Shown piece by piece: positions 1-64,000 of a DNA stretch of 64,000 bases. The position numbers were made by a program, and so were the translations under genes. This DNA is from Bacillus marasmi (GTDB lineage Bacteria; Bacillota; Bacilli; Bacillales; Cytobacillaceae). The notes beneath the pieces are model-generated. The model was not told the origin of the DNA. It made no database searches and worked only from the letters and a program-made list of their open reading frames with translations. Numbering within the stretch: the stretch's first letter is position 1; the number at the start of each line of letters is the position of its first letter. The DNA is taken from contig NZ_LR656178.1 of NCBI RefSeq assembly GCF_902168435.1, forward strand, positions 1-64,000, written 5' to 3'.

Positions 1-1
1 T

Positions 2-1036
2 AAACGGCAGCCAGGGTCGACATTGAAGCCACTCGCTGTCTATACACCAGCTTTGGAAGAAGGATATGAGATTTGGGATAAACTATCTGATCAACCTTTG
101 AATTTAAACGGTTATCAGCCGATGAATTATGATCGAAAGTATCGAGGCCAGGTAAGCATGTATAATGCGGTTAAGGACTCCTTAAATGTTCCTCCAGTAT
201 GGCTTTTGAATAAAATTGGAATGAATGATGGGTATAATGCAGTAGAGCGGTTCGGAATCCCACTAACAAACAATGATTTTTCACCTAGCTTAGCATTGGG
301 TGGGATGAGTGAGGGCGTTTCCCCTTTGATAATGGCGGAAGCTTACACTGTGTTTGCCAATGATGGAATAAAGGTGGATGCACACTCGATTCAAAGAATT
401 GAGGACCCTGATGGAGTTGTCATTGGCGAATGGAAGCAGAGAACAACGAACGTTACAAATGCGGCCATTGCACAGAAAATGACCTATATGCTCAAAGGGG
501 TAGTTGAGGAAGGGACAGGTACAAAGGCCCAAGTAGAGGGTTTAGACGTTGCAGGGAAAACTGGTTCTACTCAGCTCCCTTTTGCCAATTCAACTGGAAC
601 TAAGGACCACTGGTTTGTGGGTTTTACTCCCGAGATTGTAGGGGCGGTTTGGCTTGGTTATGATCAAACTGATGAAAATCACTATTTGATTGGTTCAAGT
701 GGTGCTACTTCACCAAAGCTTTTTAAAGAAATTATTTCTGGTTCTATTTCGGAATTTTCCCGAGAAAAATTCAACCTGACTGCGATTGATAAACAAATGG
801 AGAAGCATTTAAAGGAAGAAGAAAAGCAGCGGAAAAATGCTAAAAAGCGCAACCAGAATCAATATACGGACAACGATGACGAAGAAGATAAAAACGATAA
901 GAAGGATAGAAAAAATAGGGAAAAAGAAGCTAAGAAAAACGAGAAAAATAAGGATAAAGAAGAGAAGCAAAATGGTAAAGGGAACGGTAAAGGAGGCAAG
1001 GAAGATAAGGATAAGGACGATGATGACAATGATTAA
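2..1036 (+). CDS. Class A penicillin-binding protein, C-terminal part (5' end outside window)
   Basis: This is the transpeptidase half of a bifunctional peptidoglycan glycosyltransferase/transpeptidase, which cross-links the cell wall outside the membrane. The frame is open from base 2, so the glycosyltransferase domain and start lie upstream. All three penicillin-binding motifs are visible: SxxK (S6-T-L-K9 of the visible part, in the context PGSTLKP), SxN (S60-L-N62) and KTGS (186-189). After about residue 265 the protein ends in a tail of some 80 residues rich in Lys, Asp, Glu and Asn, as in several Bacillus PBP1-class proteins. It resembles the PbpF/PbpG group, but the paralogue cannot be fixed from this fragment. 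Family assignment is certain. Confidence 0.93.
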   Translation, partial: KRQPGSTLKPLAVYTPALEEGYEIWDKLSDQPLNLNGYQPMNYDRKYRGQVSMYNAVKDSLNVPPVWLLNKIGMNDGYNAVERFGIPLTNNDFSPSLALGGMSEGVSPLIMAEAYTVFANDGIKVDAHSIQRIEDPDGVVIGEWKQRTTNVTNAAIAQKMTYMLKGVVEEGTGTKAQVEGLDVAGKTGSTQLPFANSTGTKDHWFVGFTPEIVGAVWLGYDQTDENHYLIGSSGATSPKLFKEIISGSISEFSREKFNLTAIDKQMEKHLKEEEKQRKNAKKRNQNQYTDNDDEEDKNDKKDRKNREKEAKKNEKNKDKEEKQNGKGNGKGGKEDKDKDDDDND

Positions 1037-1048
1037 ATAAATTAGAGG

Positions 1049-1081
1049 GGACGGCTCCACTATTTTTTTAGCGGTCCCGTC
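1049..1081. terminator. Weak inverted repeat between convergent genes
   Basis: The arms GGACGG and CCGTCC flank a T-rich stretch between the penicillin-binding protein gene and the convergent membrane-protein gene. The stem is short and the loop long. It looks like a degenerate member of the GGGACGG/CCGTCCC hairpins also seen near 30600. Confidence 0.35.
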
Positions 1082-1098
1082 CTTTAAGTTTACAAAGA

Positions 1099-1605
1099 TT
1101 ACTTCATATCACTAATTTTTATATTAAAGATAAGCAGCAATGAAACGATGATGATGATCGAAAGCAGCCAAGCAAGCAATGGAGTTCTATGGTGAATCGG
1201 TAATATTATAAAAATTATCGCAGTAAATATAACTGACCATCCATAACTCCAACCGTTATGGTAAGTAATAAAACCAAACTTAAAGTTGAAATATTCTGCA
1301 GTTAAAAAAATACCTGACCATAAAAGAAACCATAATCCCCGTTTAATCCAACCATTAGGGAACCTCCCTATGTAGATTAATACAGTTGCAGAATAGGTCA
1401 CAACCATGGCCAATAGGGTAATCATAGTATGATTAGGCAACACAAGATCATGAAATAACCACATTGATTTTTTGTATAGTAAAAAATTGTATAACAAATC
1501 CCCAATAATCAGAAAAAGAATTGTTGGATAATACAACCGCCAATTTCTCCAGTCCCCCCACTTATATCCCATTGCAATATATATTAAATTTATGAAAATA
1601 TACAT
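1099..1605 (-). CDS. CBO0543-like integral membrane protein
   Basis: The product of 168 residues is almost entirely hydrophobic, with about five predicted membrane spans and many Trp and Tyr residues. The composition and the pattern at the N-terminus (GYKWGDWRNW) match the CBO0543 family of small Bacillaceae membrane proteins, whose function is unknown. The ATG start follows AAAGGATTGGTGTT, a usable ribosome binding site. It is convergent with the penicillin-binding protein gene and has no obvious operon partner. The family call is recognition by pattern, not a search. Confidence 0.7.
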   Translation of the reverse strand: MYIFINLIYIAMGYKWGDWRNWRLYYPTILFLIIGDLLYNFLLYKKSMWLFHDLVLPNHTMITLLAMVVTYSATVLIYIGRFPNGWIKRGLWFLLWSGIFLTAEYFNFKFGFITYHNGWSYGWSVIFTAIIFIILPIHHRTPLLAWLLSIIIIVSLLLIFNIKISDMK

Positions 1606-1733
1606 AACACCAATCCTTTAGTATAAGTATTATTATATTTTCCAATAGTTTGGTTTTTTACCAAAATAGTTAGGTGATGTTTGTAATAATATGTACCTCT
1701 TTTTGTGAAAATAAATGTGATACAAGTAATAGA

Positions 1734-1982
1734 TTATTTTTTTATGGGTCGCTCAAGGGTTAAGATTTCTTCTTCTATTGAGGCAAATTGTTGCTCAACG
1801 ACCATTTTGACGTCTTGAACAGCTGCATTATAAAAGTGTGGTGCAAGTGTTTCCTTAACAAAATCCAGAACTCTTTCTGCTGCAAATTCAGAAATTTCCT
1901 CATCACGATCTTGAGAGAAAAAGGTTTGTATGGCTGAAATCATCATTTGTTGTTGTTCTTTTGTTAATTTATAAAACATCAT
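1734..1982 (-). CDS. DUF2164 family protein
   Basis: This 82-residue soluble protein has the DUF2164 pattern: a KLTKEQ start, an FFSQDRDEEISEFAAE block and a following LAPHFYNAAVQD block. The function of the family is unknown. The start is ATG at 1982 (a second ATG follows directly), preceded by AAAAGGAGAGTA. It stands alone on the minus strand, divergent from the PRPP synthetase paralogue, with which it shares a 219 bp intergenic region. Confidence 0.8.
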   Translation of the reverse strand: MMFYKLTKEQQQMMISAIQTFFSQDRDEEISEFAAERVLDFVKETLAPHFYNAAVQDVKMVVEQQFASIEEEILTLERPIKK

Positions 1983-2127
1983 TACTCTCCTTTTTGTTGA
2001 AATTTATTGAATATCGTTATAAAGGCTATATTTTTCGAATATATAAGTCAAGGAAGAAAAAATAACAAAAAATAAATTTTTGTAGAAATATGTAGTTATA
2101 GAATTTGACTTTTTTCGTATTTATCAG

Positions 2128-2141
2128 TGAACGATCGCTCA
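2128..2141. promoter_or_regulatory. Near-palindromic site upstream of the PRPP synthetase paralogue
   Basis: TGAACGATCGCTCA is symmetrical at 12 of its 14 positions and lies about 60 bp before the GTG start at 2202. It could be an operator, but no regulator is suggested by its sequence. Confidence 0.25.
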
Positions 2142-2201
2142 GTATGTAGTAAAATATAATTAATCGATAAAATTCGAGTACATCTTCACAGGGGGAAAAA
2201 G

Positions 2202-3173
2202 GTGAATAATCTACTAAAAAATGACTTTAGACTTTTTGCATTAAATTCCAATCAAGAGCTTGCAGCAGAAATGGCCCAGTTGTTGGGCTGTAGATTGGGT
2301 GAATGCTCCGTAACACAATTTAGTGATGGAGAAATTCAAATTAATATCGATGAAAGTGTACGTGGTTGTGATGTATATGTTGTTCAATCAACTTCACAGC
2401 CAGTAAATACGCATTTGATGGAGCTATTGATCATGGTCGATGCCTTGAAAAGAGCTTCAGCGCGAGAAATCAATTGCGTAATTCCTTATTTTGGCTATTC
2501 ACGCCAGGATCGCCAAGCACGTCCACGTGAACCGATTACAGCCAAACTAGTTGCGAACCTTTTGGAAGCTGCCGGAGCAACACGGGTTATAACAATTGAC
2601 CTTCATTCTCCACAGCTACAAGGATTTTTTGACATTCCGGTTGATGAATTGCGTGGTGCTCCAATCCTTGCTCATTACTATGAAGAAAAAGAATTGGATG
2701 ACATTGTTGTTGTTGCACCGCACAAAGGCAGCGTGACCAGAGCGCGGAAAATGGCCAGTGAACTACATACACCGCTAGCTTTAATTGATAAGCGGGAACC
2801 TGAGCCTGATTCATCTGAAGAAATAGAAATCAACATCATCGGCCAAGTTGAGGGAAAAGTTGCGATTTTAGTGGATGATTTAATAAATACCGCTGATACT
2901 ATCACAAATGCAGCGCATGCGCTGATAAACGCGGGGGCTAAAGAGGTTTATGCCTGTGTAACACATGCCGTTTTCCTTGAATCAGCAATTGTAAAAATCG
3001 AAGAATCGCCTATTAAAGAGCTTGTTTTTACGAATTCCATTAAATTATCTGATGATAAAAAGCTTGCAAAAATGACAACGCTGTCAGTAGCGCCGTTGCT
3101 CGTTGAGGCCATTCGACGCATTCATAATGAAGATCCAGTCAGCCCATTATTTGAATTTAGTTATCATTTATAA
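2202..3173 (+). CDS. Divergent ribose-phosphate pyrophosphokinase (PRPP synthetase) paralogue
   Basis: The 323-residue product aligns end to end with Prs, the enzyme that makes PRPP from ribose 5-phosphate and ATP. The N-terminal NSNQELA block, RQDR (101-104) and the DLH motif with H135 are kept. Several active-site elements differ. The catalytic flexible loop reads K197-R-E199-P-E-P-D where the B. subtilis enzyme has KRRPRPN, so the key Arg199 is Glu. The PRPP loop is D225-D-L-I-N229-T-A-D232-T rather than DDIIDTAGT. The PDHGG region is P173-H-K-G-S. I infer a second, probably impaired or regulatory copy, with the housekeeping prs elsewhere. The GTG start follows AGGGGGAAAAAG. It appears monocistronic. 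Confidence 0.85.
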
Positions 3174-3179
3174 AACTAT

Positions 3180-3226
3180 AACAGGATACGCTTTTCATTT
3201 GTCGAAGAGCGAATCCTGTTTTTTTA
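3180..3226 (+). terminator. Rho-independent terminator
   Basis: The arms ACAGGAT and ATCCTGT, with further internal pairing (GCTTTTC/GAAGAGC), are followed by a run of seven T. It closes the PRPP synthetase paralogue gene. Confidence 0.85.
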
Positions 3227-3325
3227 TCTAAGGATTTTATCATTATGAAGGTAGATACGTATGAATGGACGATCCCTTTGGGAAAATAACTTACATAAAC
3301 TTATCTCTTAAAGGGTCGGTGGAAA

Positions 3326-4066
3326 ATGGAGAAACAAAATATTCTTTTTAATTTGGACGATACTTTAGCATACTGCAATCGATATTTTAACACAGTCGTT
3401 GAAAGGTTTATCGACCAAATGAGTATTTGGTTTGATACTTTGACCAGAGAAGATATTAGACAGAAGCAACTTGAATTTGACTTAGATGCTATTTCTGTAC
3501 ACGGCTTAGCGTCAAATCGCTTCCCAGAATCGTTTGTTAAAACGTATAAATATTACTGTGAAAAATACGGAAAAGAAAAATATAAATCTGAAATTGATTA
3601 TTTAAGAGAATTGGGTTTTTGGGTTTTTGAAATTCCAGTAGAACCGATCCCATATATGAATGAAACACTGAGTACCTTAAAGGATGCTGGTCATGAATTA
3701 TATTTGCACACGGGTGGAGACGAGGCAAATCAACTAAGAAAAATTTCACAGCTAGAAATTACAACCTATTTTGAACATAGAATCTTCATCTCTGAACATA
3801 AAGATACAACCGCGCTATCGGATATCTTAAAAACGATTGATGCAGATCCATATAAAACTTGGATGGTTGGAAATTCCTTAAGAACAGATATCTTACCAGC
3901 ACTAAAAATGGAAATTAATGCGATTTATATTCCAGCCGAATCTGAATGGAAGTACAACGAAGTTGAAGTTGATGTTGAACCCAAAAGAGCATACTTTCAA
4001 TTAAATTCACTCCGCGAGGTACCAGATGCGATTCATCAATATGTAGTTGATGAAAGCTATTATTGA
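3326..4066 (+). CDS. HAD-superfamily protein with Asn in place of the nucleophile
   Basis: This 246-residue protein has the layout of a haloacid dehalogenase-type hydrolase with a helical cap after motif I. Motif I reads F-N9-L-D11-D-T, whereas active members have Asp at the first position (DxDxT), where it forms the phospho-intermediate. Motif II is the Thr of LHTGGD and motif IV is VGNSLRTDI. Codon 9 is a plain AAT. Either it has lost hydrolase activity and binds a ligand or partner, or the Asn deamidates. The ATG follows GGGTCGGTGGAAA, with a weak ribosome binding site. A terminator follows, so it is probably a single-gene unit. Confidence 0.8.
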   Translation: MEKQNILFNLDDTLAYCNRYFNTVVERFIDQMSIWFDTLTREDIRQKQLEFDLDAISVHGLASNRFPESFVKTYKYYCEKYGKEKYKSEIDYLRELGFWVFEIPVEPIPYMNETLSTLKDAGHELYLHTGGDEANQLRKISQLEITTYFEHRIFISEHKDTTALSDILKTIDADPYKTWMVGNSLRTDILPALKMEINAIYIPAESEWKYNEVEVDVEPKRAYFQLNSLREVPDAIHQYVVDESYY

Positions 4067-4132
4067 TTGGTGCAATGGATGTCAAGGATAGAATTGGATA
4101 GGAAAATCGAAATGTAATAATATATATTCACC

Positions 4133-4167
4133 ACAAGTCGTCATGAATATGATGGCTTGTTTTTTTG
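4133..4167 (+). terminator. Rho-independent terminator
   Basis: The arms ACAAGTCGTCAT and ATGATGGCTTGT have a 4-nt loop and two G-T pairs, followed by seven T. It closes the HAD-like gene. Confidence 0.88.
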
Positions 4168-4226
4168 CTTAATTGTAGTAAAAAAAGCGAGAATGTTACC
4201 AGTAAATTTACAATTATTATGTTGTA

Positions 4227-4278
4227 TTTATGAATGTATTAGTGTACTATTTGGATAGTACACTAATACATTCATAAA
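4227..4278. promoter_or_regulatory. Perfect 22-bp inverted repeat, probable operator of the GntR-type regulator
   Basis: Bases 4227-4248 and 4257-4278 are exact reverse complements around an 8-bp centre. The core is AGTGTAC...GTACACT. The right arm ends directly at the AAAGGAG ribosome binding site of the first ABC gene. YtrA-type GntR repressors are known to use AGTGTA/TACACT operators, and this operon encodes such a regulator. A weak TTTACA element lies at 4207. The same bases could also form a strong RNA hairpin that hides the ribosome binding site. Confidence 0.75.
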
Positions 4279-4290
4279 GGAGAAACGTAA

Positions 4291-5070
4291 ATGAGTCCTT
4301 TACACGGATTGCTTAAAAAAGATTTTCGGATTTCCAGAATCTTATTTTTGACCTGGGTCGGAGCAGTCTTGCTGATGATGATTATTGGCGTCGCTATTTC
4401 GGCATATACAGTCCAACCAGCTGGGACCTATCCAGTTATTGTTATGATAACGCTTGGGCATTTCGTATTTGCACCAGTGATGATGTTCGTAATATTAAAC
4501 ATTGAAGCTAAAAATCAGCTATGGCTTTATACTTCACAGAGTGGTGCACATTTGCTTCTATCAAAGCTGATTGTCATCCTTTCATATCAATTTGTCACTC
4601 AGATATTCCTTACGATTTTTTCTGGTTTTAGCTTGTATTGGTATGGAAAATCAGTATATAACCAACTAAGTTTAGCAGATTTTGCACAATCAATTGCCGT
4701 TATTAATTTCGGACTATTAATAATGGGGCTATATTTCGCTTGTTGGTTAACCTTTTATTGGACACTTTTTCAAAGCTTAAAACAAAGGATTAGTAGCAAG
4801 CTCATCCGCTCGATTTTAGTCCTTCTTATTATGGCGAGCTATAACATCATTGAATCACTTATCTTGAGAATTGAGGGGTTAAAAGATTTTATTTTCAAGT
4901 ATAGATTGGACGTTTTTTCGGATGGTATTCTCCGATTTGAGGATGACAATTGGAATGTAATTCTCGGTGTAACGGAAGTACCGGTGATTCCTCTTGTGCA
5001 TTTCATCATTTTAACCATTTTACTATTTTTCATTTCGGCAAAAGTCCTTGAGCGGAAAGTCGAGGTGTGA
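4291..5070 (+). CDS. yhcE: ABC-2 type membrane protein, YhcE-like
   Basis: This 259-residue protein has about six hydrophobic spans and no ATPase motifs. It is the first gene of a five-gene cluster in the order membrane protein, GntR regulator, ATPase, ATPase, permease, the same order as yhcEFGHI of B. subtilis. It is most likely the membrane partner of the first ATPase (YhcG-like). The ATG at 4291 follows AAAGGAGAAACGTAA. The 22-bp inverted repeat overlaps its leader, so the operon is probably repressed by its own GntR-type regulator until an inducer, perhaps an envelope-active compound, is present. The substrate is unknown. Confidence 0.8.
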   Translation: MSPLHGLLKKDFRISRILFLTWVGAVLLMMIIGVAISAYTVQPAGTYPVIVMITLGHFVFAPVMMFVILNIEAKNQLWLYTSQSGAHLLLSKLIVILSYQFVTQIFLTIFSGFSLYWYGKSVYNQLSLADFAQSIAVINFGLLIMGLYFACWLTFYWTLFQSLKQRISSKLIRSILVLLIMASYNIIESLILRIEGLKDFIFKYRLDVFSDGILRFEDDNWNVILGVTEVPVIPLVHFIILTILLFFISAKVLERKVEV

Positions 5071-5073
5071 GTT

Positions 5074-5439
5074 GTGGTTGAGTTTCAGTCTTCAAAACCA
5101 ATATATATGCAAATCGTTGATAAGCTCATTATCGAGATTCTTCAAGAAATTCGTAAGGCTGGAGAGAAATTGCCGTCGGTTCGGGAAATGGCAGTCACAA
5201 TGGGGGTTAATCCTAATACAATCCAAAGAACTTATAGTGAGTTAGAAAGGATGAATATTGTGGAAACCAGAAGAGGACAAGGGACCTTTGTTTGTGAAAA
5301 CACAGAAATGTTATTGCAAATAAGAGAATCGATGCAGAATGAAATTATCAAGTCGTTTGTCAATCAGATGGAGGAAATCGGCATAAAAAAACGACAAATG
5401 ATCACACTCCTCCAAAAATACATCGGGGAGGATTATTAA
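5074..5439 (+). CDS. yhcF: GntR-family regulator, YtrA/YhcF subfamily
   Basis: At 121 residues it fits the short YtrA subfamily: a winged helix-turn-helix of about 70 residues (EKLPSVREMAVTMGVNPNT is the recognition region) followed by a short helical dimerisation tail instead of a large effector domain. The GTG start at 5074 lies 3 bp after the upstream stop. The stop codon abuts the ATG of the next gene at 5440, which indicates translational coupling. Its expected operator is the inverted repeat at 4227-4278. Such regulators usually control neighbouring ABC transporters that respond to cell-envelope antibiotics. Confidence 0.88.
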   Translation: MVEFQSSKPIYMQIVDKLIIEILQEIRKAGEKLPSVREMAVTMGVNPNTIQRTYSELERMNIVETRRGQGTFVCENTEMLLQIRESMQNEIIKSFVNQMEEIGIKKRQMITLLQKYIGEDY

Positions 5440-6153
5440 ATGGGAATCGTCCTTCAGAATGTTTACAAACAATATGGCAAGACAGAAGCGTTACGAAATA
5501 TTAATTTTTCCTTTGAAAAAGGGAAGATTTACGGTTTGCTAGGTCCAAATGGGAGCGGCAAATCGACAACATTAAAATTAATGACGGGCTTAGTGTTTCC
5601 AGATAATGGTGCTATTTCAATAGATGAAACGCCTGTGACTAGAAAAACTTGTAGCGATGTTGCCTACTTAACTGAGCTTGATATGTTTTACGATGCTTTT
5701 ACTGTACGAGAAACAGTTGAATACGTTAACAGTCAGTTTACTAATTTTAATATGGAAAAAGCACTTAAGCTCCTAAATGAGTTGAAGCTTGATCCGACTA
5801 AAAAGGTTCGTTCCTTGTCAAAAGGTAATCGGGGAAGATTGAAATTAGTGACGACGCTTGCTCGAGATACAGAGGTTATCCTACTTGATGAACCATTTTC
5901 TGGTTTGGATCCGATGGTAAGGGATTCAATTGTGAAAAGCTTATTGAAATTTATTGATTTTGAAAACCAAATCATTGTGATTGCAACCCATGAAATTAAC
6001 GAAATTGAGCCTCTATTAGACGAAGCTATTGCACTTATTAATGGAGACATAATAGGTCATGTAAATGTAGAGGAGCTCCGGGAGAATCAAGGATTATCGG
6101 TGTTGAAATGGTTTAAGGAATTATCTATCAAGTTTGAGGAGGGACATCTATGA
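5440..6153 (+). CDS. yhcG: ABC transporter ATP-binding protein, YhcG-like
   Basis: The 237-residue nucleotide-binding protein has Walker A (GPNGSGKST, about residues 35-43), a signature motif degraded to LSKGNRGRLK, and Walker B (VILLDEP). It energises a transporter, probably with the YhcE-like protein. The stop codon TGA at 6151-6153 forms an ATGA overlap with an ATG at 6150, the usual layout for coupling to the next gene. That ATG now leads to an immediate stop (see the next gene). Confidence 0.9.
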   Translation: MGIVLQNVYKQYGKTEALRNINFSFEKGKIYGLLGPNGSGKSTTLKLMTGLVFPDNGAISIDETPVTRKTCSDVAYLTELDMFYDAFTVRETVEYVNSQFTNFNMEKALKLLNELKLDPTKKVRSLSKGNRGRLKLVTTLARDTEVILLDEPFSGLDPMVRDSIVKSLLKFIDFENQIIVIATHEINEIEPLLDEAIALINGDIIGHVNVEELRENQGLSVLKWFKELSIKFEEGHL

Positions 6154-7060
6154 GCACTTATTAGCATTAGAGAATGTAAAGAAAACGATTAATGGAAAAG
6201 AAATCATTAAAGGCTTGAGCTTTACGGTTAACGAAGGGGAGGTTTTTGGCTTCCTAGGTCCAAATGGTGCAGGTAAAACCACAACAATTCGGATGATCGT
6301 TGGGTTGATGCGACTAAGTGAAGGCGATATTATCGTAAACGGTAAAAGCATCAAGAAGGATTTTGAGGGGGCAGTTAGGCAAATTGGGGCAATTGTAGAA
6401 AACCCTGAAATGTATAAATTTTTAACTGGCTATCAAAATCTACTTCAGTATGCTCGCATGCATGAAGGAGTTTCGAAAGCTAAAATTGATGAAGTTGTAA
6501 AGCTCGTAGGTCTTGAAGCGAGAATACATGACAAAGTTAAAACCTATTCACTCGGAATGAGACAGCGCCTTGGTCTCGCGCAGTGCATATTGCATGATCC
6601 AAAGTTATTAATCCTTGATGAACCAACGAATGGATTAGACCCTGCTGGTATAAAGGAAATTCGCGACCACTTAAGAATGCTGGCTCGTGATAAAGGAATG
6701 AGTGTCATTGTTTCTAGTCATCTACTTTCAGAAATGGAATTAATGTGTGATCGAATTGCGATTATTCAAAGTGGTGAGTTAATTGATATTCAACAGGTCA
6801 ATGATTTTGTTCAACAGGAACAGATAAACTATGAATTTGAAACAGGTCCGCTTAATGAGATTGTTTCCTGGCTTCAAGATAAATGGAAGGCGAAAATGAC
6901 GAACAAAGGTTTTGTTATACAGGCCACTAGAGAAGATATTCCTAATATTGTGCGGGAGTTAATTCACAATGAAGTTGATGTGTTTTCTGTAGAAGCGATT
7001 TCGAAATCTTTAGAAGATCGATTCTTAGAAATCACTACGAGATTGGGGAGTGAAGCATAA
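6134..7060 (+). CDS. yhcH: ABC transporter ATP-binding protein, YhcH/BcrA-like, with disrupted start
   Basis: The 308-residue protein carries Walker A (GPNGAGKTT), the signature YSLGMRQR and Walker B (LLILDEP), plus a C-terminal extension typical of bacitracin-type (BcrA) ATPases. It should work with the permease gene that overlaps its stop by one base. The start is odd. The natural ATG at 6150, placed well behind GGAGGG, reads M-S-T-Y-stop. One extra T there would give M-S-T-L-L-A-L-E-N and join the long frame. As it stands, translation would need the TTG at 6134. A one-base deletion or a sequence error is likely. Confidence 0.87.
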   Translation: MRRDIYEHLLALENVKKTINGKEIIKGLSFTVNEGEVFGFLGPNGAGKTTTIRMIVGLMRLSEGDIIVNGKSIKKDFEGAVRQIGAIVENPEMYKFLTGYQNLLQYARMHEGVSKAKIDEVVKLVGLEARIHDKVKTYSLGMRQRLGLAQCILHDPKLLILDEPTNGLDPAGIKEIRDHLRMLARDKGMSVIVSSHLLSEMELMCDRIAIIQSGELIDIQQVNDFVQQEQINYEFETGPLNEIVSWLQDKWKAKMTNKGFVIQATREDIPNIVRELIHNEVDVFSVEAISKSLEDRFLEITTRLGSEA

Positions 7061-8016
7061 TGGGAAAATTAATCGTGAATGAATGGGCGAAGCTTTTTAG
7101 GAGAACAGGGACACTTGTAATGGTTGGCTTAGTGATCCTTTTAGTAATGGGGGTTGCTGGTGTCTACAAATATGACGAAATTAAAAATCCTCCCCAAGAG
7201 AATCCAAAATGGAAAGAAGCGCTTCAGCAGCAAATAAAGGATGATACCATTGCCCTTAAAGGAGTTGGCAAAGCCAATGCGAACATGAAAATGTACTATG
7301 AGCGCGCGATTGCAGTTAATAAATACAAAGTTGAGCACAACATTGCTCCAGAATCAGAAAAACATGTTTGGGTGTTTGTTCGGGACGCGGAACAAATCAT
7401 TAGTTTTGTCGGGATATTTGTCATTGTTGTCGCTGCTGGAATGGTATCTTCTGAATTTTCATGGGGTACAGTGAAGCTCCTATTAATACGGCCAATAAGC
7501 CGTACAAAAATATTATTATCAAAATATTTAACGGTATTGCTATTTGGACTCACGTTATTGGCCACTCTATTTGTTTTTTCCTGGATTGCAGGTGCAATTT
7601 TCTTTGGCTTTCCGGAGGGTAACATTTCTCATTTAGCCTATTTTGATGGTGAAGTTGTCGAACGGAGTTTGGTTGTACAACTCATTGTGGAGTATTTATT
7701 AAGTTCGATTGACTTATTAATGCTGGCAACGATGGCATTTATGATTTCAGCTGTATTCCGCAATAGTAATTTAGCAATTGGAATTGCCTTATTCCTGATG
7801 TTTATGGGGCAGACAGCAACAATGCTCCTTGCAACAAAATTTGAGTGGGCCAAGTATATTTTATTCGCAAATACTAATTTAACTATGTATTTCGATGGAG
7901 TCCCACCAATCGAATCGATGACATTGACGTTTTCAATTGTCATGCTCATTGTGTACTATCTTGTGTTTCAAGTGTTGGCGTTTACGGTATTTGCTAAGCG
8001 TGACGTTGCTTCATGA
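7060..8016 (+). CDS. yhcI: ABC-2 type transporter permease, YhcI-like
   Basis: The 318-residue permease begins with a cytoplasmic stretch and one span (about residues 17-35). A soluble extracellular segment of about 80 residues follows, then five spans from about residue 115. This is the topology of ABC-2 permeases of the bacitracin and NatB type. Its ATG overlaps the last base of the preceding ATPase stop codon. It is the last gene of the cluster and is followed by a strong terminator. Function by analogy is export or removal of an envelope-active compound; the substrate is unknown. Confidence 0.87.
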   Translation: MGKLIVNEWAKLFRRTGTLVMVGLVILLVMGVAGVYKYDEIKNPPQENPKWKEALQQQIKDDTIALKGVGKANANMKMYYERAIAVNKYKVEHNIAPESEKHVWVFVRDAEQIISFVGIFVIVVAAGMVSSEFSWGTVKLLLIRPISRTKILLSKYLTVLLFGLTLLATLFVFSWIAGAIFFGFPEGNISHLAYFDGEVVERSLVVQLIVEYLLSSIDLLMLATMAFMISAVFRNSNLAIGIALFLMFMGQTATMLLATKFEWAKYILFANTNLTMYFDGVPPIESMTLTFSIVMLIVYYLVFQVLAFTVFAKRDVAS

Positions 8017-8033
8017 TAAAAATAGTGAATGGG

Positions 8034-8062
8034 TCGGGTGCATGTTGCGCACCCGATTTTTT
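8034..8062 (+). terminator. Rho-independent terminator
   Basis: The perfect arms TCGGGTGC and GCACCCGA enclose a 7-nt loop and are followed by TTTTTT. It closes the yhcEFGHI-like operon. Confidence 0.93.
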
Positions 8063-8175
8063 GTGATTTCTTGTAATGTTATTGGAAGGGAAAAAATTGG
8101 GTTTTGTTGGGAGAATTGACGAAAAGTAAAATGATGTGTCTTAATATTTATAATTATTTTATAATTAATAGAGTG

Positions 8176-8452
8176 ATGGGTCATACACGAGACTAATTGG
8201 CTACTTATTTTTCCAGCACTGTATAAAAAGAAGGGGTCAATGAGGCCGAATGGCTACTTAATTTTCAAGCACTGTATAAAAAGAAGGTGCCAATGAGGCC
8301 GATTGGCTATTTAATTTTCTAGCACTGAATAAAAAGAAGGGGTCAATGAGGCCGATTGGCTATTTAATTTTCTAGCACTGTATTAAAAGAAGGTGCCAAT
8401 GAGGCTGATTGGGTACTTAATTTTCAAGCCCAACAAAAAATGAGGTGTCAAT
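8176..8452. repeat. 53-bp tandem repeat array with hairpin units (array A)
   Basis: Four near-identical 53-bp units start at 8198, 8251, 8304 and 8357. A decayed fifth copy begins at 8410, and a trace of a copy lies before 8198. Each unit junction carries GCCAAT-N7-ATTGGC or a weaker variant; units alternate between GGGGTCAAT and GGTGCCAAT forms. Outer bases AAG/CTT extend the stem with mismatches. Since 53 is not a multiple of three, the array is not a coding repeat. It fills most of the 471 bp between the ABC operon and the KDPG aldolase gene. Confidence 0.93.
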
Positions 8453-8487
8453 ACATTATTCAGTAACAAAAAAAGGAGATTGTACAT

Positions 8488-9132
8488 ATGAAAAAGGTAA
8501 ATATATTAAAGACAATTACGGATTGCGGAATCGTCGCAATTATTCGCACTGAATCAAAAGAAGAGGCTGTTAAGATATTTGATGCACTAGTAGCAGGTGG
8601 AATCAAGAGCATTGAGATTTCCTATACAACACCGGGAGCAAATGAGGCAATTCAGGCAATTGCTGCTCAATATGGCAATTCAAGCGAAGTCGTTGTTGGA
8701 GCAGGTACAATTTTAGATGCAGAAACAGCAAGGATTGCGATTTTAGCCGGAGCACAATTTATTGTAAGTCCGACCTTCGATGCTCAGACAGCTAAACTTT
8801 GTAATTTATATCAAGTACCATATTTGCCTGGATGTATGACGGTAACGGAAATGAAAACCGCACTAGAATATGGTGTGGACATTATTAAATTGTTCCCAGG
8901 TAATATGTTTAGCCCGGAATTTGTACGGGCAGTTAAAGCTCCGCTCCCACAGGTCAATATTATGCCAACAGGTGGAGTGCGCCTTGAAAATATTGCCGAC
9001 TGGTTCAAAAATGGTTCTGTCGCAGTTGGAATTGGCGATAGTTTAATTGCACCAGCAAAACTAGGAGATTATGAAAAAGTAAGCCAAATTGCTAGTCAAT
9101 ATTTATTAAAGGTTCAAGAAGCAAGGCATTAA
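8488..9132 (+). CDS. 2-dehydro-3-deoxyphosphogluconate (KDPG) aldolase family protein
   Basis: This 214-residue TIM-barrel aldolase splits KDPG into pyruvate and glyceraldehyde 3-phosphate; related members act on KDPGal or 4-hydroxy-2-oxoglutarate. The Schiff-base lysine is K134 in DIIKLFPG, and the catalytic Glu is E43 in SIEISYTTPG. The phosphate-binding PTGGV motif is present. The ATG follows AAAAAGGAGATTGTACAT. No kinase or dehydratase gene of the pathway is adjacent, so whether it serves uronate or gluconate breakdown cannot be said. The upstream region is taken up by the 53-bp array. Confidence 0.92.
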   Translation: MKKVNILKTITDCGIVAIIRTESKEEAVKIFDALVAGGIKSIEISYTTPGANEAIQAIAAQYGNSSEVVVGAGTILDAETARIAILAGAQFIVSPTFDAQTAKLCNLYQVPYLPGCMTVTEMKTALEYGVDIIKLFPGNMFSPEFVRAVKAPLPQVNIMPTGGVRLENIADWFKNGSVAVGIGDSLIAPAKLGDYEKVSQIASQYLLKVQEARH

Positions 9133-9150
9133 TCATTGTAGAGGTAATTA

Positions 9151-9180
9151 TTGGAAACCCCTCAATAAAAGAGTTATAAT
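9151..9180 (+). promoter_or_regulatory. Sigma-A-type promoter
   Basis: TTGGAA (9151-9156), an 18-bp spacer and TATAAT (9175-9180) precede the small membrane protein gene at 9241. Confidence 0.65.
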
Positions 9181-9240
9181 TGTCTTATACAAGTACATTA
9201 TTAACCTTTGGACATTTTTGTTAAGGAGGGGCATTGTAAA

Positions 9241-9414
9241 ATGAAATATCCTGACACGCTTATTGGCTTAGGTTTGATCATTTTGAGTGTATCACTACTA
9301 TTAAATTTAACACTTGATGTTCCAGCGTACATTACTGGAATTGGTATGCTTATTGGAATGGCCATTGAATTATACGGATTATCATTATTCAAAAATCATC
9401 ATAAACCTCGGTAA
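9241..9414 (+). CDS. Small two-span membrane protein
   Basis: The 57-residue product starts at ATG 9241, directly behind AAGGAGGGGCATTGTAAA; an upstream in-frame start at 9208 lacks a ribosome binding site. Two hydrophobic segments (about residues 7-24 and 28-48) make up nearly the whole protein, with a basic tail. I do not recognise a family. It has its own promoter and terminator, which supports a real gene. Confidence 0.75.
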   Translation: MKYPDTLIGLGLIILSVSLLLNLTLDVPAYITGIGMLIGMAIELYGLSLFKNHHKPR

Positions 9415-9450
9415 AAATACAAAAGTAAAAATCATATATTGTTAGATTTA

Positions 9451-9497
9451 GGGCAATTTATCCTATTTGTAGTAGTGGATAAATTGCCCCCTTTTTT
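9451..9497 (+). terminator. Rho-independent terminator
   Basis: The 13-bp perfect arms (9451-9463 and 9477-9489, core GGGCAATTTATCC) are followed by a run of T. Confidence 0.92.
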
Positions 9498-9541
9498 TGT
9501 ATTGAAAGTAGCTTGCAATATACATTTTTATCCAAAACTGG

Positions 9542-9593
9542 TTGACAATATTGGATTACGCTTGTAATATCAATTATAGATTACGTTTGTAAT
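9542..9593 (+). promoter_or_regulatory. Promoter with twin BlaI-type operators
   Basis: TTGACA (9542-9547), a 17-bp spacer and TAATAT (9565-9570) form a strong promoter. Two dyads of the form ATTAC-N4-GTAAT lie at 9555-9568, overlapping the -10 element, and at 9580-9593, 25 bp downstream. BlaI/MecI repressors bind TACA/TGTA-type dyads of this kind, so the repressor gene just downstream is very probably autoregulated here. Confidence 0.85.
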
Positions 9594-9611
9594 ATCGGAG
9601 GTATATATTAA

Positions 9612-10013
9612 ATGACAAAAAATCTTCCTAAAATTTCAGATGCGGAAATGGAAATAATGAAAGTTCTCTGGACAAAATCTCCACAAACCGCAAATGAAAT
9701 CATCGAACACCTAGAGCCTATGATGGATTGGAAGCCAAAAACCATCCGTACACTGATTAACAGATTAGTGCAAAAGGAAGCAGTTTCCTATCATCAGGAG
9801 AAAGGCAGTATGTATGCCTATTTTCCGTTAGTATCTCAAGAAAGCTATCTTCAAGTTGAAACAAAATCGTTATTAAACAGATTTTATGGTGCGGCCTTAA
9901 AACCGTTGCTAGTAAACTTTCTAAAAGAAGAAAAATTATCGCCTGAAGACATTAACGAACTAAAACGCATCTTAGAAGAAAAGTCAGAAGAGGTAAATAG
10001 GAAGGACCAGTAG
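9612..10013 (+). CDS. BlaI/MecI/CopY-family repressor
   Basis: The 133-residue protein has the N-terminal winged helix of BlaI (ISDAEMEIMKVLW and the KTIRTLINRLVQKEAV recognition region) and a C-terminal dimerisation helix. In the classical system the partner membrane protease triggers cleavage of BlaI and derepression. The gene follows twin ATTAC-N4-GTAAT operators and lies 2 bp before the BlaR1-like gene. No beta-lactamase gene is nearby. The regulon is therefore probably the pair itself plus distant targets. Confidence 0.92.
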   Translation: MTKNLPKISDAEMEIMKVLWTKSPQTANEIIEHLEPMMDWKPKTIRTLINRLVQKEAVSYHQEKGSMYAYFPLVSQESYLQVETKSLLNRFYGAALKPLLVNFLKEEKLSPEDINELKRILEEKSEEVNRKDQ

Positions 10014-10015
10014 CA

Positions 10016-12463
10016 ATGAAAGACATTTTTATGAATCATTACTTTTTGCAACTTTTTGACTGGATTATTGAAACATCCATTTATGCTAGCTTGCTAGTCT
10101 GTCTAATTTTAATTATTAAAACTTTATTAAAAAGTAGGCTGTCACCCCGGTGGCATTATCTTCTGTGGTTTGTATTAATAGTCAGAATGATAGTTCCTTG
10201 GTCACCACTGGATTTTAGTATTTACTCATTTTTACCAAAAGAAACTGAAATAGTGACAGGGGAAAATGAAACTGAAGTTGCGCCAAAAAATGGATCAGTA
10301 CCTGAATTGAGTAAACCTAGTTCAAATCAAGGTGTAGATGAAAACCTTTTTGAGACTAGTAACTTGCCTGTCCCAAAGGAACTGAATAGTGAAACTATAA
10401 CTACGCAAAATGAGAAAAAAGAAACGCCGATTTCCATATATAATGTGGCCTATGTCATTTGGTTAGCGGGAGTTTTGATATTTAGCATTGGGACTTATTT
10501 AATAAATAGAAAGCTACATAACTACATTAAGCATAAGCCGGTGGTTACGGACAATCGTGTATTAACCATACTTCAGAATTGTAAGAAGTCAATGTCGATA
10601 AAGCGCTCTATCCCATTACAATTATCTGGAAATATCTCAAGTCCCACGGTTCTTGGTTACTTTCGTCCGAAAATACTTATTTCAAATTTGTTAATCAATC
10701 AATTAACTGATCAACAATTGCAGCATATCTTTTTGCATGAATTATCACATATCAAACGTCGTGATGTTGGTGTTAATTGGCTCATGCATATTTTACTCAT
10801 CCTAAATTGGTTTAATCCGATTCTTTGGTGGGCCTACTACTGTATGCGGGAGGATCAAGAGCTTGCCTGCGATGCGTATGCACTGACCTTTATGGCTGAT
10901 GACGAAAAACTTTCCTATGGAAATACAATCATCAGTCTCTTAGAAAAATACGCAAAATACTATCAAACACCAAGTTTAGCAAATTTAAGTAGGAATAAAC
11001 GTAGTATAAAGAGGAGAATTATTTTGATTAAAAAATTCGAAAAAAAATCGTACCGCTGGTCAGCTCTCGGTATTTTTACGATCATAATTGTTTCAGTTTT
11101 TTCCTTAATTAATACACAAGCACAGGGCTCAAATGAGAAGCATGAGGAAGCGACTAAAACTAAAGAATCAACACAAAATGAAAAGAATGGCTCAATCTAC
11201 ACTCCACCTATAAAGAAAGAGTCGTATGAGGAAATGTCGAAAGAAGAGGTAGTATTTAAACTATTAAATACAGTGGACTATTTTCACACCGCGGTAGGGA
11301 AATTTGAAAGTCGTGATCAATATAATGGAGAATCGACAGGAACAGTAAAGTTCGAATTCCAAATTAGTAATAAGGATGTAATTGGTGGATACGAAAAATA
11401 TATGCATGTCCCTGATGAAAATCTTGAAATAACTAGCGTACAAAATGTAGAAGAATATTATAATGATAAAACTTTATGGACATTAAACCCAGATAGGATG
11501 ATTTATCAAATACATGATTATAAGGTTGAGCCCAAAAAGGAAAAGGTTACACCAGAAGACGCTTTTTCAATTGAACTAAATAAAATTTACGATTCAAGGG
11601 ATAAGTTTAGAGAAAGACCTCCAATAGGAATTGCATCTGGGACGATCTTTCCTTATGAGGAAACATCCAAGTATTTAAGATTTACAAACCTATGGGAAAT
11701 TGAGAATCAGAACGAAAAGCTGCTTGGGCATAATACAATTGTTTTATTTGGAAAAATTGATAACAGTATCATTAATGATATGCAACCAGATGTAAGAGCG
11801 TTTCGTTTTTGGGTAGATAAAGATACTGGATTTTTATTAAAACGTGAAATTTACAATGACAAGGGGGACATCATCAGTTATCTTCACCCAGAAAGTTTGT
11901 CTGTAAATGTTCCGATTAACAAAACACAATTCGTACCAGCATTGAAAGATTATCAAGAATTAAAATTGGGCGAGCTTCCATATAAAGACAAAAGAGAGAA
12001 AGATATAGAGGTTATTGAACATGCAGATAATAAGAAGGAAGAGGTGGAAGATGTAGTTAAAATAATTCGAACTAAAGTCCCGTCATTATTTGAATTTTCA
12101 AATCCAGACCTGCAACTTTTCTCTGCTAGTCTGGAAAAATATAAAAAATATTATCATGCGTACTTTGTTTATTACTACAATAAAGATGTTGAAGATGATC
12201 ATATTTCCCGTGTGATTTATGTAAGATCCTATCACAAAAAATCTGTTGTGAAATCAATTGGTGATTTTGGAACTGACAGAGGAAACAAACTCGAAACATT
12301 CGAGTTCAATGGTATCAAATGGAGTGCGTATGAAGTAAAGAATACTCCAGATATCCACCTGATTGGGAGTTTAGGTGACTATAAATACGAAATGGTTTTA
12401 CAAGGAATTAGTTTAGATGAAACAAAAGGACTATTGCCAACGTTTGTAAAGATTACTGAGTAA
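10016..12463 (+). CDS. BlaR1-like M56 membrane metalloprotease with a non-penicillin-binding sensor
   Basis: The first 345 residues follow the BlaR1 plan: N-terminal spans, the zinc motif H241-E-L-S-H245 followed by the downstream Glu of EDQELACDAYA, and a span near residues 346-364. The usual C-terminal penicillin-binding domain (SxxK, KTG) is missing. Instead there are about 450 extracytoplasmic residues: first a region resembling LolA/MucB-type folds in spacing and beta-rich pattern, then a charged linker near residue 660, then a C-terminal part like DUF4367 (WSAYEVKNTPD...YKYEMVLQG). I infer that it senses something other than beta-lactams, possibly a lipid or an envelope peptide. It is coupled to the BlaI gene. 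Confidence 0.85.
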   Translation: MKDIFMNHYFLQLFDWIIETSIYASLLVCLILIIKTLLKSRLSPRWHYLLWFVLIVRMIVPWSPLDFSIYSFLPKETEIVTGENETEVAPKNGSVPELSKPSSNQGVDENLFETSNLPVPKELNSETITTQNEKKETPISIYNVAYVIWLAGVLIFSIGTYLINRKLHNYIKHKPVVTDNRVLTILQNCKKSMSIKRSIPLQLSGNISSPTVLGYFRPKILISNLLINQLTDQQLQHIFLHELSHIKRRDVGVNWLMHILLILNWFNPILWWAYYCMREDQELACDAYALTFMADDEKLSYGNTIISLLEKYAKYYQTPSLANLSRNKRSIKRRIILIKKFEKKSYRWSALGIFTIIIVSVFSLINTQAQGSNEKHEEATKTKESTQNEKNGSIYTPPIKKESYEEMSKEEVVFKLLNTVDYFHTAVGKFESRDQYNGESTGTVKFEFQISNKDVIGGYEKYMHVPDENLEITSVQNVEEYYNDKTLWTLNPDRMIYQIHDYKVEPKKEKVTPEDAFSIELNKIYDSRDKFRERPPIGIASGTIFPYEETSKYLRFTNLWEIENQNEKLLGHNTIVLFGKIDNSIINDMQPDVRAFRFWVDKDTGFLLKREIYNDKGDIISYLHPESLSVNVPINKTQFVPALKDYQELKLGELPYKDKREKDIEVIEHADNKKEEVEDVVKIIRTKVPSLFEFSNPDLQLFSASLEKYKKYYHAYFVYYYNKDVEDDHISRVIYVRSYHKKSVVKSIGDFGTDRGNKLETFEFNGIKWSAYEVKNTPDIHLIGSLGDYKYEMVLQGISLDETKGLLPTFVKITE

Positions 12464-12472
12464 CAAATTAGG

Positions 12473-12513
12473 GTGCGAATACTTTTCATTGGTATTCGCA
12501 CTTTTCTTTTTTT
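12473..12513 (+). terminator. Rho-independent terminator
   Basis: The perfect arms GTGCGAATAC and GTATTCGCAC are followed by a T-rich tail. It closes the BlaI/BlaR1-like operon. Confidence 0.92.
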
Positions 12514-12602
12514 AAGACTTCCCAGTATTAAACGGTTTACAGGTTAAATTTTCCAATTTGTGTGTTAATATGTAATTATTATTTTAGAAGAGGTGAGTTA
12601 AG

Positions 12603-13304
12603 TTGAGTCAAGTTGAGAGTAGCAGCAAGTTGGATTTGGAAAGGATTGTTTTCATCGGGAGAACCTTTGAGGAGTATATGGCGATGTTCTCACTACCTGA
12701 GGATGAATTAAAAAGTAAGACGATTCTTGATTGTCCAGCCGGAGCCTGTTCATTTAGTGCTGTGGGCAATAGAAAAGGTTTTGACATAACAGCTTGTGAT
12801 ATTGCTTATTATCACGACATTAGTGACTTGAAAAGTAAAGGTTTGTTAGATATCGAACACGCAATGGGAAAAATGAGGTTTTCCCAAAAGAATTATCGTT
12901 GGAATTATTTTCGCGATATTGAAGGTCTAAGAAAACATCGCTTAAGTGCACTTCATAATTGTGTTGACGATATGATGAATAGGTGTGAACGGTACATTCC
13001 TGTTATTTTACCGTCCTTACCATTTGATGATGACCAATTCGACGTTGTCCTCTCCGCACATTTTCTATTTATGTATGGGGATCGCTTAGATTACCAGTTT
13101 CACCAGGATACATTAAATGAGTTATTACGTGTTGCGAAGGAGGAAGTGCGAATTTTCCCACTCGTTGATCTTAGCGGACAAAGGTATGCAGATTTAGATA
13201 AATTAATTCATGATCTATCCAAAAGTGGGTATACTTGCGAGGAAGAAACTGTAAGATATGAATTTCAATTAAATGCTAACTCTATGCTAAAAATAAGTAA
13301 ATAA
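12603..13304 (+). CDS. Class I SAM-dependent methyltransferase-like protein
   Basis: The 233-residue protein has a Rossmann-type motif I (TILDCPAGACSF), an acidic residue after strand 2 (ITACDIAYY) and a late motif (FDVVLSAHFLFMYGD), which mark a methyltransferase fold. The substrate is unknown. The start is TTG at 12603 behind AGAGGTGAGTTAAG. It is followed after 39 bp by the chorismate mutase gene, possibly in one transcript. Confidence 0.82.
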   Translation: MSQVESSSKLDLERIVFIGRTFEEYMAMFSLPEDELKSKTILDCPAGACSFSAVGNRKGFDITACDIAYYHDISDLKSKGLLDIEHAMGKMRFSQKNYRWNYFRDIEGLRKHRLSALHNCVDDMMNRCERYIPVILPSLPFDDDQFDVVLSAHFLFMYGDRLDYQFHQDTLNELLRVAKEEVRIFPLVDLSGQRYADLDKLIHDLSKSGYTCEEETVRYEFQLNANSMLKISK

Positions 13305-13343
13305 TCATCCTTAACATAAGTAGATTGGGAGGAAGCTAGTAAG

Positions 13344-13640
13344 ATGCTAGAGTGTAAGAATATCAATGAGGTAAGAGAAAATATTGATAACCTCGATCGA
13401 CAAATAGTAAAGTTAATAAGTGAAAGAAGTAAATTTGTTGAGCAAGCTGCAAAATTCAAGACCGACACCGATGATGTAAAAGCCCCCGAACGAGTTGAGG
13501 CCGTTATTCAAAAAGTTAAGGCCATTGCAGAAAAAAACGATGTTAATCCCCAAATTATTGAACAAGTATACAGAACGATGATAACTTGTTTTATCAATGA
13601 AGAATTAATTCATCATTCAAAAATAAATAACAAACAATGA
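13344..13640 (+). CDS. Chorismate mutase type II / PchB-like protein
   Basis: This 98-residue all-helical protein has the AroQ-class pattern: R-x-x-I-D-x-L-D-R-Q-I-V near the start, then ISERSKFVEQAAKFK and a C-terminal IIEQVYRTMITCFINEE helix. Members convert chorismate to prephenate; PchB relatives also act as isochorismate-pyruvate lyases, and the sequence alone does not separate these. The start is behind GGAGGAAGCTAGTAAG. No aromatic or siderophore genes are adjacent. A perfect terminator follows. Confidence 0.88.
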   Translation: MLECKNINEVRENIDNLDRQIVKLISERSKFVEQAAKFKTDTDDVKAPERVEAVIQKVKAIAEKNDVNPQIIEQVYRTMITCFINEELIHHSKINNKQ

Positions 13641-13641
13641 T

Positions 13642-13676
13642 AAAAATGCTCAGAGCTCCGTGTTCTGAGCATTTTT
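13642..13676 (+). terminator. Rho-independent terminator
   Basis: The 13-bp perfect arms (core AATGCTCAGA/TCTGAGCATT) enclose a 9-nt loop and end in five T. The symmetrical A/T flanks could let it work on both strands. Confidence 0.92.
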
Positions 13677-13720
13677 GTGTGAGATTTTCAAATTAGAAAA
13701 TCTAGTGGAAAAGTCAAAGG

Positions 13721-13890
13721 ATTGGTAACAAAAAATCGCGTCCATGTTTAAAAACTGTTACCAATAACCTCTATTGATAACAAATCACACTACATATTAT
13801 AAGAAACTGTTACCAATCAGCCCTATTGGTAACAAAAATCGAAATTATTTCTATCAAATTGTTACCAACAGATAATATTGATAACCTAAC
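13721..13890. repeat. 52-bp tandem hairpin array (array B, GTTACCAAT family)
   Basis: TGTTACCAAT-type left arms start at 13756, 13808 and 13860, and ATTGGTAAC-type right arms at 13721, 13773, 13825 and 13877. All steps are exactly 52 bp. The best unit is TGTTACCAAT-N7-ATTGGTAACA with perfect 10-bp arms. The linkers between hairpins are A/T-rich and less conserved. The rest of the gap to 14000 holds only weak traces (GGTAACC, AGTAACCAAT) and no gene. The same family occurs again at 45691. Confidence 0.93.
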
Positions 13891-14029
13891 TACGATTACC
13901 ACATCCCATCAGTAACCAATCTACCAAAACCACTCCTCAAACAACAAAAAATCAACCTCGCACACCCCGGGTAACCCTTAGTCCCGATAATATATTAAAA
14001 AAGTATAGATGATATTAAAAGAGTGCTAG

Positions 14030-14066
14030 TGATAACGCTTTCACGAAAGCGCATACAAGCTATAAT
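14030..14066 (+). promoter_or_regulatory. cre site overlapping the sugar-transporter promoter
   Basis: TGATAACGCTTTCA (14030-14043) matches the CcpA cre consensus TGWAARCGYTWNCW with one mismatch. It sits over the -35 region of a promoter whose -10 is TATAAT (14061-14066). A small dyad, CGCTTTC-AC-GAAAGCG, covers the same bases. CcpA-mediated repression of sugar uptake by glucose is the expected effect. Confidence 0.8.
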
Positions 14067-14109
14067 TAGCCTTGTAAGACAAATTACTAGCCTTGAAAGG
14101 GGAATACAG

Positions 14110-15216
14110 ATGAAAAAAAGCTTGAAAACAATTTCTCTAATGATTGCTGCAATCATGTTCGCACTAATTATTACTGGTTGCGGTAATAGTAGTGATAGCA
14201 AGATTAGCGTAGGGATCGTTCTTCCAACAAAAGATGAGCCAAGATGGGTTCAAGACGAACAACGCTTCAAGGATGCTCTAGATGGTACGGACTATACTAC
14301 AGAGATTTTGTTCAGCCAAGGTTCTTCTGCTAAGGAAAAAGAAAACGTTGAAACATTAATCAACAAAGGTATCGAAGTTTTAATTATTTGTCCTCAAGAT
14401 GGTGATGCTGCTGCAGCTGCAGTTGAAGCTGCTAAAAAAGAGGGAATTACAGTTATCTCTTATGACCGTCTAATCACAAATACTGATGCTGTTGATTACT
14501 ATGTAACTTTTGACAGCCTTGCAGTTGGTGCCGCTCAAGCTCAATATTTAGTTGACAACGTTGAAGGAACAAACGTACCGTTATACCTTTATGCTGGTGC
14601 TGCTTCTGATAACAATGCATTCTTATTCTTCGAAGGTGCTTGGAGCGTGCTTCAACCAAAAATCGCTGATGGCACATTCAAAATCGCTAACTCTAAAGAA
14701 GCTGAAAGCTTAAAAGATAAAGCTGATCTCTCACGTGACCAATTAGGTAAAATCATCGGCCAGGTTACAACAAACTGGGAGCCAAGTGATGCGAAAAACA
14801 AAGCTCAAACTCACTTAACTGCTGCAAGCGATGACTTAAAAGGTAATGTAGCTATCCTTGCTCCAAATGATGGCACTGCTCGTTCAATCGCTGATGTATT
14901 TGGTACTGACAAAGCGGTTTCAAGCTTTGTTATTACAGGTCAAGATGCTGAAAAAGCTTCTATCCAGTACATCATTGATGGCAAGCAATCTATGACAGTA
15001 TTCAAGGATGTTCGTACTCTAGTTAAAGATGCGATGGATATGGCCGTTAAGATCCTTGATGGTGATAAGCCGGAAACAACTGGTTCTTACGACAATGGAA
15101 ACAAAGATGTAAAAGCAAAACAAACTGATGTTATCGTAGTGGACAAAGACAATGTTAAGAAAGAACTTATCGAGTCTAAGTACTACAAAGAAAGCGAATT
15201 CACTGGTTTGAAATAA
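14110..15216 (+). CDS. chvE: ChvE-type sugar-binding lipoprotein
   Basis: The 368-residue solute-binding protein has a lipoprotein signal (lipobox ITGC, lipidated C24) and the periplasmic-binding-protein fold of the ChvE/multiple-monosaccharide type: KISVGIVLPTKDEPRWVQD, ISYDRLI and VITGQDAE blocks. It captures a monosaccharide outside the cell and delivers it to the ABC transporter encoded next. The start is ATG 14110 behind GAAAGGGGAATACAG. Codon use favours C- and T-ending codons, as in a highly expressed gene. The cre site suggests carbon catabolite repression, and a hairpin behind the gene would allow more binding protein than transporter to be made. Confidence 0.88.
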   Translation: MKKSLKTISLMIAAIMFALIITGCGNSSDSKISVGIVLPTKDEPRWVQDEQRFKDALDGTDYTTEILFSQGSSAKEKENVETLINKGIEVLIICPQDGDAAAAAVEAAKKEGITVISYDRLITNTDAVDYYVTFDSLAVGAAQAQYLVDNVEGTNVPLYLYAGAASDNNAFLFFEGAWSVLQPKIADGTFKIANSKEAESLKDKADLSRDQLGKIIGQVTTNWEPSDAKNKAQTHLTAASDDLKGNVAILAPNDGTARSIADVFGTDKAVSSFVITGQDAEKASIQYIIDGKQSMTVFKDVRTLVKDAMDMAVKILDGDKPETTGSYDNGNKDVKAKQTDVIVVDKDNVKKELIESKYYKESEFTGLK

Positions 15217-15235
15217 GAAAACATAGGTAGTTTAA

Positions 15236-15266
15236 GGAATAGTGATAGAGCATCTATCACTATTCC
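15236..15266 (+). terminator. Intercistronic hairpin after the binding-protein gene
   Basis: The 13-bp perfect arms (GGAATAGTGATAG and its complement) enclose a 5-nt loop, with only a weak T-tail. It probably works as a partial terminator or 3' stabiliser, so the binding protein is expressed above the downstream ATPase. Confidence 0.8.
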
Positions 15267-15302
15267 TTCATTGTAAGTTGGTGTGTTAAGGAGGGATCTT
15301 GG

Positions 15303-16823
15303 ATGAGCGAGTATATCTTGGAAATGAATCAAATTTCTAAAGAGTTCACAGGTGTCAAAGCACTTAGCAATGTTAATTTTAAAGTGAAAAAAGGCGAGAT
15401 TCACTGCTTAATTGGGGAGAATGGTGCTGGGAAATCAACATTGATGAAGGTGCTAAGCGGTGTTTATTCATATGGAACGTATGAGGGCGATATTGTATTT
15501 GAAGGTAAAGTTCAAAAGTTTAACAAAATTAACGATAGTGTCAATACCGGTATTGTGATTATTTATCAAGAGTTGGCATTGTTTCCTGATTTGACAGTCT
15601 ATGAAAATATTTATGCGGGTAATGAAGTGAAGCGCGGAGCATTTATTGATTGGAATAAGACAATTGTTCAGTCTAAGCAAATGCTTGAAAAAGTAAAGCT
15701 AAAAGTAAATCCTGAAACATTGGTAAAAGAGTTAGGCGTTGGTAAACAACAGTTAGTCGAAATCGCTAAAGCATTGAGTAAAAACGTAAAGCTACTTATT
15801 TTGGACGAGCCGACTGCGGCACTAAATGAAGACGACAGTGAAAACCTGTTGGAGCTGTTGCGAGAACTTAAAAAGCAGGGAATTACCTGTATAATGATTT
15901 CACATAAGCTTAAGGAAGTTATTTCCATCGCGGATAAAGCGACAGTTTTACGTGATGGTCAAACCATTTGTACACTTGATAAGGCAAAGGGTGAAATTTC
16001 TGAAAGCATCATAATTAAGAACATGGTCGGTCGAGAGATTGATGATATATATCCGAAACGTAATAATAAACAATTTGGTGAGAAGATTTTAGAACTCCAT
16101 AAATGGTCTGCCTACGATCCGCAGTTAGGTCGTAAAGTTGTAAAAGATGTTGACCTGCATGTGAAAAAAGGTGAGATTGTTGGAATTGCTGGCTTGATGG
16201 GCTCGGGACGAACAGAGCTTGCGCTAAGTATATTTGGTAATCCTAAATCCTATAAGCTGCAAGGTGATTTAGTTTTAGAGGGTTCTTCGCGAAGCTTGCC
16301 ACATACGCGTGATGCGATAAAAGCTGGAATCGCTTATGTGACGGAGGACCGAAAAGGCGACGGACTATTCTTGATTCAGGATATCAAAAATAATATATCT
16401 GCTGCCAATCTCCATGGGATTGCTAAAAGTGGAATTATCAATAGTAATGAAGAAATTAATATCGCAAATAGCTATAAGACATCTATGAATATTAAAGCGC
16501 CTTCGATTGAACAAATTGTTGGCAATTTAAGTGGTGGTAACCAGCAGAAGGTGAGCTTAGGGAAGTGGCTGTTTGTAGGACCGAAGTTGTTAATATTAGA
16601 TGAACCAACACGAGGCATTGACGTTGGGGCAAAATTTGAAATTTATACTATCATGAACAAGCTGATAAGTGAAGGCATGAGCATTATCATGATTTCCTCA
16701 GAGCTCGGTGAAGTACTTGGTATGAGCGATCGAATTTATGTTATGGCAGAGGGTAAAATCAAGGGTGAGCTATCGGTAGATGAGGCCAACCAAGAAAATA
16801 TTATGGAACTTGCAACGCAATAG
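15303..16823 (+). CDS. gguA: Sugar ABC transporter ATPase, double-domain, GguA/MmsA type
   Basis: The 506-residue protein contains two ATPase halves. The first has an intact Walker A (GENGAGKST) and Walker B (LLILDEPTAAL). In the second, Walker A is replaced by GLMGSGRTE, as is usual for this family, while the signature LSGGNQQK and Walker B are kept. It drives uptake of the sugar delivered by the ChvE-type protein. The start is behind GGAGGGATCTTGG. The permease follows 13 bp later. Confidence 0.92.
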   Translation: MSEYILEMNQISKEFTGVKALSNVNFKVKKGEIHCLIGENGAGKSTLMKVLSGVYSYGTYEGDIVFEGKVQKFNKINDSVNTGIVIIYQELALFPDLTVYENIYAGNEVKRGAFIDWNKTIVQSKQMLEKVKLKVNPETLVKELGVGKQQLVEIAKALSKNVKLLILDEPTAALNEDDSENLLELLRELKKQGITCIMISHKLKEVISIADKATVLRDGQTICTLDKAKGEISESIIIKNMVGREIDDIYPKRNNKQFGEKILELHKWSAYDPQLGRKVVKDVDLHVKKGEIVGIAGLMGSGRTELALSIFGNPKSYKLQGDLVLEGSSRSLPHTRDAIKAGIAYVTEDRKGDGLFLIQDIKNNISAANLHGIAKSGIINSNEEINIANSYKTSMNIKAPSIEQIVGNLSGGNQQKVSLGKWLFVGPKLLILDEPTRGIDVGAKFEIYTIMNKLISEGMSIIMISSELGEVLGMSDRIYVMAEGKIKGELSVDEANQENIMELATQ

Positions 16824-16836
16824 GAGGTTAAAACCT

Positions 16837-18012
16837 ATGGGGTTTTTCAGTGAAGTCAAAACGATGGTTAAAGAAAATATTCGTGATTATGGAATGTACA
16901 TCGCGCTATTAGTCATTATCCTCACATTTTCAATCATGACAGATGGGCTATTTATGTCATCCCGTAATATTAGTAATCTACTAGATTCTACGGGTTATAT
17001 TGCCGTATTAGCAGTTGGTATGACTCTTGTAATTGTCATCCGACATATCGATTTATCGGTTGGGTTCGTTGCCGGGTTCCTCGGCGCGATTGCAGCGATT
17101 CTTCTTACGCAAGTGGGAGTACCCGTGTATTTCACAATACCTATTATCCTTATACTTGGTATTTTAATCGGCCTCTTAAACGGTTTCTTAGTGGCAAAAA
17201 TCGGGATTCCCGCTTTCGTGGCAACTTTAGCCGGTTGGTTATTCTTCCGTGGCGCTCTCCTTCAGGTTACTGAAAAAACAGGAACAATCATCATTAAGGA
17301 TGAAAACTTTAACGCAATTGGAAATGGCTTTATCCCATCACTTGTTCAAATTAATGGCTTACACTTACTTTCATTAATTTTAGGTGCATTATTTATCGTA
17401 TTTTATATTTATAGTGAAGTATCAACGCGTCGAAACAATATAAAGTATAATTTTGATGTTGTTTCAAAAGGAATCTTTACATTAAAATTAGTCCTTGTTT
17501 CTGCTCTTATTGCCTATGTAACTTGGATTTTAGCAGGCTATAACGGCTTCTCTTGGACAGTGGTAATTATACTTCTAGTGACAGTAATATATTATTTCCT
17601 TACAACCAAAACCGTTATTGGTCGCCATATTTATGCAGTTGGTAGTAACCCTGAAGCTGCTCACCTTAGCGGTATTAACGTTAAGAGAATCACATATTTT
17701 GTGTTCGGTTCAATGGGTATGCTTGCTGCGCTATCTGGTATTCTATTTACTTCACGTCTCCAATCTGCTACGACAACTGCTGGAACATTGTTCGAGCTTG
17801 ACGCAGTTGCAGCAGCGTATGTTGGTGGAGTATCTTCTGCCGGTGGAGTTGGTAAAGTAACTGGAGCTATTATTGGTGCAGTTGTAATGGCTTCTCTTTC
17901 AAGTGGGATGAATCTACTTGGAGTAGGGATTTCCTATCAATATATGATTCGCGGTGGCGTATTAGCCGGAGCAGTAATTTTTGACGTAATGACTCGTAAA
18001 GCAAGAGCTTAA
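16837..18012 (+). CDS. gguB: Sugar ABC transporter permease, GguB/XylH type
   Basis: The 391-residue permease has about ten membrane spans and the conserved IDLSVG and HLSGINV-like blocks of the ribose/xylose-type family. A central insertion (about residues 195-225, charged) is typical of the GguB/XylH branch. The ATG at 16837 lies directly behind TAGGAGGTTAAAACCT; the longer frame from 16780 overlaps the ATPase and lacks a ribosome binding site. It completes the transporter. Confidence 0.92.
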   Translation: MGFFSEVKTMVKENIRDYGMYIALLVIILTFSIMTDGLFMSSRNISNLLDSTGYIAVLAVGMTLVIVIRHIDLSVGFVAGFLGAIAAILLTQVGVPVYFTIPIILILGILIGLLNGFLVAKIGIPAFVATLAGWLFFRGALLQVTEKTGTIIIKDENFNAIGNGFIPSLVQINGLHLLSLILGALFIVFYIYSEVSTRRNNIKYNFDVVSKGIFTLKLVLVSALIAYVTWILAGYNGFSWTVVIILLVTVIYYFLTTKTVIGRHIYAVGSNPEAAHLSGINVKRITYFVFGSMGMLAALSGILFTSRLQSATTTAGTLFELDAVAAAYVGGVSSAGGVGKVTGAIIGAVVMASLSSGMNLLGVGISYQYMIRGGVLAGAVIFDVMTRKARA

Positions 18013-18026
18013 CAGAATTTTACATG

Positions 18027-18077
18027 GGGGCATCCAATACATTGGGTGCCCTAAACCCGTTTCTGGAAACGGTTAGC
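18027..18077 (+). promoter_or_regulatory. Hairpin and cre-like site before the sensor genes
   Basis: GGGCATCCAA and TTGGGTGCCC form a hairpin with a 4-nt loop just after the permease stop, without a T-tract. It is followed at 18064-18077 by TGGAAACGGTTAGC, which resembles a cre site with three deviations. Together they separate the transporter genes from the sensory genes. Confidence 0.45.
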
Positions 18078-18093
18078 AGTTCAGCAAAAGTGA

Positions 18094-18121
18094 TTGAACA
18101 TTTTTTGGATGATGCTATGAT
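18094..18121 (+). promoter_or_regulatory. Sigma-A-type promoter of the sensory genes
   Basis: TTGAAC, a 16-bp spacer and TATGAT precede the TTG start at 18159. This would give the sensor operon basal expression independent of the transporter. Confidence 0.6.
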
Positions 18122-18158
18122 AAGATATATTAATATAGTAAAAAAGGGGATTAATCTC

Positions 18159-19136
18159 TTGCGAAAAATAGGTATTATTATATTTTCTATTATTTTAGTT
18201 ATCCTTGGCTATTTTACAATAAATTCGGCCAAAAATGCCTTTCGTGCAAGAGGAGAATTTCCAAAATCCTATGCTCAACAGCAGGTGAAGCACCGACTTG
18301 TATTAATAACGAAGGAGCTTGATACACCGTTCTGGGACAAAGTCAAAGCAGGTGCGCTTGAGCAAGCGAAAGAAAGCGATGCCAGCCTTGAGGTATGGGG
18401 GAGTTATGGAAATAATCGTGAGGATTTTATTAAGAAATTTGAAATTGCCATTCACTCTAAAGTCGATGGAATTATCATTCAAGGATTGGATGATGATGAT
18501 TTTATCCATATGACAAAAATTAAAGCAGCTTTTTACGGAATTCCCGTTATTTATATAGCAAATGATGTGAACTTGGAGAAAAGTCTAAGAAAAACGTATG
18601 TCGGCTCCGATCAGTATTTGGCTGGAAAACTAATTGCAAATCAACTTATATCTGATATGGGCAAAAGTGGAGAAGTTGTCCTTTTATGTGACAACAAGGA
18701 TGAATATTATCAGCAGCAACGATTACATGGTATGCTCGAAATCCTAAACACTTTTCCTGAAATCCAAATCCAAATCGCCAAAACCCAAAATACTGAAGAA
18801 CGGGTAACTGCTACTACATCTGATACATTAAACAAACTCCCGGGTGTAGATGCGTTTATTGCAGTTAATGCCAATATGGCGGGTGATATGATCAAGGAAA
18901 TTGGGAAACGTTCGCAGGTTGATCCATATTTTATTTATTCCTTCGATGATGGCTCGGAATCTTTATCTTTATTTAAGGAAGGAAAGCTCGATGGGATGAT
19001 TGAACAATCCCCAAAAGAAATGGGGAAACTCAGCGTGATGTACATGATGCAAAGTCTGAATAACCCAACGCTTACCCTTGATATGAATGGATATCTCACC
19101 GATATTCGCTTGACGAAAGCGGTGAATCCACGATGA
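18159..19136 (+). CDS. Membrane-anchored sugar-binding sensor protein, XylFII-like
   Basis: The 325-residue protein has one N-terminal span (about residues 3-22) with no lipobox. A periplasmic-binding-protein domain follows: RLVLITKELDTPFWDKV, IIIQGLDDDDF and YIYSFDDG-type blocks. It lies in an operon with a histidine kinase and a response regulator, the same arrangement as XylFII-LytS-YesN of Clostridium beijerinckii, where the binding protein docks on the kinase to signal xylose. I infer a sensing rather than a transport role. The TTG start at 18159 is behind AAAAGGGGATT; an upstream frame reaches 18024 but lacks a ribosome binding site and would place 45 polar residues before the span. It overlaps the kinase gene by 4 bp. 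Confidence 0.82.
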   Translation: MRKIGIIIFSIILVILGYFTINSAKNAFRARGEFPKSYAQQQVKHRLVLITKELDTPFWDKVKAGALEQAKESDASLEVWGSYGNNREDFIKKFEIAIHSKVDGIIIQGLDDDDFIHMTKIKAAFYGIPVIYIANDVNLEKSLRKTYVGSDQYLAGKLIANQLISDMGKSGEVVLLCDNKDEYYQQQRLHGMLEILNTFPEIQIQIAKTQNTEERVTATTSDTLNKLPGVDAFIAVNANMAGDMIKEIGKRSQVDPYFIYSFDDGSESLSLFKEGKLDGMIEQSPKEMGKLSVMYMMQSLNNPTLTLDMNGYLTDIRLTKAVNPR

Positions 19137-20581
19137 ATAAAATCCAAAAGAAAATTTTAATGCTTACCCTTTTTGTATTGCTTTTTATGGCGGTAATATG
19201 GATTGGTCTCACCTACTACAATCAGAAGACACAAAATCAATACAATGAAATTCTCCAACGCTATTTGTTAATGAATGAAGTAACAAGTGTCAGCCAGGAG
19301 CTGATTACAAACCTTAACAACTATTTACTGACTCCAACAAATTCTAATTTTGACAAGCTCGAATCAAGTCAGGAGAAAATTACAAAAGCCAAAAATGAAA
19401 TCACGGCCTTAAGAAATAATGAAAATGACTTTACGTTAAGTAATCATGTAAATTTGGTCGAAAGTCTCATGGAAACGACGAATCGTACTGTCATTTTTTA
19501 TCAGGAAAAAGAAACCGAGGCATCCGCGAAGGAGTTTAGTGAGGCGACTCGCATTTCAAAGTATATTTCTGAAATGACGCTTGCATTGCTCGATTCAGAA
19601 CTTAAGACTTATGACCGTTTTTATCGAGGCATAATTAAGCAATCTACCGAATTAAAGAAAATGGGACTATGGCTTATGTTGTTAATGTCTGCTGTGTTAC
19701 TGTTTGTGTCATATTGGTTTTCGAGGAGTATCACAAAACCAGTGCAACAGTTAACTGAAGCAGCCAATGAATTAGCTAAGGGTCGATTTGATCAGCAAAT
19801 CAAGATAGAGTCAAATGATGAAATTTCATTTTTGGCTAAAACCTTCGAACGAATGCGCGTTAATATCAATAATTTAATCTCTGATATCCACGAAAAGGCT
19901 CAGCTTGAGTATGAACTCCAGCAAAACAAGCTCTTATTGAAGGAAAGTCAGCTCAAAAGCCTACAAAGTCAAATCAATCCCCATTTCTTATACAATACAC
20001 TGAATACTCTTTCAAAAAAGGCCTATCTAGAGGGTTCAGAGGAAACGAGTGAATTGCTAGTCAGTGTGGCTGGTTTGCTAAGATATAATTTAAAGCGAAT
20101 TGACCGTGCAGTTACGCTTGAAGAGGAAGTAACTGTGCTTAAGCAATATTTAGAAATTCAAAAAGCACGTTTCACCGAAAGACTCCAAGTGTTTATGGAA
20201 ATTGAAGAAAATTGCTTGAACGCCTTACTACCAGGGTTAACCCTACAACCAATTATTGAGAATGCGGTGATTCATGCAGTCGAACCAGAGGAAGATGGCG
20301 GCTCAATTTGGTTCCGTATCAAAGATGGTTCAGATCAAATTTTGATCGAAATCGAGGATGAAGGACCTGGAATCTCGGAAGATAAAATAAAATACATCCT
20401 ACGACAAGAAGCTGATTCTCAAGAATCTGACAGGATAGATGCAACTACTGGTATTGGTTTTAGTAATGTTGTCAAACGTCTCCACCTATTTTATGGTGTC
20501 GAGGATGTAATTGATGTTCATAGCATTATTGGAAAAGGGACTAAGGTTGTGCTGAAAATACCGAAGGAGAAAATACACTAA
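19133..20581 (+). CDS. YesM/LytS-type sensor histidine kinase
   Basis: The 482-residue kinase has two spans (about 8-28 and 178-196) around an extracellular helical region, a HAMP domain (about 197-250), the His_kinase block with phospho-acceptor H284 in QINPHFLYNTL, and a C-terminal ATPase domain (N-box IIENAVIHAV, G-box DEGPGIS). Its first base pairs overlap the sensor gene (ATGA) and its stop overlaps the regulator start (TAATG). It should be controlled by the sugar-binding sensor and phosphorylate the downstream regulator. Confidence 0.93.
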   Translation: MNKIQKKILMLTLFVLLFMAVIWIGLTYYNQKTQNQYNEILQRYLLMNEVTSVSQELITNLNNYLLTPTNSNFDKLESSQEKITKAKNEITALRNNENDFTLSNHVNLVESLMETTNRTVIFYQEKETEASAKEFSEATRISKYISEMTLALLDSELKTYDRFYRGIIKQSTELKKMGLWLMLLMSAVLLFVSYWFSRSITKPVQQLTEAANELAKGRFDQQIKIESNDEISFLAKTFERMRVNINNLISDIHEKAQLEYELQQNKLLLKESQLKSLQSQINPHFLYNTLNTLSKKAYLEGSEETSELLVSVAGLLRYNLKRIDRAVTLEEEVTVLKQYLEIQKARFTERLQVFMEIEENCLNALLPGLTLQPIIENAVIHAVEPEEDGGSIWFRIKDGSDQILIEIEDEGPGISEDKIKYILRQEADSQESDRIDATTGIGFSNVVKRLHLFYGVEDVIDVHSIIGKGTKVVLKIPKEKIH

Positions 20582-22122
20582 TGATCAAACTCCTAATTGT
20601 AGATGATGAGCAAATTGAGCGGGATGGTCTTGAACTGATTTTGCAGCGGTCATTTCCAGACCTGAATATCGAAAAGGCTAAAAACGGAAAAATAGCAGTT
20701 CAAATGGCTGGAGTGTTTCACCCTGATATTATTTTAATGGACATTAAAATGCCCGGCATGAATGGGCTTGAAGCGGTTGAAGTGATAGGTGCTGAGTTTC
20801 CATTTACAAAATTTGTGATGGTCACAGCCTTCGAATCCTTTGAATATGCCCGTCAGGCTATTAAGCTAGGCGTAAAGGACTATTTGCTGAAACCAAGTAA
20901 AACGAGTGAAATTATTGCCACTGTTGGGAAGGTTATTCATGAGTGTATAGAGGAACGCAAATCAATGAATACCTATATGCTGCAACAGGCCACTTTACAA
21001 AAAGCGATGCCATTAGTAGAAACTGACATTGTTACACAGCTATTATTTGATCATGTTCATGATGTGCATCTTGATATGCTCATCGAGATGATGGATATCC
21101 CTGTGTCAAATGAACTCTTTGTCATAAGTGTCATCCTTCCTGCCGGCTCCGAAAAGCAATATGGAGTTATAAAAGAAAAAATTAATCAATATGGCGGCTG
21201 CTGGATTGGGGCACTAACAAGTCGCCAGCTTCCAATTATTACATTTCGTGACCCAAATAGATCGTACCGCTCGCAAGCTATTTTCCTTGCTAATGAAATA
21301 CTTGCTATTGCCAAAGGAAGCAACAGCTCAGGATGGTTTGTCGGCTTAGGTAGTGTAGTTAATTCCTTAAGCCAGATTCGCCAATCTTATCAAGAATCAC
21401 TTATTGCGACGATGGATACGTCACAGCCCGTTAAGTATAGATTCTATGGTGATGTTCATATTGTAAATGGTAAATTTGACAGTGAGCTTGCTAAACATCG
21501 GGAGAAGCAGCTATTCGATCAAGTACGACTTGGCCACTGGGAGGATGTTCGGACAAACATCCAGGATATGACCCTCCGTTACTTGTCCCAAGGAGCTAAT
21601 CTGTTACAGACTCAGCAACGAGTTTTTGAAATCATTTCGCTTGCAACGAGAGTATTAAGTGAAATTGGCATTAAGACAGAAACTCCGCTTTATTCATTTC
21701 AAGCTCAGGACAGCAGGCAACTTAGTACTGAAACTAACTTATTAATCGATAAACTGCAACAGGCTTATACAAGTTATTATGACCAGGTGGAGCCTGACGC
21801 AATGAATCAAATTAAGCAGTACATTTTGGAACATTCTCATAAGGATATTTCACTGGAAACATTAGGAAAGCAGGTCGGGCTAAGTCCGATATATATTAGT
21901 AAACTGTTTAAGGAAAAACTAGGAGTTAACTATATTGATTTTTTAACTGAGTGTCGGATTGAAAAGGCGAAAAAGCTGATGAGCAATCCAGATAAAAGTC
22001 TAAAGGAAATCTCTTTCGAGGTAGGCTATAACGAGCCGAATTATTTTAGTAAGGTGTTTAAAAAGAGTTGTGGGCTTTCGCCAAACGAGTATCGAAAAAC
22101 GCTTTTAGGTAAAAAAGAATGA
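20581..22122 (+). CDS. YesN-type response regulator with AraC domain
   Basis: The 513-residue protein has an N-terminal receiver with phospho-acceptor D54 (ILMDIKMPGM), a long middle region and a C-terminal AraC-type double helix-turn-helix (about 410-513; ISLETLGKQVGLSPIYISKLFKEK and ISFEVGYNEPNYFSKVFKK). It is the output of the upstream kinase and most likely activates the transporter promoter at 14060 and the xylF-type gene that follows. The start overlaps the kinase stop by one base. Confidence 0.93.
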   Translation: MIKLLIVDDEQIERDGLELILQRSFPDLNIEKAKNGKIAVQMAGVFHPDIILMDIKMPGMNGLEAVEVIGAEFPFTKFVMVTAFESFEYARQAIKLGVKDYLLKPSKTSEIIATVGKVIHECIEERKSMNTYMLQQATLQKAMPLVETDIVTQLLFDHVHDVHLDMLIEMMDIPVSNELFVISVILPAGSEKQYGVIKEKINQYGGCWIGALTSRQLPIITFRDPNRSYRSQAIFLANEILAIAKGSNSSGWFVGLGSVVNSLSQIRQSYQESLIATMDTSQPVKYRFYGDVHIVNGKFDSELAKHREKQLFDQVRLGHWEDVRTNIQDMTLRYLSQGANLLQTQQRVFEIISLATRVLSEIGIKTETPLYSFQAQDSRQLSTETNLLIDKLQQAYTSYYDQVEPDAMNQIKQYILEHSHKDISLETLGKQVGLSPIYISKLFKEKLGVNYIDFLTECRIEKAKKLMSNPDKSLKEISFEVGYNEPNYFSKVFKKSCGLSPNEYRKTLLGKKE

Positions 22123-22157
22123 TAGATCTGCAGAATACTAAACAAAGGAGAGTGTCC

Positions 22158-23252
22158 ATGTATAGAGCAAACCTTTGGAGACTACTCTTGCTTATGTTCC
22201 CACTCTTTATCATAGTAACGGCCTGTCATGATGGTAGCGAGAATTCTAGCGAATATCGATCATCAAACACTCTAGGCTCTCCTGAAGATAAAGCATTAAA
22301 GGTCTCTCCATCTGATGAAAAAATAAAAATAGGTTTTTCGATGGACACCTTCCTTGAGGAACGTTGGTTAAAGGATAGAGATTTGTTTAAAGATGCGGTT
22401 GAAAAGCTAGGTGCAGAGGTTGAGATTATGGCAGCCAATGGCGATGATGCCCTACAAATTTCACAAGCAGAAGCTATGATTGCCAGTGGAATTGACCTTC
22501 TAATGGTAGTTCCGCATAACGCAGAGGCAGCAGCGACGATTGTGAATAAGGCTCATAAAGCTGGAATTAAGGTAATCTCCTACGATCGGCTTATTAAAAA
22601 TGCCGATGTGGATTTATATATTTCCTTTGATAATGTACAGGTTGGTGAACTGCAGGCAGTCGCCGTTTCGAATATTGTTCCAAAAGGAAAGTATGTTTAT
22701 ATCGGAGGAGCCGTTACGGATCATAATGCACATATGTTTAAGAAAGGGGTCTTCAATGTCCTTCAGCCGTTCATCGACAAAGGCGATATTACAGTTGTTT
22801 ATGATCAATGGAGCCAGGACTGGACTCCGGCAAGTGCCTATGAAAATATGAAAGCAGCTTTAATGGCCAATCATAATCAAATCGATGCAGTTATCGCAGC
22901 AAATGACGCAACAGCAGGCGGAGCAATAAAAGCACTAGAAGAGCAAGGTCTTGCCGGTAATATCCCGGTTGCTGGTCAAGATGGGGATCTCGCGGCAATC
23001 CAGCGTATAGTTAAAGGTTCGCAAATGATGACTGCATACAAACCAATTGATTATCTCACTATGGAAGCAGCGATGATTGCGGTAAAGATGGCCAAGGGTG
23101 AGAAGGTTGAAACGAATAGAAATATGAATAATGGTAAAATCGAAGTGCCCTCAGTACTCCTTGCGCCAGTTCCTGTAAACCGGACAAATATTGACGAAAC
23201 GATTATTTCTGACGGGTTTCATTCATTCGAAGATGTTTATGGGAAAAGATAG
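22158..23252 (+). CDS. xylF: XylF-type D-xylose-binding lipoprotein
   Basis: The 364-residue lipoprotein (lipobox VTAC, C23) is a close relative of E. coli XylF over its whole length: IGFSMDTFLEERWLKDRD, YISFDNVQVGELQA, NDATAGGAIKAL and VAGQDGDLAAIQRI blocks. It binds xylose or a similar pentose. The start is ATG 22158 behind AAAGGAGAGTGTCC; an earlier ATG at 22119 overlaps the regulator stop but lacks a ribosome binding site and spoils the signal peptide. No second ATPase or permease follows, so it probably feeds the GguAB transporter upstream. The locus then has two transport binding proteins for one transporter. Confidence 0.9.
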   Translation: MYRANLWRLLLLMFPLFIIVTACHDGSENSSEYRSSNTLGSPEDKALKVSPSDEKIKIGFSMDTFLEERWLKDRDLFKDAVEKLGAEVEIMAANGDDALQISQAEAMIASGIDLLMVVPHNAEAAATIVNKAHKAGIKVISYDRLIKNADVDLYISFDNVQVGELQAVAVSNIVPKGKYVYIGGAVTDHNAHMFKKGVFNVLQPFIDKGDITVVYDQWSQDWTPASAYENMKAALMANHNQIDAVIAANDATAGGAIKALEEQGLAGNIPVAGQDGDLAAIQRIVKGSQMMTAYKPIDYLTMEAAMIAVKMAKGEKVETNRNMNNGKIEVPSVLLAPVPVNRTNIDETIISDGFHSFEDVYGKR

Positions 23253-23292
23253 AAATTTCACTAAAGCACTGTTATAACAGCATTTCAATTAA

Positions 23293-23339
23293 AGTAACGG
23301 CAGCTTTTCCTTCTATTGAAAAGATAGGCTGCCATTACT
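23293..23339. terminator. Stem-loop between convergent genes
   Basis: AGTAACGGCAGC and GGCTGCCATTACT pair with one mismatch, plus inner TTTTC/GAAAA. There is no clear T-tract on either strand. It probably ends both the sugar locus and the small minus-strand gene. Confidence 0.6.
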
Positions 23340-23348
23340 TGTATTCAG

Positions 23349-23597
23349 TTAAAATGGGAGGTCGTCAGAGGGAAGCGGGGCTTGAACAATTTTTAGTACT
23401 TGCTCAGTAATATCCTTTTCGTTATTCCAGATAACCTTTTCGATAATGGTTGGACGAAAGCCTGTTTCCATTTTCATTTTTTTAATCCACTGATAGGCAA
23501 TCATCGGGATGTCTTCTTCCCTCCAAACCTTAAAATCACCTCCACACATGCAGCGATTTCCATCTATATTTAAATTTACTTGTAGATTGATATTCAG
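23349..23597 (-). CDS. Small conserved-looking protein of unknown function
   Basis: The product of about 82 residues has a CxC pair near the N-terminus (NRCMCGGDF) and alternating strands and helices. I do not recognise a family. The frame can be read from TTG at 23636, but a TATAAT-like box lies inside that part, and a strong GGAAAGGAG sits 9 bp before an in-frame CTG at 23597. I therefore favour the rarer CTG start. The sequence composition is protein-like throughout. Confidence 0.55.
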   Translation of the reverse strand: MNINLQVNLNIDGNRCMCGGDFKVWREEDIPMIAYQWIKKMKMETGFRPTIIEKVIWNNEKDITEQVLKIVQAPLPSDDLPF

Positions 23598-23792
23598 CTT
23601 CCCCGACTCCTTTCCATATATATTATACCCGAACAAGCGTTCTTTTTTCTGTTTGTATCGAAATATATTTTCTGGTAATAAGCACGTACATCTTTATATT
23701 ATCTTGATGCCGAGTCTTCATTCCTTTACGCTACCTTTATCTCATTTTTGTTAAGATGTAATTGAAAGGTGTAAAGATAGGAGTGAGCTACG

Positions 23793-23882
23793 ATGATTGT
23801 CGTAATGGATAAAGTTAGCTTACTGGCGTTTGTCATCCTATTCTATTTTTTCTTTTTCTGGTTTTGGAACGATGAATGGTAA
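23793..23882 (+). CDS. 29-residue membrane peptide upstream of the KdpD-like kinase
   Basis: A short frame starts at ATG behind AGGAGTGAGCTACG and encodes one very hydrophobic helix (VSLLAFVILFYFFFFWFW) ending in NDEW. Its size and single span recall KdpF, the small subunit of the Kdp potassium pump, and it lies 117 bp before a KdpD-like kinase. No kdpABC genes are present, and I cannot show homology. It may be an accessory peptide of the kinase or of the P-type ATPase downstream. Confidence 0.55.
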   Translation: MIVVMDKVSLLAFVILFYFFFFWFWNDEW

Positions 23883-23999
23883 TTTATGCGTAAATGAAGC
23901 TACAAAAAATTTTACACTCCTTAAAAACGGGAGTAGGATTAAATTAAAACTTTTTATATTTTTTCCTATGGATATCCTTTTATGTTTGGAGTGAGACTA

Positions 24000-25463
24000 A
24001 TGGATCGAAAGCTGATGGTCAAAAGGGTAATTCTGCAATTAGTAATTATGCTTTATCTCCATATTTCATCGATGCTATTATCGATGCTCATCCAACATTT
24101 GGGATTTTCAGAGGTTTGTATTGTTGTCATATATCTATTATCTGTCCTCATTACGTCTCGATATACCCAGGGGTACACCTATGGCATTATCGCTTCGTTT
24201 TTTTCAATGTTATCCTTCAACTTTTTTTTCACTGGACCGCGTTATACCTTCAAGGTCGATGATACCAACTATTTATTTACATTAATGATTATGCTGATGG
24301 CTTCTATTTTTACAAGCGCCCTGACGAGTAAGTTGATTCGGTCTAAGGAGCTTGCTAATGAAAAGGAGAAACTGGCGCAATTGCTTTATCAAATCACAAG
24401 CATGCTCGCAAAAACTGGTGGGGTTGCAGAGGTTGCAAAAGTATCTGTCCAATGTCTTTCTAATTTATTACATTGTGAAGCGACACTTGTTGTGATTAAT
24501 TCTAAATTAAATAAAGCGCAAATAGTTACCTCCAAAATGGAAAAAAGGGTTATTGAAGCAACAGATGTAAATATGGATGGAATGAAAGAGATTACTGCTG
24601 ATCAATATACTTTTCCGATAAAGGTTCATGATAAGATTGTGTGTTTTGTATGCTTACCGAAGGAATTTAAGAATCTTTCGAGTGATAAGAAAATACTTTT
24701 GGATTCGGCCATTATGCAAATAACGATTGCGATGGAACGCGAGCTACTTACTAGTGAAAAGGAGGCAGCGAAAGGAGAAACGGAACGCGAACGATTGAAG
24801 AGCCATCTTCTTCGAGTCATTTCTCATGATATTCGAACACCGTTGACTGGTATTACAGGAGCAGCAGAAATCTTACTGCACCATTTAAACAATGATGAAG
24901 AAATTAAGCTGGTAGAAGGGATTTATGAAGATTCTTGTTGGCTAACTCGATTAGTTGAAAACATTTTGAGCCTTACGCGGATTCAAGAGGGCAGGTTAAC
25001 TGTCAACATTCAACAGGAAGCGGTTGAAGAAATCGTAGCTGAGGCTATTTATCGCGCCGCAAAGTATGCGCCTCACCATAATATTTCGAGTACAGTCCCA
25101 GATGAAGTGTTGTTTGTACCTATGGATGGAAAACTGATTGAGCAAGTGTTAATTAATTTAATCGAAAATGCCATTAAGCACACATCAACAGCAAATGAAA
25201 TAGCCGTTCTTGTACAGCGTGATGATGATAAGGTTTGGTTTTCAGTCAGTGACAATGGTACTGGACTAAATGAAGCAGATATTCCAAAACTATTTGATAT
25301 GTTTTTTGTGGCGAATAGTTCACCGCTTGATTCTAAGAGAGGAATTGGATTAGGATTAGCAATCTGCAAAGCAATTGTTACTTTTCATGGTGGTGAAATA
25401 TTTGCCGAAAATAATCGTGCGGGTGGTTCGACATTTCGCTTTTATTTAAACATGAAAGATTAA
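24000..25463 (+). CDS. KdpD-like sensor histidine kinase (DUF4118 type, truncated at the N-terminus)
   Basis: The 487-residue kinase begins with four membrane spans of the KdpD/DUF4118 type (about residues 8-110), then a GAF-like segment (about 130-245), the HisKA motif with H276 (SHDIRTPLTG) and an ATPase domain (N-box NLIENAIKH, DNGTGL, GIGLGLAIC). Full KdpD also carries N-terminal KdpD and USP domains, which are missing here. Potassium or turgor sensing is therefore an inference from the membrane domain and the neighbouring ion genes. The start is ATG 24000 with GGAG 8 bp upstream, not the ATG at 23982. Confidence 0.88.
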   Translation: MDRKLMVKRVILQLVIMLYLHISSMLLSMLIQHLGFSEVCIVVIYLLSVLITSRYTQGYTYGIIASFFSMLSFNFFFTGPRYTFKVDDTNYLFTLMIMLMASIFTSALTSKLIRSKELANEKEKLAQLLYQITSMLAKTGGVAEVAKVSVQCLSNLLHCEATLVVINSKLNKAQIVTSKMEKRVIEATDVNMDGMKEITADQYTFPIKVHDKIVCFVCLPKEFKNLSSDKKILLDSAIMQITIAMERELLTSEKEAAKGETERERLKSHLLRVISHDIRTPLTGITGAAEILLHHLNNDEEIKLVEGIYEDSCWLTRLVENILSLTRIQEGRLTVNIQQEAVEEIVAEAIYRAAKYAPHHNISSTVPDEVLFVPMDGKLIEQVLINLIENAIKHTSTANEIAVLVQRDDDKVWFSVSDNGTGLNEADIPKLFDMFFVANSSPLDSKRGIGLGLAICKAIVTFHGGEIFAENNRAGGSTFRFYLNMKD

Positions 25464-25556
25464 TTGGATTGTATTAAATCTGGAGGAACAATGTGATTTA
25501 TCTAGTATAATGGATTAAATTGGGAATGCTCGTCAGAACTGAGAGGGGGTTTTCAT

Positions 25557-26242
25557 ATGGGATTAGTATTTTTAATAGTTGAGGATGATGAAAAAATCAG
25601 AAAGTTTATTAACTTCTCGCTTAAATCCCAAGATTATGAATGTGTCGAGGCAGCGACTGGAGAGAAAGCGTTGGGCATTATCGCTGTAGAGAACCTTGAT
25701 GCAATCATACTAGATTTAGGACTTCCAGATATGGATGGGATAGATATTATCAAACAGGTGCGGGAGTTTTCGGATATACCAATTATTGTCGTATCGGCCC
25801 GTGATCAAGATTATGAAAAGGTGGAAGCGCTCGATGTCGGCGCTGATGATTATCTGACGAAACCATTCAGCATTAAGGAGTTACATGCGCGTATTCGTGT
25901 TGTGCTAAGACATAAAAAAAATAAACAAGAGCATGTTCCAATAGTGTTCCAAGTAGGCGAGCTTGAGGTGAATCTTGAAAAACATAAGGTCACGCTAGCG
26001 GGAAGAGAGGTTTTACGCCAATGGAATATAACGTACTTATTTTATTATTAAAAAACCATGGAAAGGTGTTAACTCATAAATACATATTAAAGGACGTGTG
26101 GGGTGGTTCCTATTTGGAGAGCGATGTTCAATCACTCCGTGTGTTCATGGCAAATATTAGACGAAAGTTAGAGGAAAACCCTGCCAAGCCTCGATATATT
26201 TTAACAGAAGTTGGAATTGGTTACCGCTTTGCAGATGATTAA
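25557..26242 (+). pseudogene. KdpE-like OmpR-family response regulator, frameshifted
   Basis: Two reading frames together give one regulator. The first (25557-26051) has a complete receiver with D53 (ILDLGLPDMDG) and the start of the DNA-binding domain up to LAGREV. The second resumes the family pattern in another frame (TPMEYNVLILLLKNHGKVL ... GIGYRFADD). The break is near 26010-26020, in GAGGTTTTACGCCAATGG, where family members have the pattern V-x-LTP-x-E. A loss of one or four bases explains it. As read, the winged helix is lost and the protein ends with unrelated residues. It may be a real mutation, a sequence error or, less likely, recoding. It lies 93 bp after the kinase gene. Confidence 0.85.
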
Positions 26243-26315
26243 ACACATTTTTATTTAATCTTTATACATAGGTGAAATTGCTAACACAATTTTAATATAA
26301 ACCCCACTAAGCTAA

Positions 26316-26352
26316 AAGTGAGGTAACATGATTTCTAACGTTGTTATCACTT
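26316..26352 (+). promoter_or_regulatory. Stem-loop in the leader of the P-type ATPase gene
   Basis: AAGTGA(GG)TAACA pairs with TGTTATCACTT around an 11-nt loop, with a GG bulge. It is followed by G-rich sequence and the ATPase ribosome binding site. It has no T-tract and matches no riboswitch that I can identify. Confidence 0.4.
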
Positions 26353-26409
26353 GCATTTTGGGACATTGGGGGGATTACATTGAGGGGAACTCGTGGAGGA
26401 ACTTTATTA

Positions 26410-29280
26410 ATGGATACAAAAAATGAGGGGAATAATGTTGAGCAATCGATTCCTGAACTGGTTCCAAGCCAGGTTTTTGAAATGCTACAAACTAGCGAAG
26501 ATGGCTTAACAACGGACGAAGTAACAAAGAGGCTTATGCAATATGGAAAAAATACGATTAAGGAAAAGCAAGGGAAGCCATTATATAGGCAGTTTTTTGC
26601 AAATTTTACTAGCTTGATGGCGATTCTATTATGGATAAGCGGTGGAATTGCATTCTTTGCAAAAATGCCTGAATTGGGTATAGCAGTTTGGTGTGTCAAT
26701 TTTATTAATGGGATTTTTAGTTTTATTCAAGAATATCGAGCCGGAAAAGCTACCGAGGCATTAAAAGGAATGCTAGCTTCCTACGCGCGTGTCATACGAG
26801 AAGGTAAAGAAACCCAAATTCTTACGGATGAACTTGTTCCAGGAGATGTCATGCTTTTAGAGGAAGGCGATAAAATATCGGCTGATGCACGTTTAATTAA
26901 GTCCAGCGATTTACAAATCAATCAATCTGCGCTCACGGGTGAATCCAATCCAGTTCGAAAATTTGCCGATTCGATTCACCAAAATGATTTAACTAGCTTT
27001 GAAACTTCTAATCTTATTTATACAGGAAGCACCGTTTCCAGCGGCTCTGGACAAGCTATCGTGATGAAGACCGGAATGGAAACAGAATTTGGGAAAATTG
27101 CTAAACTAACACAGAACGTTGTTCATGAATTGAGTCCGTTACAAAAGGAATTAAATCGATTGACGAAACAAATCTCGATCATAGCTCTTGGATTCGGAGT
27201 CACTTTCTTTTTATTAGCTATTTTCTTTGTAAAAAACCCAGTTGCGGAATCATTCATCTTTGCTCTTGGTATGATTGTCGCTTTTATACCAGAGGGGTTA
27301 TCTCCAACAGTGACATTGGCATTGGCGCAAGGTGTTCAGCGCATGGCAAAGAAAAATGGTCTTGTTAAAAATCTTTCTGCTGTTGAAACTCTGGGATGTA
27401 CGTCTGTGATTTGTACTGATAAAACGGGTACCTTAACACAAAACGAAATGACAGTTAACCACATTTGGCTTCCTGATCGAGAATTAGAGGTAACGGGTAC
27501 CGGATATGCTTCAGTAGGAAATGTCCTTGACAAAGGTGAAGTCATAACAGCAGATTTGGATTCTGCGCTAAGATTGATATTATCAGCAGCTAGTCTATGT
27601 AGTAACGCGAGAGTATTACCACCAAATGAAAACAATCAATCTTATACCGTGCTCGGCGACCCTACTGAAGCTAGTTTAGGAGTCGTGGCAGAAAAAGCAG
27701 GGATTCACGTTGAAGATTTACAAAAGTTAGTGCCGCGTATTCGTGAATTACACTTTGATTCCAGAAGAAAAAGAATGACAACCATTCATCAGTTATCGGA
27801 CCAAGTAAATGAGGGAAATCGAGTAGCATATACAAAAGGGGCACCTAAAGAACTAATCGATTTATGTGAATCAGTATTTATTAACGGAACAGTATCTCCG
27901 TTTTCAGATGAAATGAAGAGTAGAGCACTTTCTGCTAATGATGAGTATGCCTGTTCGGGATTACGAGTTTTGGCTGTTGCTGTTCGTTATTTAAGTAATG
28001 ATGACCATGATATTCCAACAAATTTGAGCGCCTATTCTCCCGAAATCATTGAGCAAAAAATGACATTTATCGGGTTTGTTGTAATGGCTGACCCACCACG
28101 TCCTGAAGTTACTGAGGCCGTGGCTAAGGCTCATAAAGCAGGAATTCGAATTGTTATGATTACTGGGGATTATGGCTTGACTGCTGAGAGCATTGCGAAA
28201 AGAATTGGTATTGTTGTAGGCGAGCATCCTCGTGTAATTTCTGGAATTGAATTGGAACACATGGACGATGAGGAACTAAAAACTGCTTTAAAAGGAGAAG
28301 TAATATTTGCTCGTGTCGCGCCTGAGCAAAAATACCGCGTTGTAGAAACTTTGCAACAAATGGGAGAAATTGTTGCGGTTACAGGAGATGGGGTAAACGA
28401 TGCTCCAGCTTTGAAAAAGGCAGATATCGGTGTGGCAATGGGAATCTCTGGGACTGATGTGGCTAAAGAAGCGGCTGATATGATCTTAACCGATGATAAT
28501 TTTGCTTCAATTGTTCATGCTGTGGAGCAAGGACGAGCTGTGTATAACAATATTCGCAAGTTTTTGCTTTATATTTTAAACAGCAATATGCCAGAGGCGG
28601 TCCCATCAGCATTTTTCTTATTTTCCAAAGGGACAGTTCCATTGCCGTTAACCATCATGCAAATTTTATTTGTTGACCTGGGAACAGACTTAATACCTGC
28701 TTTAGGGTTAGGGTCAGAGGAACCGGAAAAGGAGATTATGAATAAACCACCACGAAATTTAAAGGAACCGTTATTGAATAAAAGAATCATTATAAAAGCA
28801 TTTGGTTGGTATGGTATTTTGGCATCCTCCGTCTCAATGTTTGCTTATTTTTTAGTTAATTATATTAACGGATATTCATTAGGAGGGTTAGCTGAGGAAG
28901 GTAGTAATGTTTATACGATAGCGACGACAATGACCCTAGCAGGTATAGTATTTAGTCAAATAGGTGCGGTCATGAACTGCCGAACAGAAAACCAATCTAT
29001 CTTTTATAAAGGACTATGGAAAAATCACACAATAAATCTTGGTATCATCGTAGAAATCATCTTCCTCATCATGATTATGTATGTGCCGTTCTTGCAGGAT
29101 GCATTTGGCACCGCACCTATTGGAATGACAGATTGGTTGTTTCTTATTAGCATTCCGCCACTTATTGTAGCAATTGAAGAAATTCGCAAAGCAATCTCGA
29201 GGAAGTTGGCTCAAAATCATGAAAATCCAAAAAAATTGGGAAAGGATGAAAATGATGAGGGCTATAATCGTTGGATGTAG
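26410..29280 (+). CDS. P2-type cation-transporting ATPase with Na,K-ATPase-like ion site
   Basis: The 956-residue pump has the full P-type plan: LTGES, phosphorylation site D337 (CTDKTGTLT), TGD (about 588) and the GDGVNDAPAL hinge, with about ten spans. Residues in the membrane core match Na,K-ATPase rather than Ca-ATPase: E295 in PEGL (M4), S725-N726 and E729 in NSNMPEAVP (M5), and D756 with D760 in FVDLGTD (M6). SERCA has Asn at the first of the two M6 positions. K+ or Na+ transport is therefore more likely than Ca2+. The ATG at 26410 follows GGAGGA by 9 bp. The gene overlaps the first of two RCK genes. Confidence 0.9.
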   Translation: MDTKNEGNNVEQSIPELVPSQVFEMLQTSEDGLTTDEVTKRLMQYGKNTIKEKQGKPLYRQFFANFTSLMAILLWISGGIAFFAKMPELGIAVWCVNFINGIFSFIQEYRAGKATEALKGMLASYARVIREGKETQILTDELVPGDVMLLEEGDKISADARLIKSSDLQINQSALTGESNPVRKFADSIHQNDLTSFETSNLIYTGSTVSSGSGQAIVMKTGMETEFGKIAKLTQNVVHELSPLQKELNRLTKQISIIALGFGVTFFLLAIFFVKNPVAESFIFALGMIVAFIPEGLSPTVTLALAQGVQRMAKKNGLVKNLSAVETLGCTSVICTDKTGTLTQNEMTVNHIWLPDRELEVTGTGYASVGNVLDKGEVITADLDSALRLILSAASLCSNARVLPPNENNQSYTVLGDPTEASLGVVAEKAGIHVEDLQKLVPRIRELHFDSRRKRMTTIHQLSDQVNEGNRVAYTKGAPKELIDLCESVFINGTVSPFSDEMKSRALSANDEYACSGLRVLAVAVRYLSNDDHDIPTNLSAYSPEIIEQKMTFIGFVVMADPPRPEVTEAVAKAHKAGIRIVMITGDYGLTAESIAKRIGIVVGEHPRVISGIELEHMDDEELKTALKGEVIFARVAPEQKYRVVETLQQMGEIVAVTGDGVNDAPALKKADIGVAMGISGTDVAKEAADMILTDDNFASIVHAVEQGRAVYNNIRKFLLYILNSNMPEAVPSAFFLFSKGTVPLPLTIMQILFVDLGTDLIPALGLGSEEPEKEIMNKPPRNLKEPLLNKRIIIKAFGWYGILASSVSMFAYFLVNYINGYSLGGLAEEGSNVYTIATTMTLAGIVFSQIGAVMNCRTENQSIFYKGLWKNHTINLGIIVEIIFLIMIMYVPFLQDAFGTAPIGMTDWLFLISIPPLIVAIEEIRKAISRKLAQNHENPKKLGKDENDEGYNRWM

Positions 29281-29902
29281 TCATATGGGTGCTGGATTGG
29301 CGATGAACCTCCAGGCAAAGGGGCATGAAGTCACTATTATCGATCGTGAGAAAGATGCCTTTAAAAAATTGCCGAAAGTGTTCCATGGGCAAACGATCGT
29401 TGGTTTTGGGATTGATAAAAAAACTCTAGAGGCTGTACAAATTCATCTGGCAGATGCAGTAATTACTTGTACAGACAACGATGAAACTAACGCCTTACTT
29501 GCTAGAATTGCAAAAAATGAATATCGTGTCCCGCAGGTTATCGCTAGGATTTATGACCCGCGCAAGGCAGATATTTATCAAAGTTTTGGAATTCAAACAA
29601 TTTCCTCAATTGCTTGGGGAATTCAAAGAGTTACAGAATTATTAAGCTACAATCAATTTGATAGTGTTTGGATTCCGGATAATGGAAAGGTTGAAATGAT
29701 TCGCATTGAATCGCCCGCATTGTTAATTGGTCATCCCGTAAGAGAGTTGACAAGTGCTGGTGAAATTAAGGTCGTTACGATTACTCGAAATAACAAAGCG
29801 TTTATCCCAGTATCTGGAACGACTATAAAAGCGTATGATGTTTTGTATCTTGTTGTTGCTACTTCGGCTATTCAAAAACTAAAGGCAATGCTTGGACGTT
29901 AG
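29255..29902 (+). CDS. TrkA/KtrA-like RCK protein 1
   Basis: The protein of about 215 residues has an RCK_N Rossmann domain (IIVGCSHMGAGLA, then acidic IIDREKD) and an RCK_C domain from about residue 135. Such proteins bind NAD(H), ADP/ATP or c-di-AMP and gate potassium channels. The start is within the end of the ATPase gene (ATG 29255 or 29252, behind AAAGGA), so the two are translationally coupled by a 26-bp overlap. No TrkH/KtrB membrane subunit is present here. The glycine motif is relaxed (GCSHMG). Confidence 0.87.
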   Translation: MRAIIVGCSHMGAGLAMNLQAKGHEVTIIDREKDAFKKLPKVFHGQTIVGFGIDKKTLEAVQIHLADAVITCTDNDETNALLARIAKNEYRVPQVIARIYDPRKADIYQSFGIQTISSIAWGIQRVTELLSYNQFDSVWIPDNGKVEMIRIESPALLIGHPVRELTSAGEIKVVTITRNNKAFIPVSGTTIKAYDVLYLVVATSAIQKLKAMLGR

Positions 29903-29915
29903 GGGGATGAAGCCA

Positions 29916-30557
29916 ATGAATGTAATCATTATTGGTGGAGGTCAAGCTGGTTCACATATTGGGCACTTATTACAAGATAATGAAATAAACATCAAAATTA
30001 TCGAGGTTCGAGACATTCTCTATCAAAAGTTATCAAGAGATTTTCCTTCGGAAGTAGTTGTTTTAGGAAGTGGTACTGATCCTTATTCATTAGAGTCAGC
30101 TGGTATTGAAGAGGCGGATGTTCTTGTTGCAGTAACTGGCAGCGACGAGGTCAATCTAGTAGCTGCCACAATTGCAAAGTTTGAATTTGCGGTTCCCCGT
30201 GTTGTAGCACGTGTAAACAACCCTAATAATACATGGCTGTATAATACAGAAATGGGTGTAGATGTAGCTATCAACCAATCAGAATTACTCGCGCAAATAG
30301 TGGTTGGAGAAATGGATTTGCAGCATATCCCGACCTTGATGAAACTGAATCGGGGTAATCTATCGATTGTTAAACTATATGTCAATTCCGAATCGAGGGC
30401 TATCTCAAAATCAATAAAAGAGCTAATCATTCCTTCAAAATGTGTCCTGATTGCCATTCTGCGTGATGAAGACCAAGTCATTATCCCAAGAGGTGATACG
30501 ATTATTGAAGCAAATGATTATATTTTGTTGCTAGCAGATGAAAGTGCCAAGAAATAA
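29916..30557 (+). CDS. TrkA/KtrA-like RCK protein 2
   Basis: This second RCK protein, of about 213 residues, has a canonical nucleotide-binding start (IIIGGGQAGSHIG, acidic E at the end of strand 2) and an RCK_C domain (about 135-213). It lies 13 bp after its paralogue, with ATG 29916 behind AGGGGG. Two different RCK proteins next to a P-type ATPase suggest a hetero-oligomeric gating ring for the pump or for a distant transporter. The direct partner is not known from sequence. Confidence 0.9.
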   Translation: MNVIIIGGGQAGSHIGHLLQDNEINIKIIEVRDILYQKLSRDFPSEVVVLGSGTDPYSLESAGIEEADVLVAVTGSDEVNLVAATIAKFEFAVPRVVARVNNPNNTWLYNTEMGVDVAINQSELLAQIVVGEMDLQHIPTLMKLNRGNLSIVKLYVNSESRAISKSIKELIIPSKCVLIAILRDEDQVIIPRGDTIIEANDYILLLADESAKK

Positions 30558-30599
30558 ATAAATGCAATCTTTGTTTAAGTAAATATGGTTATGGGAGGA

Positions 30600-30639
30600 G
30601 GACGGTTATTTTGCTTTTGTCAACTTAGAATAACCGTCC
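30600..30639. terminator. Stem-loop terminator between convergent genes
   Basis: The 11-bp perfect arms GGACGGTTATT and AATAACCGTCC enclose an 18-nt loop, with T-rich sequence following on the plus strand. It serves the RCK gene and possibly the convergent minus-strand gene. Confidence 0.75.
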
Positions 30640-30650
30640 CTTTGCTTTGC

Positions 30651-30941
30651 TTAATACGGGTCATTATTATGTGAAGAATATGATTCAATCGCTTGTTCTA
30701 ATGCATTGAAGGCTTGGCCAAAAGCTGCAGAGGAAGAGACATCTCCAGCACTTTTTAATGCAATACGTGAATTATTTGCTTGGGTAAGAGCTGTAATCGC
30801 ATTCGAAATCATTGTTCCTTTATCTCCGTATTGATCAAGTGCAGACTGAAGCTCATTAATACACGCGGTCAAGTCATATTTTTCTGGATGATCGTAGGCT
30901 CTAATGACCTCTTCTTTAATTTGCTGCAGTAATAATTTCAT
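30651..30941 (-). CDS. Small helical protein of unknown function
   Basis: The 96-residue protein is predicted all-helical and acidic (KEEVIRAYDHPEKYDLTACINELQSALDQ), ending in SSHNNDPY. The ATG at 30941 is behind GGAGTGAGGATAATT. I do not recognise a family. It is a single gene with a bidirectional terminator downstream. Confidence 0.65.
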   Translation of the reverse strand: MKLLLQQIKEEVIRAYDHPEKYDLTACINELQSALDQYGDKGTMISNAITALTQANNSRIALKSAGDVSSSAAFGQAFNALEQAIESYSSHNNDPY

Positions 30942-31151
30942 AATTATCCTCACTCCTCTAAATAATTACAACCAAAAGGTAGTTTTCCCAATTATTAGCG
31001 CTCAATGCTTTGTTTTTTGAAGAATACTGAAAATAAAATGCCCAGTTTGCTCTTATAGTTTTCAATCTAACATTTATTCTCTATAATGGAACTAGTGGGG
31101 AGTCGCTGGCCTTTGGGGGAAAAATTGAAAAGAATCAGGTGGGTGAGAAAA

Positions 31152-31412
31152 ATGGGTATTCTTTTTGTTGAAAAGCAAAAAGTTTGGATCAATATTGATC
31201 ATCCAACTAAGAGATTTTCCTTACATAAAGTTTGTATCTATACCGATAAAATGTCCGAAACACCTTATAAAGGTGTGGGAACATTAAAAAGAGACGGTGG
31301 GTGGCTGCAGGTGAAAAATCTCCAAGCTGCAGAAGATTTTTACGCTGATTACTATCCGCATTATGAATTCGTTAACCACTGTATTCCAACTCACGGAAAA
31401 AAGGTTGTATAA
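31152..31412 (+). CDS. Small conserved-looking protein of unknown function
   Basis: The 86-residue protein starts at ATG 31152 behind GGTGGGTGAGAAAA. It has an MGILFVEKQKVWINIDHP start and a DFYADYYPHYEFVNHC region, rich in aromatic residues and His. No family is recognised. A terminator follows 27 bp after the stop. Confidence 0.6.
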   Translation: MGILFVEKQKVWINIDHPTKRFSLHKVCIYTDKMSETPYKGVGTLKRDGGWLQVKNLQAAEDFYADYYPHYEFVNHCIPTHGKKVV

Positions 31413-31438
31413 TATTTGATGATTATTTTGTAATCCAG

Positions 31439-31468
31439 AGACTGACCTAAAGTGGGTTAGTCTTTTTG
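31439..31468 (+). terminator. Rho-independent terminator
   Basis: AGACTGACC and GGTTAGTCT pair with one G-T, followed by TTTTG. Confidence 0.8.
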
Positions 31469-31593
31469 TTTTGAAGAAAATGCTGAATATATTTATTTAT
31501 TTCAGAAAATATAGAAAAATTAGAAAAATGTTATTTCTTTTTGCTCAATAATGTTATAAGATTTTCTTATATATATAGATAAGGGGGATTTCT

Positions 31594-32199
31594 GTGACCT
31601 GGCTTTTTGTATTTTTACTTATTAGTTCTTTTTTGTTAGGACTTTTTAATGCACCAACTTGGATGATCTTTATCGTATTCATCTTATTTATTGGTGGGGT
31701 TATGTACTTTACTCTTTATCCGATTCTGTATGAGAAAAATATCGAAAAAATATTAAAGTTTTTACAGAAATCAAAGAATGCTCATAACCAATTTTTATTT
31801 CATCTCTATCATGGGAATGTGGACAAAGCGGCAAAAGCTGCGAAGGAGATCAAATCTGACCAGCTGCAATATTATGCAAAATTAGCACTGTTAAACCACC
31901 AGAATAAGATTTCTGAAGGTAAAGTTTACCTCGCAAATCTTAAAAATGGTGAATACAAAGCATATTATAGTGCAGCAATTGCACTTGGAGAAGCTAAACA
32001 TGAAGAATATCAAGAAAATCTTGCAAAAGTGAAGGATCCTCTAAACCGTTCGTTTTTACATATAGAGGAAAAAATCCGTTCTGGCGAAACACAGCAAGCT
32101 ATAAACACGCTCGAAAGCCACATTAAAAAGCTCAGAGGTTTAAAATTATTATCAGCTATTCAGTATAAAAAGGAACTTGAACAACGTAAAGTAGGATAA
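31594..32199 (+). CDS. Membrane protein with a TPR-like helical domain
   Basis: The 201-residue protein has two N-terminal spans (about 3-20 and 25-46) and a cytoplasmic helical part of about 150 residues. The repeated pattern of paired helices (DKAAKAAKEIKSDQLQYYAKLAL, TQQAINTLESHIKKL) suggests TPR-like repeats. It starts at GTG 31594 behind AAGGGGGATTTCT. The function is unknown. Confidence 0.7.
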   Translation: MTWLFVFLLISSFLLGLFNAPTWMIFIVFILFIGGVMYFTLYPILYEKNIEKILKFLQKSKNAHNQFLFHLYHGNVDKAAKAAKEIKSDQLQYYAKLALLNHQNKISEGKVYLANLKNGEYKAYYSAAIALGEAKHEEYQENLAKVKDPLNRSFLHIEEKIRSGETQQAINTLESHIKKLRGLKLLSAIQYKKELEQRKVG

Positions 32200-32244
32200 A
32201 TTAGACTTTTCACTTTTATTTTTAAGGCTGTTTTAATGCGCAGT

Positions 32245-32281
32245 GTTGATTTTTGCCAAGTTGATAGGAGCGGAAATCAAC
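32245..32281. repeat. Imperfect palindrome, possible dispersed intergenic repeat
   Basis: GTTGATTT and AAATCAAC form 8-bp perfect arms around a 21-nt centre containing GCCAAG and AGGAGCGG. Similar GTTGATTTCCG-type palindromes are scattered in Bacillus genomes, so this may be a decayed copy of such an element. Confidence 0.4.
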
Positions 32282-32306
32282 ATGCAAATTTAACATAGCC
32301 ATTTTT

Positions 32307-32352
32307 AACCTTGTTTAACTCTTTTTTTGTAAGAGTCGAACAAGGTTTTTTG
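32307..32352 (+). terminator. Rho-independent terminator
   Basis: AACCTTGTTTAACTCT (32307-32322) pairs with AGAGTCGAACAAGGTT (32332-32347), apart from two mismatches, and is followed by T residues. It closes the TPR-like gene. Confidence 0.85.
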
Positions 32353-32472
32353 TTGTCTAAATTTACTTAAGGCATAAAGGATTAATCCTAATAATAGAGA
32401 ATTGTATATATAAACTATTTTTCTAGTATATCAATTTAGGTGTGGAACAATGATCTTGAGAAATAATCGAAA

Positions 32473-33237
32473 GTGGTGAAGCGGGTGATTGAGTATTATA
32501 TCGATGGGTCCACAAAAGATCAAATGATTGGTGTAGGAATCGTCAAGGTAAATGAATTTGGTTTTATCGAAAAATATCATTTCAAGGTTGAGCACGTTAA
32601 CCCAACTTCTAACCTTGCAGAAGGTTATGCGTTGGAGAGGACATTACATATGATTAAAGAAAATGATCTCCATAAGCACGAAATGATCGATATTTACACA
32701 GATTGCCAAAAACTTCATCGATTATTTCTATCAAATGAGAACATGGAGTATAATCGTAATAATTATTTTGAAAAACAGGAAGCAAACCATTATTATCAAC
32801 ATATTCGTAGGTTGTATATCGAGTTAATCTCTTACTTTTCAAACTATCCATTATTTCATTGTGAAAAAACAAATCATGCCAGACCGCTTATTAAAATTCA
32901 TTTTAACCATGATACTAATCAAAAGTATCATCAATATGCTCACAATTTAAGTCGGCATTACTTAAAAAATGAATCTGTACCAGCACCGAAAGTAGAGTTT
33001 TCGGCGAAAAGAAAAGATAATACATGGTACATTGTTAAGGACAACGAGGAGGTTGTCGCAGAAAACAAAAGACCGATACTCGCGCTAGCAGATGCGATTA
33101 GACCATTAGATAAACAAACTCAAATCAAACTTTGTGAAGTCCTTTCGTCATTTATCAAAAATACTCGACAACAAAAAATTCAGAATTCATCTCTAAAAGC
33201 TTCCATGAGTATAATCAATCAACGGAAATATTTATAA
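32473..33237 (+). CDS. RNase H-fold protein of unknown substrate
   Basis: The first half of this 254-residue protein follows the RNase HI fold: an IEYYIDGST strand with the first Asp, Glu in SNLAEGYALER on helix A, and Asp in DIYTDCQKL. This suggests a retained D-E-D metal site. The second half contains a region (VEFSAKRKDNTWYIVKDNEEVVAENKRPILALADAI) that looks like a separate small domain. It could be a nuclease acting on RNA-DNA hybrids or an inactive relative. Three GTG codons (32473, 32476, 32485) compete as starts. Confidence 0.65.
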   Translation: MVKRVIEYYIDGSTKDQMIGVGIVKVNEFGFIEKYHFKVEHVNPTSNLAEGYALERTLHMIKENDLHKHEMIDIYTDCQKLHRLFLSNENMEYNRNNYFEKQEANHYYQHIRRLYIELISYFSNYPLFHCEKTNHARPLIKIHFNHDTNQKYHQYAHNLSRHYLKNESVPAPKVEFSAKRKDNTWYIVKDNEEVVAENKRPILALADAIRPLDKQTQIKLCEVLSSFIKNTRQQKIQNSSLKASMSIINQRKYL

Positions 33238-33318
33238 AGCTCAAATACCAATATTTATACAATTACTTCTTTAACAGCAGCAGTATAATGAAGAAAAGTG
33301 CAAGTGGAGGTGGGAAGG

Positions 33319-33987
33319 ATGAAACATAGTTTAATATTTACGTTAATTATTACGACGTTAATACTTACTGGTTGCATTAAGATTAATACCTCTTTGAAAA
33401 TTAATGCTGATGGCAGCAGCGATGTAACACTTGTCTACGGTGTTGATAAGCAATTAGCCGCTATGGATAAAGACTTTAGTTTAGAGGAGTTTACAACCGA
33501 GGCTGAAGCTAATGGATACAAAGTGAAAAAATTTGAGGATGACAGATTTGTAGGGTATAAATTAACAAGTCATTATGAAACACTAGCTGAACTTTCAAAA
33601 AAACTAGATTATAACGGATTAAGCATTAAGGTAGAGGAAGATAAAGGTTTTTTTAAAACCAAATATATAGTCACTGGTAATATTAATTTATCAGATATGA
33701 CCGAAAATAATAACAATGGATTCGAGCAACAGTTTGCAGAATCATTTATGAGGCAAATGGATTTGAAATTTTCACTTACGCTTCCACAAAAGGCAGGGAA
33801 AAATAATGCTTCTGAGGTCAAAGATGATGGAAAGACATTGATTTGGGAATTAAAAGTAAACAGTGAAAATAAACTAGAAGTTCAATATGAAAAAATGAAT
33901 ATATTAAATATTTCTTTTATTATTGGAGTTATTATTGGTATATTTGCAATAGTGGGAGTTGCACGAAGAAAAATGCTTAAAGCATAA
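33319..33987 (+). CDS. DUF3153 family lipoprotein
   Basis: The 222-residue lipoprotein (lipobox LTGC, C17) has the DUF3153 pattern IKINTSLKINADGSSDVTLVYG and a C-terminal span (about 198-216) followed by a basic tail, so it is anchored at both ends and faces outward. The function of the family is unknown. The ATG at 33319 is behind GGAGGTGGGAAGG. The terminator after it is strong. Confidence 0.85.
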   Translation: MKHSLIFTLIITTLILTGCIKINTSLKINADGSSDVTLVYGVDKQLAAMDKDFSLEEFTTEAEANGYKVKKFEDDRFVGYKLTSHYETLAELSKKLDYNGLSIKVEEDKGFFKTKYIVTGNINLSDMTENNNNGFEQQFAESFMRQMDLKFSLTLPQKAGKNNASEVKDDGKTLIWELKVNSENKLEVQYEKMNILNISFIIGVIIGIFAIVGVARRKMLKA

Positions 33988-34004
33988 GGTAAATAGTGTA
34001 GAAG

Positions 34005-34042
34005 GAGCGATTATTCTGCTGTATTTTTCAGAGTAATCGCTC
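34005..34042. terminator. Stem-loop terminator between convergent genes
   Basis: GAGCGATTATTCTG and CAGAGTAATCGCTC pair with one mismatch around a 10-nt loop, followed by TTGTTATTT. Confidence 0.8.
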
Positions 34043-34064
34043 TTGTTATTTCGCTCTCATATTT

Positions 34065-34910
34065 TTATCCCTTATGAATTACACCAGCAAGTTCAAGTAG
34101 GGTCAGGATGATTTCAAAAACGATGAGTAGTACGATAATCCACTCTACGAATAGACCTCGAATTGAATGACTGATATTGGAAAAGCCGTCCATGATGCTA
34201 TAGAGAATTTCAGTTTTACTCTTTAATATTTTATAACGATCGTTTAATTCGAAGAACTCAAACATTTTATCGTAAAAGTCACCTGCTGTACTGCTTGTCC
34301 ATGTAATATCAGGTTTATCGAGAATCATGATATAAGACAGGGTGTTGTATTCGTGACGTACGATTTTTGCGGTTGTCCGAGCCAATTCTTTATTTCCAAT
34401 ACGAAGTTTCCCTTTTTCAAGTCGGTCAACCATATTTTCGAGCTTGTCCAAGATGGTCCCTAGCTGTTCCTCAGTTTTCTCAAGTGCTACAGATTTAGCA
34501 AGCACAGTCGAGATTAATTCAGGATAATAGTTTTCAAAAGCTGGAACTACGACAAATTCATCGTTAAGTTCTAATTCTTCAGATTCTCGCACATGAAGGC
34601 AATAGTCATCAGAATAACGATCAAAATCATTAAGATTAATGTCTTTCTCGAAGCTTTGGAGGAATATTAAGATATCCAGTATTTCAGTGGAATCTGTGAA
34701 ATTAATGAAGACAATACTACCAAACGAAAAAATCTGGACTTGTTGTGATGAGTCCACTTTTTGTTTAAGAGTTGTTTCTAGCAAATCGCTTTTAAGTATT
34801 AGCGGTTCTTCCCAGGTGAATTTTTTGGGGATACCGCAATAAATGGCGATTTTATTTAAATCAATTTCATTCGTTATGGCAAATGCTTTAAAGGTTATCG
34901 GCTTTATCAT
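34065..34910 (-). CDS. RMD1/DUF155 family membrane-anchored protein
   Basis: The 281-residue protein has the DUF155 domain known from RMD1/YagE and mitochondrial RMND1: FSFGSIVFINF, the EHT-like IRHEYNTLSYIMILDKPD and DFYDKMFEFFELNDRYKIL blocks. A single C-terminal span follows (about 254-275). Its bacterial role is unknown. The ATG is behind GGGTGATATAA. It is convergent with the DUF3153 gene. Confidence 0.85.
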   Translation of the reverse strand: MIKPITFKAFAITNEIDLNKIAIYCGIPKKFTWEEPLILKSDLLETTLKQKVDSSQQVQIFSFGSIVFINFTDSTEILDILIFLQSFEKDINLNDFDRYSDDYCLHVRESEELELNDEFVVVPAFENYYPELISTVLAKSVALEKTEEQLGTILDKLENMVDRLEKGKLRIGNKELARTTAKIVRHEYNTLSYIMILDKPDITWTSSTAGDFYDKMFEFFELNDRYKILKSKTEILYSIMDGFSNISHSIRGLFVEWIIVLLIVFEIILTLLELAGVIHKG

Positions 34911-35055
34911 TTATATCACCCATTTCAGAAATTGATATATACTTCCAATATATTCTATTATAATCGAAAACATGCTCAGGCTATAACAGGCGAACAATAA
35001 GGTCTATTATTTAAAAGTTGTTAATATGATAAGGGAAATTTTAACTATCGACCTT

Positions 35056-35085
35056 GTGTTACGATGTACATTGTGATACGATGTA
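35056..35085 (+). promoter_or_regulatory. Direct repeats upstream of the PadR gene
   Basis: GTGTTACGATGTA (35056-35068) and GTGATACGATGTA (35073-35085) are 17 bp apart. They lie 33 bp before the TTG start and are a good candidate for autoregulatory PadR binding. Confidence 0.55.
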
Positions 35086-35117
35086 TTCAAGAAAAAAATC
35101 GAAAGTGAGGTGGGAAT

Positions 35118-35468
35118 TTGGACAAGGAAATCATGAAAGGAAGCATTGATATTTTACTTCTTTCACTTCTGAATAAAAAAAATATGTACGGATATGAAAT
35201 TGTAAAGACTTTGAAGGAAAACAGTAATGATTTATACAACATGGGTGAAGGGACTCTTTATCCAGCCTTAAAAAGACTAGAGAACAAGGATTGGCTTATG
35301 TCTTATTGGGAAAGCTCCGAACTTGGAACTCGACGCAAATATTACAAGATTACGGATGACGGAAAAAAAGAATTAAATAAAAAACTGAAAGAGTGGAAGC
35401 AAATAAATCATTTAATAAAAGTTTGTACGGAGGGAATGGCTTGGATAAAAAGATTGATGCCTATATAG
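35118..35468 (+). CDS. PadR-family transcriptional regulator
   Basis: The 116-residue winged-helix protein has the PadR core GSIDILLLSLLNKKNMYGYEIV and GTLYPALKRLENKDW. The start is TTG 35118 behind GAGGTGGGAAT. The gene overlaps the next by 28 bp; a PadR repressor paired with a membrane protein carrying an N-terminal helical domain is a common layout, where the regulator controls its partner. The inducer is unknown. Confidence 0.92.
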   Translation: MDKEIMKGSIDILLLSLLNKKNMYGYEIVKTLKENSNDLYNMGEGTLYPALKRLENKDWLMSYWESSELGTRRKYYKITDDGKKELNKKLKEWKQINHLIKVCTEGMAWIKRLMPI

Positions 35469-36214
35469 GAGAAATTGTGAGTGGTCTGAATTGTGACGAG
35501 AAAGAAAAAAGGGAAATTTTCGATGAAATGAAGGATCACTTATTATTATTAAAGCAGGAATATTACAATCAAGGCTTAACTGAAGCTGAAGCAACAGAAA
35601 AAGCATTGGAATGTTTTGGAGAGCAAAGGCAATTAACAAGTGGATTACAGGATTCCATCTTCCCATATTATAAGATTTTAAAGATTGGTTTATGGGTCCT
35701 TTTTGTAATGTACCTTTTATTGATGTCATTTAAGCTACTTTTGGAAAGAATCATTGGTCGAGTTTTCGATTTATTTGTTGAGGGATATGGTTTTAATCGT
35801 TATTTCTTTTATCCAGAAGGTACTAATAGTTTTTTTGATAGGGAAGTCTGGCTAGCTAATTCTAACCTCATCCCGTTTCAAAATACGCTGATTTACATAA
35901 ATGGTTCAGACCGATTCAATTTGGATATTATCATCAACAATACTTTAGGTAATATACTCGTGTTTTTACCATTAGGAATTTTCCTGCCACTTTTATTCAA
36001 AAAGTATCGCTCCTATTCAAACTTATTTCTACACAGTTTACTTTTAAGTCTTTCTATAGAAATCATACAGTTTTCGATGCAAATTGGTCAGTTTGATATT
36101 GATGATATTATTTTAAACACTGTTGGAGCAATTTTAGGCTTACTTATTTATGATATGGTAGTGAAATTGAAAAATTTTGGAAGTGGGAAAATGGTTCACA
36201 AAACAACCAACTGA
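35441..36214 (+). CDS. VanZ-family membrane protein with N-terminal DUF1700-like helical domain
   Basis: The protein of about 257 residues starts at TTG 35441 behind GGAGGGAATGGC. Residues 1-65 form a soluble helical prefix (IDAYIGEIVSGLNCDEKEKREIFDEMKDHL) of the kind found ahead of PadR-controlled membrane proteins. Residues from about 70 have five spans with VanZ signatures: LIPFQNT, NTLGNILVFLPLG and the QFDIDDIILNTVG block. VanZ-like proteins are linked to resistance against glycopeptides and lipopeptides in some species; here the function is not established. Confidence 0.87.
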   Translation: MDKKIDAYIGEIVSGLNCDEKEKREIFDEMKDHLLLLKQEYYNQGLTEAEATEKALECFGEQRQLTSGLQDSIFPYYKILKIGLWVLFVMYLLLMSFKLLLERIIGRVFDLFVEGYGFNRYFFYPEGTNSFFDREVWLANSNLIPFQNTLIYINGSDRFNLDIIINNTLGNILVFLPLGIFLPLLFKKYRSYSNLFLHSLLLSLSIEIIQFSMQIGQFDIDDIILNTVGAILGLLIYDMVVKLKNFGSGKMVHKTTN

Positions 36215-36230
36215 ATGTGAGGTACAGATT

Positions 36231-37298
36231 ATGCTTAGAAATGAAATCACAGAGCTACTACAAATTGACTACCCGATTATTCAAGCACCAATGGCTGGGG
36301 GCGTGACAACTCCAACCTTGGTTGCTGCCGTTTCAAACAACGGGTGTCTCGGAATGTTTGGATCTGGTTATTTAAACGCCGAGCAAACTCGGGAACAAAT
36401 AAAGGAAGCAAAAAAGTTAACTTCTAATCATTTTGGAATAAATTTATTTGTACCTACGCAATTCAGTCAATCCATTGATGAAATCAATCAAGCTAATCTA
36501 TTGTTACAGCCTTTTCGCGAAAAATTAAACATCGCTACTGGAGGAACTAGTAATCTACCTGATTACGAAAGTGCTTCTGAAACATTTCACGAACAGATTA
36601 GAGTAATTATTGAGGAACGTGTTCCAGTATGTTCTTTTACATTTGGAATTCCTTCTTCAGAGGTCATAAGGGAGCTAAAGCAACACAATATCATTGTAAT
36701 CGGGACCGCAACCACTGTGGATGAGGCCATTGAAGTTGAAAAATGCGGAATGGACATGGTCGTTGTACAAGGTTGTGAAGCTGGGGGACATCGAGGGAAT
36801 TTTCTACACGATGTCAAGGAAAGTCAAATCGGCTTAATGTCGCTGATTCCGCAGGTTACAGACAATGTGAACATACCAGTGATTGCAGCTGGCGGAATTA
36901 TGGATGGTAGAGGGTTAAGAGCATCTCTCTGTTTAGGAGCAAAAGCAGTTCAAATGGGAACAGCCTTCTTAACTTGTCAGGAGAGTGGGGCACACAAGCT
37001 TCATAAAGAATCCATTGTTCATGCAGGTGAAGACCAGGCTGTGTTAACTAGAGCTTTTTCTGGTAAATGGGCAAGGGGTATTAAGAATATCTTTATTACG
37101 GAGACTCAAAATCATGAAGCTGCATTTGCGCAATATCCGGTTCAAAATACACTAACTCAAAATATTCGAAAGGCTGCTGCAGCCCAAGGTAATCCGGAGT
37201 TCATGTCACTTTGGTCAGGTCAAAGTCCAAGATTGGCGAAAAGTCAAAGTGTTGAAGAATTGATTAGTAGAATTGTAGCTGAGCTTTTAAAAAAATAA
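36231..37298 (+). CDS. Nitronate monooxygenase family flavoprotein
   Basis: This 355-residue TIM-barrel protein binds FMN and oxidises alkyl nitronates such as propionate 3-nitronate, a toxin. The N-terminal YPIIQAPMAGGVTTPTLVAAVSNNG, the central QGCEAGGHRG and the PVIAAGGIMDGRGL phosphate-binding block are characteristic. The ATG at 36231 follows GAGGTACAGATT. It lies 16 bp after the VanZ-like gene and may be cotranscribed, with no obvious functional link. Confidence 0.92.
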   Translation: MLRNEITELLQIDYPIIQAPMAGGVTTPTLVAAVSNNGCLGMFGSGYLNAEQTREQIKEAKKLTSNHFGINLFVPTQFSQSIDEINQANLLLQPFREKLNIATGGTSNLPDYESASETFHEQIRVIIEERVPVCSFTFGIPSSEVIRELKQHNIIVIGTATTVDEAIEVEKCGMDMVVVQGCEAGGHRGNFLHDVKESQIGLMSLIPQVTDNVNIPVIAAGGIMDGRGLRASLCLGAKAVQMGTAFLTCQESGAHKLHKESIVHAGEDQAVLTRAFSGKWARGIKNIFITETQNHEAAFAQYPVQNTLTQNIRKAAAAQGNPEFMSLWSGQSPRLAKSQSVEELISRIVAELLKK

Positions 37299-37367
37299 TA
37301 ATTTTCTGGTTGATGTAGGTATGCCTCTTGTTGTGGTTTTGTGGAAGATGAGGCATACTGAAGGGCT

Positions 37368-37520
37368 TAAGTTACCTAATTTTTTGATTCGTTGGTAAAG
37401 AGGGCACTTATATGAGGGGTAAGTGACCTATTTTTCATAATCGCAAGAAAAGGGGTCACTTATAGTGGCGATAAGTGACCTATTTTTCAGAATCACCAAA
37501 AAATAATGCACTTATATAGT
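37368..37520. repeat. 52-bp tandem hairpin array (array C, GTCACTTAT family)
   Basis: The right-arm motif TAAGTGACCTATTTTTCA occurs at 37420 and 37472, with a decayed form (TAAGTTACCTAATTTTT) at 37368; steps are exactly 52 bp. Left arms CACTTAT begin at 37405, 37457 and 37509, again at 52 bp. The central unit, GGTCACTTAT-N7-ATAAGTGACC, is a perfect 10-bp stem with a 7-nt loop. There is no gene in this stretch. Confidence 0.93.
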
Positions 37521-37533
37521 TATCAACTATAAA

Positions 37534-37563
37534 CAACAGCGGGGTATAATAACCCCGCTGTTG
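37534..37563. terminator. Strong bidirectional hairpin
   Basis: The 12-bp perfect arms CAACAGCGGGGT and ACCCCGCTGTTG enclose a 6-nt loop. It lies 14 bp behind the scfB stop and probably ends scfB transcription; T-tracts are weak on both strands. Confidence 0.8.
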
Positions 37564-37577
37564 AAATTTAGCTATAT

Positions 37578-38987
37578 TTATCGCTCCCGTACGGCGTCTT
37601 CTTCCGTCTCCATCGCTCTTAGCGACTCATCTACCTTTACCATCATTGAGCATTCAACTCTTTTTTTGAAAATATCGCAGCTAAATGGGTAGGTTCCATT
37701 AAGGGAGCCGGTCGCATGCAAGTTGTTGGCCGGACAACCACCGCTGCAGTACAGCTTTGCCCAGCAATCTTCACAGTCAGGTTTAGAGTAGCAATTGCTT
37801 ACTTTGAATTGAGTTTGTATGTCAGGCTTCGTAATGCCATCCCAGATGTTTCCCATGCTGTATTGTTGGTCTCCGACAAACTGATGACATGGGAAGAGCT
37901 CGCCCCAAGGTGTAACAGCAAGATACTCAGTTCCTGAACCGCAGCCTGTTAGTCTTTTTTGAATACAAGGTCCTTCGGATAGGTCTAGCATGTAATGATA
38001 GAAAGTAAAGCCTTTGCCATTCTTCCCGCGTCTTATCATTTCATTGGCCAGGATTTCATACTGGTTGTATATCTCTGGTAAATCTGCTTCTGTTAGGGCA
38101 TATGGTTCACTTGGGTCGCAAATAACGGGTTCCATTGAGAGTTTATCAAAGCCAAGGTCAGCAATATGGAAAATATCATTAGTAAAATCAACATTGTTGT
38201 GCGTATATGTCCCGCGTACATAATATTCCCGGTCGCCGCGTTTCTTAACAAATTCTTTAAATTTAGGAACGATATGTTCATAACTGCCTTTTCCTGTTAC
38301 GGTCATGCGGAGATGGTCATGGACTTCTTTACGACCATCAAGGCTTAAGACAACATTGTACATTTCCTTATTTAAAAACTCAGTTACTTCATCATTTAGG
38401 AGCATCCCATTTGTGGTAAACGTAAAGCGGAATCTCTTTTTAAACGCTACTTCCTTACTCCTTGCGTACGCCACGATCTGCTTTACAACATTCCAAGCCA
38501 TTAAGGGTTCGCCACCAAAGAAGTCGATATCTAGATTTCGGTGTGGTCCAGAGTTTTCCAACAAGTAATCAATCGCTCTTTTTCCAACCTCAAAGCTCAT
38601 AATGGCACGATCACCATTATATTTGCCTTGACTAGCGAAGCAGTAATCACAGGAAAGATTACAAGTATGCGCAACATTAAAGCAAAGGGCCTTAAGGTAG
38701 GTTTGACGTTTGGTGAGATCAACTGATAAATTTTTATATTCATCCTCAGTGAAAAGCTGTCCATCGGCTTTTAGCTCTTCAACTGCAGCAATCGTTTCGC
38801 GAATTTCGTGAACTGTAATAGACTCGTTATCAGCATGTTTTGCAAGCATTTTTGTGATGATATCATCTGCTGAATGATTTTCGAAAAGTGCAATAATGTC
38901 ATAGGCAAGGTCATCGACAACATGGACGGACCCACTATATGTATCAAGAACAATATTGTAGCCATTTAGTTGATATTGATGAATCAT
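37578..38987 (-). CDS. scfB: SCIFF peptide maturase, radical SAM thioether-forming enzyme
   Basis: The 469-residue enzyme has an N-terminal peptide-binding (PqqD-like) region (about 1-90), the radical SAM motif C109-x3-C113-x2-C116 (CNLSCDYC) and a cysteine-rich C-terminal SPASM region: GPCIQKRLTGCGSG, FPCHQF, CYSKPDCEDCWAKLYCSGGC and FSCDIF. It matches the maturase that installs Cys-derived thioether links in SCIFF ranthipeptides. The precursor gene lies 75 bp upstream, with a terminator-like hairpin between them. The ribosome binding site AAAAGGAGC is 12 bp from the ATG, which is long and may limit expression. Confidence 0.95.
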   Translation of the reverse strand: MIHQYQLNGYNIVLDTYSGSVHVVDDLAYDIIALFENHSADDIITKMLAKHADNESITVHEIRETIAAVEELKADGQLFTEDEYKNLSVDLTKRQTYLKALCFNVAHTCNLSCDYCFASQGKYNGDRAIMSFEVGKRAIDYLLENSGPHRNLDIDFFGGEPLMAWNVVKQIVAYARSKEVAFKKRFRFTFTTNGMLLNDEVTEFLNKEMYNVVLSLDGRKEVHDHLRMTVTGKGSYEHIVPKFKEFVKKRGDREYYVRGTYTHNNVDFTNDIFHIADLGFDKLSMEPVICDPSEPYALTEADLPEIYNQYEILANEMIRRGKNGKGFTFYHYMLDLSEGPCIQKRLTGCGSGTEYLAVTPWGELFPCHQFVGDQQYSMGNIWDGITKPDIQTQFKVSNCYSKPDCEDCWAKLYCSGGCPANNLHATGSLNGTYPFSCDIFKKRVECSMMVKVDESLRAMETEEDAVRER

Positions 38988-39013
38988 GATGTAGTATTAA
39001 GCTCCTTTTGAAC

Positions 39014-39047
39014 AAAAAATTGCCGCCCAGCTGGTTCAGCAAGGCGG
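39014..39047 (-). terminator. Hairpin with T-tract between scfA and scfB
   Basis: On the minus strand CCGCC and GGCGG flank an inner GCTG/CAGC stem, followed by a run of six T. Partial termination here would give more precursor peptide mRNA than maturase mRNA. Confidence 0.75.
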
Positions 39048-39062
39048 TATGGTAGGTGATGC

Positions 39063-39212
39063 CTAGTTCTGTAATGAATTTTCGCACTTTTGGTTAGCGA
39101 CACCGCAAGAAGTTTTGCAGGCTGACTGACAAGAAGTTTGGCATGCGCCACAGCCACCGTGCTTCACTGTGTCAATCAATTTACGAGTACTAAGTGTTAC
39201 GATTCTTTTCAT
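39063..39212 (-). CDS. scfA: SCIFF ranthipeptide precursor (six cysteines in forty-five residues)
   Basis: A 49-residue frame starts at ATG 39212 behind AAAGGAGTCTTACATA. It encodes a leader (MKRIVTLSTRKLIDTVKHGG) and a cysteine-rich core with C21, C24, C28, C32, C36 and C43, each spaced as in SCIFF peptides (core GACQTSCQSACKTSCG). It is the substrate of the radical SAM maturase directly downstream. SCIFF is nearly universal in Clostridia and unusual in Bacilli; its role is debated, with proposals around signalling. The gene is easily missed because of its length. Confidence 0.95.
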   Translation of the reverse strand: MKRIVTLSTRKLIDTVKHGGCGACQTSCQSACKTSCGVANQKCENSLQN

Positions 39213-39232
39213 TATGTAAGACTCCTTTTAAA

Positions 39233-39275
39233 AAAGTGTTTATAGATTGTGAGATGGTTGCTCACAATCTATAAA
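39233..39275 (-). terminator. Terminator-like hairpin in the scfA leader
   Basis: The 15-bp perfect arms (39239-39253 and 39261-39275) enclose a 7-nt loop. On the minus strand they are followed by CACTTTTTT and then directly by the scfA ribosome binding site. The promoter at 39290-39318 lies before it, so transcripts of scfA must pass it. It looks like an attenuator or a 5' stabilising hairpin. Confidence 0.85.
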
Positions 39276-39289
39276 GTTATGTCAGCATA

Positions 39290-39318
39290 ATTCTAGCAAT
39301 GCCTAGATGTGCAGTCAA
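39290..39318 (-). promoter_or_regulatory. Sigma-A-type promoter of scfA
   Basis: On the minus strand TTGACT (39318-39313), a 17-bp spacer and TAGAAT (39295-39290) precede the leader hairpin. Spacing and matches are near optimal. Confidence 0.75.
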
Positions 39319-39392
39319 TTCATCACAGGGTGAGACGGACATGTTTCTAGTATGTTAGCATAAAAGAGTCATAGAATATTCAAAGAATGTCT

Positions 39393-39950
39393 TTACATTG
39401 AGGAATATGATGTTAAAAACTGCACTGTTGAAACAACGGTTGCAAACTTTCCATTTAAAGCTGCGATAAAGGATTGGTGGACTTGTTTGGCTGGTATTAT
39501 CTCGTTCTTATAAACCAAATCTCTGGTCGCGCACGCATCTTCAATTAGGATTATTTCAAATCCGTGTTCACGTCCTGCCCGAACGGTTGAATCAATACAC
39601 ATATGAGTCATCATTCCGCAAATCACTAATTTGTTAATTCCTTTTTTGGTAAGCCTTGAAAATAAGTCAGTCCCTAGAAAACTATTCGGAGTATGTTTAA
39701 TTATGATGGCTTCCGAATTTAACGGAAAGACAGATTTGTGAATATGAACTCCATTTGTTTCAGGAAGGAAAAATCCTACTTTAGGGTCCAATGAAACATG
39801 TTGAATGTGAAAGATATCTTGATTTTTTGCTCTAAATCGATTTAAGACAGCGCGTGCATTCTCCGTAGCAGCTAATGATTCATGTAGCTCCATTTTTCCA
39901 TTTTGAAAATAATCGTTTTGAATATCAATTAAAACAAGGGCAGTACACAT
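39393..39950 (-). CDS. Isochorismatase-like cysteine hydrolase
   Basis: The 185-residue protein belongs to the isochorismatase fold with the triad D9 (LVLIDIQNDY), K85 (IIIKHTPNSF) and C118 (GMMTHMCIDSTVRAG). The Cys marks it as an amidase/nicotinamidase-like hydrolase rather than a true isochorismatase. The ATG at 39950 is behind GAGGAGGACAAAAA; a longer frame from 40037 crosses the promoter region and is rejected. It is divergent from an Lrp-type regulator, which probably controls it. Confidence 0.9.
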   Translation of the reverse strand: MCTALVLIDIQNDYFQNGKMELHESLAATENARAVLNRFRAKNQDIFHIQHVSLDPKVGFFLPETNGVHIHKSVFPLNSEAIIIKHTPNSFLGTDLFSRLTKKGINKLVICGMMTHMCIDSTVRAGREHGFEIILIEDACATRDLVYKNEIIPAKQVHQSFIAALNGKFATVVSTVQFLTSYSSM

Positions 39951-40004
39951 TTTTTGTCCTCCTCGTGATTGGAATAGGTATAATAATATGATAAAGAAAA
40001 TTGC

Positions 40005-40021
40005 GACTATTAACGATAGTC
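40005..40021. promoter_or_regulatory. Dyad between divergent hydrolase and Lrp genes
   Basis: GACTAT-N5-ATAGTC is a perfect 6-bp-arm dyad in the 121-bp region shared by the two genes. It is a candidate Lrp-family operator. A TATAAT-like box is at 39979 on the plus strand. Confidence 0.5.
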
Positions 40022-40071
40022 TGACGAAACGAATCATGCTTTATTATTTTCATGATGAAAGGATTTTGCAA

Positions 40072-40506
40072 ATGGTGCTGGATGAAATTGATTTTCAAAT
40101 CATACGGATATTGGCCGGTAATTCACGTGTTCAATGGAAGGAAATCGGTGATAAGATTCATATGACTGGACAGGCAGTGGGAAATCGAATCAAAAAACTT
40201 GAAGACCAAGATGTAATTAGAGGTTATACGGTTTTGCTTGATACAATGAAAATGGGCATTACTTATACTGCGTTTGTAACAGTCTTCATGAAGACGAATT
40301 ACCATGGCGCTTTTCTTAATTTTATTGAAAAAAGTAGGGAAGTAGTAGAGGCCCATAAAATATCTGGAGAAGGATGTTTTTTGCTAAAAGTGATGATTCA
40401 TGAGCAAGAACAATTAAATGAATTCCTCAATAATATCATTATGTATGGGAATTATAAAATCAATCTCTCGATTCAAACGATTAAGGAGTCAAATTTACCC
40501 ATTTAA
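40072..40506 (+). CDS. Lrp/AsnC-family transcriptional regulator
   Basis: The 144-residue protein has an N-terminal helix-turn-helix (LDEIDFQIIRILAGNSRVQWKEIG, TGQAVGNRIKKLEDQDVI) and a C-terminal RAM domain. The ATG at 40072 lies behind GAAAGGATTTTGCAA. Lrp proteins sense amino acids or related molecules. The divergent neighbour suggests control of the cysteine hydrolase. Confidence 0.9.
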   Translation: MVLDEIDFQIIRILAGNSRVQWKEIGDKIHMTGQAVGNRIKKLEDQDVIRGYTVLLDTMKMGITYTAFVTVFMKTNYHGAFLNFIEKSREVVEAHKISGEGCFLLKVMIHEQEQLNEFLNNIIMYGNYKINLSIQTIKESNLPI

Positions 40507-40657
40507 TCGATATTAACAATAATTTTATTATGTAAACTAAATTCCTATTGCAAATACTAATGTTTGAAAAAATTAACAATTATTCCATATCAGAGAATAT
40601 AACATTGTTATAATTTATATTTGATGAACTAGTAACTATCATTAAGGGGCTGATGGC

Positions 40658-40834
40658 ATGAATAATATTCTAAATACCGTTTATCTCTTTATCCTTGGAA
40701 TCGTCGCAATTTATACGCAAGAAATTGTAACATTTGTTATGTTAGGAGTAATTCTAATTGCCCTGAACAATATTAATAAGACACTTAAAGAAATACTCAT
40801 GGTGCAAAAACAAAATAAAAATGAGCAAGAATGA
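40658..40834 (+). CDS. Small membrane protein, 58 residues
   Basis: The frame begins at ATG 40658 behind AAGGGGCTGATGGC. It encodes two hydrophobic stretches (about 5-18 and 22-38) and a Lys/Asn/Gln-rich tail. A terminator overlaps the stop codon, which supports a genuine gene. No family is recognised. Confidence 0.65.
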   Translation: MNNILNTVYLFILGIVAIYTQEIVTFVMLGVILIALNNINKTLKEILMVQKQNKNEQE

Positions 40835-40880
40835 GGGGCTGACCAAGCCAAGGTCAACTCCTCATTCTTGATGTTTTTTT
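40826..40880 (+). terminator. Rho-independent terminator overlapping a stop codon
   Basis: CAAGAATGAG and CTCATTCTTG are 10-bp perfect outer arms, with an inner CTGACC/GGTCA pairing, followed by eight T. Confidence 0.88.
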
Positions 40881-41071
40881 TCAATTCATTTATGTTTTTG
40901 ACTGAAACTGAAATTCACAAACTTACAAAACAGATGAAGGTACAGATTACGATCCTTGTTATCTTTTCGAGCATGATCATACACCTCTAGGATTTCAGTT
41001 TTAATACTTCCATCATAAAAGGTGTTTATTAAGCCTGTTTAATACAATTGTTAAATTGATATTAATCGTAG

Positions 41072-41353
41072 TTAAAACGTGGCAACTTCAGGATTGGCTA
41101 AAGAATCATAAGTAAATAAATTATATGTTTCGAGCTTTTCTAATTCATTGGCATACTGAATGATTTCGTCTTTGCGCACCTGAAACATTCTTTTGCCATG
41201 CATTTTACCACCAAACCAACCTTTTTTAGCTCCATTTAGTATTTTTACATAATGGCTCTGATTATCATCGATAATTCCTAATTTATTTATAACAATTTTA
41301 CTTGCTGTAGGTATCGTAATATATCCATGGTCTAAGTGATAGTTTCTACTCAT
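41072..41353 (-). CDS. Small protein of unknown function, 93 residues
   Basis: It starts at ATG 41353 behind GGAGGTTTACA. The sequence is basic and contains GAKKGWFGGKMHGKRMFQVRKDEIIQYA, suggesting a small nucleic-acid- or protein-binding fold. No family is recognised. The 237 bp downstream hold only a start-less frame described in the rejected list. Confidence 0.65.
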   Translation of the reverse strand: MSRNYHLDHGYITIPTASKIVINKLGIIDDNQSHYVKILNGAKKGWFGGKMHGKRMFQVRKDEIIQYANELEKLETYNLFTYDSLANPEVATF

Positions 41354-41477
41354 TGTAAACCTCCAAAATATCCCTTTTTTCTATTTTTTATGTACTCAGT
41401 CAGGTTTTTATTACAAAGAAATTGAAATTTATAGTTATCTAAAATCATGATGAAGTAATGGAAGGAGGTATTGAAAG

Positions 41478-42272
41478 ATGATAAGAAGACTTACTAACTA
41501 TGATCATAGTATCTGCCTAAAGCTACTTACAGAGAAGTGTGCAGAAAATCTATTTATCATTGGCGATATAGAAATTTATGGTTATGATCAAGATTTTCAA
41601 AAATTATGGGGCGACTTTAATGAGAAGGGTAAACTGATTGCTGTATTACTAAAGTATGAGGAAAATTATATCCCCTTTGCAGTCGAACCATTTGATGCTT
41701 TAAGCTTCGCGAAAATTATGATGAATGATCCTGAATTCAAAATGATGTCAGGTCTAAGAGAAATCACTGAAAAAATTGAAGTATATATAACGAAATCCCT
41801 TATCAGTAAACGGCAAACGTACTACTCAAAGTGTACATACTTGAAGGAAGGAGACGAAGTTGTTGATGTTACTGATGTGAAAGCAGCAACAGTCCAAGAT
41901 GCTCCTGCCCTTGTCCAAATGATAAATTCAGTTCCAGAGTTCGGTAATTCAAGTCTAACTTTAGCAAGAAAATTAAGAGAAATGAATGATGGAACCTCTC
42001 GATCCGTATTTATAGAAGTGGATGGAAAAATAGTTTCAACCGCTTCAACAGCAGCAGAAAATTCTTTGTCTGCGATGGTTGTCGCTGTTGCTACATTAAA
42101 CGACTATAAAAAACTAGGTTTTGCGACCAAATGTATGGTGCAACTATGCAGAACATTATTACAAGAAGGGAAGGAAGTATGCCTTTTTTATGATAATCCT
42201 GCAGCAGGTAACATATATAAACGAATCGGCTTTGAAGACATTGGCTTTTGGATGATGTATTCATACGAATAA
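41478..42272 (+). CDS. GNAT-family N-acetyltransferase
   Basis: The C-terminal 130 residues of this 264-residue protein have the GNAT pattern: SVFIEVDGKIVSTAST, a strand ending AVVAVATL, then LGFATKCMVQLCRTLLQEG and the FYDNPAAGNIYKRIGFEDIG block that binds acetyl-CoA. The N-terminal half is unlike the usual fold and may bind the acceptor. The usual R/QxxGxG/A motif is reduced to K-K-L-G-F-A. The ATG is behind GGAAGGAGGTATTGAAAG. Confidence 0.85.
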   Translation: MIRRLTNYDHSICLKLLTEKCAENLFIIGDIEIYGYDQDFQKLWGDFNEKGKLIAVLLKYEENYIPFAVEPFDALSFAKIMMNDPEFKMMSGLREITEKIEVYITKSLISKRQTYYSKCTYLKEGDEVVDVTDVKAATVQDAPALVQMINSVPEFGNSSLTLARKLREMNDGTSRSVFIEVDGKIVSTASTAAENSLSAMVVAVATLNDYKKLGFATKCMVQLCRTLLQEGKEVCLFYDNPAAGNIYKRIGFEDIGFWMMYSYE

Positions 42273-42360
42273 TGTTTAAGGCCTGTCCAAGTATTTTTGT
42301 ATGTTTTAATAAAAAATAATGTTGTTAAGGATTTGATTATGAAAAGGCAGGTGTCAATGA

Positions 42361-42915
42361 ATGTTAACAGAAAAACAAAAAATGCTAAATGGAGAGCTTT
42401 ACAATGCAGCAGATCCTGAGTTAGTAAAAGAAAGAATAAATGCTCGAAGATTAACAAGATTATATAATCAAACACTTGAGACGGATAAGGATAGAAGATT
42501 GGAGTTGCTAAAAGAGTTGTTTGGTTCAACAGGAAATAACATTTTTATTGAACCAACCTTTCGCTGTGACTATGGCTATAATATCCATGTTGGTGAAAAT
42601 TTTTATGCCAATTATGATTGTGTTTTACTTGATGTATGTGAAATTCGAATTGGTGAAAATTGTTTACTAGCTCCTGGCGTGCATATTTACACAGCCACGC
42701 ATCCACTCGATGCAAAAGAACGAATGACAGGTGCGGAGTCTGGAGCAAAAGTAACGATTGGTGATAATGTTTGGATTGGTGGAAGAGCCGTTATTAACCC
42801 TGGGATAAAAATCGGAAATAATGTTGTCATTGCTTCTGGAGCGGTGGTGACTAAAGACATACCTGATGGTGTTTTGGTAGGTGGAAATCCCGCAAAAATA
42901 ATTAAACATATCTAG
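42361..42915 (+). CDS. maa: Maltose O-acetyltransferase-type hexapeptide transferase
   Basis: The 184-residue protein has the Maa N-terminal segment ([21 protein letters not shown]) and a left-handed beta-helix with hexapeptide repeats; the catalytic His is in YTATHPLD. Members acetylate maltose, glucose or galactosides using acetyl-CoA. The ATG follows AGGTG by 8 bp. A terminator follows. Confidence 0.92.
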
Positions 42916-42922
42916 ATGAAAG

Positions 42923-42954
42923 AGGGCAATTCTCCCCGGTTGAATTGCCTTTTT
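42923..42954 (+). terminator. Rho-independent terminator
   Basis: GGCAATTC and GAATTGCC (8-bp perfect arms, 9-nt loop) are followed by five T. Confidence 0.9.
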
Positions 42955-42970
42955 CATATGAAGCAGCTAC

Positions 42971-43366
42971 TTAAACCATTTTCACATAAAAGGATCTTGT
43001 GCGCGGACCGTCAAACTCACAAAAATAAATACCTTGCCAAGTGCCGAGCAGTAGTTGTCCATCCGTTACGATGATATGCTGTGAAGCGCCAACTGTGCAG
43101 GCTTTCATATGTGCGGCAGTATTACCTTCCATATGGCGGTCTTGCTCAAGATGCCATGGAAACAGCTCATCAAAGCGACGTATCATATCAGTTTTAACAT
43201 CAGGATCCGCATTTTCGTTTATGGTGATTCCTGCGGTTGTGTGGGGGCAGTATACAATAAGAGCACCATCCATTAAATTGTTTTCATAGATGAATTCTTC
43301 TACTTGACGGGTTATTTCTATCATTTGATCTCTTTTTGTCGTTTTTATCGAGAATTTTTTGAGCAT
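42971..43366 (-). CDS. YjbQ family protein (secondary thiamine-phosphate synthase type)
   Basis: The 131-residue protein has the YjbQ/UPF0047 signatures: [36 protein letters not shown] and [20 protein letters not shown]. Members show weak thiamine-phosphate synthase activity; the physiological role is unclear. The ATG at 43366 is behind AAAGGAAGATGAAA; a longer frame to 43486 has no ribosome binding site. Confidence 0.92.
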
Positions 43367-43500
43367 TTTCATCTTCCTTTTTTGAAAATATTTTAGCATA
43401 TGTTGGCTGGGGAATGCAGAAAGAAGAAAGATGAATAGACCTCGGTCAAATTCCGAGGTCATATTTTTTGATCTTAGTATATTCATTAATAAAATATTGT

Positions 43501-44859
43501 TTATCTAAAGAAGATTTGCACCCAATAATACAGGAACAGTAAGGTGACAAAGGTGCTAATTGGTATAACGATTATTGAAACACTAAGATAATCCTTCCAA
43601 GTTATTTTGATATGGTATTGTTTTAATATGTGCATCCATATTAGCGATGCAAGTGTTCCTATCGGTAGGAGTAGTGAACCGAGGTCGCTGCCAATGATAT
43701 TCGCAAGATAGATGGTTTGCAAGGTTATGGTGTCTAGACCCATTTCTGTTAATGTCATCGTTCCTATCATTAAGGCAGGATGATTGTTAAAGAAATTCGA
43801 TAAAACGGACACTAATCCCCCCATGACAAAGCTAGCATACATTAATCCTTTACTTACTATTGGTTCACAGTATTTGATAAGGAGTTCAGTGAGACCTATA
43901 TTGTGGAGTCCGTATATGATTACGTACATTGAAAAAGCAAAAACGAGTATATGCCACGGGATTTTTTTTATTATATCTGTTGGGGTAATACGGAGCTTAT
44001 ACCAACGCCAGAACAGTAAAATAATGGACCCGCTAACAGCAACAGTTGAAATGGGAATGGATAGAAATGAAGCGACGAATAACAGACAACGAATGAGTAG
44101 AACGAACAGAATGATTTTTAGCATAAATTGTGAACGTTTCTTCTTTATTTCTGCAGAAACCGCCCCATCTTTTAAAGGGTGGAAATGTGATGAAAAAAAG
44201 CTTTCCTCTATATCATAAAAAATATCTGGTAATTTTTGGGGGAGCTTCTTTTTTACCACGAAGAACATCAGCACGGACATAAAGATTAAGCCAAGTGTGG
44301 CTGGTACGAACATCATTTCGGTATAGCGATAGAGGGACATTTCGATAATGTTTAAAGAGATTAAGTTGACAATATTACTGACACCGATTGGAGCACTAGA
44401 GGCAGTAGCTATTAACGCACCGCTTAATAAATATGGAATTTGCTGGTGAAGTTTAAGCCGGAGATTTTTTAATAGCAGAATAAGAATTGGTGTTGTGATT
44501 AATATGCTCCCATCATTATTGAATAATAGTGTCATTAAAAAGCAGAGCAGCTGGATGTACCAATAAAGGCGATACCCAGAACCCTTCGCTATGCGAGCTA
44601 GATTGGCAGCCGACCAGTGGAAAAAGCCAAAGCTTTCAAGGATTACTGCCATCACAATCGTCGCAATAATTGTAATTGATGCTCCACCGATTTTATCAAA
44701 TATATATAATACGTCTCTGTTAGTCACGATTCCAAATAGGTAAATGATTGTGGCTCCGACTGCTGCTGGGTAAGCTTCGTTGATTCCTTTTGGTCTCCAA
44801 AAGATAACAGACATCGTTGCTAGGAATACAACAATTGTGATTCCTATCTGAAATGTCAT
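43501..44859 (-). CDS. ArsB/NhaD-type ion permease
   Basis: The 452-residue protein has about 11 spans and the ion-transporter superfamily repeats [18 protein letters not shown] and [13 protein letters not shown]. This places it among ArsB-like arsenite and NhaD-like cation permeases. The substrate cannot be decided from sequence, and no arsR, arsC or arsA gene is adjacent. The ATG at 44859 is behind AGGAGGGGGAAA. Confidence 0.82.
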
Positions 44860-44956
44860 TTTCCCCCTCCTTTCCTGGTTATTCGGCATGGAGCTACTTG
44901 CCACTACATGTCCGTTTGCTAATATATATATTCGTCCACATTATTTTGGAGATAGA

Positions 44957-44996
44957 TTATTGTCTATATTTGTCTAATATGTATGTTTGTCTAATA
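44957..44996. promoter_or_regulatory. TTGTCTA direct repeats upstream of the permease gene
   Basis: TTGTCTAT begins at 44960, and TTTGTCTAATA occurs at 44969-44979 and 44986-44996, the last two 17 bp apart. They lie about 100 bp before the permease start and may bind a regulator. Nothing else is visible in the 340 bp up to the next gene. Confidence 0.4.
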
Positions 44997-45199
44997 GAGA
45001 TACATGCCTTGGTGTGATAGGAGCTAATAGATAGAGGACTTGGGTAGGGGAGGAGGAGATACATATACCTAGAGTAGCTAATCGAAGAGACAACCAACAC
45101 ACAATATTGATTTTATAGAAATTTCTAATTTACATTAAAATCCATTAACGGAATCAATTATAATTATGTAAAAGAATTCTAACGGAGGAACATATATCA

Positions 45200-45685
45200 A
45201 TGGTGAAAATAAGGACAGTTATACCAATTGATTTGGATCAACTTTTAGAAATTGAAAGTTCAGGATTTACAATCGAAGAGGCCGCAACAAAGGAAGCGTT
45301 TGAACAAAGAATCACAAACATAGCAGATAGTTTTTTTGTGGCTGAAGTGGATGGACAGGTGGTAGGGCTCATAAATGGTCCCGTTATAGGGACACCTTTC
45401 ATAACGGATGATCTATTTGCTGAAATCAAAGAAAATCCACCATCTGGGGGACATCAAAGTGTACTTGGACTTGCCGTTCATCCTGATTTTCAAAAACGGG
45501 GAATTGCTTCAGCACTATTAAATTACTTTGAGCAAGTAGCCAGCGCCAAAAGACGCACGACAATCACACTAACTTGCAAGGAAAATTTGATTCATTTCTA
45601 TGAAGAACGCGGTTATCAAAATCATGGAGTTTCAAATTCCGAGCATGGGGGAGTGGTTTGGTATAATATGAGTAAAGCACTTTAG
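45200..45685 (+). CDS. GNAT-family N-acetyltransferase (AANAT-like)
   Basis: The 161-residue single-domain enzyme has FFVAEVDGQVVGLINGP and the acetyl-CoA motif VHPDFQKRGIASALLNYF, followed by FYEERGYQNHG. The acceptor is unknown; the layout is closest to arylalkylamine acetyltransferase-like bacterial GNATs. The ATG is behind ACGGAGGAACATATATCA. Confidence 0.87.
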   Translation: MVKIRTVIPIDLDQLLEIESSGFTIEEAATKEAFEQRITNIADSFFVAEVDGQVVGLINGPVIGTPFITDDLFAEIKENPPSGGHQSVLGLAVHPDFQKRGIASALLNYFEQVASAKRRTTITLTCKENLIHFYEERGYQNHGVSNSEHGGVVWYNMSKAL

Positions 45686-45690
45686 AATTA

Positions 45691-45808
45691 ATTGGTGACA
45701 AAATCCTCCCAAATATGTGGAGAACTGTCATCAATAAGGGATATTGGTAACAAAATGTTCCGTATTTCATAGATAATTGTTATCAAGAAGTGCTATTGGT
45801 AACAAAAC
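45691..45808. repeat. 52-bp tandem hairpin array (array D, GTTACCAAT family)
   Basis: Right arms ATTGGTGACAAAAT, ATTGGTAACAAAAT and ATTGGTAACAAAAC start at 45691, 45743 and 45795, exactly 52 bp apart. The left arms are decayed (CTGTCATCAAT, TTGTTATCAA). This is the same family as array B at 13721, 32 kb away. The rest of the gap before the cbiM leader holds no gene. Confidence 0.9.
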
Positions 45809-45939
45809 ACCTCAAGATATTGAAGTGTTTGTCACCCATAATGTCATGAGACCTCGTTTTCTCTATCGAAAAAGTTTAAGTTCACAATTTTGTCATTTTT
45901 TGTTTTATTACTTCCTTATAGATAGTAATGTTCATTCGA

Positions 45940-46077
45940 TAATCACATTAATTATGCTATGATTAATACATCCTATAGGAATCATGAAGGTTCCTGCAAA
46001 GAAAATCAATTCAATTCAAAATAAACCCATGAAGGGGCTAAGTTTACAAGCTTACCTTTTTTTGGGTTTATTATTTT
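45940..46077 (+). promoter_or_regulatory. Promoter, dyad and terminator-like leader upstream of cbiM
   Basis: A -10-like TATGAT (45958-45963) lies within the inverted repeat TAATCA-N14-TGATTA (45940-45965). Downstream, AGGAA...TTCCT forms a small hairpin. A large hairpin at 46020-46072 (AATAAACCCA/TGGGTTTATT with inner TAAG/CTTA) is followed by ATTTTTG just before the ribosome binding site. This suggests transcription attenuation, perhaps by metal, but no known riboswitch consensus is evident. Confidence 0.55.
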
Positions 46078-46095
46078 TGAGGAGGTTTAGATACT

Positions 46096-47142
46096 ATGCA
46101 TATGGCTGATGCGCTACTTTCACCTACGGTTGGTGGCACAATGCTTGCTGTTACAACTGGGGTTGCAGCTTATTCTATTAAAAAAGTGCAAAAGGATATG
46201 GATGATTCGAAAATACCATTAATGGGTGTAGTTGGCGCATTTGTATTTGCAGCGCAAATGATTAATTTTACGATTCCAGGTACTGGATCAAGTGGTCATA
46301 TCGGTGGTGGGATGCTGTTGGCTATACTGCTTGGACCATATGCCGGTTTTTTGACAATGGCATCCATTCTACTAATTCAAGCATTATTTTTCGGCGATGG
46401 TGGTTTGCTCGCATTTGGCTCAAATGTCTTTAATTTAGGTTTCTATACTTGTTTTTTTACATATCCACTCATATATAAATGGTTTACGCAAAAAGAAATA
46501 ACCTCAAAACGAATCCTCTGGGGAACCATTATCTCAGCAATCGTTGGACTTCAGTTAGGTTCGTTAAGTGTTGTTTTTCAGACGCTTTTATCTGGAAAAA
46601 CAGAGCTGCCTTTTCAAACTTTTCTTTTTCTGATGCAGCCGATTCATCTAGCAATTGGAATTGTTGAAGCGTTAGTTACGGCAGCGGTTGTTACCTTTGT
46701 TTGGAAAGCACGTCCTGAAATATTAGAAAAAGTTGGCTCCGGGCGAGTACTTGGTAATATACCGATGAAGAAAGTATTGATTAGTCTGCTCTTTACAACA
46801 GCCCTTGTTGGTGGAGGCGTATCTTGGTTTGCATCAGCAAATCCTGATGGCTTGGAATGGTCAATCGAAAAAACGGCAGGTAGTGCTGAGATTGAGGCAA
46901 ATGGTTCTATTTACAAGACGCTTTCTGAACTACAAGGTAAAACAGCAATCCTACCTGATTACAGTTTGAAGAAAAGCAAAAGTGAAGACGTTGCTGTGGA
47001 TGAAAATGAGTCATGGCCTTCTGTTAGTGGAGGAACAAGTCTTTCTGGTGTGGTTGGCGGAACATTAACTCTTGGGTTAGCTGTCATAATAGGATTTATT
47101 ATTAATATTGTAAAAAAGAAGAAAAAAAGTACAATACAATAA
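46096..47142 (+). CDS. cbiM: ECF nickel/cobalt transporter CbiM component fused to a PDGLE (CbiN-like) domain
   Basis: The 348-residue membrane protein begins MHMADALL; the N-terminal Met-His forms the metal site in CbiM/NikM proteins. Seven or so spans carry the SGHIGGGMLLAILLGPYAGF core. After residue 230 comes a PDGLE segment (ASANPDGLEWSIEKTAG) and a last span with a basic tail, corresponding to CbiN/NikN fused to the same chain. It is the substrate-specific component of the uptake system. The ATG is behind GAGGAGGTTTAGATACT. Confidence 0.92.
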   Translation: MHMADALLSPTVGGTMLAVTTGVAAYSIKKVQKDMDDSKIPLMGVVGAFVFAAQMINFTIPGTGSSGHIGGGMLLAILLGPYAGFLTMASILLIQALFFGDGGLLAFGSNVFNLGFYTCFFTYPLIYKWFTQKEITSKRILWGTIISAIVGLQLGSLSVVFQTLLSGKTELPFQTFLFLMQPIHLAIGIVEALVTAAVVTFVWKARPEILEKVGSGRVLGNIPMKKVLISLLFTTALVGGGVSWFASANPDGLEWSIEKTAGSAEIEANGSIYKTLSELQGKTAILPDYSLKKSKSEDVAVDENESWPSVSGGTSLSGVVGGTLTLGLAVIIGFIINIVKKKKKSTIQ

Positions 47143-47180
47143 GTTTCTACTGTTGAATCTTTTATTAGGATTGATGAAAA

Positions 47181-47987
47181 ATGGAAAATATCAAAAATAC
47201 TGTATATAACCTACGACTATTGGATGATTTAGCAAAGCAAGATAGTACAATTCACCGGATTCATCCACTCGTGAAGGTGTTAACCACCTTGTTCTTTCTA
47301 GTGATGGTGGTTTCGTTTCAAAAAGCAGAGATTGCGAGGTTGCTACCATTTTTCTTTTATCCAATTATCATCTTTGCGCTCGGTGAGATCCCTGTGGTTC
47401 CGATTTTAAAGCGGGTTCTATTTGTAGCGCCGTTTATAATTGGGATTGGAATTCTCAACCCGGTGTTTGACCAGGAAACAGTTTTATTTTTTGGAAGGGA
47501 AATATCAAACGGTTGGTTCACATTCTTGTCGCTTTGTATTAAAGGCCTACTAACGGTGACAGTTAGTATTTTGCTCATTGCTACAACTGGTATGGACCAA
47601 CTTGCCTCTGCGTTAAGAATGCTGAAAGTTCCAAAAATCTTTGTACTTCAGCTCCTTTTAACGTATCGATATATATCAGTTTTGATTGAAGAGGTTGCTA
47701 GAATGCTGCGTGCATACTCATTGAGAGCACCTAAACAAAAAGGAATCCAAAGACAAGCATGGGGACCGTTTGCTGGGCAGTTAATTTTACGGACATTTGA
47801 CCGTGCCCAGCGAGTATATCAGGCAATGAATCTGCGTGGATTTTCAGGTGAGTATTACTCAGGTAAAACAATGAGGCTTGAAAAGAAAGATTTTACATAT
47901 TTGGCAGGCTGGAGTTTTATGTTTATTTTAGCAAGACTATACAATTTACCAATGTTGCTTGGTTCATTGTTTGCGCGGGGATGGTGA
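47181..47987 (+). CDS. cbiQ: ECF transporter transmembrane component CbiQ
   Basis: The 268-residue T component has about five spans and the two coupling motifs near the C-terminus (ARMLRAYSLRAP and YQAMNLRGFSG, both with the A-x-x-x-RG-like pattern) that contact the ATPase. It links CbiM to CbiO. The start is behind AGGATTGATGAAAA, and the gene ends 5 bp before cbiO. Confidence 0.92.
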   Translation: MENIKNTVYNLRLLDDLAKQDSTIHRIHPLVKVLTTLFFLVMVVSFQKAEIARLLPFFFYPIIIFALGEIPVVPILKRVLFVAPFIIGIGILNPVFDQETVLFFGREISNGWFTFLSLCIKGLLTVTVSILLIATTGMDQLASALRMLKVPKIFVLQLLLTYRYISVLIEEVARMLRAYSLRAPKQKGIQRQAWGPFAGQLILRTFDRAQRVYQAMNLRGFSGEYYSGKTMRLEKKDFTYLAGWSFMFILARLYNLPMLLGSLFARGW

Positions 47988-47992
47988 AATAG

Positions 47993-48748
47993 ATGAGTCA
48001 TCATAAACTTGAAGTTAAGAACGTACAATTTCGTTATCCGGATGGGCACGAAGCGGTGAAGGATATGTCATTTTCAATTTATCACGGCGAGGCAGTTGGA
48101 ATAATCGGAGCAAATGGTGCTGGGAAATCAACACTATTGATGCTGTTGATGGGTGTTCATTTTCCCGAAAGCGGTCAGGTGTTGGTCGGTGATGTTCAAA
48201 TAACGAAGAAAACGCTGCCGATGATTCGACAGCGCCTTGGGATGGTGTTTCAGGACCCTGATGATCAGTTGTTTATGACGTCTGTTTATGATGATGTGGC
48301 ATTTGGTCCAAGAAATAATCAACTCACTGAAGCTGAAGTTGAAAATCGTGTTATGAAAGCTTTAGATTTGGTTGGGATTCCACATTTGCGTGAGCGTGCA
48401 CCGTTTAAATTATCAGGAGGAGAGAAGCGAGCTGCGGCAATTGCAACAGTTCTTTCAATGGAACCGGATATTTTGATAATGGATGAACCATCTTCGGCGC
48501 TTGATCCGAAATCACGTAGGCGGCTCATCAACTTGTTAAATTCATTTGAGCATACGAAAATTATTACAAGTCATGATTTGGATATGGTTTTGGACACGTG
48601 TAATCGGGTGATAGTGATAAAGGATGGGAAGGTAGCAGCTGATGGCAAGACGTTCGATATATTGAGCGATGCAGAATTGCTTGATACTTGTGGACTTGAG
48701 GTACCGCTCGCATTGCAAAATTGTCCTGCATGCGGAGCTTCAAAATAA
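47993..48748 (+). CDS. cbiO: ECF transporter ATPase CbiO
   Basis: The 251-residue ATPase has Walker A (GANGAGKST), Q-loop FQDPDDQLF, signature LSGGEKRAAAIA, Walker B (ILIMDEPSSALD) and H-loop TSHD. The LSGGEKRR-type signature is typical of ECF ATPases. A C-terminal NCPACGASK tail with a CxxC pair is unusual and may bind metal. Confidence 0.93.
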   Translation: MSHHKLEVKNVQFRYPDGHEAVKDMSFSIYHGEAVGIIGANGAGKSTLLMLLMGVHFPESGQVLVGDVQITKKTLPMIRQRLGMVFQDPDDQLFMTSVYDDVAFGPRNNQLTEAEVENRVMKALDLVGIPHLRERAPFKLSGGEKRAAAIATVLSMEPDILIMDEPSSALDPKSRRRLINLLNSFEHTKIITSHDLDMVLDTCNRVIVIKDGKVAADGKTFDILSDAELLDTCGLEVPLALQNCPACGASK

Positions 48749-48855
48749 TAATTTTGTAAAAACAATGACAATCCTCCAGTTTTCAGGGCGTCGAGCCCTA
48801 ATAAGTTCCATTTATATGTATAATAGAGGTGAGCTTATTAGAGTGGAGGGTTAGG

Positions 48856-49269
48856 ATGAGAATTGCTGTGATAGATGGACAAGGTGGAGGAATTGGAAAG
48901 GCAATTGTCGCAAAATTTCGCCAGCATTTTGATGATTCGATCGAAATTGTTGCTCTTGGCACGAATTCTGTTGCAACTTCGCTTATGTTAAAGGCGGGTG
49001 CAAACGAAGGAGCTACTGGTGAAAACGCGATTGTTTACAATGCTCCGAAAGTGGATATTATTCTCGGCACAATTGGCATCATTAGCACCAATGCGTTTCT
49101 TGGTGAACTGACACCAAAAATGGCGAGCGCGATTGCAGAAAGTCCTGCTAAAAAAGTGCTAATTCCCTTAAATCGCTGCAATCTGTTTGTTACCGGCATT
49201 GAAAACAAGCCGCTGCCACATTATATTGATGATGCTGTTGATATTGTAAAAGCTCATAGAGGTGATTAA
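48856..49269 (+). CDS. DUF3842 family protein
   Basis: The 137-residue protein has the DUF3842 pattern: an N-terminal nucleotide-binding-like strand-loop (IAVIDGQGGGIGKAIV), then VALGTNSVATSLMLKAGANEGATGENA and VLIPLNRCNLFVTGIENKPLPHYI. Its function is unknown. The ATG at 48856 follows GGAGGGTTAGG. It lies directly before cooT and after the nickel/cobalt transporter, which suggests a role in metal handling. Confidence 0.87.
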   Translation: MRIAVIDGQGGGIGKAIVAKFRQHFDDSIEIVALGTNSVATSLMLKAGANEGATGENAIVYNAPKVDIILGTIGIISTNAFLGELTPKMASAIAESPAKKVLIPLNRCNLFVTGIENKPLPHYIDDAVDIVKAHRGD

Positions 49270-49270
49270 A

Positions 49271-49462
49271 ATGTGTGAAGCAAACGTGTATGTCCTTGAT
49301 AAGGATGGGAATGAAAAGCTATTGTTGGAATCGGTTGATAAAGTGATTCCAACTGAGGAAGGCTTACTCCTTGAAAATATATTTAGCCAAAGAAAATATA
49401 TTAAAGCAAGTATTAAAGAAATGGCTCTAGTAGAGCATCGAATAGTGCTTGAGGAAAGATAA
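49271..49462 (+). CDS. cooT: CooT-family nickel-binding protein
   Basis: The 63-residue protein begins MCEANVYVL, the CooT signature in which C2 binds nickel at the dimer interface. CooT was defined with carbon monoxide dehydrogenase maturation, but the family is wider. Its position 1 bp after the DUF3842 gene and behind cbiMQO points to nickel rather than cobalt as the transported metal. No CODH, urease or hydrogenase genes are in this window. Confidence 0.88.
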   Translation: MCEANVYVLDKDGNEKLLLESVDKVIPTEEGLLLENIFSQRKYIKASIKEMALVEHRIVLEER

Positions 49463-49469
49463 TAAAATG

Positions 49470-49509
49470 ATGGCCACGTGGTTTTTTTAAACTCTCGTGG
49501 CCATTTTTC
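49470..49509 (+). terminator. Rho-independent terminator
   Basis: The perfect arms ATGGCCACG and CGTGGCCAT are followed by TTTTTC. It ends the metal operon just before the convergent sspH gene. Confidence 0.88.
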
Positions 49510-49523
49510 TATATTTTTGTCTG

Positions 49524-49703
49524 TCAATGCTCGCGTAGACTATCGAAAGAAACCTCTTGCTCATTTTGTGGGTCATTTAATGGATAGATTCTGGCTGTTT
49601 CACTTCTGTCATCAACATGTTGAATATAAATCGGTACACCATTCAAAGATACCTTCACTAACTCTGGTAACTCACAAATCTCCTTCGCTCGTTGAACATT
49701 CAT
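49524..49703 (-). CDS. sspH: H-type small acid-soluble spore protein
   Basis: The 59-residue protein has the SspH signature MNVQRAKEIC, NGVPIYIQHVDD, TARIYPLNDPQ and a VSFDSLREH tail. Such proteins are packed into the spore core during sporulation under sigma-G control. The ATG at 49703 lies behind AAAGGAGGCTGCAGT. The frame on the opposite strand is only its shadow. Confidence 0.93.
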   Translation of the reverse strand: MNVQRAKEICELPELVKVSLNGVPIYIQHVDDRSETARIYPLNDPQNEQEVSFDSLREH

Positions 49704-49874
49704 ACTGCAGCCTCCTTTTTCATCATGACAAATATAATGTACCTCTTATTTGTCGGTGTATTCATTAATCCATAATTAATTAAATTTAGATTTGTAAGTT
49801 GGGATAGAACTAAACTGTCTGCTTTATTTTAGAAAGAATATAGTTCAGTATTGATTTTCATGTAGTTATGAGAA

Positions 49875-50065
49875 AATAGGCGGAGAATCTCCCCTTATTG
49901 TATGTAATAGGGGCTGATTGAGTTGAAATAAGAGGAGAATTTCCTCTTAACTACTCCCACAAAGACGAAATCAAGTGATTTTTATGAAATAAGCGGAAAA
50001 ACTCCCGTTATTCTTAGGGAAATATGGGGATTTCCCAAAATAAACGGAATTCGTCCGCTTATTTT
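49875..50065. repeat. About 52-bp tandem hairpin array (array E, AATAAGCGGA family)
   Basis: Hairpins of the form AATAAGCGGA-N5-TCCGCTTATT occur four times. The T of each AAT lies at 49877, 49929, 49990 and 50041, giving steps of 52, 61 and 51 bp. Arms are imperfect in each copy but changes often keep pairing (AGAGGA/TCCTCT, AACGGA/TCCGCT). It lies in the 560-bp gap between sspH and the next gene; the rest of that gap shows nothing else. Confidence 0.88.
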
Positions 50066-50181
50066 CAAACACAAGGAAATCAAAATTCAGCTTAACAGAC
50101 CCACAGGCAAAAAAATTTGCACATCAATGTGTGATCCGCATTTATTTCAGGGTAGTGGCTATTATAAAAAGGAAAAAAATC

Positions 50182-50222
50182 GAACTATTAGGAATTCCAA
50201 ACTTAGAATTTCCTAATAGTTC
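50182..50222. terminator. Bidirectional terminator
   Basis: GAACTATTAGGAATTC and GAATTTCCTAATAGTTC pair with one bulged base, with A and T runs on both sides. It closes the minus-strand membrane-protein gene. Confidence 0.85.
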
Positions 50223-50264
50223 AATTTTTTGTTTAGCTGAAATACTTATGTCCCAGCCTCAAGT

Positions 50265-50519
50265 TTATGCATCTTTTTCAAGGTTATTCACTTTCCCAAC
50301 CAGACTGTAGGTCAATCGGAATATTGCAGGGATGAAAATAGCCCAAATAATAAGATTAATGATTGTATTCGGATTATAAACAGCCGCTAGTCCCAGTATA
50401 ATAAGGGAGAATACGTAAAAAGCAATCATACCCCAATAGGCAAATCTAAAGTATTTTGATAGAAATGTATTTTCTTTTTTAAATGGTTTGCCAAATAAAA
50501 AATAGATTAATTTTTTCAT
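50265..50519 (-). CDS. Small two-span membrane protein, 84 residues
   Basis: The ATG at 50519 is behind GGGAGGAAATA. A basic N-terminal segment (GKPFKKENTFLSKYFRF) precedes two hydrophobic spans (about 28-48 and 54-72). No family is recognised. Confidence 0.7.
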   Translation of the reverse strand: MKKLIYFLFGKPFKKENTFLSKYFRFAYWGMIAFYVFSLIILGLAAVYNPNTIINLIIWAIFIPAIFRLTYSLVGKVNNLEKDA

Positions 50520-50606
50520 TATTTCCTCCCTAATAATATTTATCCTAATATTTAGAATAATACAAAAACAACCAAAGCGCTATTATTATTTATGTTTGAA
50601 TAAAAA

Positions 50607-50647
50607 AACGCAGGCCTTCCGCTTAATTACGGGAATAGGCCTACGTT
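50607..50647 (-). terminator. Rho-independent terminator
   Basis: AACGCAGGCCT and AGGCCTACGTT pair with one mismatch, plus inner TTCC/GGGAA. On the minus strand a run of seven T follows. It ends the DUF2935 gene. Confidence 0.85.
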
Positions 50648-50680
50648 TGAAAGATTTAAATTGGTATTAATGACAACAAT

Positions 50681-51106
50681 TTATCTTTGATACAAAATCG
50701 TTTGCGCGATACCAATAAAATATTCTGATTCAACGATGATATGGTTCAAAACAGTTTTTGCCGTTGGGTTAGTACTAATAGGGACACTATCCTTCATCAA
50801 CATCCGGCAAAACTCTGTGAATCGTTCACTTTGCTGCAAACAAAAAGTAATGAGTTGCAAAATATCTTGATAAAGGGAGGGGCTTACTTGTCCAGCTGAA
50901 CGATTAACAGTCTCAATATAGCGAACCACTCTCTGATGAGTTTCAGAAAAATCAAGCTCCCATTTTGCTAGTGCATCAACAAATTCCTGTTCTAACCCAG
51001 TTACAAGCTCTCGAATCACGACTGTATGCTCCGATTCTTGGTTCTTCCAAAACTCCGCCTCATCTAGTACACGTAACGGCATCTGATTTCCGTAATAAAA
51101 CTGCAT
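50681..51106 (-). CDS. DUF2935 family protein
   Basis: The 141-residue protein has the DUF2935 pattern RVLDEAEFWKNQESEHTVVIREL and a second helical pair ending LNHIIVESEYFIGIAQTIL. The His and Glu residues in a four-helix arrangement suggest a metal site, but the function is unknown. The ATG is behind GGAGGTGCTTT. Confidence 0.85.
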   Translation of the reverse strand: MQFYYGNQMPLRVLDEAEFWKNQESEHTVVIRELVTGLEQEFVDALAKWELDFSETHQRVVRYIETVNRSAGQVSPSLYQDILQLITFCLQQSERFTEFCRMLMKDSVPISTNPTAKTVLNHIIVESEYFIGIAQTILYQR

Positions 51107-51165
51107 AAAGCACCTCCAAAAGCATTTCTTATTCCATTTTTATTCCAGGAGATGCTTGTGCAGAA

Positions 51166-51492
51166 CTAAGTAATCTTGGAAAGCAAATAACACGCCCCAT
51201 CTTCAGAAAAAAATAAATTCCTTCCATTTGTAAAATTAAAGCTTACTTCCTCTTTGTTAAATACTAATTTTGTTATTTTAATATAATTTTCGAGCAATTC
51301 GTTTGCTGGGTTAAGGACAATGCTATTACAATCTTTAGTCGTAACAAACCCCTTTGGATTCACTCTTCGATCAGGCTTTAATTCCGTGTTCCACTGGTCA
51401 ATGAGGAGAACAGAGTTTGCTGTTTGTTTTACTTTTCTAGTTTGGATGGCCCAGATTTTTCTGCAATTACACCGATGTATTCTAACTTTCAT
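51166..51492 (-). CDS. Protein of unknown function with N-terminal Cys/His motif
   Basis: The 108-residue protein begins MKVRIHRCNCRKIWAIQTRK, with HxCxC close to the start, followed by a beta-rich region with NGRNLFFSEDG near the end. The ATG at 51492 is behind GAAGGGATTGGCG. It may bind metal or nucleic acid; no family is recognised. Confidence 0.6.
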   Translation of the reverse strand: MKVRIHRCNCRKIWAIQTRKVKQTANSVLLIDQWNTELKPDRRVNPKGFVTTKDCNSIVLNPANELLENYIKITKLVFNKEEVSFNFTNGRNLFFSEDGACYLLSKIT

Positions 51493-51750
51493 CGCCAATC
51501 CCTTCCTTCGTTAGATAACATTTATTATTAATATACTGGAACATATTTTGTACTATGAGAGATAAATAACCACATAAAGTTGTTTGGTATCGAAAAAATA
51601 GATACAAAGTGATTAATAGAATCGATAAAGTGAATTTATATTGAAATAACTAAGATTTATAATATTAGAGTATGGATATTTGTTCAACGTAGTAAAATAT
51701 TGGAAAGCAATTTGATGGAGGACGATACTTTTTATTGGAGGGAGAATCCG

Positions 51751-51990
51751 ATGACATTTCAATACAAACCTGATATTACCTATGATGCCGGTCCAACAGG
51801 TTGTGGGGAATTAATTATGAATCTATTTTTAACCATGAAGAAAATGGAAAAAGGACAAATCATTGAGGTGGTCTCGTATGATCCCGGTGCAAGGGAGGAT
51901 CTTCCTGCATGGTGCCGGATGCAGAACAACCCGTTATTAGCCCGTCATGATGTAGGGAAAGTGAGTCACTATTTTATTGAAAAAGGCTAA
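51751..51990 (+). CDS. TusA-like sulfur-carrier protein
   Basis: The 79-residue protein has the TusA fold pattern, with the candidate persulfide Cys at C18 in YDAGPTGCGELIMNL; the usual CPxP is replaced by CGE. A second Cys is in LPAWCRM. It would carry sulfane sulfur. The ATG at 51751 lies behind GGAGGGAGAATCCG. It is the first gene of a four-gene sulfur cluster. Confidence 0.85.
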   Translation: MTFQYKPDITYDAGPTGCGELIMNLFLTMKKMEKGQIIEVVSYDPGAREDLPAWCRMQNNPLLARHDVGKVSHYFIEKG

Positions 51991-52060
51991 TCAAGCCTTT
52001 TACATAAATCTTTTCACCGGAATAACCGGGATGCAAATAACTTTTAGGAGGAATTTTATA

Positions 52061-52423
52061 ATGGCTGGAAAATTTTTAGTAAGCTTAACAAACGCAAAAA
52101 ACGATGCTGATAAGGCAACTGTAGGTTTCGTGGTTGCCAATGCAGCAGTTGCTTCAGGACAAGAAACAGTGGTATTTCTTAATGTTGAAGGCGCATATTT
52201 AGCTTCAAAAGGTTATGCTGATGACATTCACGAAGAAGGCTTCGCACCGTTAGCGCAACTAATGGGGCAATTTGTAGAAGCTGGCGGTACGATTTGGGTG
52301 TGTAGTCCTTGCTTTAAAAAGCGTAATTTAGATGAAGAGAATTTAATAGACGGTGCAACAATCGTTGGAGGGGCTAAGGTTGTTGAATTCCTAAGCCAAG
52401 GCGCAGCATCGATTACTTATTGA
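52061..52423 (+). CDS. DsrE-family protein
   Basis: The 120-residue protein has the DsrE/DsrF-like fold: KFLVSLTNAKNDADKATVGFVVANAA, a strand with VVFLNVEGAYLA, and TIWVCSPCFKKRNL with Cys residues near positions 86 and 89. DsrE proteins transfer sulfur to TusA-type carriers. The ATG at 52061 is behind AGGAGGAATTTTATA. It lies between two TusA-type genes. Confidence 0.9.
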   Translation: MAGKFLVSLTNAKNDADKATVGFVVANAAVASGQETVVFLNVEGAYLASKGYADDIHEEGFAPLAQLMGQFVEAGGTIWVCSPCFKKRNLDEENLIDGATIVGGAKVVEFLSQGAASITY

Positions 52424-52438
52424 TAAGTGGTGATATAA

Positions 52439-53152
52439 ATGTACAATCCACTGGCAGTTTGTGATGGTGGAGATTTAGATTGTGGCTCAGGACTATTGTT
52501 AATCATTAAAAAGGCAATGGATCCACTCTCAGGCGGTGATGTTTTAGAGATACGGAGCCGTGAGCGCACGGTTGCAGATGACTTGCCAGCTTGGTGTAGA
52601 ATGGTGGATCATCAATTCCTTGGCTCTGAGCCGGGGGAAAATACAACACGATATTTTGTTAAGAAGGGCTCCACCCACAAAGAACTACAACAGGAATTAG
52701 AGGCCGCAAAAGGGTATCAATGGAGCGTTCGAGTCCAAGGTGATCGAGATTTATCAGCCAAGATACACTCTCGTAATCATACATTTGTAGTTGGACAACC
52801 AGCAGATTTTAGTCCAAAAGTAAATGCACCTAGTGCAATTGATTATTTGCTCGGCTCACTTGCTGGATGCTTGACGGTAGGATTTAAAGCACAAGCCTCA
52901 AAACGAAATATTGAAATTGACCATACAGAGGTTACCTTAAAAGCTGGCCTCGAAAATGTGTTATTTCATATGGAGCTTGAGGATGCAGGTAGTCCAAGAA
53001 TTAAGGAAATCAAAGGAACGTTCTACGTTTCTTCACCTGGGGATGAAGAGGAGCTAGAAAAACTCTGGAAAAACACCCTCGAGCGATCGCCAATCTATCA
53101 AACCCTTAAACAATCAGTAAAAATCGATATACAATTTTCAATTGTGTATTAA
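52439..53152 (+). CDS. TusA-OsmC fusion protein
   Basis: Residues 1-75 repeat the TusA-like domain seen two genes earlier (LDCGSGLLLIIKKAMD with C15; DDLPAWCRM). Residues 90-237 are an OsmC/Ohr-type domain (DYLLGSLAGCLTVGFKAQA with C144 as the candidate thiolate). OsmC proteins act on peroxides or handle reactive sulfur. The fusion suggests direct sulfur passage between the two Cys. It begins 15 bp after dsrE. Confidence 0.88.
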   Translation: MYNPLAVCDGGDLDCGSGLLLIIKKAMDPLSGGDVLEIRSRERTVADDLPAWCRMVDHQFLGSEPGENTTRYFVKKGSTHKELQQELEAAKGYQWSVRVQGDRDLSAKIHSRNHTFVVGQPADFSPKVNAPSAIDYLLGSLAGCLTVGFKAQASKRNIEIDHTEVTLKAGLENVLFHMELEDAGSPRIKEIKGTFYVSSPGDEEELEKLWKNTLERSPIYQTLKQSVKIDIQFSIVY

Positions 53153-53170
53153 TTGGGGGTAGTTTGAACT

Positions 53171-54334
53171 ATGACAATACCAAAATTCCCGACAGCTGTT
53201 ATGGGAAGCTGGCCTAGATCAAAGGAAGTGCTGCGTGCTTTACGTGATAAGCGCGCAGGTCGGATTAATGAAGAAGAATTCCAAGCTATTACCGAGAAAG
53301 CCTCGCTTCAAATCTTGAAGTGGCAGGAAGAAGCAGGAATTGACTTTGTATCGGATGGTGAACAACGTCGGGATAATTATATTTCCTTTGTTGCTGAGCA
53401 TTTAGACAATGTGAGAATGCTAAGCGTCTCTGAGTTACTTGATTATGTTGAGGATAAAGCAAGCTTTGAGGAAATTCTTGGTACACTTGATGTACCGGCA
53501 TTTTCTATGTCCAACCCAGCTGCAATAGGGAAAATTAGCCGTAAAAAACCACTTGTACTCAATGATTTTTTATTTTTAAAAAAGCATACAGATAAAGCGG
53601 TGAAAGTAGCCATTCCCGGTCCATATTTATTAGCTAGATCAATGTGGATTGAAGGTTTATCGACAGATGTGTATCCAACGAAAGAGGATTTGGCGGTAGA
53701 CATCGTTAAGATTTTACGTGAGGAATTAGAAGATTTAATCACTGCTGGAGTTGAATTTGTTCAATTCGATGAACCGGTGCTCACGGAAGTAGTATTTACA
53801 AAGAAAAATGCAAACCGCACCTTTATGTGTGGTGCATTGACAGCAAAAGCAGATGCTGAGGAGGAGATTGCTTTTGCCTTACAATTAATGAACCAGGTGA
53901 CAGAGGGTATGCTCGGCAGGGGAACGAGAATTGCAGTTCATGTATGCCGTGGTAACTGGAGTACTCAAGATGAAATCCTTTTGCGCGGACCATATTATCC
54001 ACTCATTCCTTATTTTAAAAATGTAAAGGTTGATCAGCTGACATTAGAATATGCGACACCTCGCGCTGGAGAATTAGATGCCATCAAAGACATCGAAGGA
54101 AAAGAACTTGGTTTTGGGGTTGTCAATCCAAGGACTGAAACAGTCGAAACAGTAGTACAAATTATCGATCGAGTTCAGGAACTTCGCAAATATCTTCCTG
54201 ATGAGAAGATTTTCTTAAATCCAGATTGTGGGTTTGGAACATTTGCCCAGCGTCCTATGAACAGCGACCAAATTGCTTATGAAAAATTAACAGCAATAGC
54301 TGAGGCGGCGAAGATACTTAGGGAAATGGATTGA
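53171..54334 (+). CDS. MetE-like cobalamin-independent methyltransferase-type zinc enzyme
   Basis: The 387-residue TIM barrel matches the catalytic half of MetE. Candidate zinc ligands are H257 and C259 (HVCRGN), E293 (TLEYATPR) and C353 (NPDCGFG). The N-terminal MetE half is absent. Stand-alone proteins of this type include core-MetE enzymes, epoxyalkane:CoM transferase and others that activate a thiol on zinc. Its place behind TusA, DsrE and OsmC suggests a sulfur-related thiol or methyl transfer; the substrate is unknown. Confidence 0.87.
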   Translation: MTIPKFPTAVMGSWPRSKEVLRALRDKRAGRINEEEFQAITEKASLQILKWQEEAGIDFVSDGEQRRDNYISFVAEHLDNVRMLSVSELLDYVEDKASFEEILGTLDVPAFSMSNPAAIGKISRKKPLVLNDFLFLKKHTDKAVKVAIPGPYLLARSMWIEGLSTDVYPTKEDLAVDIVKILREELEDLITAGVEFVQFDEPVLTEVVFTKKNANRTFMCGALTAKADAEEEIAFALQLMNQVTEGMLGRGTRIAVHVCRGNWSTQDEILLRGPYYPLIPYFKNVKVDQLTLEYATPRAGELDAIKDIEGKELGFGVVNPRTETVETVVQIIDRVQELRKYLPDEKIFLNPDCGFGTFAQRPMNSDQIAYEKLTAIAEAAKILREMD

Positions 54335-54364
54335 TAATAGTAATTTAGCAACAATATTGATAAT

Positions 54365-54399
54365 AAAGCTTATCTGTCACTTTTCAGATAAGCTTTTCG
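54365..54399 (+). terminator. Rho-independent terminator
   Basis: The 12-bp perfect arms AAAGCTTATCTG and CAGATAAGCTTT with an 8-nt loop are followed by T. It ends the sulfur cluster. Confidence 0.9.
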
Positions 54400-54487
54400 T
54401 TTTGGAATTGGTGGTATCATGATGATTTTTTATTATAATAGTTTATATGGTGCACAATTCATTTCACATTAACAAAAGGAGCTCCAA

Positions 54488-55126
54488 ATGGACAAGGCAT
54501 TTATATTTGATATGGATGGAGTTATTATCAATAGTGAGCCGATGCACGAAAAAATTGAGTTGTCAGTGGCTGCTGAACAGGGGATAGAACTCGAAGATGA
54601 TAACTTGGAAAAATATGTTGGAATGCGTTCTCGAGATATGTGGGAGTCAATAATCGCTGAACGTAACTTTAAGGTAGATGTCAATGTGATATTAAATGTT
54701 GCAGAACAAAGAAAGGTTCAGTATATTGACACGCATGACATAGAACCGATTGAAGGTATTAAGGATTTATTAGAACACTTAAGTAAGCTCCGGTATCGAA
54801 TCGCACTGGCATCTTCATCCTCAAAACCCTTTATTGAGGCAGTATTAAATAAGTTTGAGATTACTCATTTTTTTGAAGAGATAGTCAGTGGCGATGATAT
54901 TAAAGAAGGTAAGCCCGCTCCTGATATTTATTTAGAAGTAGCACGGAGATTGGGTATTAATCCTGGATCCTGTCTCGTATTAGAGGACTCTGAAAACGGT
55001 GTAAAAGCGGGTAACACGGCAGGTATGAAGACAATTGGTTTTACAAATCCCGAATCAGGAAATATGAATCTTTCTGAAGCAAAAAATATAGTAAAGTCAA
55101 TTCATGATGTGTTGAAGTTAATATAA
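54488..55126 (+). CDS. HAD-superfamily phosphatase/phosphomutase
   Basis: The 212-residue protein has motif I with both Asp residues (IFDMDGVI, D8 and D10), motif II (ALASSSSKPF), the Lys of motif III (IKEGKPAPDIY) and motif IV (LVLEDSENGV). It belongs to the beta-phosphoglucomutase-like subgroup, which acts on sugar phosphates. The ATG follows AAAGGAGCTCCAA. It is probably monocistronic. Confidence 0.9.
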   Translation: MDKAFIFDMDGVIINSEPMHEKIELSVAAEQGIELEDDNLEKYVGMRSRDMWESIIAERNFKVDVNVILNVAEQRKVQYIDTHDIEPIEGIKDLLEHLSKLRYRIALASSSSKPFIEAVLNKFEITHFFEEIVSGDDIKEGKPAPDIYLEVARRLGINPGSCLVLEDSENGVKAGNTAGMKTIGFTNPESGNMNLSEAKNIVKSIHDVLKLI

Positions 55127-55292
55127 AGGCCTCCTCCTTCGTTCTGAGGACTTCTCAGTCTTAAGTCTTATAGTGAAATCATGCTTTGGGTTGTTTAAGA
55201 AAATGCAAAACTATTATACAATTAACTTAGAAGAGATGATACGGAAAACTCAGAATGACCACAACAGCGTGTTCATGAGGAGGGGAGAAGTT

Positions 55293-55922
55293 ATGGAAGT
55301 TTATATCGTTCTTACCGATACAGGGTCATGGCTGACAAAATTAATTAAATGTTTTACAAGGCGCCCATTAAATCATGCATCGATTTCCTTTACGAAGGAT
55401 TTAAAGGAGACTTATAGCTTTGGAAGAAAACATCCCAATAATCCACTTGTGGGAGGATTTGTTCAAGAGGATTTAAACGGGAAGTTGTTCCGCAACGCAA
55501 CATGTGCTATTTACCGATATAGAGTTTCTCCAACAGAGTTTAGGAAGATGCACCAATGCTTAAAACAAATTGAAAATCATAAACAAGAATACAGATATAA
55601 TTTCATTGGACTTTTTGGAGTTATGTTCAATAAAGAGATTCGACGTAAAAACGCCTTCTTTTGCTCACAATTTGTTGCAACTATTTTACAAAAGGGTGGT
55701 ATTTCTCTTAAAAATAAGCCAGCTGGATTGGTAGAGCCTAGCGATTTTGCAGAAAATGAAGCTACTCAACTCGTATATGCGGGACAACTCCGTACGTATT
55801 TACTGAAACAGCAAACGATCATTCCGCAAATTCACATGTATCGTAAAGAATCATTTTTTGAACGCAATCATAGAACTATCCTAAATTCACTTCCTCATAG
55901 GCGTGTAAAATCTGCGAGTTAA
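55293..55922 (+). CDS. YiiX/YebB-like permuted papain-fold hydrolase
   Basis: The 209-residue protein has the conserved His in RPLNHASISF (H28) and the Cys in NAFFCSQFVA, in the reversed order typical of permuted NlpC/P60-type hydrolases. These act on peptides or lipids of the envelope. There is no signal peptide, so it may be cytoplasmic. The ATG at 55293 is behind GAGGAGGGGAGAAGTT; the longer frame from 55173 lacks a ribosome binding site. Confidence 0.82.
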   Translation: MEVYIVLTDTGSWLTKLIKCFTRRPLNHASISFTKDLKETYSFGRKHPNNPLVGGFVQEDLNGKLFRNATCAIYRYRVSPTEFRKMHQCLKQIENHKQEYRYNFIGLFGVMFNKEIRRKNAFFCSQFVATILQKGGISLKNKPAGLVEPSDFAENEATQLVYAGQLRTYLLKQQTIIPQIHMYRKESFFERNHRTILNSLPHRRVKSAS

Positions 55923-55929
55923 TCATAAA

Positions 55930-55970
55930 ACGTCTTTCAGCTCCAAACTAGATTTGGAACAGAAAGACGT
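55930..55970. terminator. Bidirectional terminator between convergent genes
   Basis: ACGTCTTTC and GAAAGACGT form the outer stem, with inner CTCCAAA/TTTGGA, followed by CTTTATTTT. It lies within 5 bp of both genes. Confidence 0.88.
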
Positions 55971-55972
55971 CT

Positions 55973-56572
55973 TTATTTTCCAAACAATGATTTAAGGTAA
56001 TATTTGGTGATTGCTAAGTATTCACGACTATAGGATTTTGGTACCGCAATTAGTGGTGTTTTTGCCGGTAGTCCTGAAACAAATAAATTCTCATCTTTTG
56101 CAATCATAATCGAGCGATAAAGATGGAATTCGTTTGTTACGATAAGTCCATTATTTGCGTCACCTGGAAGTAGTTTTTTCGAATATTTAAGATTTTGGTA
56201 AGTGTCAGTAGAACGGTCTTCTAAAATGATCCGGGATGTATGTATTCCTTGTTTGATTAGTTCTCTTTTTATAGCTTCCGCTTCTGAGATCTTTTCATCA
56301 GGACCTTGCCCGCCAGATGCGATAGCTAGGGTAGATTTGTTCTCTTTTAAGTACTCCGCGGCAGTATTAATCCGCTCTTGGAGTGTTAGGGAAGGAGTAG
56401 TACCGTGTACTCGAGCCCCGAGAATAATCAGATAATCGGCATTTTTGCTCGGTTTAACCTCGCTATGCAAATATATTTTATATTGAAGATAAACTAAATA
56501 TAGTAGTGAAAAACCGATTATTATTTTTATCATCATTCTATACCTACTTTTGCTCAAAGACTCGTCACCCAT
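55973..56572 (-). CDS. YdcF/DUF218 family membrane-anchored protein
   Basis: The protein of up to 199 residues has one N-terminal span (about 15-32) and an extracytoplasmic DUF218 domain: YLIILGARVHG, LAIASGGQGPDE, IILEDRSTDTYQN and IVTNEFHLYRS. Relatives take part in envelope metabolism (SanA, ElyC). ATG 56572 and ATG 56536 are both possible starts; neither has a strong ribosome binding site. Confidence 0.87.
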   Translation of the reverse strand: MGDESLSKSRYRMMIKIIIGFSLLYLVYLQYKIYLHSEVKPSKNADYLIILGARVHGTTPSLTLQERINTAAEYLKENKSTLAIASGGQGPDEKISEAEAIKRELIKQGIHTSRIILEDRSTDTYQNLKYSKKLLPGDANNGLIVTNEFHLYRSIMIAKDENLFVSGLPAKTPLIAVPKSYSREYLAITKYYLKSLFGK

Positions 56573-56643
56573 TCTATTAAACTTAAGATTATAATAAGTT
56601 TAACATAGACTATAGTTTACATGAATCTTTGAGTATGAGGTAA

Positions 56644-56672
56644 GCGATTACTTTCCCGGTAATCGCCTTTTT
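56644..56672. terminator. Stem-loop with T-tract on the plus strand
   Basis: GCGATTAC and GTAATCGC pair with a 7-nt loop, followed by six T on the plus strand. It lies just behind the Spo0E-like gene on the minus strand. Confidence 0.65.
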
Positions 56673-56842
56673 TAGTTTTTTAAATGCTGATATTTAAAAA
56701 TTAATGTATCTAATTCCTGGCTGATAGCGACAGTTTTATCATTAGATAGCCCTAGCCTCATACCAGTATCAATCATGTAATTTTTTAAGAATTCAATTTT
56801 ATTCTCGAGTTCAACTTTAGAAGCTGTTAGTAAGCCTTCCAT
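56672..56842 (-). CDS. Spo0E-like aspartyl-phosphate phosphatase
   Basis: The 56-residue protein has the Spo0E-family pattern LENKIEFLKNYMIDTGMRLG followed by the SQELDTLIFKYQ signature. Such proteins dephosphorylate Spo0A and delay sporulation. The ATG at 56842 lies behind AAGAGGTTTAGATT. It is too short for most gene finders' cut-offs but clear in sequence. Confidence 0.9.
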   Translation of the reverse strand: MEGLLTASKVELENKIEFLKNYMIDTGMRLGLSNDKTVAISQELDTLIFKYQHLKN

Positions 56843-57025
56843 AATCTAAACCTCTTTTCAATATGTGAATATTTTAACTTAATTTTACATTATGAATGAA
56901 AGAAATCTGGAGTAGATTTCTGACAATTATTTGAACATTAATACTGTGCTGATGTTGTTAATCGACGCATAAAAACGAAAGGGAAGGTAGAAATACCCTC
57001 CCGAAAATTACAAATGGATACATTT

Positions 57026-57211
57026 CTAAGAGGATTTGATCGTGGATGCAGAGAAATTTCTTATCATCTTTTGTAAGTTGCGATGAGATTCTCTTAATTT
57101 GATCGTTTCTTCAATGATTTTTTGAAAACCTTCCAAATCTCGGTCCGATGCACTTAGTAAGGAACTAGGAATCCCTTCAACGATTTGTTTTAGAGATAAC
57201 TCTGTAGCCAC
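57026..57211 (-). CDS. Small helical protein of unknown function
   Basis: The product of about 61 residues starts at GTG 57211 behind AAAGGTGGT; a longer frame to 57253 has no ribosome binding site. Two amphipathic helices (LSLKQIVEGIPSSLLSASD, FQKIIEETIKLRESHRNLQKM) make up the chain. No family is recognised. Confidence 0.5.
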   Translation of the reverse strand: MATELSLKQIVEGIPSSLLSASDRDLEGFQKIIEETIKLRESHRNLQKMIRNFSASTIKSS

Positions 57212-57500
57212 GTTTTTTACCACCTTTCTATCTATCATTGACCAATTTTTCAACTATTATAATATTTTGGTAAGAAAGTGGTTTTTTCCTGCCTTAAACA
57301 TGGAAAACTTCTCAACATTTATCTTCATATAATTATATGAATAGTGATATTATTAGTTTTTATAGCATAATGCGACAAAAGTAGATGCAGAAATTTGTGA
57401 ATAATTGCACGATTTGTTTTGTTACACTATTGGAGAAAAAATTTTCTTTAAAATCTTTATCTAAATTCTATCCTCAATGTGATGTTTGAATAAAAAAAGA

Positions 57501-57540
57501 TGCTACCATCCTTTGTTATTTTTCACAAAGAATGGTAGCA
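57501..57540 (-). terminator. Rho-independent terminator
   Basis: TGCTACCAT and ATGGTAGCA with inner CTTTGT/ACAAAG form a long stem. On the minus strand TCTTTTTTTATTC follows. It ends the 48-residue gene upstream. Confidence 0.88.
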
Positions 57541-57545
57541 CCTTT

Positions 57546-57692
57546 TTATTGTTTTATGTTAGCTTGGATTTGAGAAGATGTTGGTTCTGCAGGAAGACCG
57601 GTTTTTTCATTGTAAGAAATATTCTGAATAGGACCCCATTCATCAGTACCTGTTTGGTTAATGTCTGTATCTTTCGTATGATCGTTTTTCAA
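57546..57692 (-). CDS. 48-residue hydrophilic peptide
   Basis: The frame starts at TTG 57692 behind AAGGTGGTGTAAAA and ends just before a strong terminator, which supports expression. The product (MKNDHTKDTDINQTG ... GLPAEPTSSQIQ) is polar and likely unstructured, in the style of small spore-associated proteins. No family is recognised. Confidence 0.6.
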   Translation of the reverse strand: MKNDHTKDTDINQTGTDEWGPIQNISYNEKTGLPAEPTSSQIQANIKQ

Positions 57693-57780
57693 TTTTACAC
57701 CACCTTATGAGACGATTTATATGGTAGTTTTTCCAATAATAAAGGAATCAATCAGGAGGTAAGGCAAAAAAAAGGTCCAA

Positions 57781-57933
57781 TTAATGTAATTGAACCGGAC
57801 TAAGCTGTTCTTTTTTTACTAAGTGGACTTGTTTCAACAGATCGTCCTTCATAATTTCATATTGTCCGTTTTGGTAGTCATAAATGACTTTATAAATTTT
57901 ACCTAGATACAGCACTTTATCATTAATTGTCAT
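57781..57933 (-). CDS. 50-residue beta-rich protein of unknown function
   Basis: It starts at ATG 57933 behind AAGGGAGGAATTAAC. The sequence MTINDKVLYLGKIYKVIYDY suggests a small SH3-like or beta-barrel fold. No family is recognised. A longer frame to 58056 has no ribosome binding site. Confidence 0.6.
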   Translation of the reverse strand: MTINDKVLYLGKIYKVIYDYQNGQYEIMKDDLLKQVHLVKKEQLSPVQLH

Positions 57934-58117
57934 GTTAATTCCTCCCTTATTTACATCATACAAGTTATCTGTGAAATTAGTTTTTAGACGATGTAAAGCT
58001 TTCGTAAATATATAGGGAATATTAGGTAATACCAAGATTTTTAAACAATAGCTCATTCTTTTCTTGACTTCTGATTTTAATCCTAAGAAGATAGAGGTTA
58101 TGGAAAGGGTGATGCGA

Positions 58118-59392
58118 ATGGAAATGTCTCAAAATCAAGGGTTTCCTCAATCTCCAGAACAGCAATCAAAGAGTATATTTTCTAATAAAATTGTTCTGGC
58201 AATAATGTCCTCCAATTTCTTGCTACAGCTAGGAATATGGGTAAGAAATTTTGCAATTCTTCTGTATGTCACAGACATAACAAACAATGATCCGTTGTAT
58301 GTGTCCCTCATCTCAGTTGCCGAGTTTGCACCAATCTTTATTTTTTCATTTATAGGTGGGACCTTTGCTGATAGGTGGAAGCCAAAGCTAACGATGGTTT
58401 GGTGTGATGTTCTTTCTGGAATTTCCGTTTTTGCGGTACTACTTACGCTTATGTATGGAACCTGGCATGCTATTTTCTTTGCAACGTTCCTGTCAGCTGT
58501 GTTGTCGCAGTTTTCGATGCCATCAGCGATGAGATTGTTCAAACAACATGTTCCAGGGGAGCAGCTCCAGTCGGTTATGGCCATGTTCCAATCTTTAATG
58601 GCAATATTCATGGTAGTTGGTCCGATGATTGGTACGTTTGTGTATCAGAAGTTTGGTATTAATGTATCGATTGCTGTTATGGGCGTGATGTTCTTTCTAT
58701 CTGCTTCAGTTTTAACAAGACTACCAAAAGATTTAGAGAAGGCAGAAAAAGGAGAAAACAACTTCAAGAAGGAATTGATTGATGGCTTTCGCTATGTAAT
58801 GTCTAAGACAGTATTGAAAGTAATGGGTGGCATGTTCGTTGTAACGGGATTAGCAGTCGGGTTAATTCAGCCGCTCGGAATATTTGTTGCGATTGAAAAT
58901 CTCGGAATGACGAAGGAGTTTCTACAGTGGTTGTTGGTTGCCAATGGTGTAGGAATGCTGGTTGGTGGCGGTGCCATCATGGCGATCTCTAGGAAAGTGT
59001 CACCACAAATGCTCCTTTCAATTGGGATATTAGCTAATATGATTGGTACGATTGGAATTGGTTGGTCGACAAGTGTCACTCTCACGATTGTGCTACAGGT
59101 ATTTAACGGCTTTTTCTTCCCGTGTATTCATATTGGAATAAACACATTGATATTGAAAAATTCTGATGAAAATTTTGTTGGTCGTGTCAATGGTGTCCTC
59201 AATCCACTGTTCATGGGAATGATGGTTGTTGGAATGAGTTTATCTGGTGTCGTAAAAGTTCCATTAACGCTATTCGGAGTCTATTTGCTGTCAAGCGTTC
59301 TTTTCTTAATCGGGACGTTGTTGTTAATACCTCTTTTCAGAACGCGAGAAGAGGGGATCAATGGAGAACATGCAATTGAGACTAGAGAATAA
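58118..59392 (+). CDS. MFS exporter (EntS/DHA3-like)
   Basis: The protein of about 424 residues has 12 predicted spans and the major facilitator loop motif GGTFADRWKPK between spans 2 and 3. It resembles the MFS_3 group of drug or siderophore exporters. The favoured start is ATG 58118 behind GGAAAGGGTGATGCGA; ATG 58100 is also possible. The substrate is unknown. Confidence 0.85.
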   Translation: MEMSQNQGFPQSPEQQSKSIFSNKIVLAIMSSNFLLQLGIWVRNFAILLYVTDITNNDPLYVSLISVAEFAPIFIFSFIGGTFADRWKPKLTMVWCDVLSGISVFAVLLTLMYGTWHAIFFATFLSAVLSQFSMPSAMRLFKQHVPGEQLQSVMAMFQSLMAIFMVVGPMIGTFVYQKFGINVSIAVMGVMFFLSASVLTRLPKDLEKAEKGENNFKKELIDGFRYVMSKTVLKVMGGMFVVTGLAVGLIQPLGIFVAIENLGMTKEFLQWLLVANGVGMLVGGGAIMAISRKVSPQMLLSIGILANMIGTIGIGWSTSVTLTIVLQVFNGFFFPCIHIGINTLILKNSDENFVGRVNGVLNPLFMGMMVVGMSLSGVVKVPLTLFGVYLLSSVLFLIGTLLLIPLFRTREEGINGEHAIETRE

Positions 59393-59398
59393 TAGTCA

Positions 59399-59431
59399 AA
59401 AAACGCTAGGTTATAGGACCCTAGCGTTTTT
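59399..59431. terminator. Bidirectional terminator between convergent genes
   Basis: The 12-bp perfect arms AAAAACGCTAGG and CCTAGCGTTTTT enclose a 9-nt loop. It overlaps the last codons of the ArsR-type gene. Confidence 0.92.
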
Positions 59432-59750
59432 CGTCGTTTTCAACAATATGTTTCAACATGGACAGCTTGTTGCTCCAAAATTGTTCATAGTAAGCAAGCC
59501 ACTGTTTTACTTCTGTCAATGGTTCTGGATGGAGGTGAAAGATTTTTTCCCGACCAGATTTCCTTCCGGTTACTAAATTGGCTTCTGTAAGAATTTGCAA
59601 ATGCTTAGCGATTGCGGTCCTGCTTATAGTGAAATGTGAGGTGATTTCTGATATCGGTAGTTCTTGTTCAGATAAAATGCGTAATACCTCACGTCTGGTT
59701 GGATCAGCAATGGCCTGAAACACATCATGTTTTTTGGCTGCTGAGTCCAT
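59421..59750 (-). CDS. ArsR-family winged-helix regulator
   Basis: The 109-residue protein has the ArsR core FQAIADPTRREVLRIL, LPISEITSHFTISRTAIAKHLQIL and an AYYEQFW C-terminus. This is the metal-independent subgroup that is paired with SRPBCC proteins. No metal-binding Cys cluster is visible. It begins 1 bp after the stop of the SRPBCC gene, so it is the second gene of the pair. Confidence 0.92.
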   Translation of the reverse strand: MDSAAKKHDVFQAIADPTRREVLRILSEQELPISEITSHFTISRTAIAKHLQILTEANLVTGRKSGREKIFHLHPEPLTEVKQWLAYYEQFWSNKLSMLKHIVENDEKR

Positions 59751-59751
59751 A

Positions 59752-60171
59752 CTAACTCACCATTTGTTGACGGAGGTTTTCGACGATGCCAATCCAGCCT
59801 TGGTTCATACGATCACGGATAACAGAGGACTTTTCGCCAGCTTTACCAACCACTTCATCCGCATGCTTCCAACCGCCATGAATGACAGTGAATTCTGTTT
59901 GGTCTCCTGATTCTTTTAGTATAAAGGTCAAAACCCAACCATCAGTATCCCATGTAAAGGAAAGGCGATGAGGGGGTTCCAATTCGATGACTTTACATGG
60001 TGATGGTCCAAAAGGTGATTGCAAATGAAATTTGTGACCGAGCTCTGGTTTGAAATCATTTGGCATAAACCATGCACCAATCCCGTCTGCTGTTGACACC
60101 TTTTCCCAAACTTTTTCAATAGGAGCGTTAATGATTACGGTTTGCTTAATATCTTGTAGTGTGTTTTCCAT
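59752..60171 (-). CDS. SRPBCC/AHSA1-type protein
   Basis: The 139-residue protein has the AHSA1/START-like fold: [43 protein letters not shown] and a C-terminal helix [13 protein letters not shown]. These proteins bind small hydrophobic ligands; the usual neighbour is an ArsR regulator, as here. The ATG at 60171 follows GTGGGAATATCT. Confidence 0.9.
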
Positions 60172-60200
60172 AGATATTCCCACTTTCAACCTAATTTACG

Positions 60201-60244
60201 AAACCATTCGGTTTCTTATTCTAATATATAAAACCGTTTGGTTT
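60201..60244. promoter_or_regulatory. Twin AAACC-N4-GGTTT operators
   Basis: Two perfect dyads, AAACC-N4-GGTTT, lie at 60201-60214 and 60231-60244, 30 bp apart, around a TATATA-rich -10 region for the minus strand. They sit directly before the SRPBCC/ArsR operon and are the likely binding sites of its ArsR regulator. The second dyad ends 2 bp before the ATG at 60246, so the plus-strand gene may be controlled too. Confidence 0.8.
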
Positions 60245-60245
60245 C

Positions 60246-60572
60246 ATGTCAAGTTTTGAAAATCATCATCATATAATAGAATTGTTGAAAAATAATAATT
60301 CGGATGTGGTGATTATGTTTTTTCTAATGCTTACATTTACACTTATTCTTGGGGTTACAGGTGGGTATTTACTTTCGGCTGGAAATGATTTGTATGGAAC
60401 GATTTTTATTGTTGCAAGTGCAGTCAGTTTGATTTTTACTTTGGCGTATTATGCTCAAAAACGGAAAAATCATTTTCGAAATTGGGACTGCGTAGATTGC
60501 GCATTGCCGGATTGTGATTGTGATCCGGACTGTAAATCAGATTGCGATTGTGGAGGACCTAACTGTGATTAA
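60246..60572 (+). CDS. Two-span membrane protein with a Cys-Asp-rich tail
   Basis: The frame covers 108 residues, with spans at about 23-42 and 49-68. The last 30 residues carry nine Cys, mostly as DC and CDC (DCVDCALPDCDCDPDCKSDC), which looks like a metal-binding tail. The start is unclear: ATG 60246 lacks a ribosome binding site and touches the operator, while ATG 60315 follows GGTGATT and would leave 85 residues. The next gene overlaps its end. Confidence 0.6.
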   Translation: MSSFENHHHIIELLKNNNSDVVIMFFLMLTFTLILGVTGGYLLSAGNDLYGTIFIVASAVSLIFTLAYYAQKRKNHFRNWDCVDCALPDCDCDPDCKSDCDCGGPNCD

Positions 60573-61026
60573 AGAAATGGTCATGGAAATAATCTCGTTG
60601 AAATATGTGCCATGCCACCGTATAAAAGAACGATCATTGGTGATTAGTGGGAGGCAATTCCCGTTATGCTATCGGTGTATGGCAATACTAATTGGCTATG
60701 TATTTTTGCCGGTATTGTTAGTTTATGATTATTCTTTTCCATTGTGGTTGGGCATGGCACTTAACTTCCCGATGATGATTGATGGGACAGCCCAAAGAAT
60801 GGGTATACATATGAGTAATAATTTTTTGCGATTTTGGACAGGACTGTTGTGTGGAATTGGTCAATCAATGTTGATTATTTATATTAGTCGCATACTATTC
60901 ATTATCATCCAAACTAACGCGTTAAAGCACTGGGGGACAGTCCCCCAATGCTTTACAGTGATAAAGTGTATTGGATTTGATTTGGTCCAATTGGGGTTAT
61001 TGCTTGGATTCGATATCCGATACTAA
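60565..61026 (+). CDS. DUF2085 family membrane protein, 3' end altered
   Basis: The protein of about 153 residues has the DUF2085 signature: VPCHRIKERSL, RQFPLCYRCMAILIG and a MMIDGTAQRMG block, with three or four spans. GTG 60565 behind GGAGG is the preferred start. The family normally ends near the last span; here the frame runs through a hairpin (60923-60955) and adds about 34 unrelated residues (ALKHWGTVPQC...), overlapping the convergent gene by 74 bp. A one-base change or insertion of a repeat probably removed the original stop. Confidence 0.8.
   Translation: MIKEMVMEIISLKYVPCHRIKERSLVISGRQFPLCYRCMAILIGYVFLPVLLVYDYSFPLWLGMALNFPMMIDGTAQRMGIHMSNNFLRFWTGLLCGIGQSMLIIYISRILFIIIQTNALKHWGTVPQCFTVIKCIGFDLVQLGLLLGFDIRY
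60923..60955. repeat. GGGGACAGTCCCC-type hairpin element
   Basis: TAAAGCA-C-TGGGGGAC-A-GTCCCCCA-A-TGCTTTA is a long stem with one mismatch and a single-base centre. Similar GGGACAGTCCC elements are dispersed in Bacillus genomes. It lies inside the DUF2085 frame and contains the stop codon of the convergent gene. Confidence 0.75.
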
Positions 61027-61204
61027 GTAGTTGTGAAAGGGTTTCGGCACAGTTTGGATGGGTTGGTTCAATAGGTGCATGTTTACTTTTGAAGAGTTGC
61101 AGGAATTGATTGGTTGATGAACATTGGATAATAACCACATGCTTCCCGGTCCAAGCTTGGCCGATGATTGGTACCATTTGCGTTCTATTCGTAAACCTCC
61201 GCAT
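60953..61204 (-). CDS. Small protein of unknown function, about 83 residues
   Basis: The preferred start is ATG 61204 behind GAAGGTG. The sequence starts MRRFTNRTQMVPIIGQAWTG and contains VVIIQCSSTNQFLQLF, consistent with a small alpha/beta fold. Its stop lies in the hairpin element. No family is recognised, and antisense overlap with the DUF2085 gene lowers confidence. Confidence 0.5.
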   Translation of the reverse strand: MRRFTNRTQMVPIIGQAWTGKHVVIIQCSSTNQFLQLFKSKHAPIEPTHPNCAETLSQLLSIGYRIQAITPIGPNQIQYTLSL

Positions 61205-61348
61205 AGCATACACCTTCAAATTCGTTGTTGTGATACTATATGCAAATTTATTGATTATGCGCCATCAAGATTACCCTTTAATACATGTTAAAAACTAAGG
61301 TTGAGAAGAATTGAAACGGATATTAATTTACATAATTTGCTACCTTGA

Positions 61349-61377
61349 TGCATCTCTTATACAGAGGTGCATTTTTT
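61349..61377 (+). promoter_or_regulatory. Hairpin hiding a ribosome binding site
   Basis: TGCATCTCT and AGAGGTGCA form a stem with a 5-nt loop and one G-T pair, followed by six T and the ATG at 61378. The AGAGGTG ribosome binding site is the 3' arm itself, so folding would both block translation and resemble a terminator. Confidence 0.65.
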
Positions 61378-61770
61378 ATGAATCGGAAATATTATCGAAC
61401 TCTTACCTTATTAATAATCGTGATTTCTCTATATTTTGTTGTTTTCCGGACAAGAACCGCTACCTATTTCGGTGAAGACCAAGATTGGCAAGTCAAGGTA
61501 CAATCAAAATTAACTGGTTTAAACGGTAGTTATACGATAAAAATTCATTATAAAGGAGAAAAATCGATTCAAGTGAAGGATTATCAAATAACTCCATTTT
61601 TTGAAGGACTTTATGAATCAGAACTCATCAATGGACAAATCATATATGAATGCACAGATGATTGTGGTTATTTTGATAGAAATGAGAATTTGACCTTTTT
61701 CATTGTTTGGGTTGAAAAGGGAAATCAAGCTGAAAAGATGAGACTAATTAAAATGATAAAGATTCAATGA
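61378..61770 (+). CDS. Signal-anchored protein of unknown function
   Basis: The 130-residue protein has one N-terminal span (about 6-24) and an extracytoplasmic beta-rich part (DWQVKVQSKLTGLNGSYTIKIHYKG) with a CTDDC pair. No family is recognised. Expression may depend on the hairpin over its ribosome binding site. Confidence 0.7.
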   Translation: MNRKYYRTLTLLIIVISLYFVVFRTRTATYFGEDQDWQVKVQSKLTGLNGSYTIKIHYKGEKSIQVKDYQITPFFEGLYESELINGQIIYECTDDCGYFDRNENLTFFIVWVEKGNQAEKMRLIKMIKIQ

Positions 61771-61937
61771 AACAATGATACTATTAACGATTTATTGTTA
61801 ACCGTTATTATAACCATTATTATTTCGATATAACATTTGTATTGGTGTATAGAATCTTTCTATAACCTGACACCGTTTTAAAAAATTATAATTTAATAAG
61901 AAGCAATATTTAAATATTATAATGAAGCGGTGATAGT

Positions 61938-62642
61938 ATGGAGAAAATAGTTGGAATTATTGGTGGAATGGGACCATTAGCTACTGTCGATTTAATGAAT
62001 AAAATTATTTTTTACACACCCGCAAAAAAAGATCAAGATCATATTCATGTTATTGTCGACAATTATGCACAAATACCCGATCGAACTACGGCTATTATGG
62101 GGAAAGGGACAGATCCTACGCCATATATGATAGAAGCTGCTCAACGGCTAGAGAACGCGGGTGCAAGTTTTCTCGTAATGGCGTGTAATACAGCTCATTA
62201 TTACTACGATATTATCACTAATGCTGTTACTATTCCTATTTTACATATGCCATCAGAAACTGCTTTATTTTTACATAAAAATGGTTTAAAAAGGGTGGGA
62301 TTGTTAGCTACCGATGGGACCATCAATACATACTTATACCAAAGGTATTGCCAAACCTATGGTATTGATGTCATTGAGCCAAACGAACACATGCAGCAAA
62401 ACGTAATGGATGGGATATACGCAATCAAAGAGAGCGATTTAGAGAAAGGGCGCCATCTTCTATCAAATGTGGCGAATGCGTTGATGGAAAGTGGAGCTGA
62501 AGCTATTATTGCTGGATGCACAGAGATTCCAATTGTACTAAAATCTACACGAAATGTTTTTATCATTGACCCAACAGAAATTTTAGCGAAAACAATTATA
62601 GAAAAAGCCTGTGAGGCTGAATCATTATATGCAACAGTGTAA
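61938..62642 (+). CDS. Aspartate/glutamate racemase family protein
   Basis: The 234-residue enzyme has the two catalytic Cys in LVMACNTAHYYY (C83) and IIAGCTEIPIV (C194), the layout of cofactor-independent amino-acid racemases such as aspartate racemase (RacX/YgeA group). It interconverts L- and D-forms of an amino acid. The ATG is behind GAAGCGGTGATAGT. It lies upstream of a LysR regulator and a tautomerase, which may form one functional group. Confidence 0.92.
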   Translation: MEKIVGIIGGMGPLATVDLMNKIIFYTPAKKDQDHIHVIVDNYAQIPDRTTAIMGKGTDPTPYMIEAAQRLENAGASFLVMACNTAHYYYDIITNAVTIPILHMPSETALFLHKNGLKRVGLLATDGTINTYLYQRYCQTYGIDVIEPNEHMQQNVMDGIYAIKESDLEKGRHLLSNVANALMESGAEAIIAGCTEIPIVLKSTRNVFIIDPTEILAKTIIEKACEAESLYATV

Positions 62643-62744
62643 ATTAATCCGAAATACGACGTCTTTCATGGTTTAGTGGTAGAATGTATAGATGTTCCGT
62701 TATTATACCAATATACTAACAACTTTGATTGGGAGAAAGAAGAT

Positions 62745-63620
62745 ATGAATATAGAAAATATAGAAGCCTTCATCTATGTTTGCCAGCTTGGCAGTTTTAA
62801 TAAGGCAGCGGAGGCTCTTTATTTAACGCAACCCTCTGTGACTGCACGAATTCAATCTCTAGAACGTGAAATGGATTTAATGCTGTTTAATCGGAAGGGA
62901 AACAAAATTTCCTTAACCGAGAAAGGCGAATATTTCTTTCCACATGCCCAAAAAATCTTACTATCTTATCAGGAAGCAAAGTACGGCTTACACCAAGTTA
63001 CTGGTCCCTATGAACTCGTCCTAGGTTGTGCTTTATCTATATCCAATAATGTTCTCCCTGATATTTTGCCAGATTTTAAAAAAGCGTTTAAAGATGTGAA
63101 AATCAAAATCATAACTGGACATTCTAAAGATATTTTACAAAAGGTCATTTCGAATGAAGTTCATTTTGGTATTATCAGAACAGAAACCCATCCTAAAGTA
63201 GACTCTATTTGTCTTTATCATGACCCAATTAGTTTATTCGTGCCGTCCAATCATCCATTATTAATAAATGAAATGGTTACGGTGGAAGATATATGTGAAC
63301 AACCTTTAATCTTTTTTGATTATGGATCAATTGATTGGCTTATGATACATCGTCTGTTTCAAAGTAAAGATTTAAAACCCAACATTTATTTAGAAGTTGA
63401 CCATATGGAGACAGCTAAAAATTTGGTGATGCGTGGCTTAGGTATAAGTTTTTTACCTGAACATTGTGTAAAAAAAGAAGTGGATAACAATCAGCTTTAT
63501 AGAGTGGAAATGACTCCACCCATTCAAACAAATATTAGCATTGACTTAATCTATCAAAAAAATAAACCGAAAGATGTTTTTATGGATTACTTTAAAAATA
63601 AAATGTTTGATAAGCAATAG
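62745..63620 (+). CDS. LysR-family transcriptional regulator
   Basis: The 291-residue protein has the N-terminal LysR helix-turn-helix (FIYVCQLGSFNKAAEALYLTQPSVTARIQSLE) and a periplasmic-binding-like effector domain. The ATG at 62745 lies behind GGGAGAAAGAAGAT. It is probably the regulator of the racemase or of the genes that follow. Confidence 0.92.
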   Translation: MNIENIEAFIYVCQLGSFNKAAEALYLTQPSVTARIQSLEREMDLMLFNRKGNKISLTEKGEYFFPHAQKILLSYQEAKYGLHQVTGPYELVLGCALSISNNVLPDILPDFKKAFKDVKIKIITGHSKDILQKVISNEVHFGIIRTETHPKVDSICLYHDPISLFVPSNHPLLINEMVTVEDICEQPLIFFDYGSIDWLMIHRLFQSKDLKPNIYLEVDHMETAKNLVMRGLGISFLPEHCVKKEVDNNQLYRVEMTPPIQTNISIDLIYQKNKPKDVFMDYFKNKMFDKQ

Positions 63621-63738
63621 TGCAAGGAATGAAGGAATGGGAAATCCAGTGAAAATGGGTTTCCTTTTTTATGTTCTAAAAAAGGATTCTCTTGATTGTT
63701 ACAGAATTGTATTTACATACATTATGGAGGTGATTTCA

Positions 63739-63969
63739 ATGCCAGTTATTACAATAAAGATGGCTAAAGGAAGAAGCGTGGAACAAAAGCAGCAATTTGT
63801 GGAGAAAGTGACAAAAGAAGCTGTTAAAACATTAGGAGTGAAACCGGAATGGGTCACAATCCTATTTGAAGAATACGAACGTGAGAACTGGGCGTCTAAT
63901 GGTCAGCTTCATTCAATAAAATTTGGTGATGGATTTGGACAACTCGCCACAGAAAAAGCTCAGAATTGA
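63739..63969 (+). CDS. 4-oxalocrotonate tautomerase family protein
   Basis: The 76-residue protein starts MPVITIKMAKGRS; after Met removal the N-terminal Pro is the catalytic base of the tautomerase family. Length is slightly above the usual 60-65. The ATG at 63739 is behind GGAGGTGATTTCA. Family members act on enol/keto intermediates of aromatic breakdown, but no such pathway is visible here. Confidence 0.9.
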   Translation: MPVITIKMAKGRSVEQKQQFVEKVTKEAVKTLGVKPEWVTILFEEYERENWASNGQLHSIKFGDGFGQLATEKAQN

Positions 63970-63979
63970 GGCGTGGAAA

Positions 63980-64000
63980 ATGAGGATAGTCATAGCTGGA
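63980..64000 (+). CDS. Start of a gene cut by the window end
   Basis: A frame begins at ATG 63980, 10 bp behind the tautomerase stop, with GTGGAAA upstream, and reads MRIVIAG to the last base. This hydrophobic strand plus Gly is typical of a Rossmann-type start. Nothing more can be said. Confidence 0.5.

Follow-up and report, generated by a model that had tools for sequence, protein, structure and literature searches.

A recurrent gene cassette of a P2C-like P-type ATPase and two RCK proteins in Bacillus marasmi and other bacteria

The analyzed window comprises 64,000 nt of the Bacillus marasmi contig NZ_LR656178.1, and all coordinates in Table 1 are positions in this stretch, read on the forward strand. 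Between 23793 and 30557 all genes point in one direction, and every gene proposed in a first-pass annotation of this DNA was found where it had been placed. The ATPase reading frame runs from its ATG to the last base of its stop codon and encodes the Pfam domains E1-E2_ATPase and Cation_ATPase_N/C. As the annotation had claimed, the ATPase gene overlaps with the first RCK gene: RCK1 starts 26 bases within the 3′ end of the ATPase gene and is separated from RCK2 by 13 bases. The ribosome-binding site recurs as GGAGG or GGGGG before the ATPase gene in 7/7 aligned relatives. At this locus, no gene for a beta subunit was found beside the ATPase gene.

Table 1. Genes and features in the region 23793–30557 of the window
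Feature	Position	Strand	Basis
Possible 29-residue membrane peptide; module membership not supported	23793..23882	+	ORF
KdpD-like histidine kinase, C-terminal half only; outside conserved module	23982..25463	+	Pfam, NCBIfam, relatives
KdpE-like response regulator, receiver piece, frameshifted gene	25557..26051	+	ORFs, Pfam, NCBIfam
KdpE-like response regulator, DNA-binding piece, other frame	26021..26242	+	ORFs, Pfam
GGAGG ribosome-binding site preceding the ATPase gene	26395..26399	+	Sequence, alignment of relatives
P2C-like P-type ATPase of 956 aa with a cation site of Na,K-ATPase type	26410..29280	+	Pfam, solved relatives, trees, residues
RCK1, 215 aa, TrkA_N and TrkA_C	29255..29902	+	Pfam, NCBIfam, PDB matches
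RCK2, 213 aa, TrkA_N and TrkA_C	29916..30557	+	Pfam, NCBIfam, PDB matches

A survey of gene neighborhoods, which the annotation had proposed as a check, found the order ATPase–RCK1–RCK2 beyond chance in 20 further genomes, one locus each. The window included, the cassette is thus present in 21 genomes, with ATPase identities of 44–84%, and in each of them the ATPase is the gene directly 5′ of RCK1. The flanking genes differ between most groups of relatives. An annotated megaplasmid of Streptomyces fungicidicus also carries the cassette, with genes overlapping by 4 bases. RCK-linked pumps were found in two phyla, and the cyanobacterial P2C-like pumps recovered in plasmid searches have no adjacent RCK. 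The pairwise distances of ATPase, RCK1 and RCK2 correlate with coefficients of 0.90–0.95, uncorrected for shared descent. Adjacent RCK genes are absent beside 10 ATPases of the clade (a count that omits locus L049, whose contig ends inside the ATPase), and a search with RCK1 gave no match above 39.6 bits in the 10 corresponding genomes. Hence, the RCKs are accessory to the pump. Because distantly related bacteria share this set of three genes, the ATPase is probably equipped with a sensor of its own.

RCK-type proteins normally open and close potassium channels. Both window proteins exceed the Pfam cut-offs for TrkA_N as well as TrkA_C. RCK1 matches the N-terminal half of TrkA in NCBIfam and the PDB, its best solved match being TM1088A; for RCK2 the best solved match is the C-terminal half of TrkA, followed by TM1088B. 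The strict nucleotide-binding-type motif GxGxxG is found in 21/21 RCK2 and 17/21 RCK1 proteins and its relaxed form in all 21 of each; the window RCK1 carries the relaxed form only (GCSHMG). When 398 genomes were searched with RCK1, the 10 best matches, including the window, all adjoined an ATPase. More distant relatives lie beside TrkH in 11 loci and beside a permease-like carrier, accompanied in these RCK-pair loci by a Usp protein, in 6 loci; these 17 loci are the ones examined among the 25 matches ranked 11–35, and matches of lower rank were considered if they lay in fetched loci. The annotation had weighed the possibility that such RCK genes mostly neighbor KtrB/TrkH in relatives; the orthologous RCKs adjoin the ATPase and not TrkH, which neighbors more distant ones.

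On the RCK2 tree, all 21 ATPase-linked proteins form one side of a branch with 99/99 support, and on the RCK1 tree one long-branched TrkH-linked row sits among the ATPase-linked rows. For both trees two weak RCK-like ORFs of locus L149 were dropped, the RCK fusion encoded by L142 was divided into its two parts and long N-terminal extensions were removed. In three genomes (G988, G1059 and G1107) a second RCK pair, linked to TrkH, occurs besides the ATPase-linked one. A TrkH profile gave no hit in the 20 further cassette loci and recovered TrkH in 11/11 TrkH-linked loci, 5 of which had not been used in building it; this profile replaced a phmmer search with the KtrB of this genome, which recovered only one of the 11 TrkH genes and was dropped as too weak. 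Both TrkH/KtrB matches of this genome are on other contigs. Hence, the window contains none, in agreement with the annotation, which had reported no Trk/Ktr membrane subunit. A dinucleotide signature excerpted from a paper on the c-di-AMP receptor RCK_C (PMC10117811) matched none of 38 RCK1 and 38 RCK2 rows; since this pattern also missed the KtrA-like and KhtT-like genes of the same genome (named by eye), the search is uninformative.

We assigned the ATPase by trees and profiles. In two trees, which comprise three reference pumps on long branches and no outgroup, a branch with 100/100 support separates the window ATPase and Na,K-ATPase from LMCA1, SPCA1 and Bacillaceae Ca2+-pump-like rows; P2B and P2D references were left out. 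All 31/31 non-Ca2+ rows, Na,K-ATPase included, fall on one side of this branch, so that the grouping with Ca2+ pumps, raised as an objection in the annotation, is not what these trees without outgroup display. In a midpoint-rooted drawing, likewise without outgroup, the Ca2+ group takes in four deep rows with RCK linkage, at weak support (69/98). On the second tree, from which near-duplicate ATPases were thinned (L048, named in one group, is absent from it), RCK linkage needs five changes, at least three of them forced, and RCK-linked pumps occupy at least three separate parts. The best solved relatives are Na,K-ATPase alpha subunits at 541 bits, compared with 510 bits for LMCA1. The NCBIfam IIC model TIGR01106 gives 642.9 bits, under its curated cut-off of 946.1, and the IIA2 model of PMR1-type Ca2+ pumps gives the same score (642.2 bits). 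Since the ATPase shares its side of the branch with Na,K-ATPase and the orthologous RCKs adjoin it, the data support a conserved module in which a P2C-like ATPase is combined with two RCKs.

The annotation had rested its Na,K-ATPase assignment on E295, S725, N726, E729, D756 and D760. All six are present at these positions, but only D756 retains diagnostic value, because the other five are common to 7/7 Bacillaceae-type Ca2+-pump-like rows. D756 occurs together with G758 in 30/30 clade rows and in 0/9 Ca2+-type rows, which carry Asn (9/9) and Val or Ile (9/9) instead; the M6 Asn of the P2A Ca2+ ATPase is accordingly replaced by D756 in the window protein. P728 and E882 discriminate less strictly between both sets. 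The residues of sites I and II in Na,K-ATPase (E327, S775, N776, E779, D804 and D808) are all present in the window ATPase. Among 20 RCK-linked rows, E327, E779 and D804 are invariant (20/20 each), S775 is kept in 13/20 and N776 and D808 in 16/20 each; S725, N726 or D760 is changed in seven deep rows. Site III for a third Na+ consists of Y771, T807, Q923, D926 and E954. The window ATPase has the Y, T, Q and E of this set and is missing D926, an Asp absent from 30/30 clade rows.

Searches for regulatory elements gave little. No riboswitch was found in the window at Rfam gathering scores, and in 25 relatives (16/20 cassette loci; L100 and L136–L138 omitted) none stood immediately upstream of the cassette on the cassette strand; riboswitch control of the cassette was rejected for want of such a match. 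Lysine riboswitches lie upstream of the cassette on the other strand in L053 and L054, and c-di-AMP riboswitches lie 6–8 kb from the ATPase gene in L066 and L067. In the search for a conserved operator before the ATPase gene only the ribosome-binding site aligned well, and promoter and terminator scans yielded no more than shuffled sequences.

The reading that we prefer, and hold to be rather probable, is a K+/Na+ pump under the control of its own RCK ring, which would bind nucleotides, with the three-gene cassette as the unit. The P2C-like pump most likely uses ATP to move Na+ (or H+) out of the cell and K+ into it. RCK1 and RCK2, as counterparts of the two TrkA halves, most likely form a mixed ring, which would bind adenine nucleotides and could switch the pump on and off in response to ion supply or the energy state of the cell, in the way that TrkA controls TrkH. 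Chances seem to us evenly balanced for the joint proposition that the ring directly gates the P2C pump, that the RCK pair is a movable control unit and that the RCK link is old. Within the bacterial P2C-like pumps, an old link would be indicated by the occurrence of RCK-linked pumps in at least three separate tree parts and in both phyla. If the proposition holds, RCK pairs have been joined to three unrelated transporters (TrkH, the permease-like carrier with its Usp protein, and a P-type pump), and primary active Na+/K+ transport is placed under a nucleotide-sensing device known from K+ channels.

KtrA-type proteins need not adjoin their partner, and the two TrkH/KtrB genes on other contigs as well as the 11 TrkH-linked loci of distant RCK pairs could be taken to mean that the pair regulates a KtrB/TrkH encoded elsewhere, the pump only being co-expressed in a K+/Na+ response. 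We consider this rather unlikely, since the ATPase-linked RCK2s form a group of their own, three genomes already possess a second, TrkH-linked pair, no TrkH was found in the 20 further cassette loci and the ATPase directly precedes RCK1 in all 21 cassettes.

A similarly modest probability is given to a reading that overlaps with our own, in which the pump simply exports Na+ under salt or alkali stress, K+ is no substrate and the RCKs only tune it. P-type Na+-ATPases are reported for Exiguobacterium and Anabaena in the excerpts of PMC2928168, and the residues do not prove K+ counter-transport; the match of sites I and II to Na,K-ATPase argues for K+ as a substrate, as does RCK control elsewhere, which in the literature excerpts concerns mostly K+ systems.

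The annotation had also drawn the upstream peptide, kinase and regulator into one module with the pump and both RCKs, for which the shared gene direction, the failure to find KdpA in this genome and the surroundings of five kinase relatives (40–42% identity), which have genes resembling kimA or kdpAB (identified by eye) in their vicinity, might speak. The likeness of the kinase to KdpD holds for the C-terminal half (261 bits vs 1123 with the KdpD model); its Pfam domains are DUF4118, HisKA and HATPase only, the N-terminal KdpD and Usp domains being absent. The regulator is KdpE-like as claimed but not intact, its receiver and Trans_reg_C domains lying in two reading frames, and a gap of 167 bases separates it from the pump gene. 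The peptide matched no NCBIfam family at E 0.001, a search of low power for so short a query and with a library unconfirmed for a KdpF model, and small ORFs beside three kinase relatives included nothing similar. No kinase or regulator lies directly 5′ of the pump gene in any of 20 loci: in the syntenic relative L050 a flanking gene directly precedes the ATPase, L051 offers only 364 bases upstream of the cassette, and L097 has a weakly similar kinase/regulator pair, which two other genes separate from the pump gene at a distance of about 2 kb upstream. We therefore rejected the KdpDE/KdpF grouping for lack of conservation and regard a single module across the whole region as improbable; the conserved module includes neither kinase nor regulator, and membership of the peptide is unsupported. 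A Kdp-type two-component system upstream, found in this genome only and with a frameshifted regulator, fits a K+ role of the locus.

Least credible of all is a Ca2+ (P2A) pump with Ca2+- or nucleotide-sensing RCK partners, to which the equal IIA2 score and the cation-site residues common to Ca2+-type pumps would point, since the 100/100 branch, D756 and G758 in place of Asn and Val/Ile, and the higher-scoring solved match to Na,K-ATPase all stand against it.

With a K+/Na+ pump under its own RCK ring as the preferred reading, the cassette bears on the function of prokaryotic P2C pumps, an open question to which a 2023 review devotes a section for archaea (PMC10654040, excerpt). A dedicated RCK pair beside P2C-like pumps ties such pumps to K+ homeostasis and provides a simple experimental handle on them. 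Described RCK targets are, in the excerpts of the literature, channels, Trk/Ktr proteins and antiporters; RCK control of an ATP-driven pump would, if true, constitute a new class of target. The analysis also amends the residue argument and sets the conserved cassette apart from neighbors that belong to this genome alone.

A search of the open literature brought up no description of the cassette, whose parts can be compared with several known systems. P2C ATPases include uncharacterized methanogen forms (excerpt of PMC10654040). With Na,K-ATPase alpha the window ATPase shares its domains, the M4 E, M5 S-N-x-P-E, M6 D-L-G-T-D, M8 Q and M9 E, and in the trees the same branch divides both from Ca2+-type pumps; the window protein differs in lacking an equivalent of D926 and a beta subunit beside its gene, in scoring about 300 bits under the curated IIC cut-off and in being encoded with two RCK genes. 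The S. ratti ATPase of the clade has no RCKs beside it and is flanked by genes that, judged by eye, resemble those for aldehyde dehydrogenase and ilvD. Like KdpFABC with KdpDE, the window combines a P-type ATPase with a KdpDE-type two-component system in one stretch, in this genome only; its pump is P2C-like and not KdpB, KdpA was not found in this genome, RCK genes are present instead, and in relatives no two-component genes were found immediately 5′ of the pump gene. The PacL locus of S. mutans (PMC7082836 and PMC9513430) resembles the cassette by annotation, with TrkA-type K+ transport genes next to a gene for a P-type ATPase, but it includes trkB. Closest to the RCK pair is the TrkA gating ring of Thermotoga maritima, whose two RCK proteins, TM1088A and TM1088B, are likewise separate and encoded by adjacent genes (PMC4380455, excerpt); RCK1 is nearest to TM1088A, and RCK2 to the C-terminal half of TrkA and TM1088B. 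By the same excerpt, TM1088A has no TrkA_C domain, whereas RCK1 carries its own; TM1088B is not stabilized by nucleotide, whereas RCK2 keeps GxGxxG; and the neighboring transporter gene encodes TrkH in T. maritima and a P-type ATPase in the cassette.

The P-type ATPase gene of the window and the two genes for TrkA-type proteins that follow it, RCK1 and RCK2, form a three-gene cassette. RCK1 and RCK2 lie directly 3' of the ATPase gene in the window and in 17 further loci (L050-L054, L058, L060, L066-L069 and L096-L101), and three more cassette loci reached via RCK1 (L136-L138) bring the total to 21 genomes. Across these, identity to the window spans 44-84% in the ATPase, 34-83% in RCK1 and 34-76% in RCK2. 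These genomes include near relatives, as L098, L099, L100 and L138 belong to one genus and have common flanking genes; among most other groups the neighbouring genes vary. The window is part of contig 43 in a genome of 4.64 Mb and 46 contigs, in which we found nine E1-E2_ATPase matches, six TrkA_C matches and two TrkH/KtrB genes, both outside this contig, while a search of the same genome for KdpA gave no match.

Genes and open reading frames at the ATPase-RCK locus of the window
Feature	Position	Strand	Basis
29-residue ORF	23793-23882	+	ORF
Histidine kinase	23982-25463	+	Pfam DUF4118-HisKA-HATPase
Response regulator, receiver piece	25557-26051	+	Pfam receiver; frame differs from DNA-binding piece
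Response regulator, second piece	26021-26242	+	Pfam Trans_reg_C; frame differs from receiver piece
P-type ATPase	26410-29280	+	Pfam E1-E2_ATPase, Cation_ATPase_N, Cation_ATPase_C
RCK1	29255-29902	+	Pfam TrkA_N + TrkA_C
RCK2	29916-30557	+	Pfam TrkA_N + TrkA_C

The distribution of the ATPase is patchy. A scan of named genome contigs yielded 15 loci, and orthologues with at least 78% identity occur in 5 of 151 family genomes, the window counted. Searches with stricter cut-offs, not uniform among them, returned 12 of 397 genomes at order level (three above 60% identity, the window counted, and the others at about 40%), 4 of 398 at class level (the three besides the window without RCKs) and 7 of 299 at phylum level (the six besides the window with RCKs). 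In one locus (L067, 8100-10911) the reading frame of the ATPase gene is broken close to the 3' end, giving two frames that overlap. On a Streptomyces fungicidicus megaplasmid (L156, NZ_CP023408.1, 293499-308137) the order is Usp-Usp-hypothetical-ATPase-TrkA-TrkA with 4-base overlaps, the cassette genes being annotated with family names only. Universal stress proteins, Hsp20 and a nitroreductase surround this copy, a neighbourhood which we take to resemble a dormancy or hypoxia gene set.

Among solved structures, those closest to the ATPase are alpha chains of Na,K-ATPase (541 bits); the Ca2+ pumps LMCA1 of Listeria (510), SPCA1 (506) and SERCA (470) score lower. The NCBIfam models leave its class undecided between IIC (642.9 bits) and the PMR1-type IIA2 (642.2 bits), each scoring under its own cut-off. 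In two trees, which have no outgroup and whose three reference pumps (none of them P2B or P2D) sit on long branches, a single branch with 100/100 support puts LMCA1, SPCA1 and Bacillaceae Ca2+-pump-like rows on one side and the ATPase clade on the other, together with Na,K-ATPase and more P2C-like pumps of bacteria. Under midpoint rooting, used for drawing, four deep RCK-linked rows weakly join the Ca2+ group (69/98).

We compared cation-site residues with those named for Na,K-ATPase, by alignment columns. The window ATPase equals Na,K-ATPase at E295, Y721, S725, N726, P728, E729, D756, G758, T759, D760, Q850 and E882 and deviates at I722 and A853. Of these, E295, Y721, S725, N726, E729, T759, D760 and Q850 are also present in 7 to 9 of nine Ca2+-type rows, which have Asn at the D756 position and Val or Ile at the G758 position (9/9 each), Gly or Ala at P728 and Ser or Cys at E882. 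Hence, the set put forward in the first-pass annotation as Na,K-ATPase-type (E295, S725, N726, E729, D756 and D760) does match that enzyme throughout, but only D756 separates it from the Ca2+-type rows. The clade retains D756 and G758 in 30/30 rows, P728 in 19/30 and E882 in 26/30. None of the 30 clade rows (20 linked to RCKs, 10 not) has the site III Asp, so that a third Na+ is doubtful. Seven deep RCK-linked rows (L090-L092 and L138; L093, L136 and L137) carry His at the M5 Ser (S725) position, as does the S. fungicidicus ATPase, and ion use may therefore vary within the family; four of the His-bearing deep pumps additionally have Asn replaced by Leu and Asp by Glu. These residues suggest a different ion or stoichiometry for the His-bearing deep pumps.

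Whether such RCK genes stand mostly beside KtrB/TrkH in relatives, a point on which the assignment to the pump had been made to depend, was answered in favour of the pump for the closest matches. RCK1 alone matched 99 of 398 genomes at 1e-15 or better, and the ten best of these matches (window counted) all adjoin the ATPase. Among 17 loci examined from the next 25 matches, the RCK pair lies by a TrkH in 11 and by a permease-like carrier and a Usp protein in six, where Pfam identifies seven of the 11 TrkH genes, one carrier (AA_permease_2) and two Usp genes, the other TrkH being assigned by profile and the other carriers by eye. The TrkH profile recovered TrkH in 11/11 TrkH-linked loci (five not in its build) and in 0/20 ATPase-RCK loci. 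In three genomes (G988, G1059 and G1107) a TrkH-linked pair occurs in addition to an ATPase-linked one. A branch of the RCK2 tree with 99/99 support has all 21 ATPase-linked rows, and no others, on one side. For RCK1 the corresponding rows require two changes on the tree, with the long-branched TrkH-linked L155 among them; the AU test does not reject a single clade (p 0.549). The carrier-linked loci (L143, L144, L145, L146, L148 and L150), in which the RCK pair directly follows the carrier and Usp-domain genes, represent a second unusual pairing; RCK1 is shortened to about 135-140 residues in 6/6, and a small membrane protein lies in between in 5/6.

The kinase and regulator, which the first-pass annotation had included in the module, do not belong to the conserved unit: neither is found directly before the pump in any of 20 cassette loci (phmmer, E 1e-5; for L051 the upstream sequence is 364 bases only), and the KdpE-like regulator is frameshifted here (26010-26050), which may be a draft error or a real, decaying gene. 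L097 has a weakly similar pair about 2 kb upstream of the pump with two other genes in between, and in the syntenic L050 the gene immediately before the ATPase is a homologue of the one that occupies 23349-23636 in the window. Of 192 other genomes of the family, eight have relatives of the kinase (34-42% identity). The five fetched regions have a KdpE-like gene alongside and kimA-like or kdpAB-like genes near (named by eye), which hints at K+ control in the window's genome, but with a frameshifted regulator. A histidine kinase and response regulator directly precede the TrkH-linked RCK pairs of L149, L151 and L154; RCK-transporter operons under two-component control are thus met again outside the window. 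In L066 (683-821) and L067 (191-334), both of one genus, c-di-AMP riboswitches lie 6-8 kb from the cassette, followed in L066 by a kimA-like gene (named by eye).

Ten clade ATPases lack an adjacent RCK (L048, L055-L057, L059, L061, L062 and the loci of G818, G723 and G770), and RCK1 gave no match above 39.6 bits in their genomes; a Lactiplantibacillus plasmid copy likewise has no RCK genes nearby. The existence of these ten members suggests that the RCKs are regulatory and dispensable for pumping. Two cyanobacterial plasmids (L159 and L160) encode P2C-like pumps that have the residues S-N-x-x-E and D-x-G-T-D and lack RCK genes within 4 kb; these share a branch with the other P2C-like clade found in the window's order.

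The portions consulted of the open PubMed Central literature, a scope outside which subscription papers and preprints fall, do not describe RCK proteins encoded next to a P2-type pump or acting as its regulators. A lead is the S. mutans locus trkB-trk-pacL (PMC7082836), one that could reduce the novelty of this pairing.

As RCK2 retains GxGxxG in 21/21 rows, and RCK1 has the motif, strictly or in a relaxed version, in 21/21, the pair is likely to sense nucleotides. By analogy with TM1088A/B, the two-subunit TrkA ring of Thermotoga maritima, RCK1 and RCK2 should assemble into a mixed ring, which would act as a regulator on the P-type pump. TM1088A and TM1088B form a 4+4 ring with AMP on A that serves a TrkH (PMC4380455). 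The likeness follows the same division: the best alignment to the TrkA models of NCBIfam falls in their first half for RCK1 and in their second half for RCK2, and among solved structures RCK1 is closest to TM1088A, and RCK2 to the C-terminal half of TrkA and next to TM1088B.
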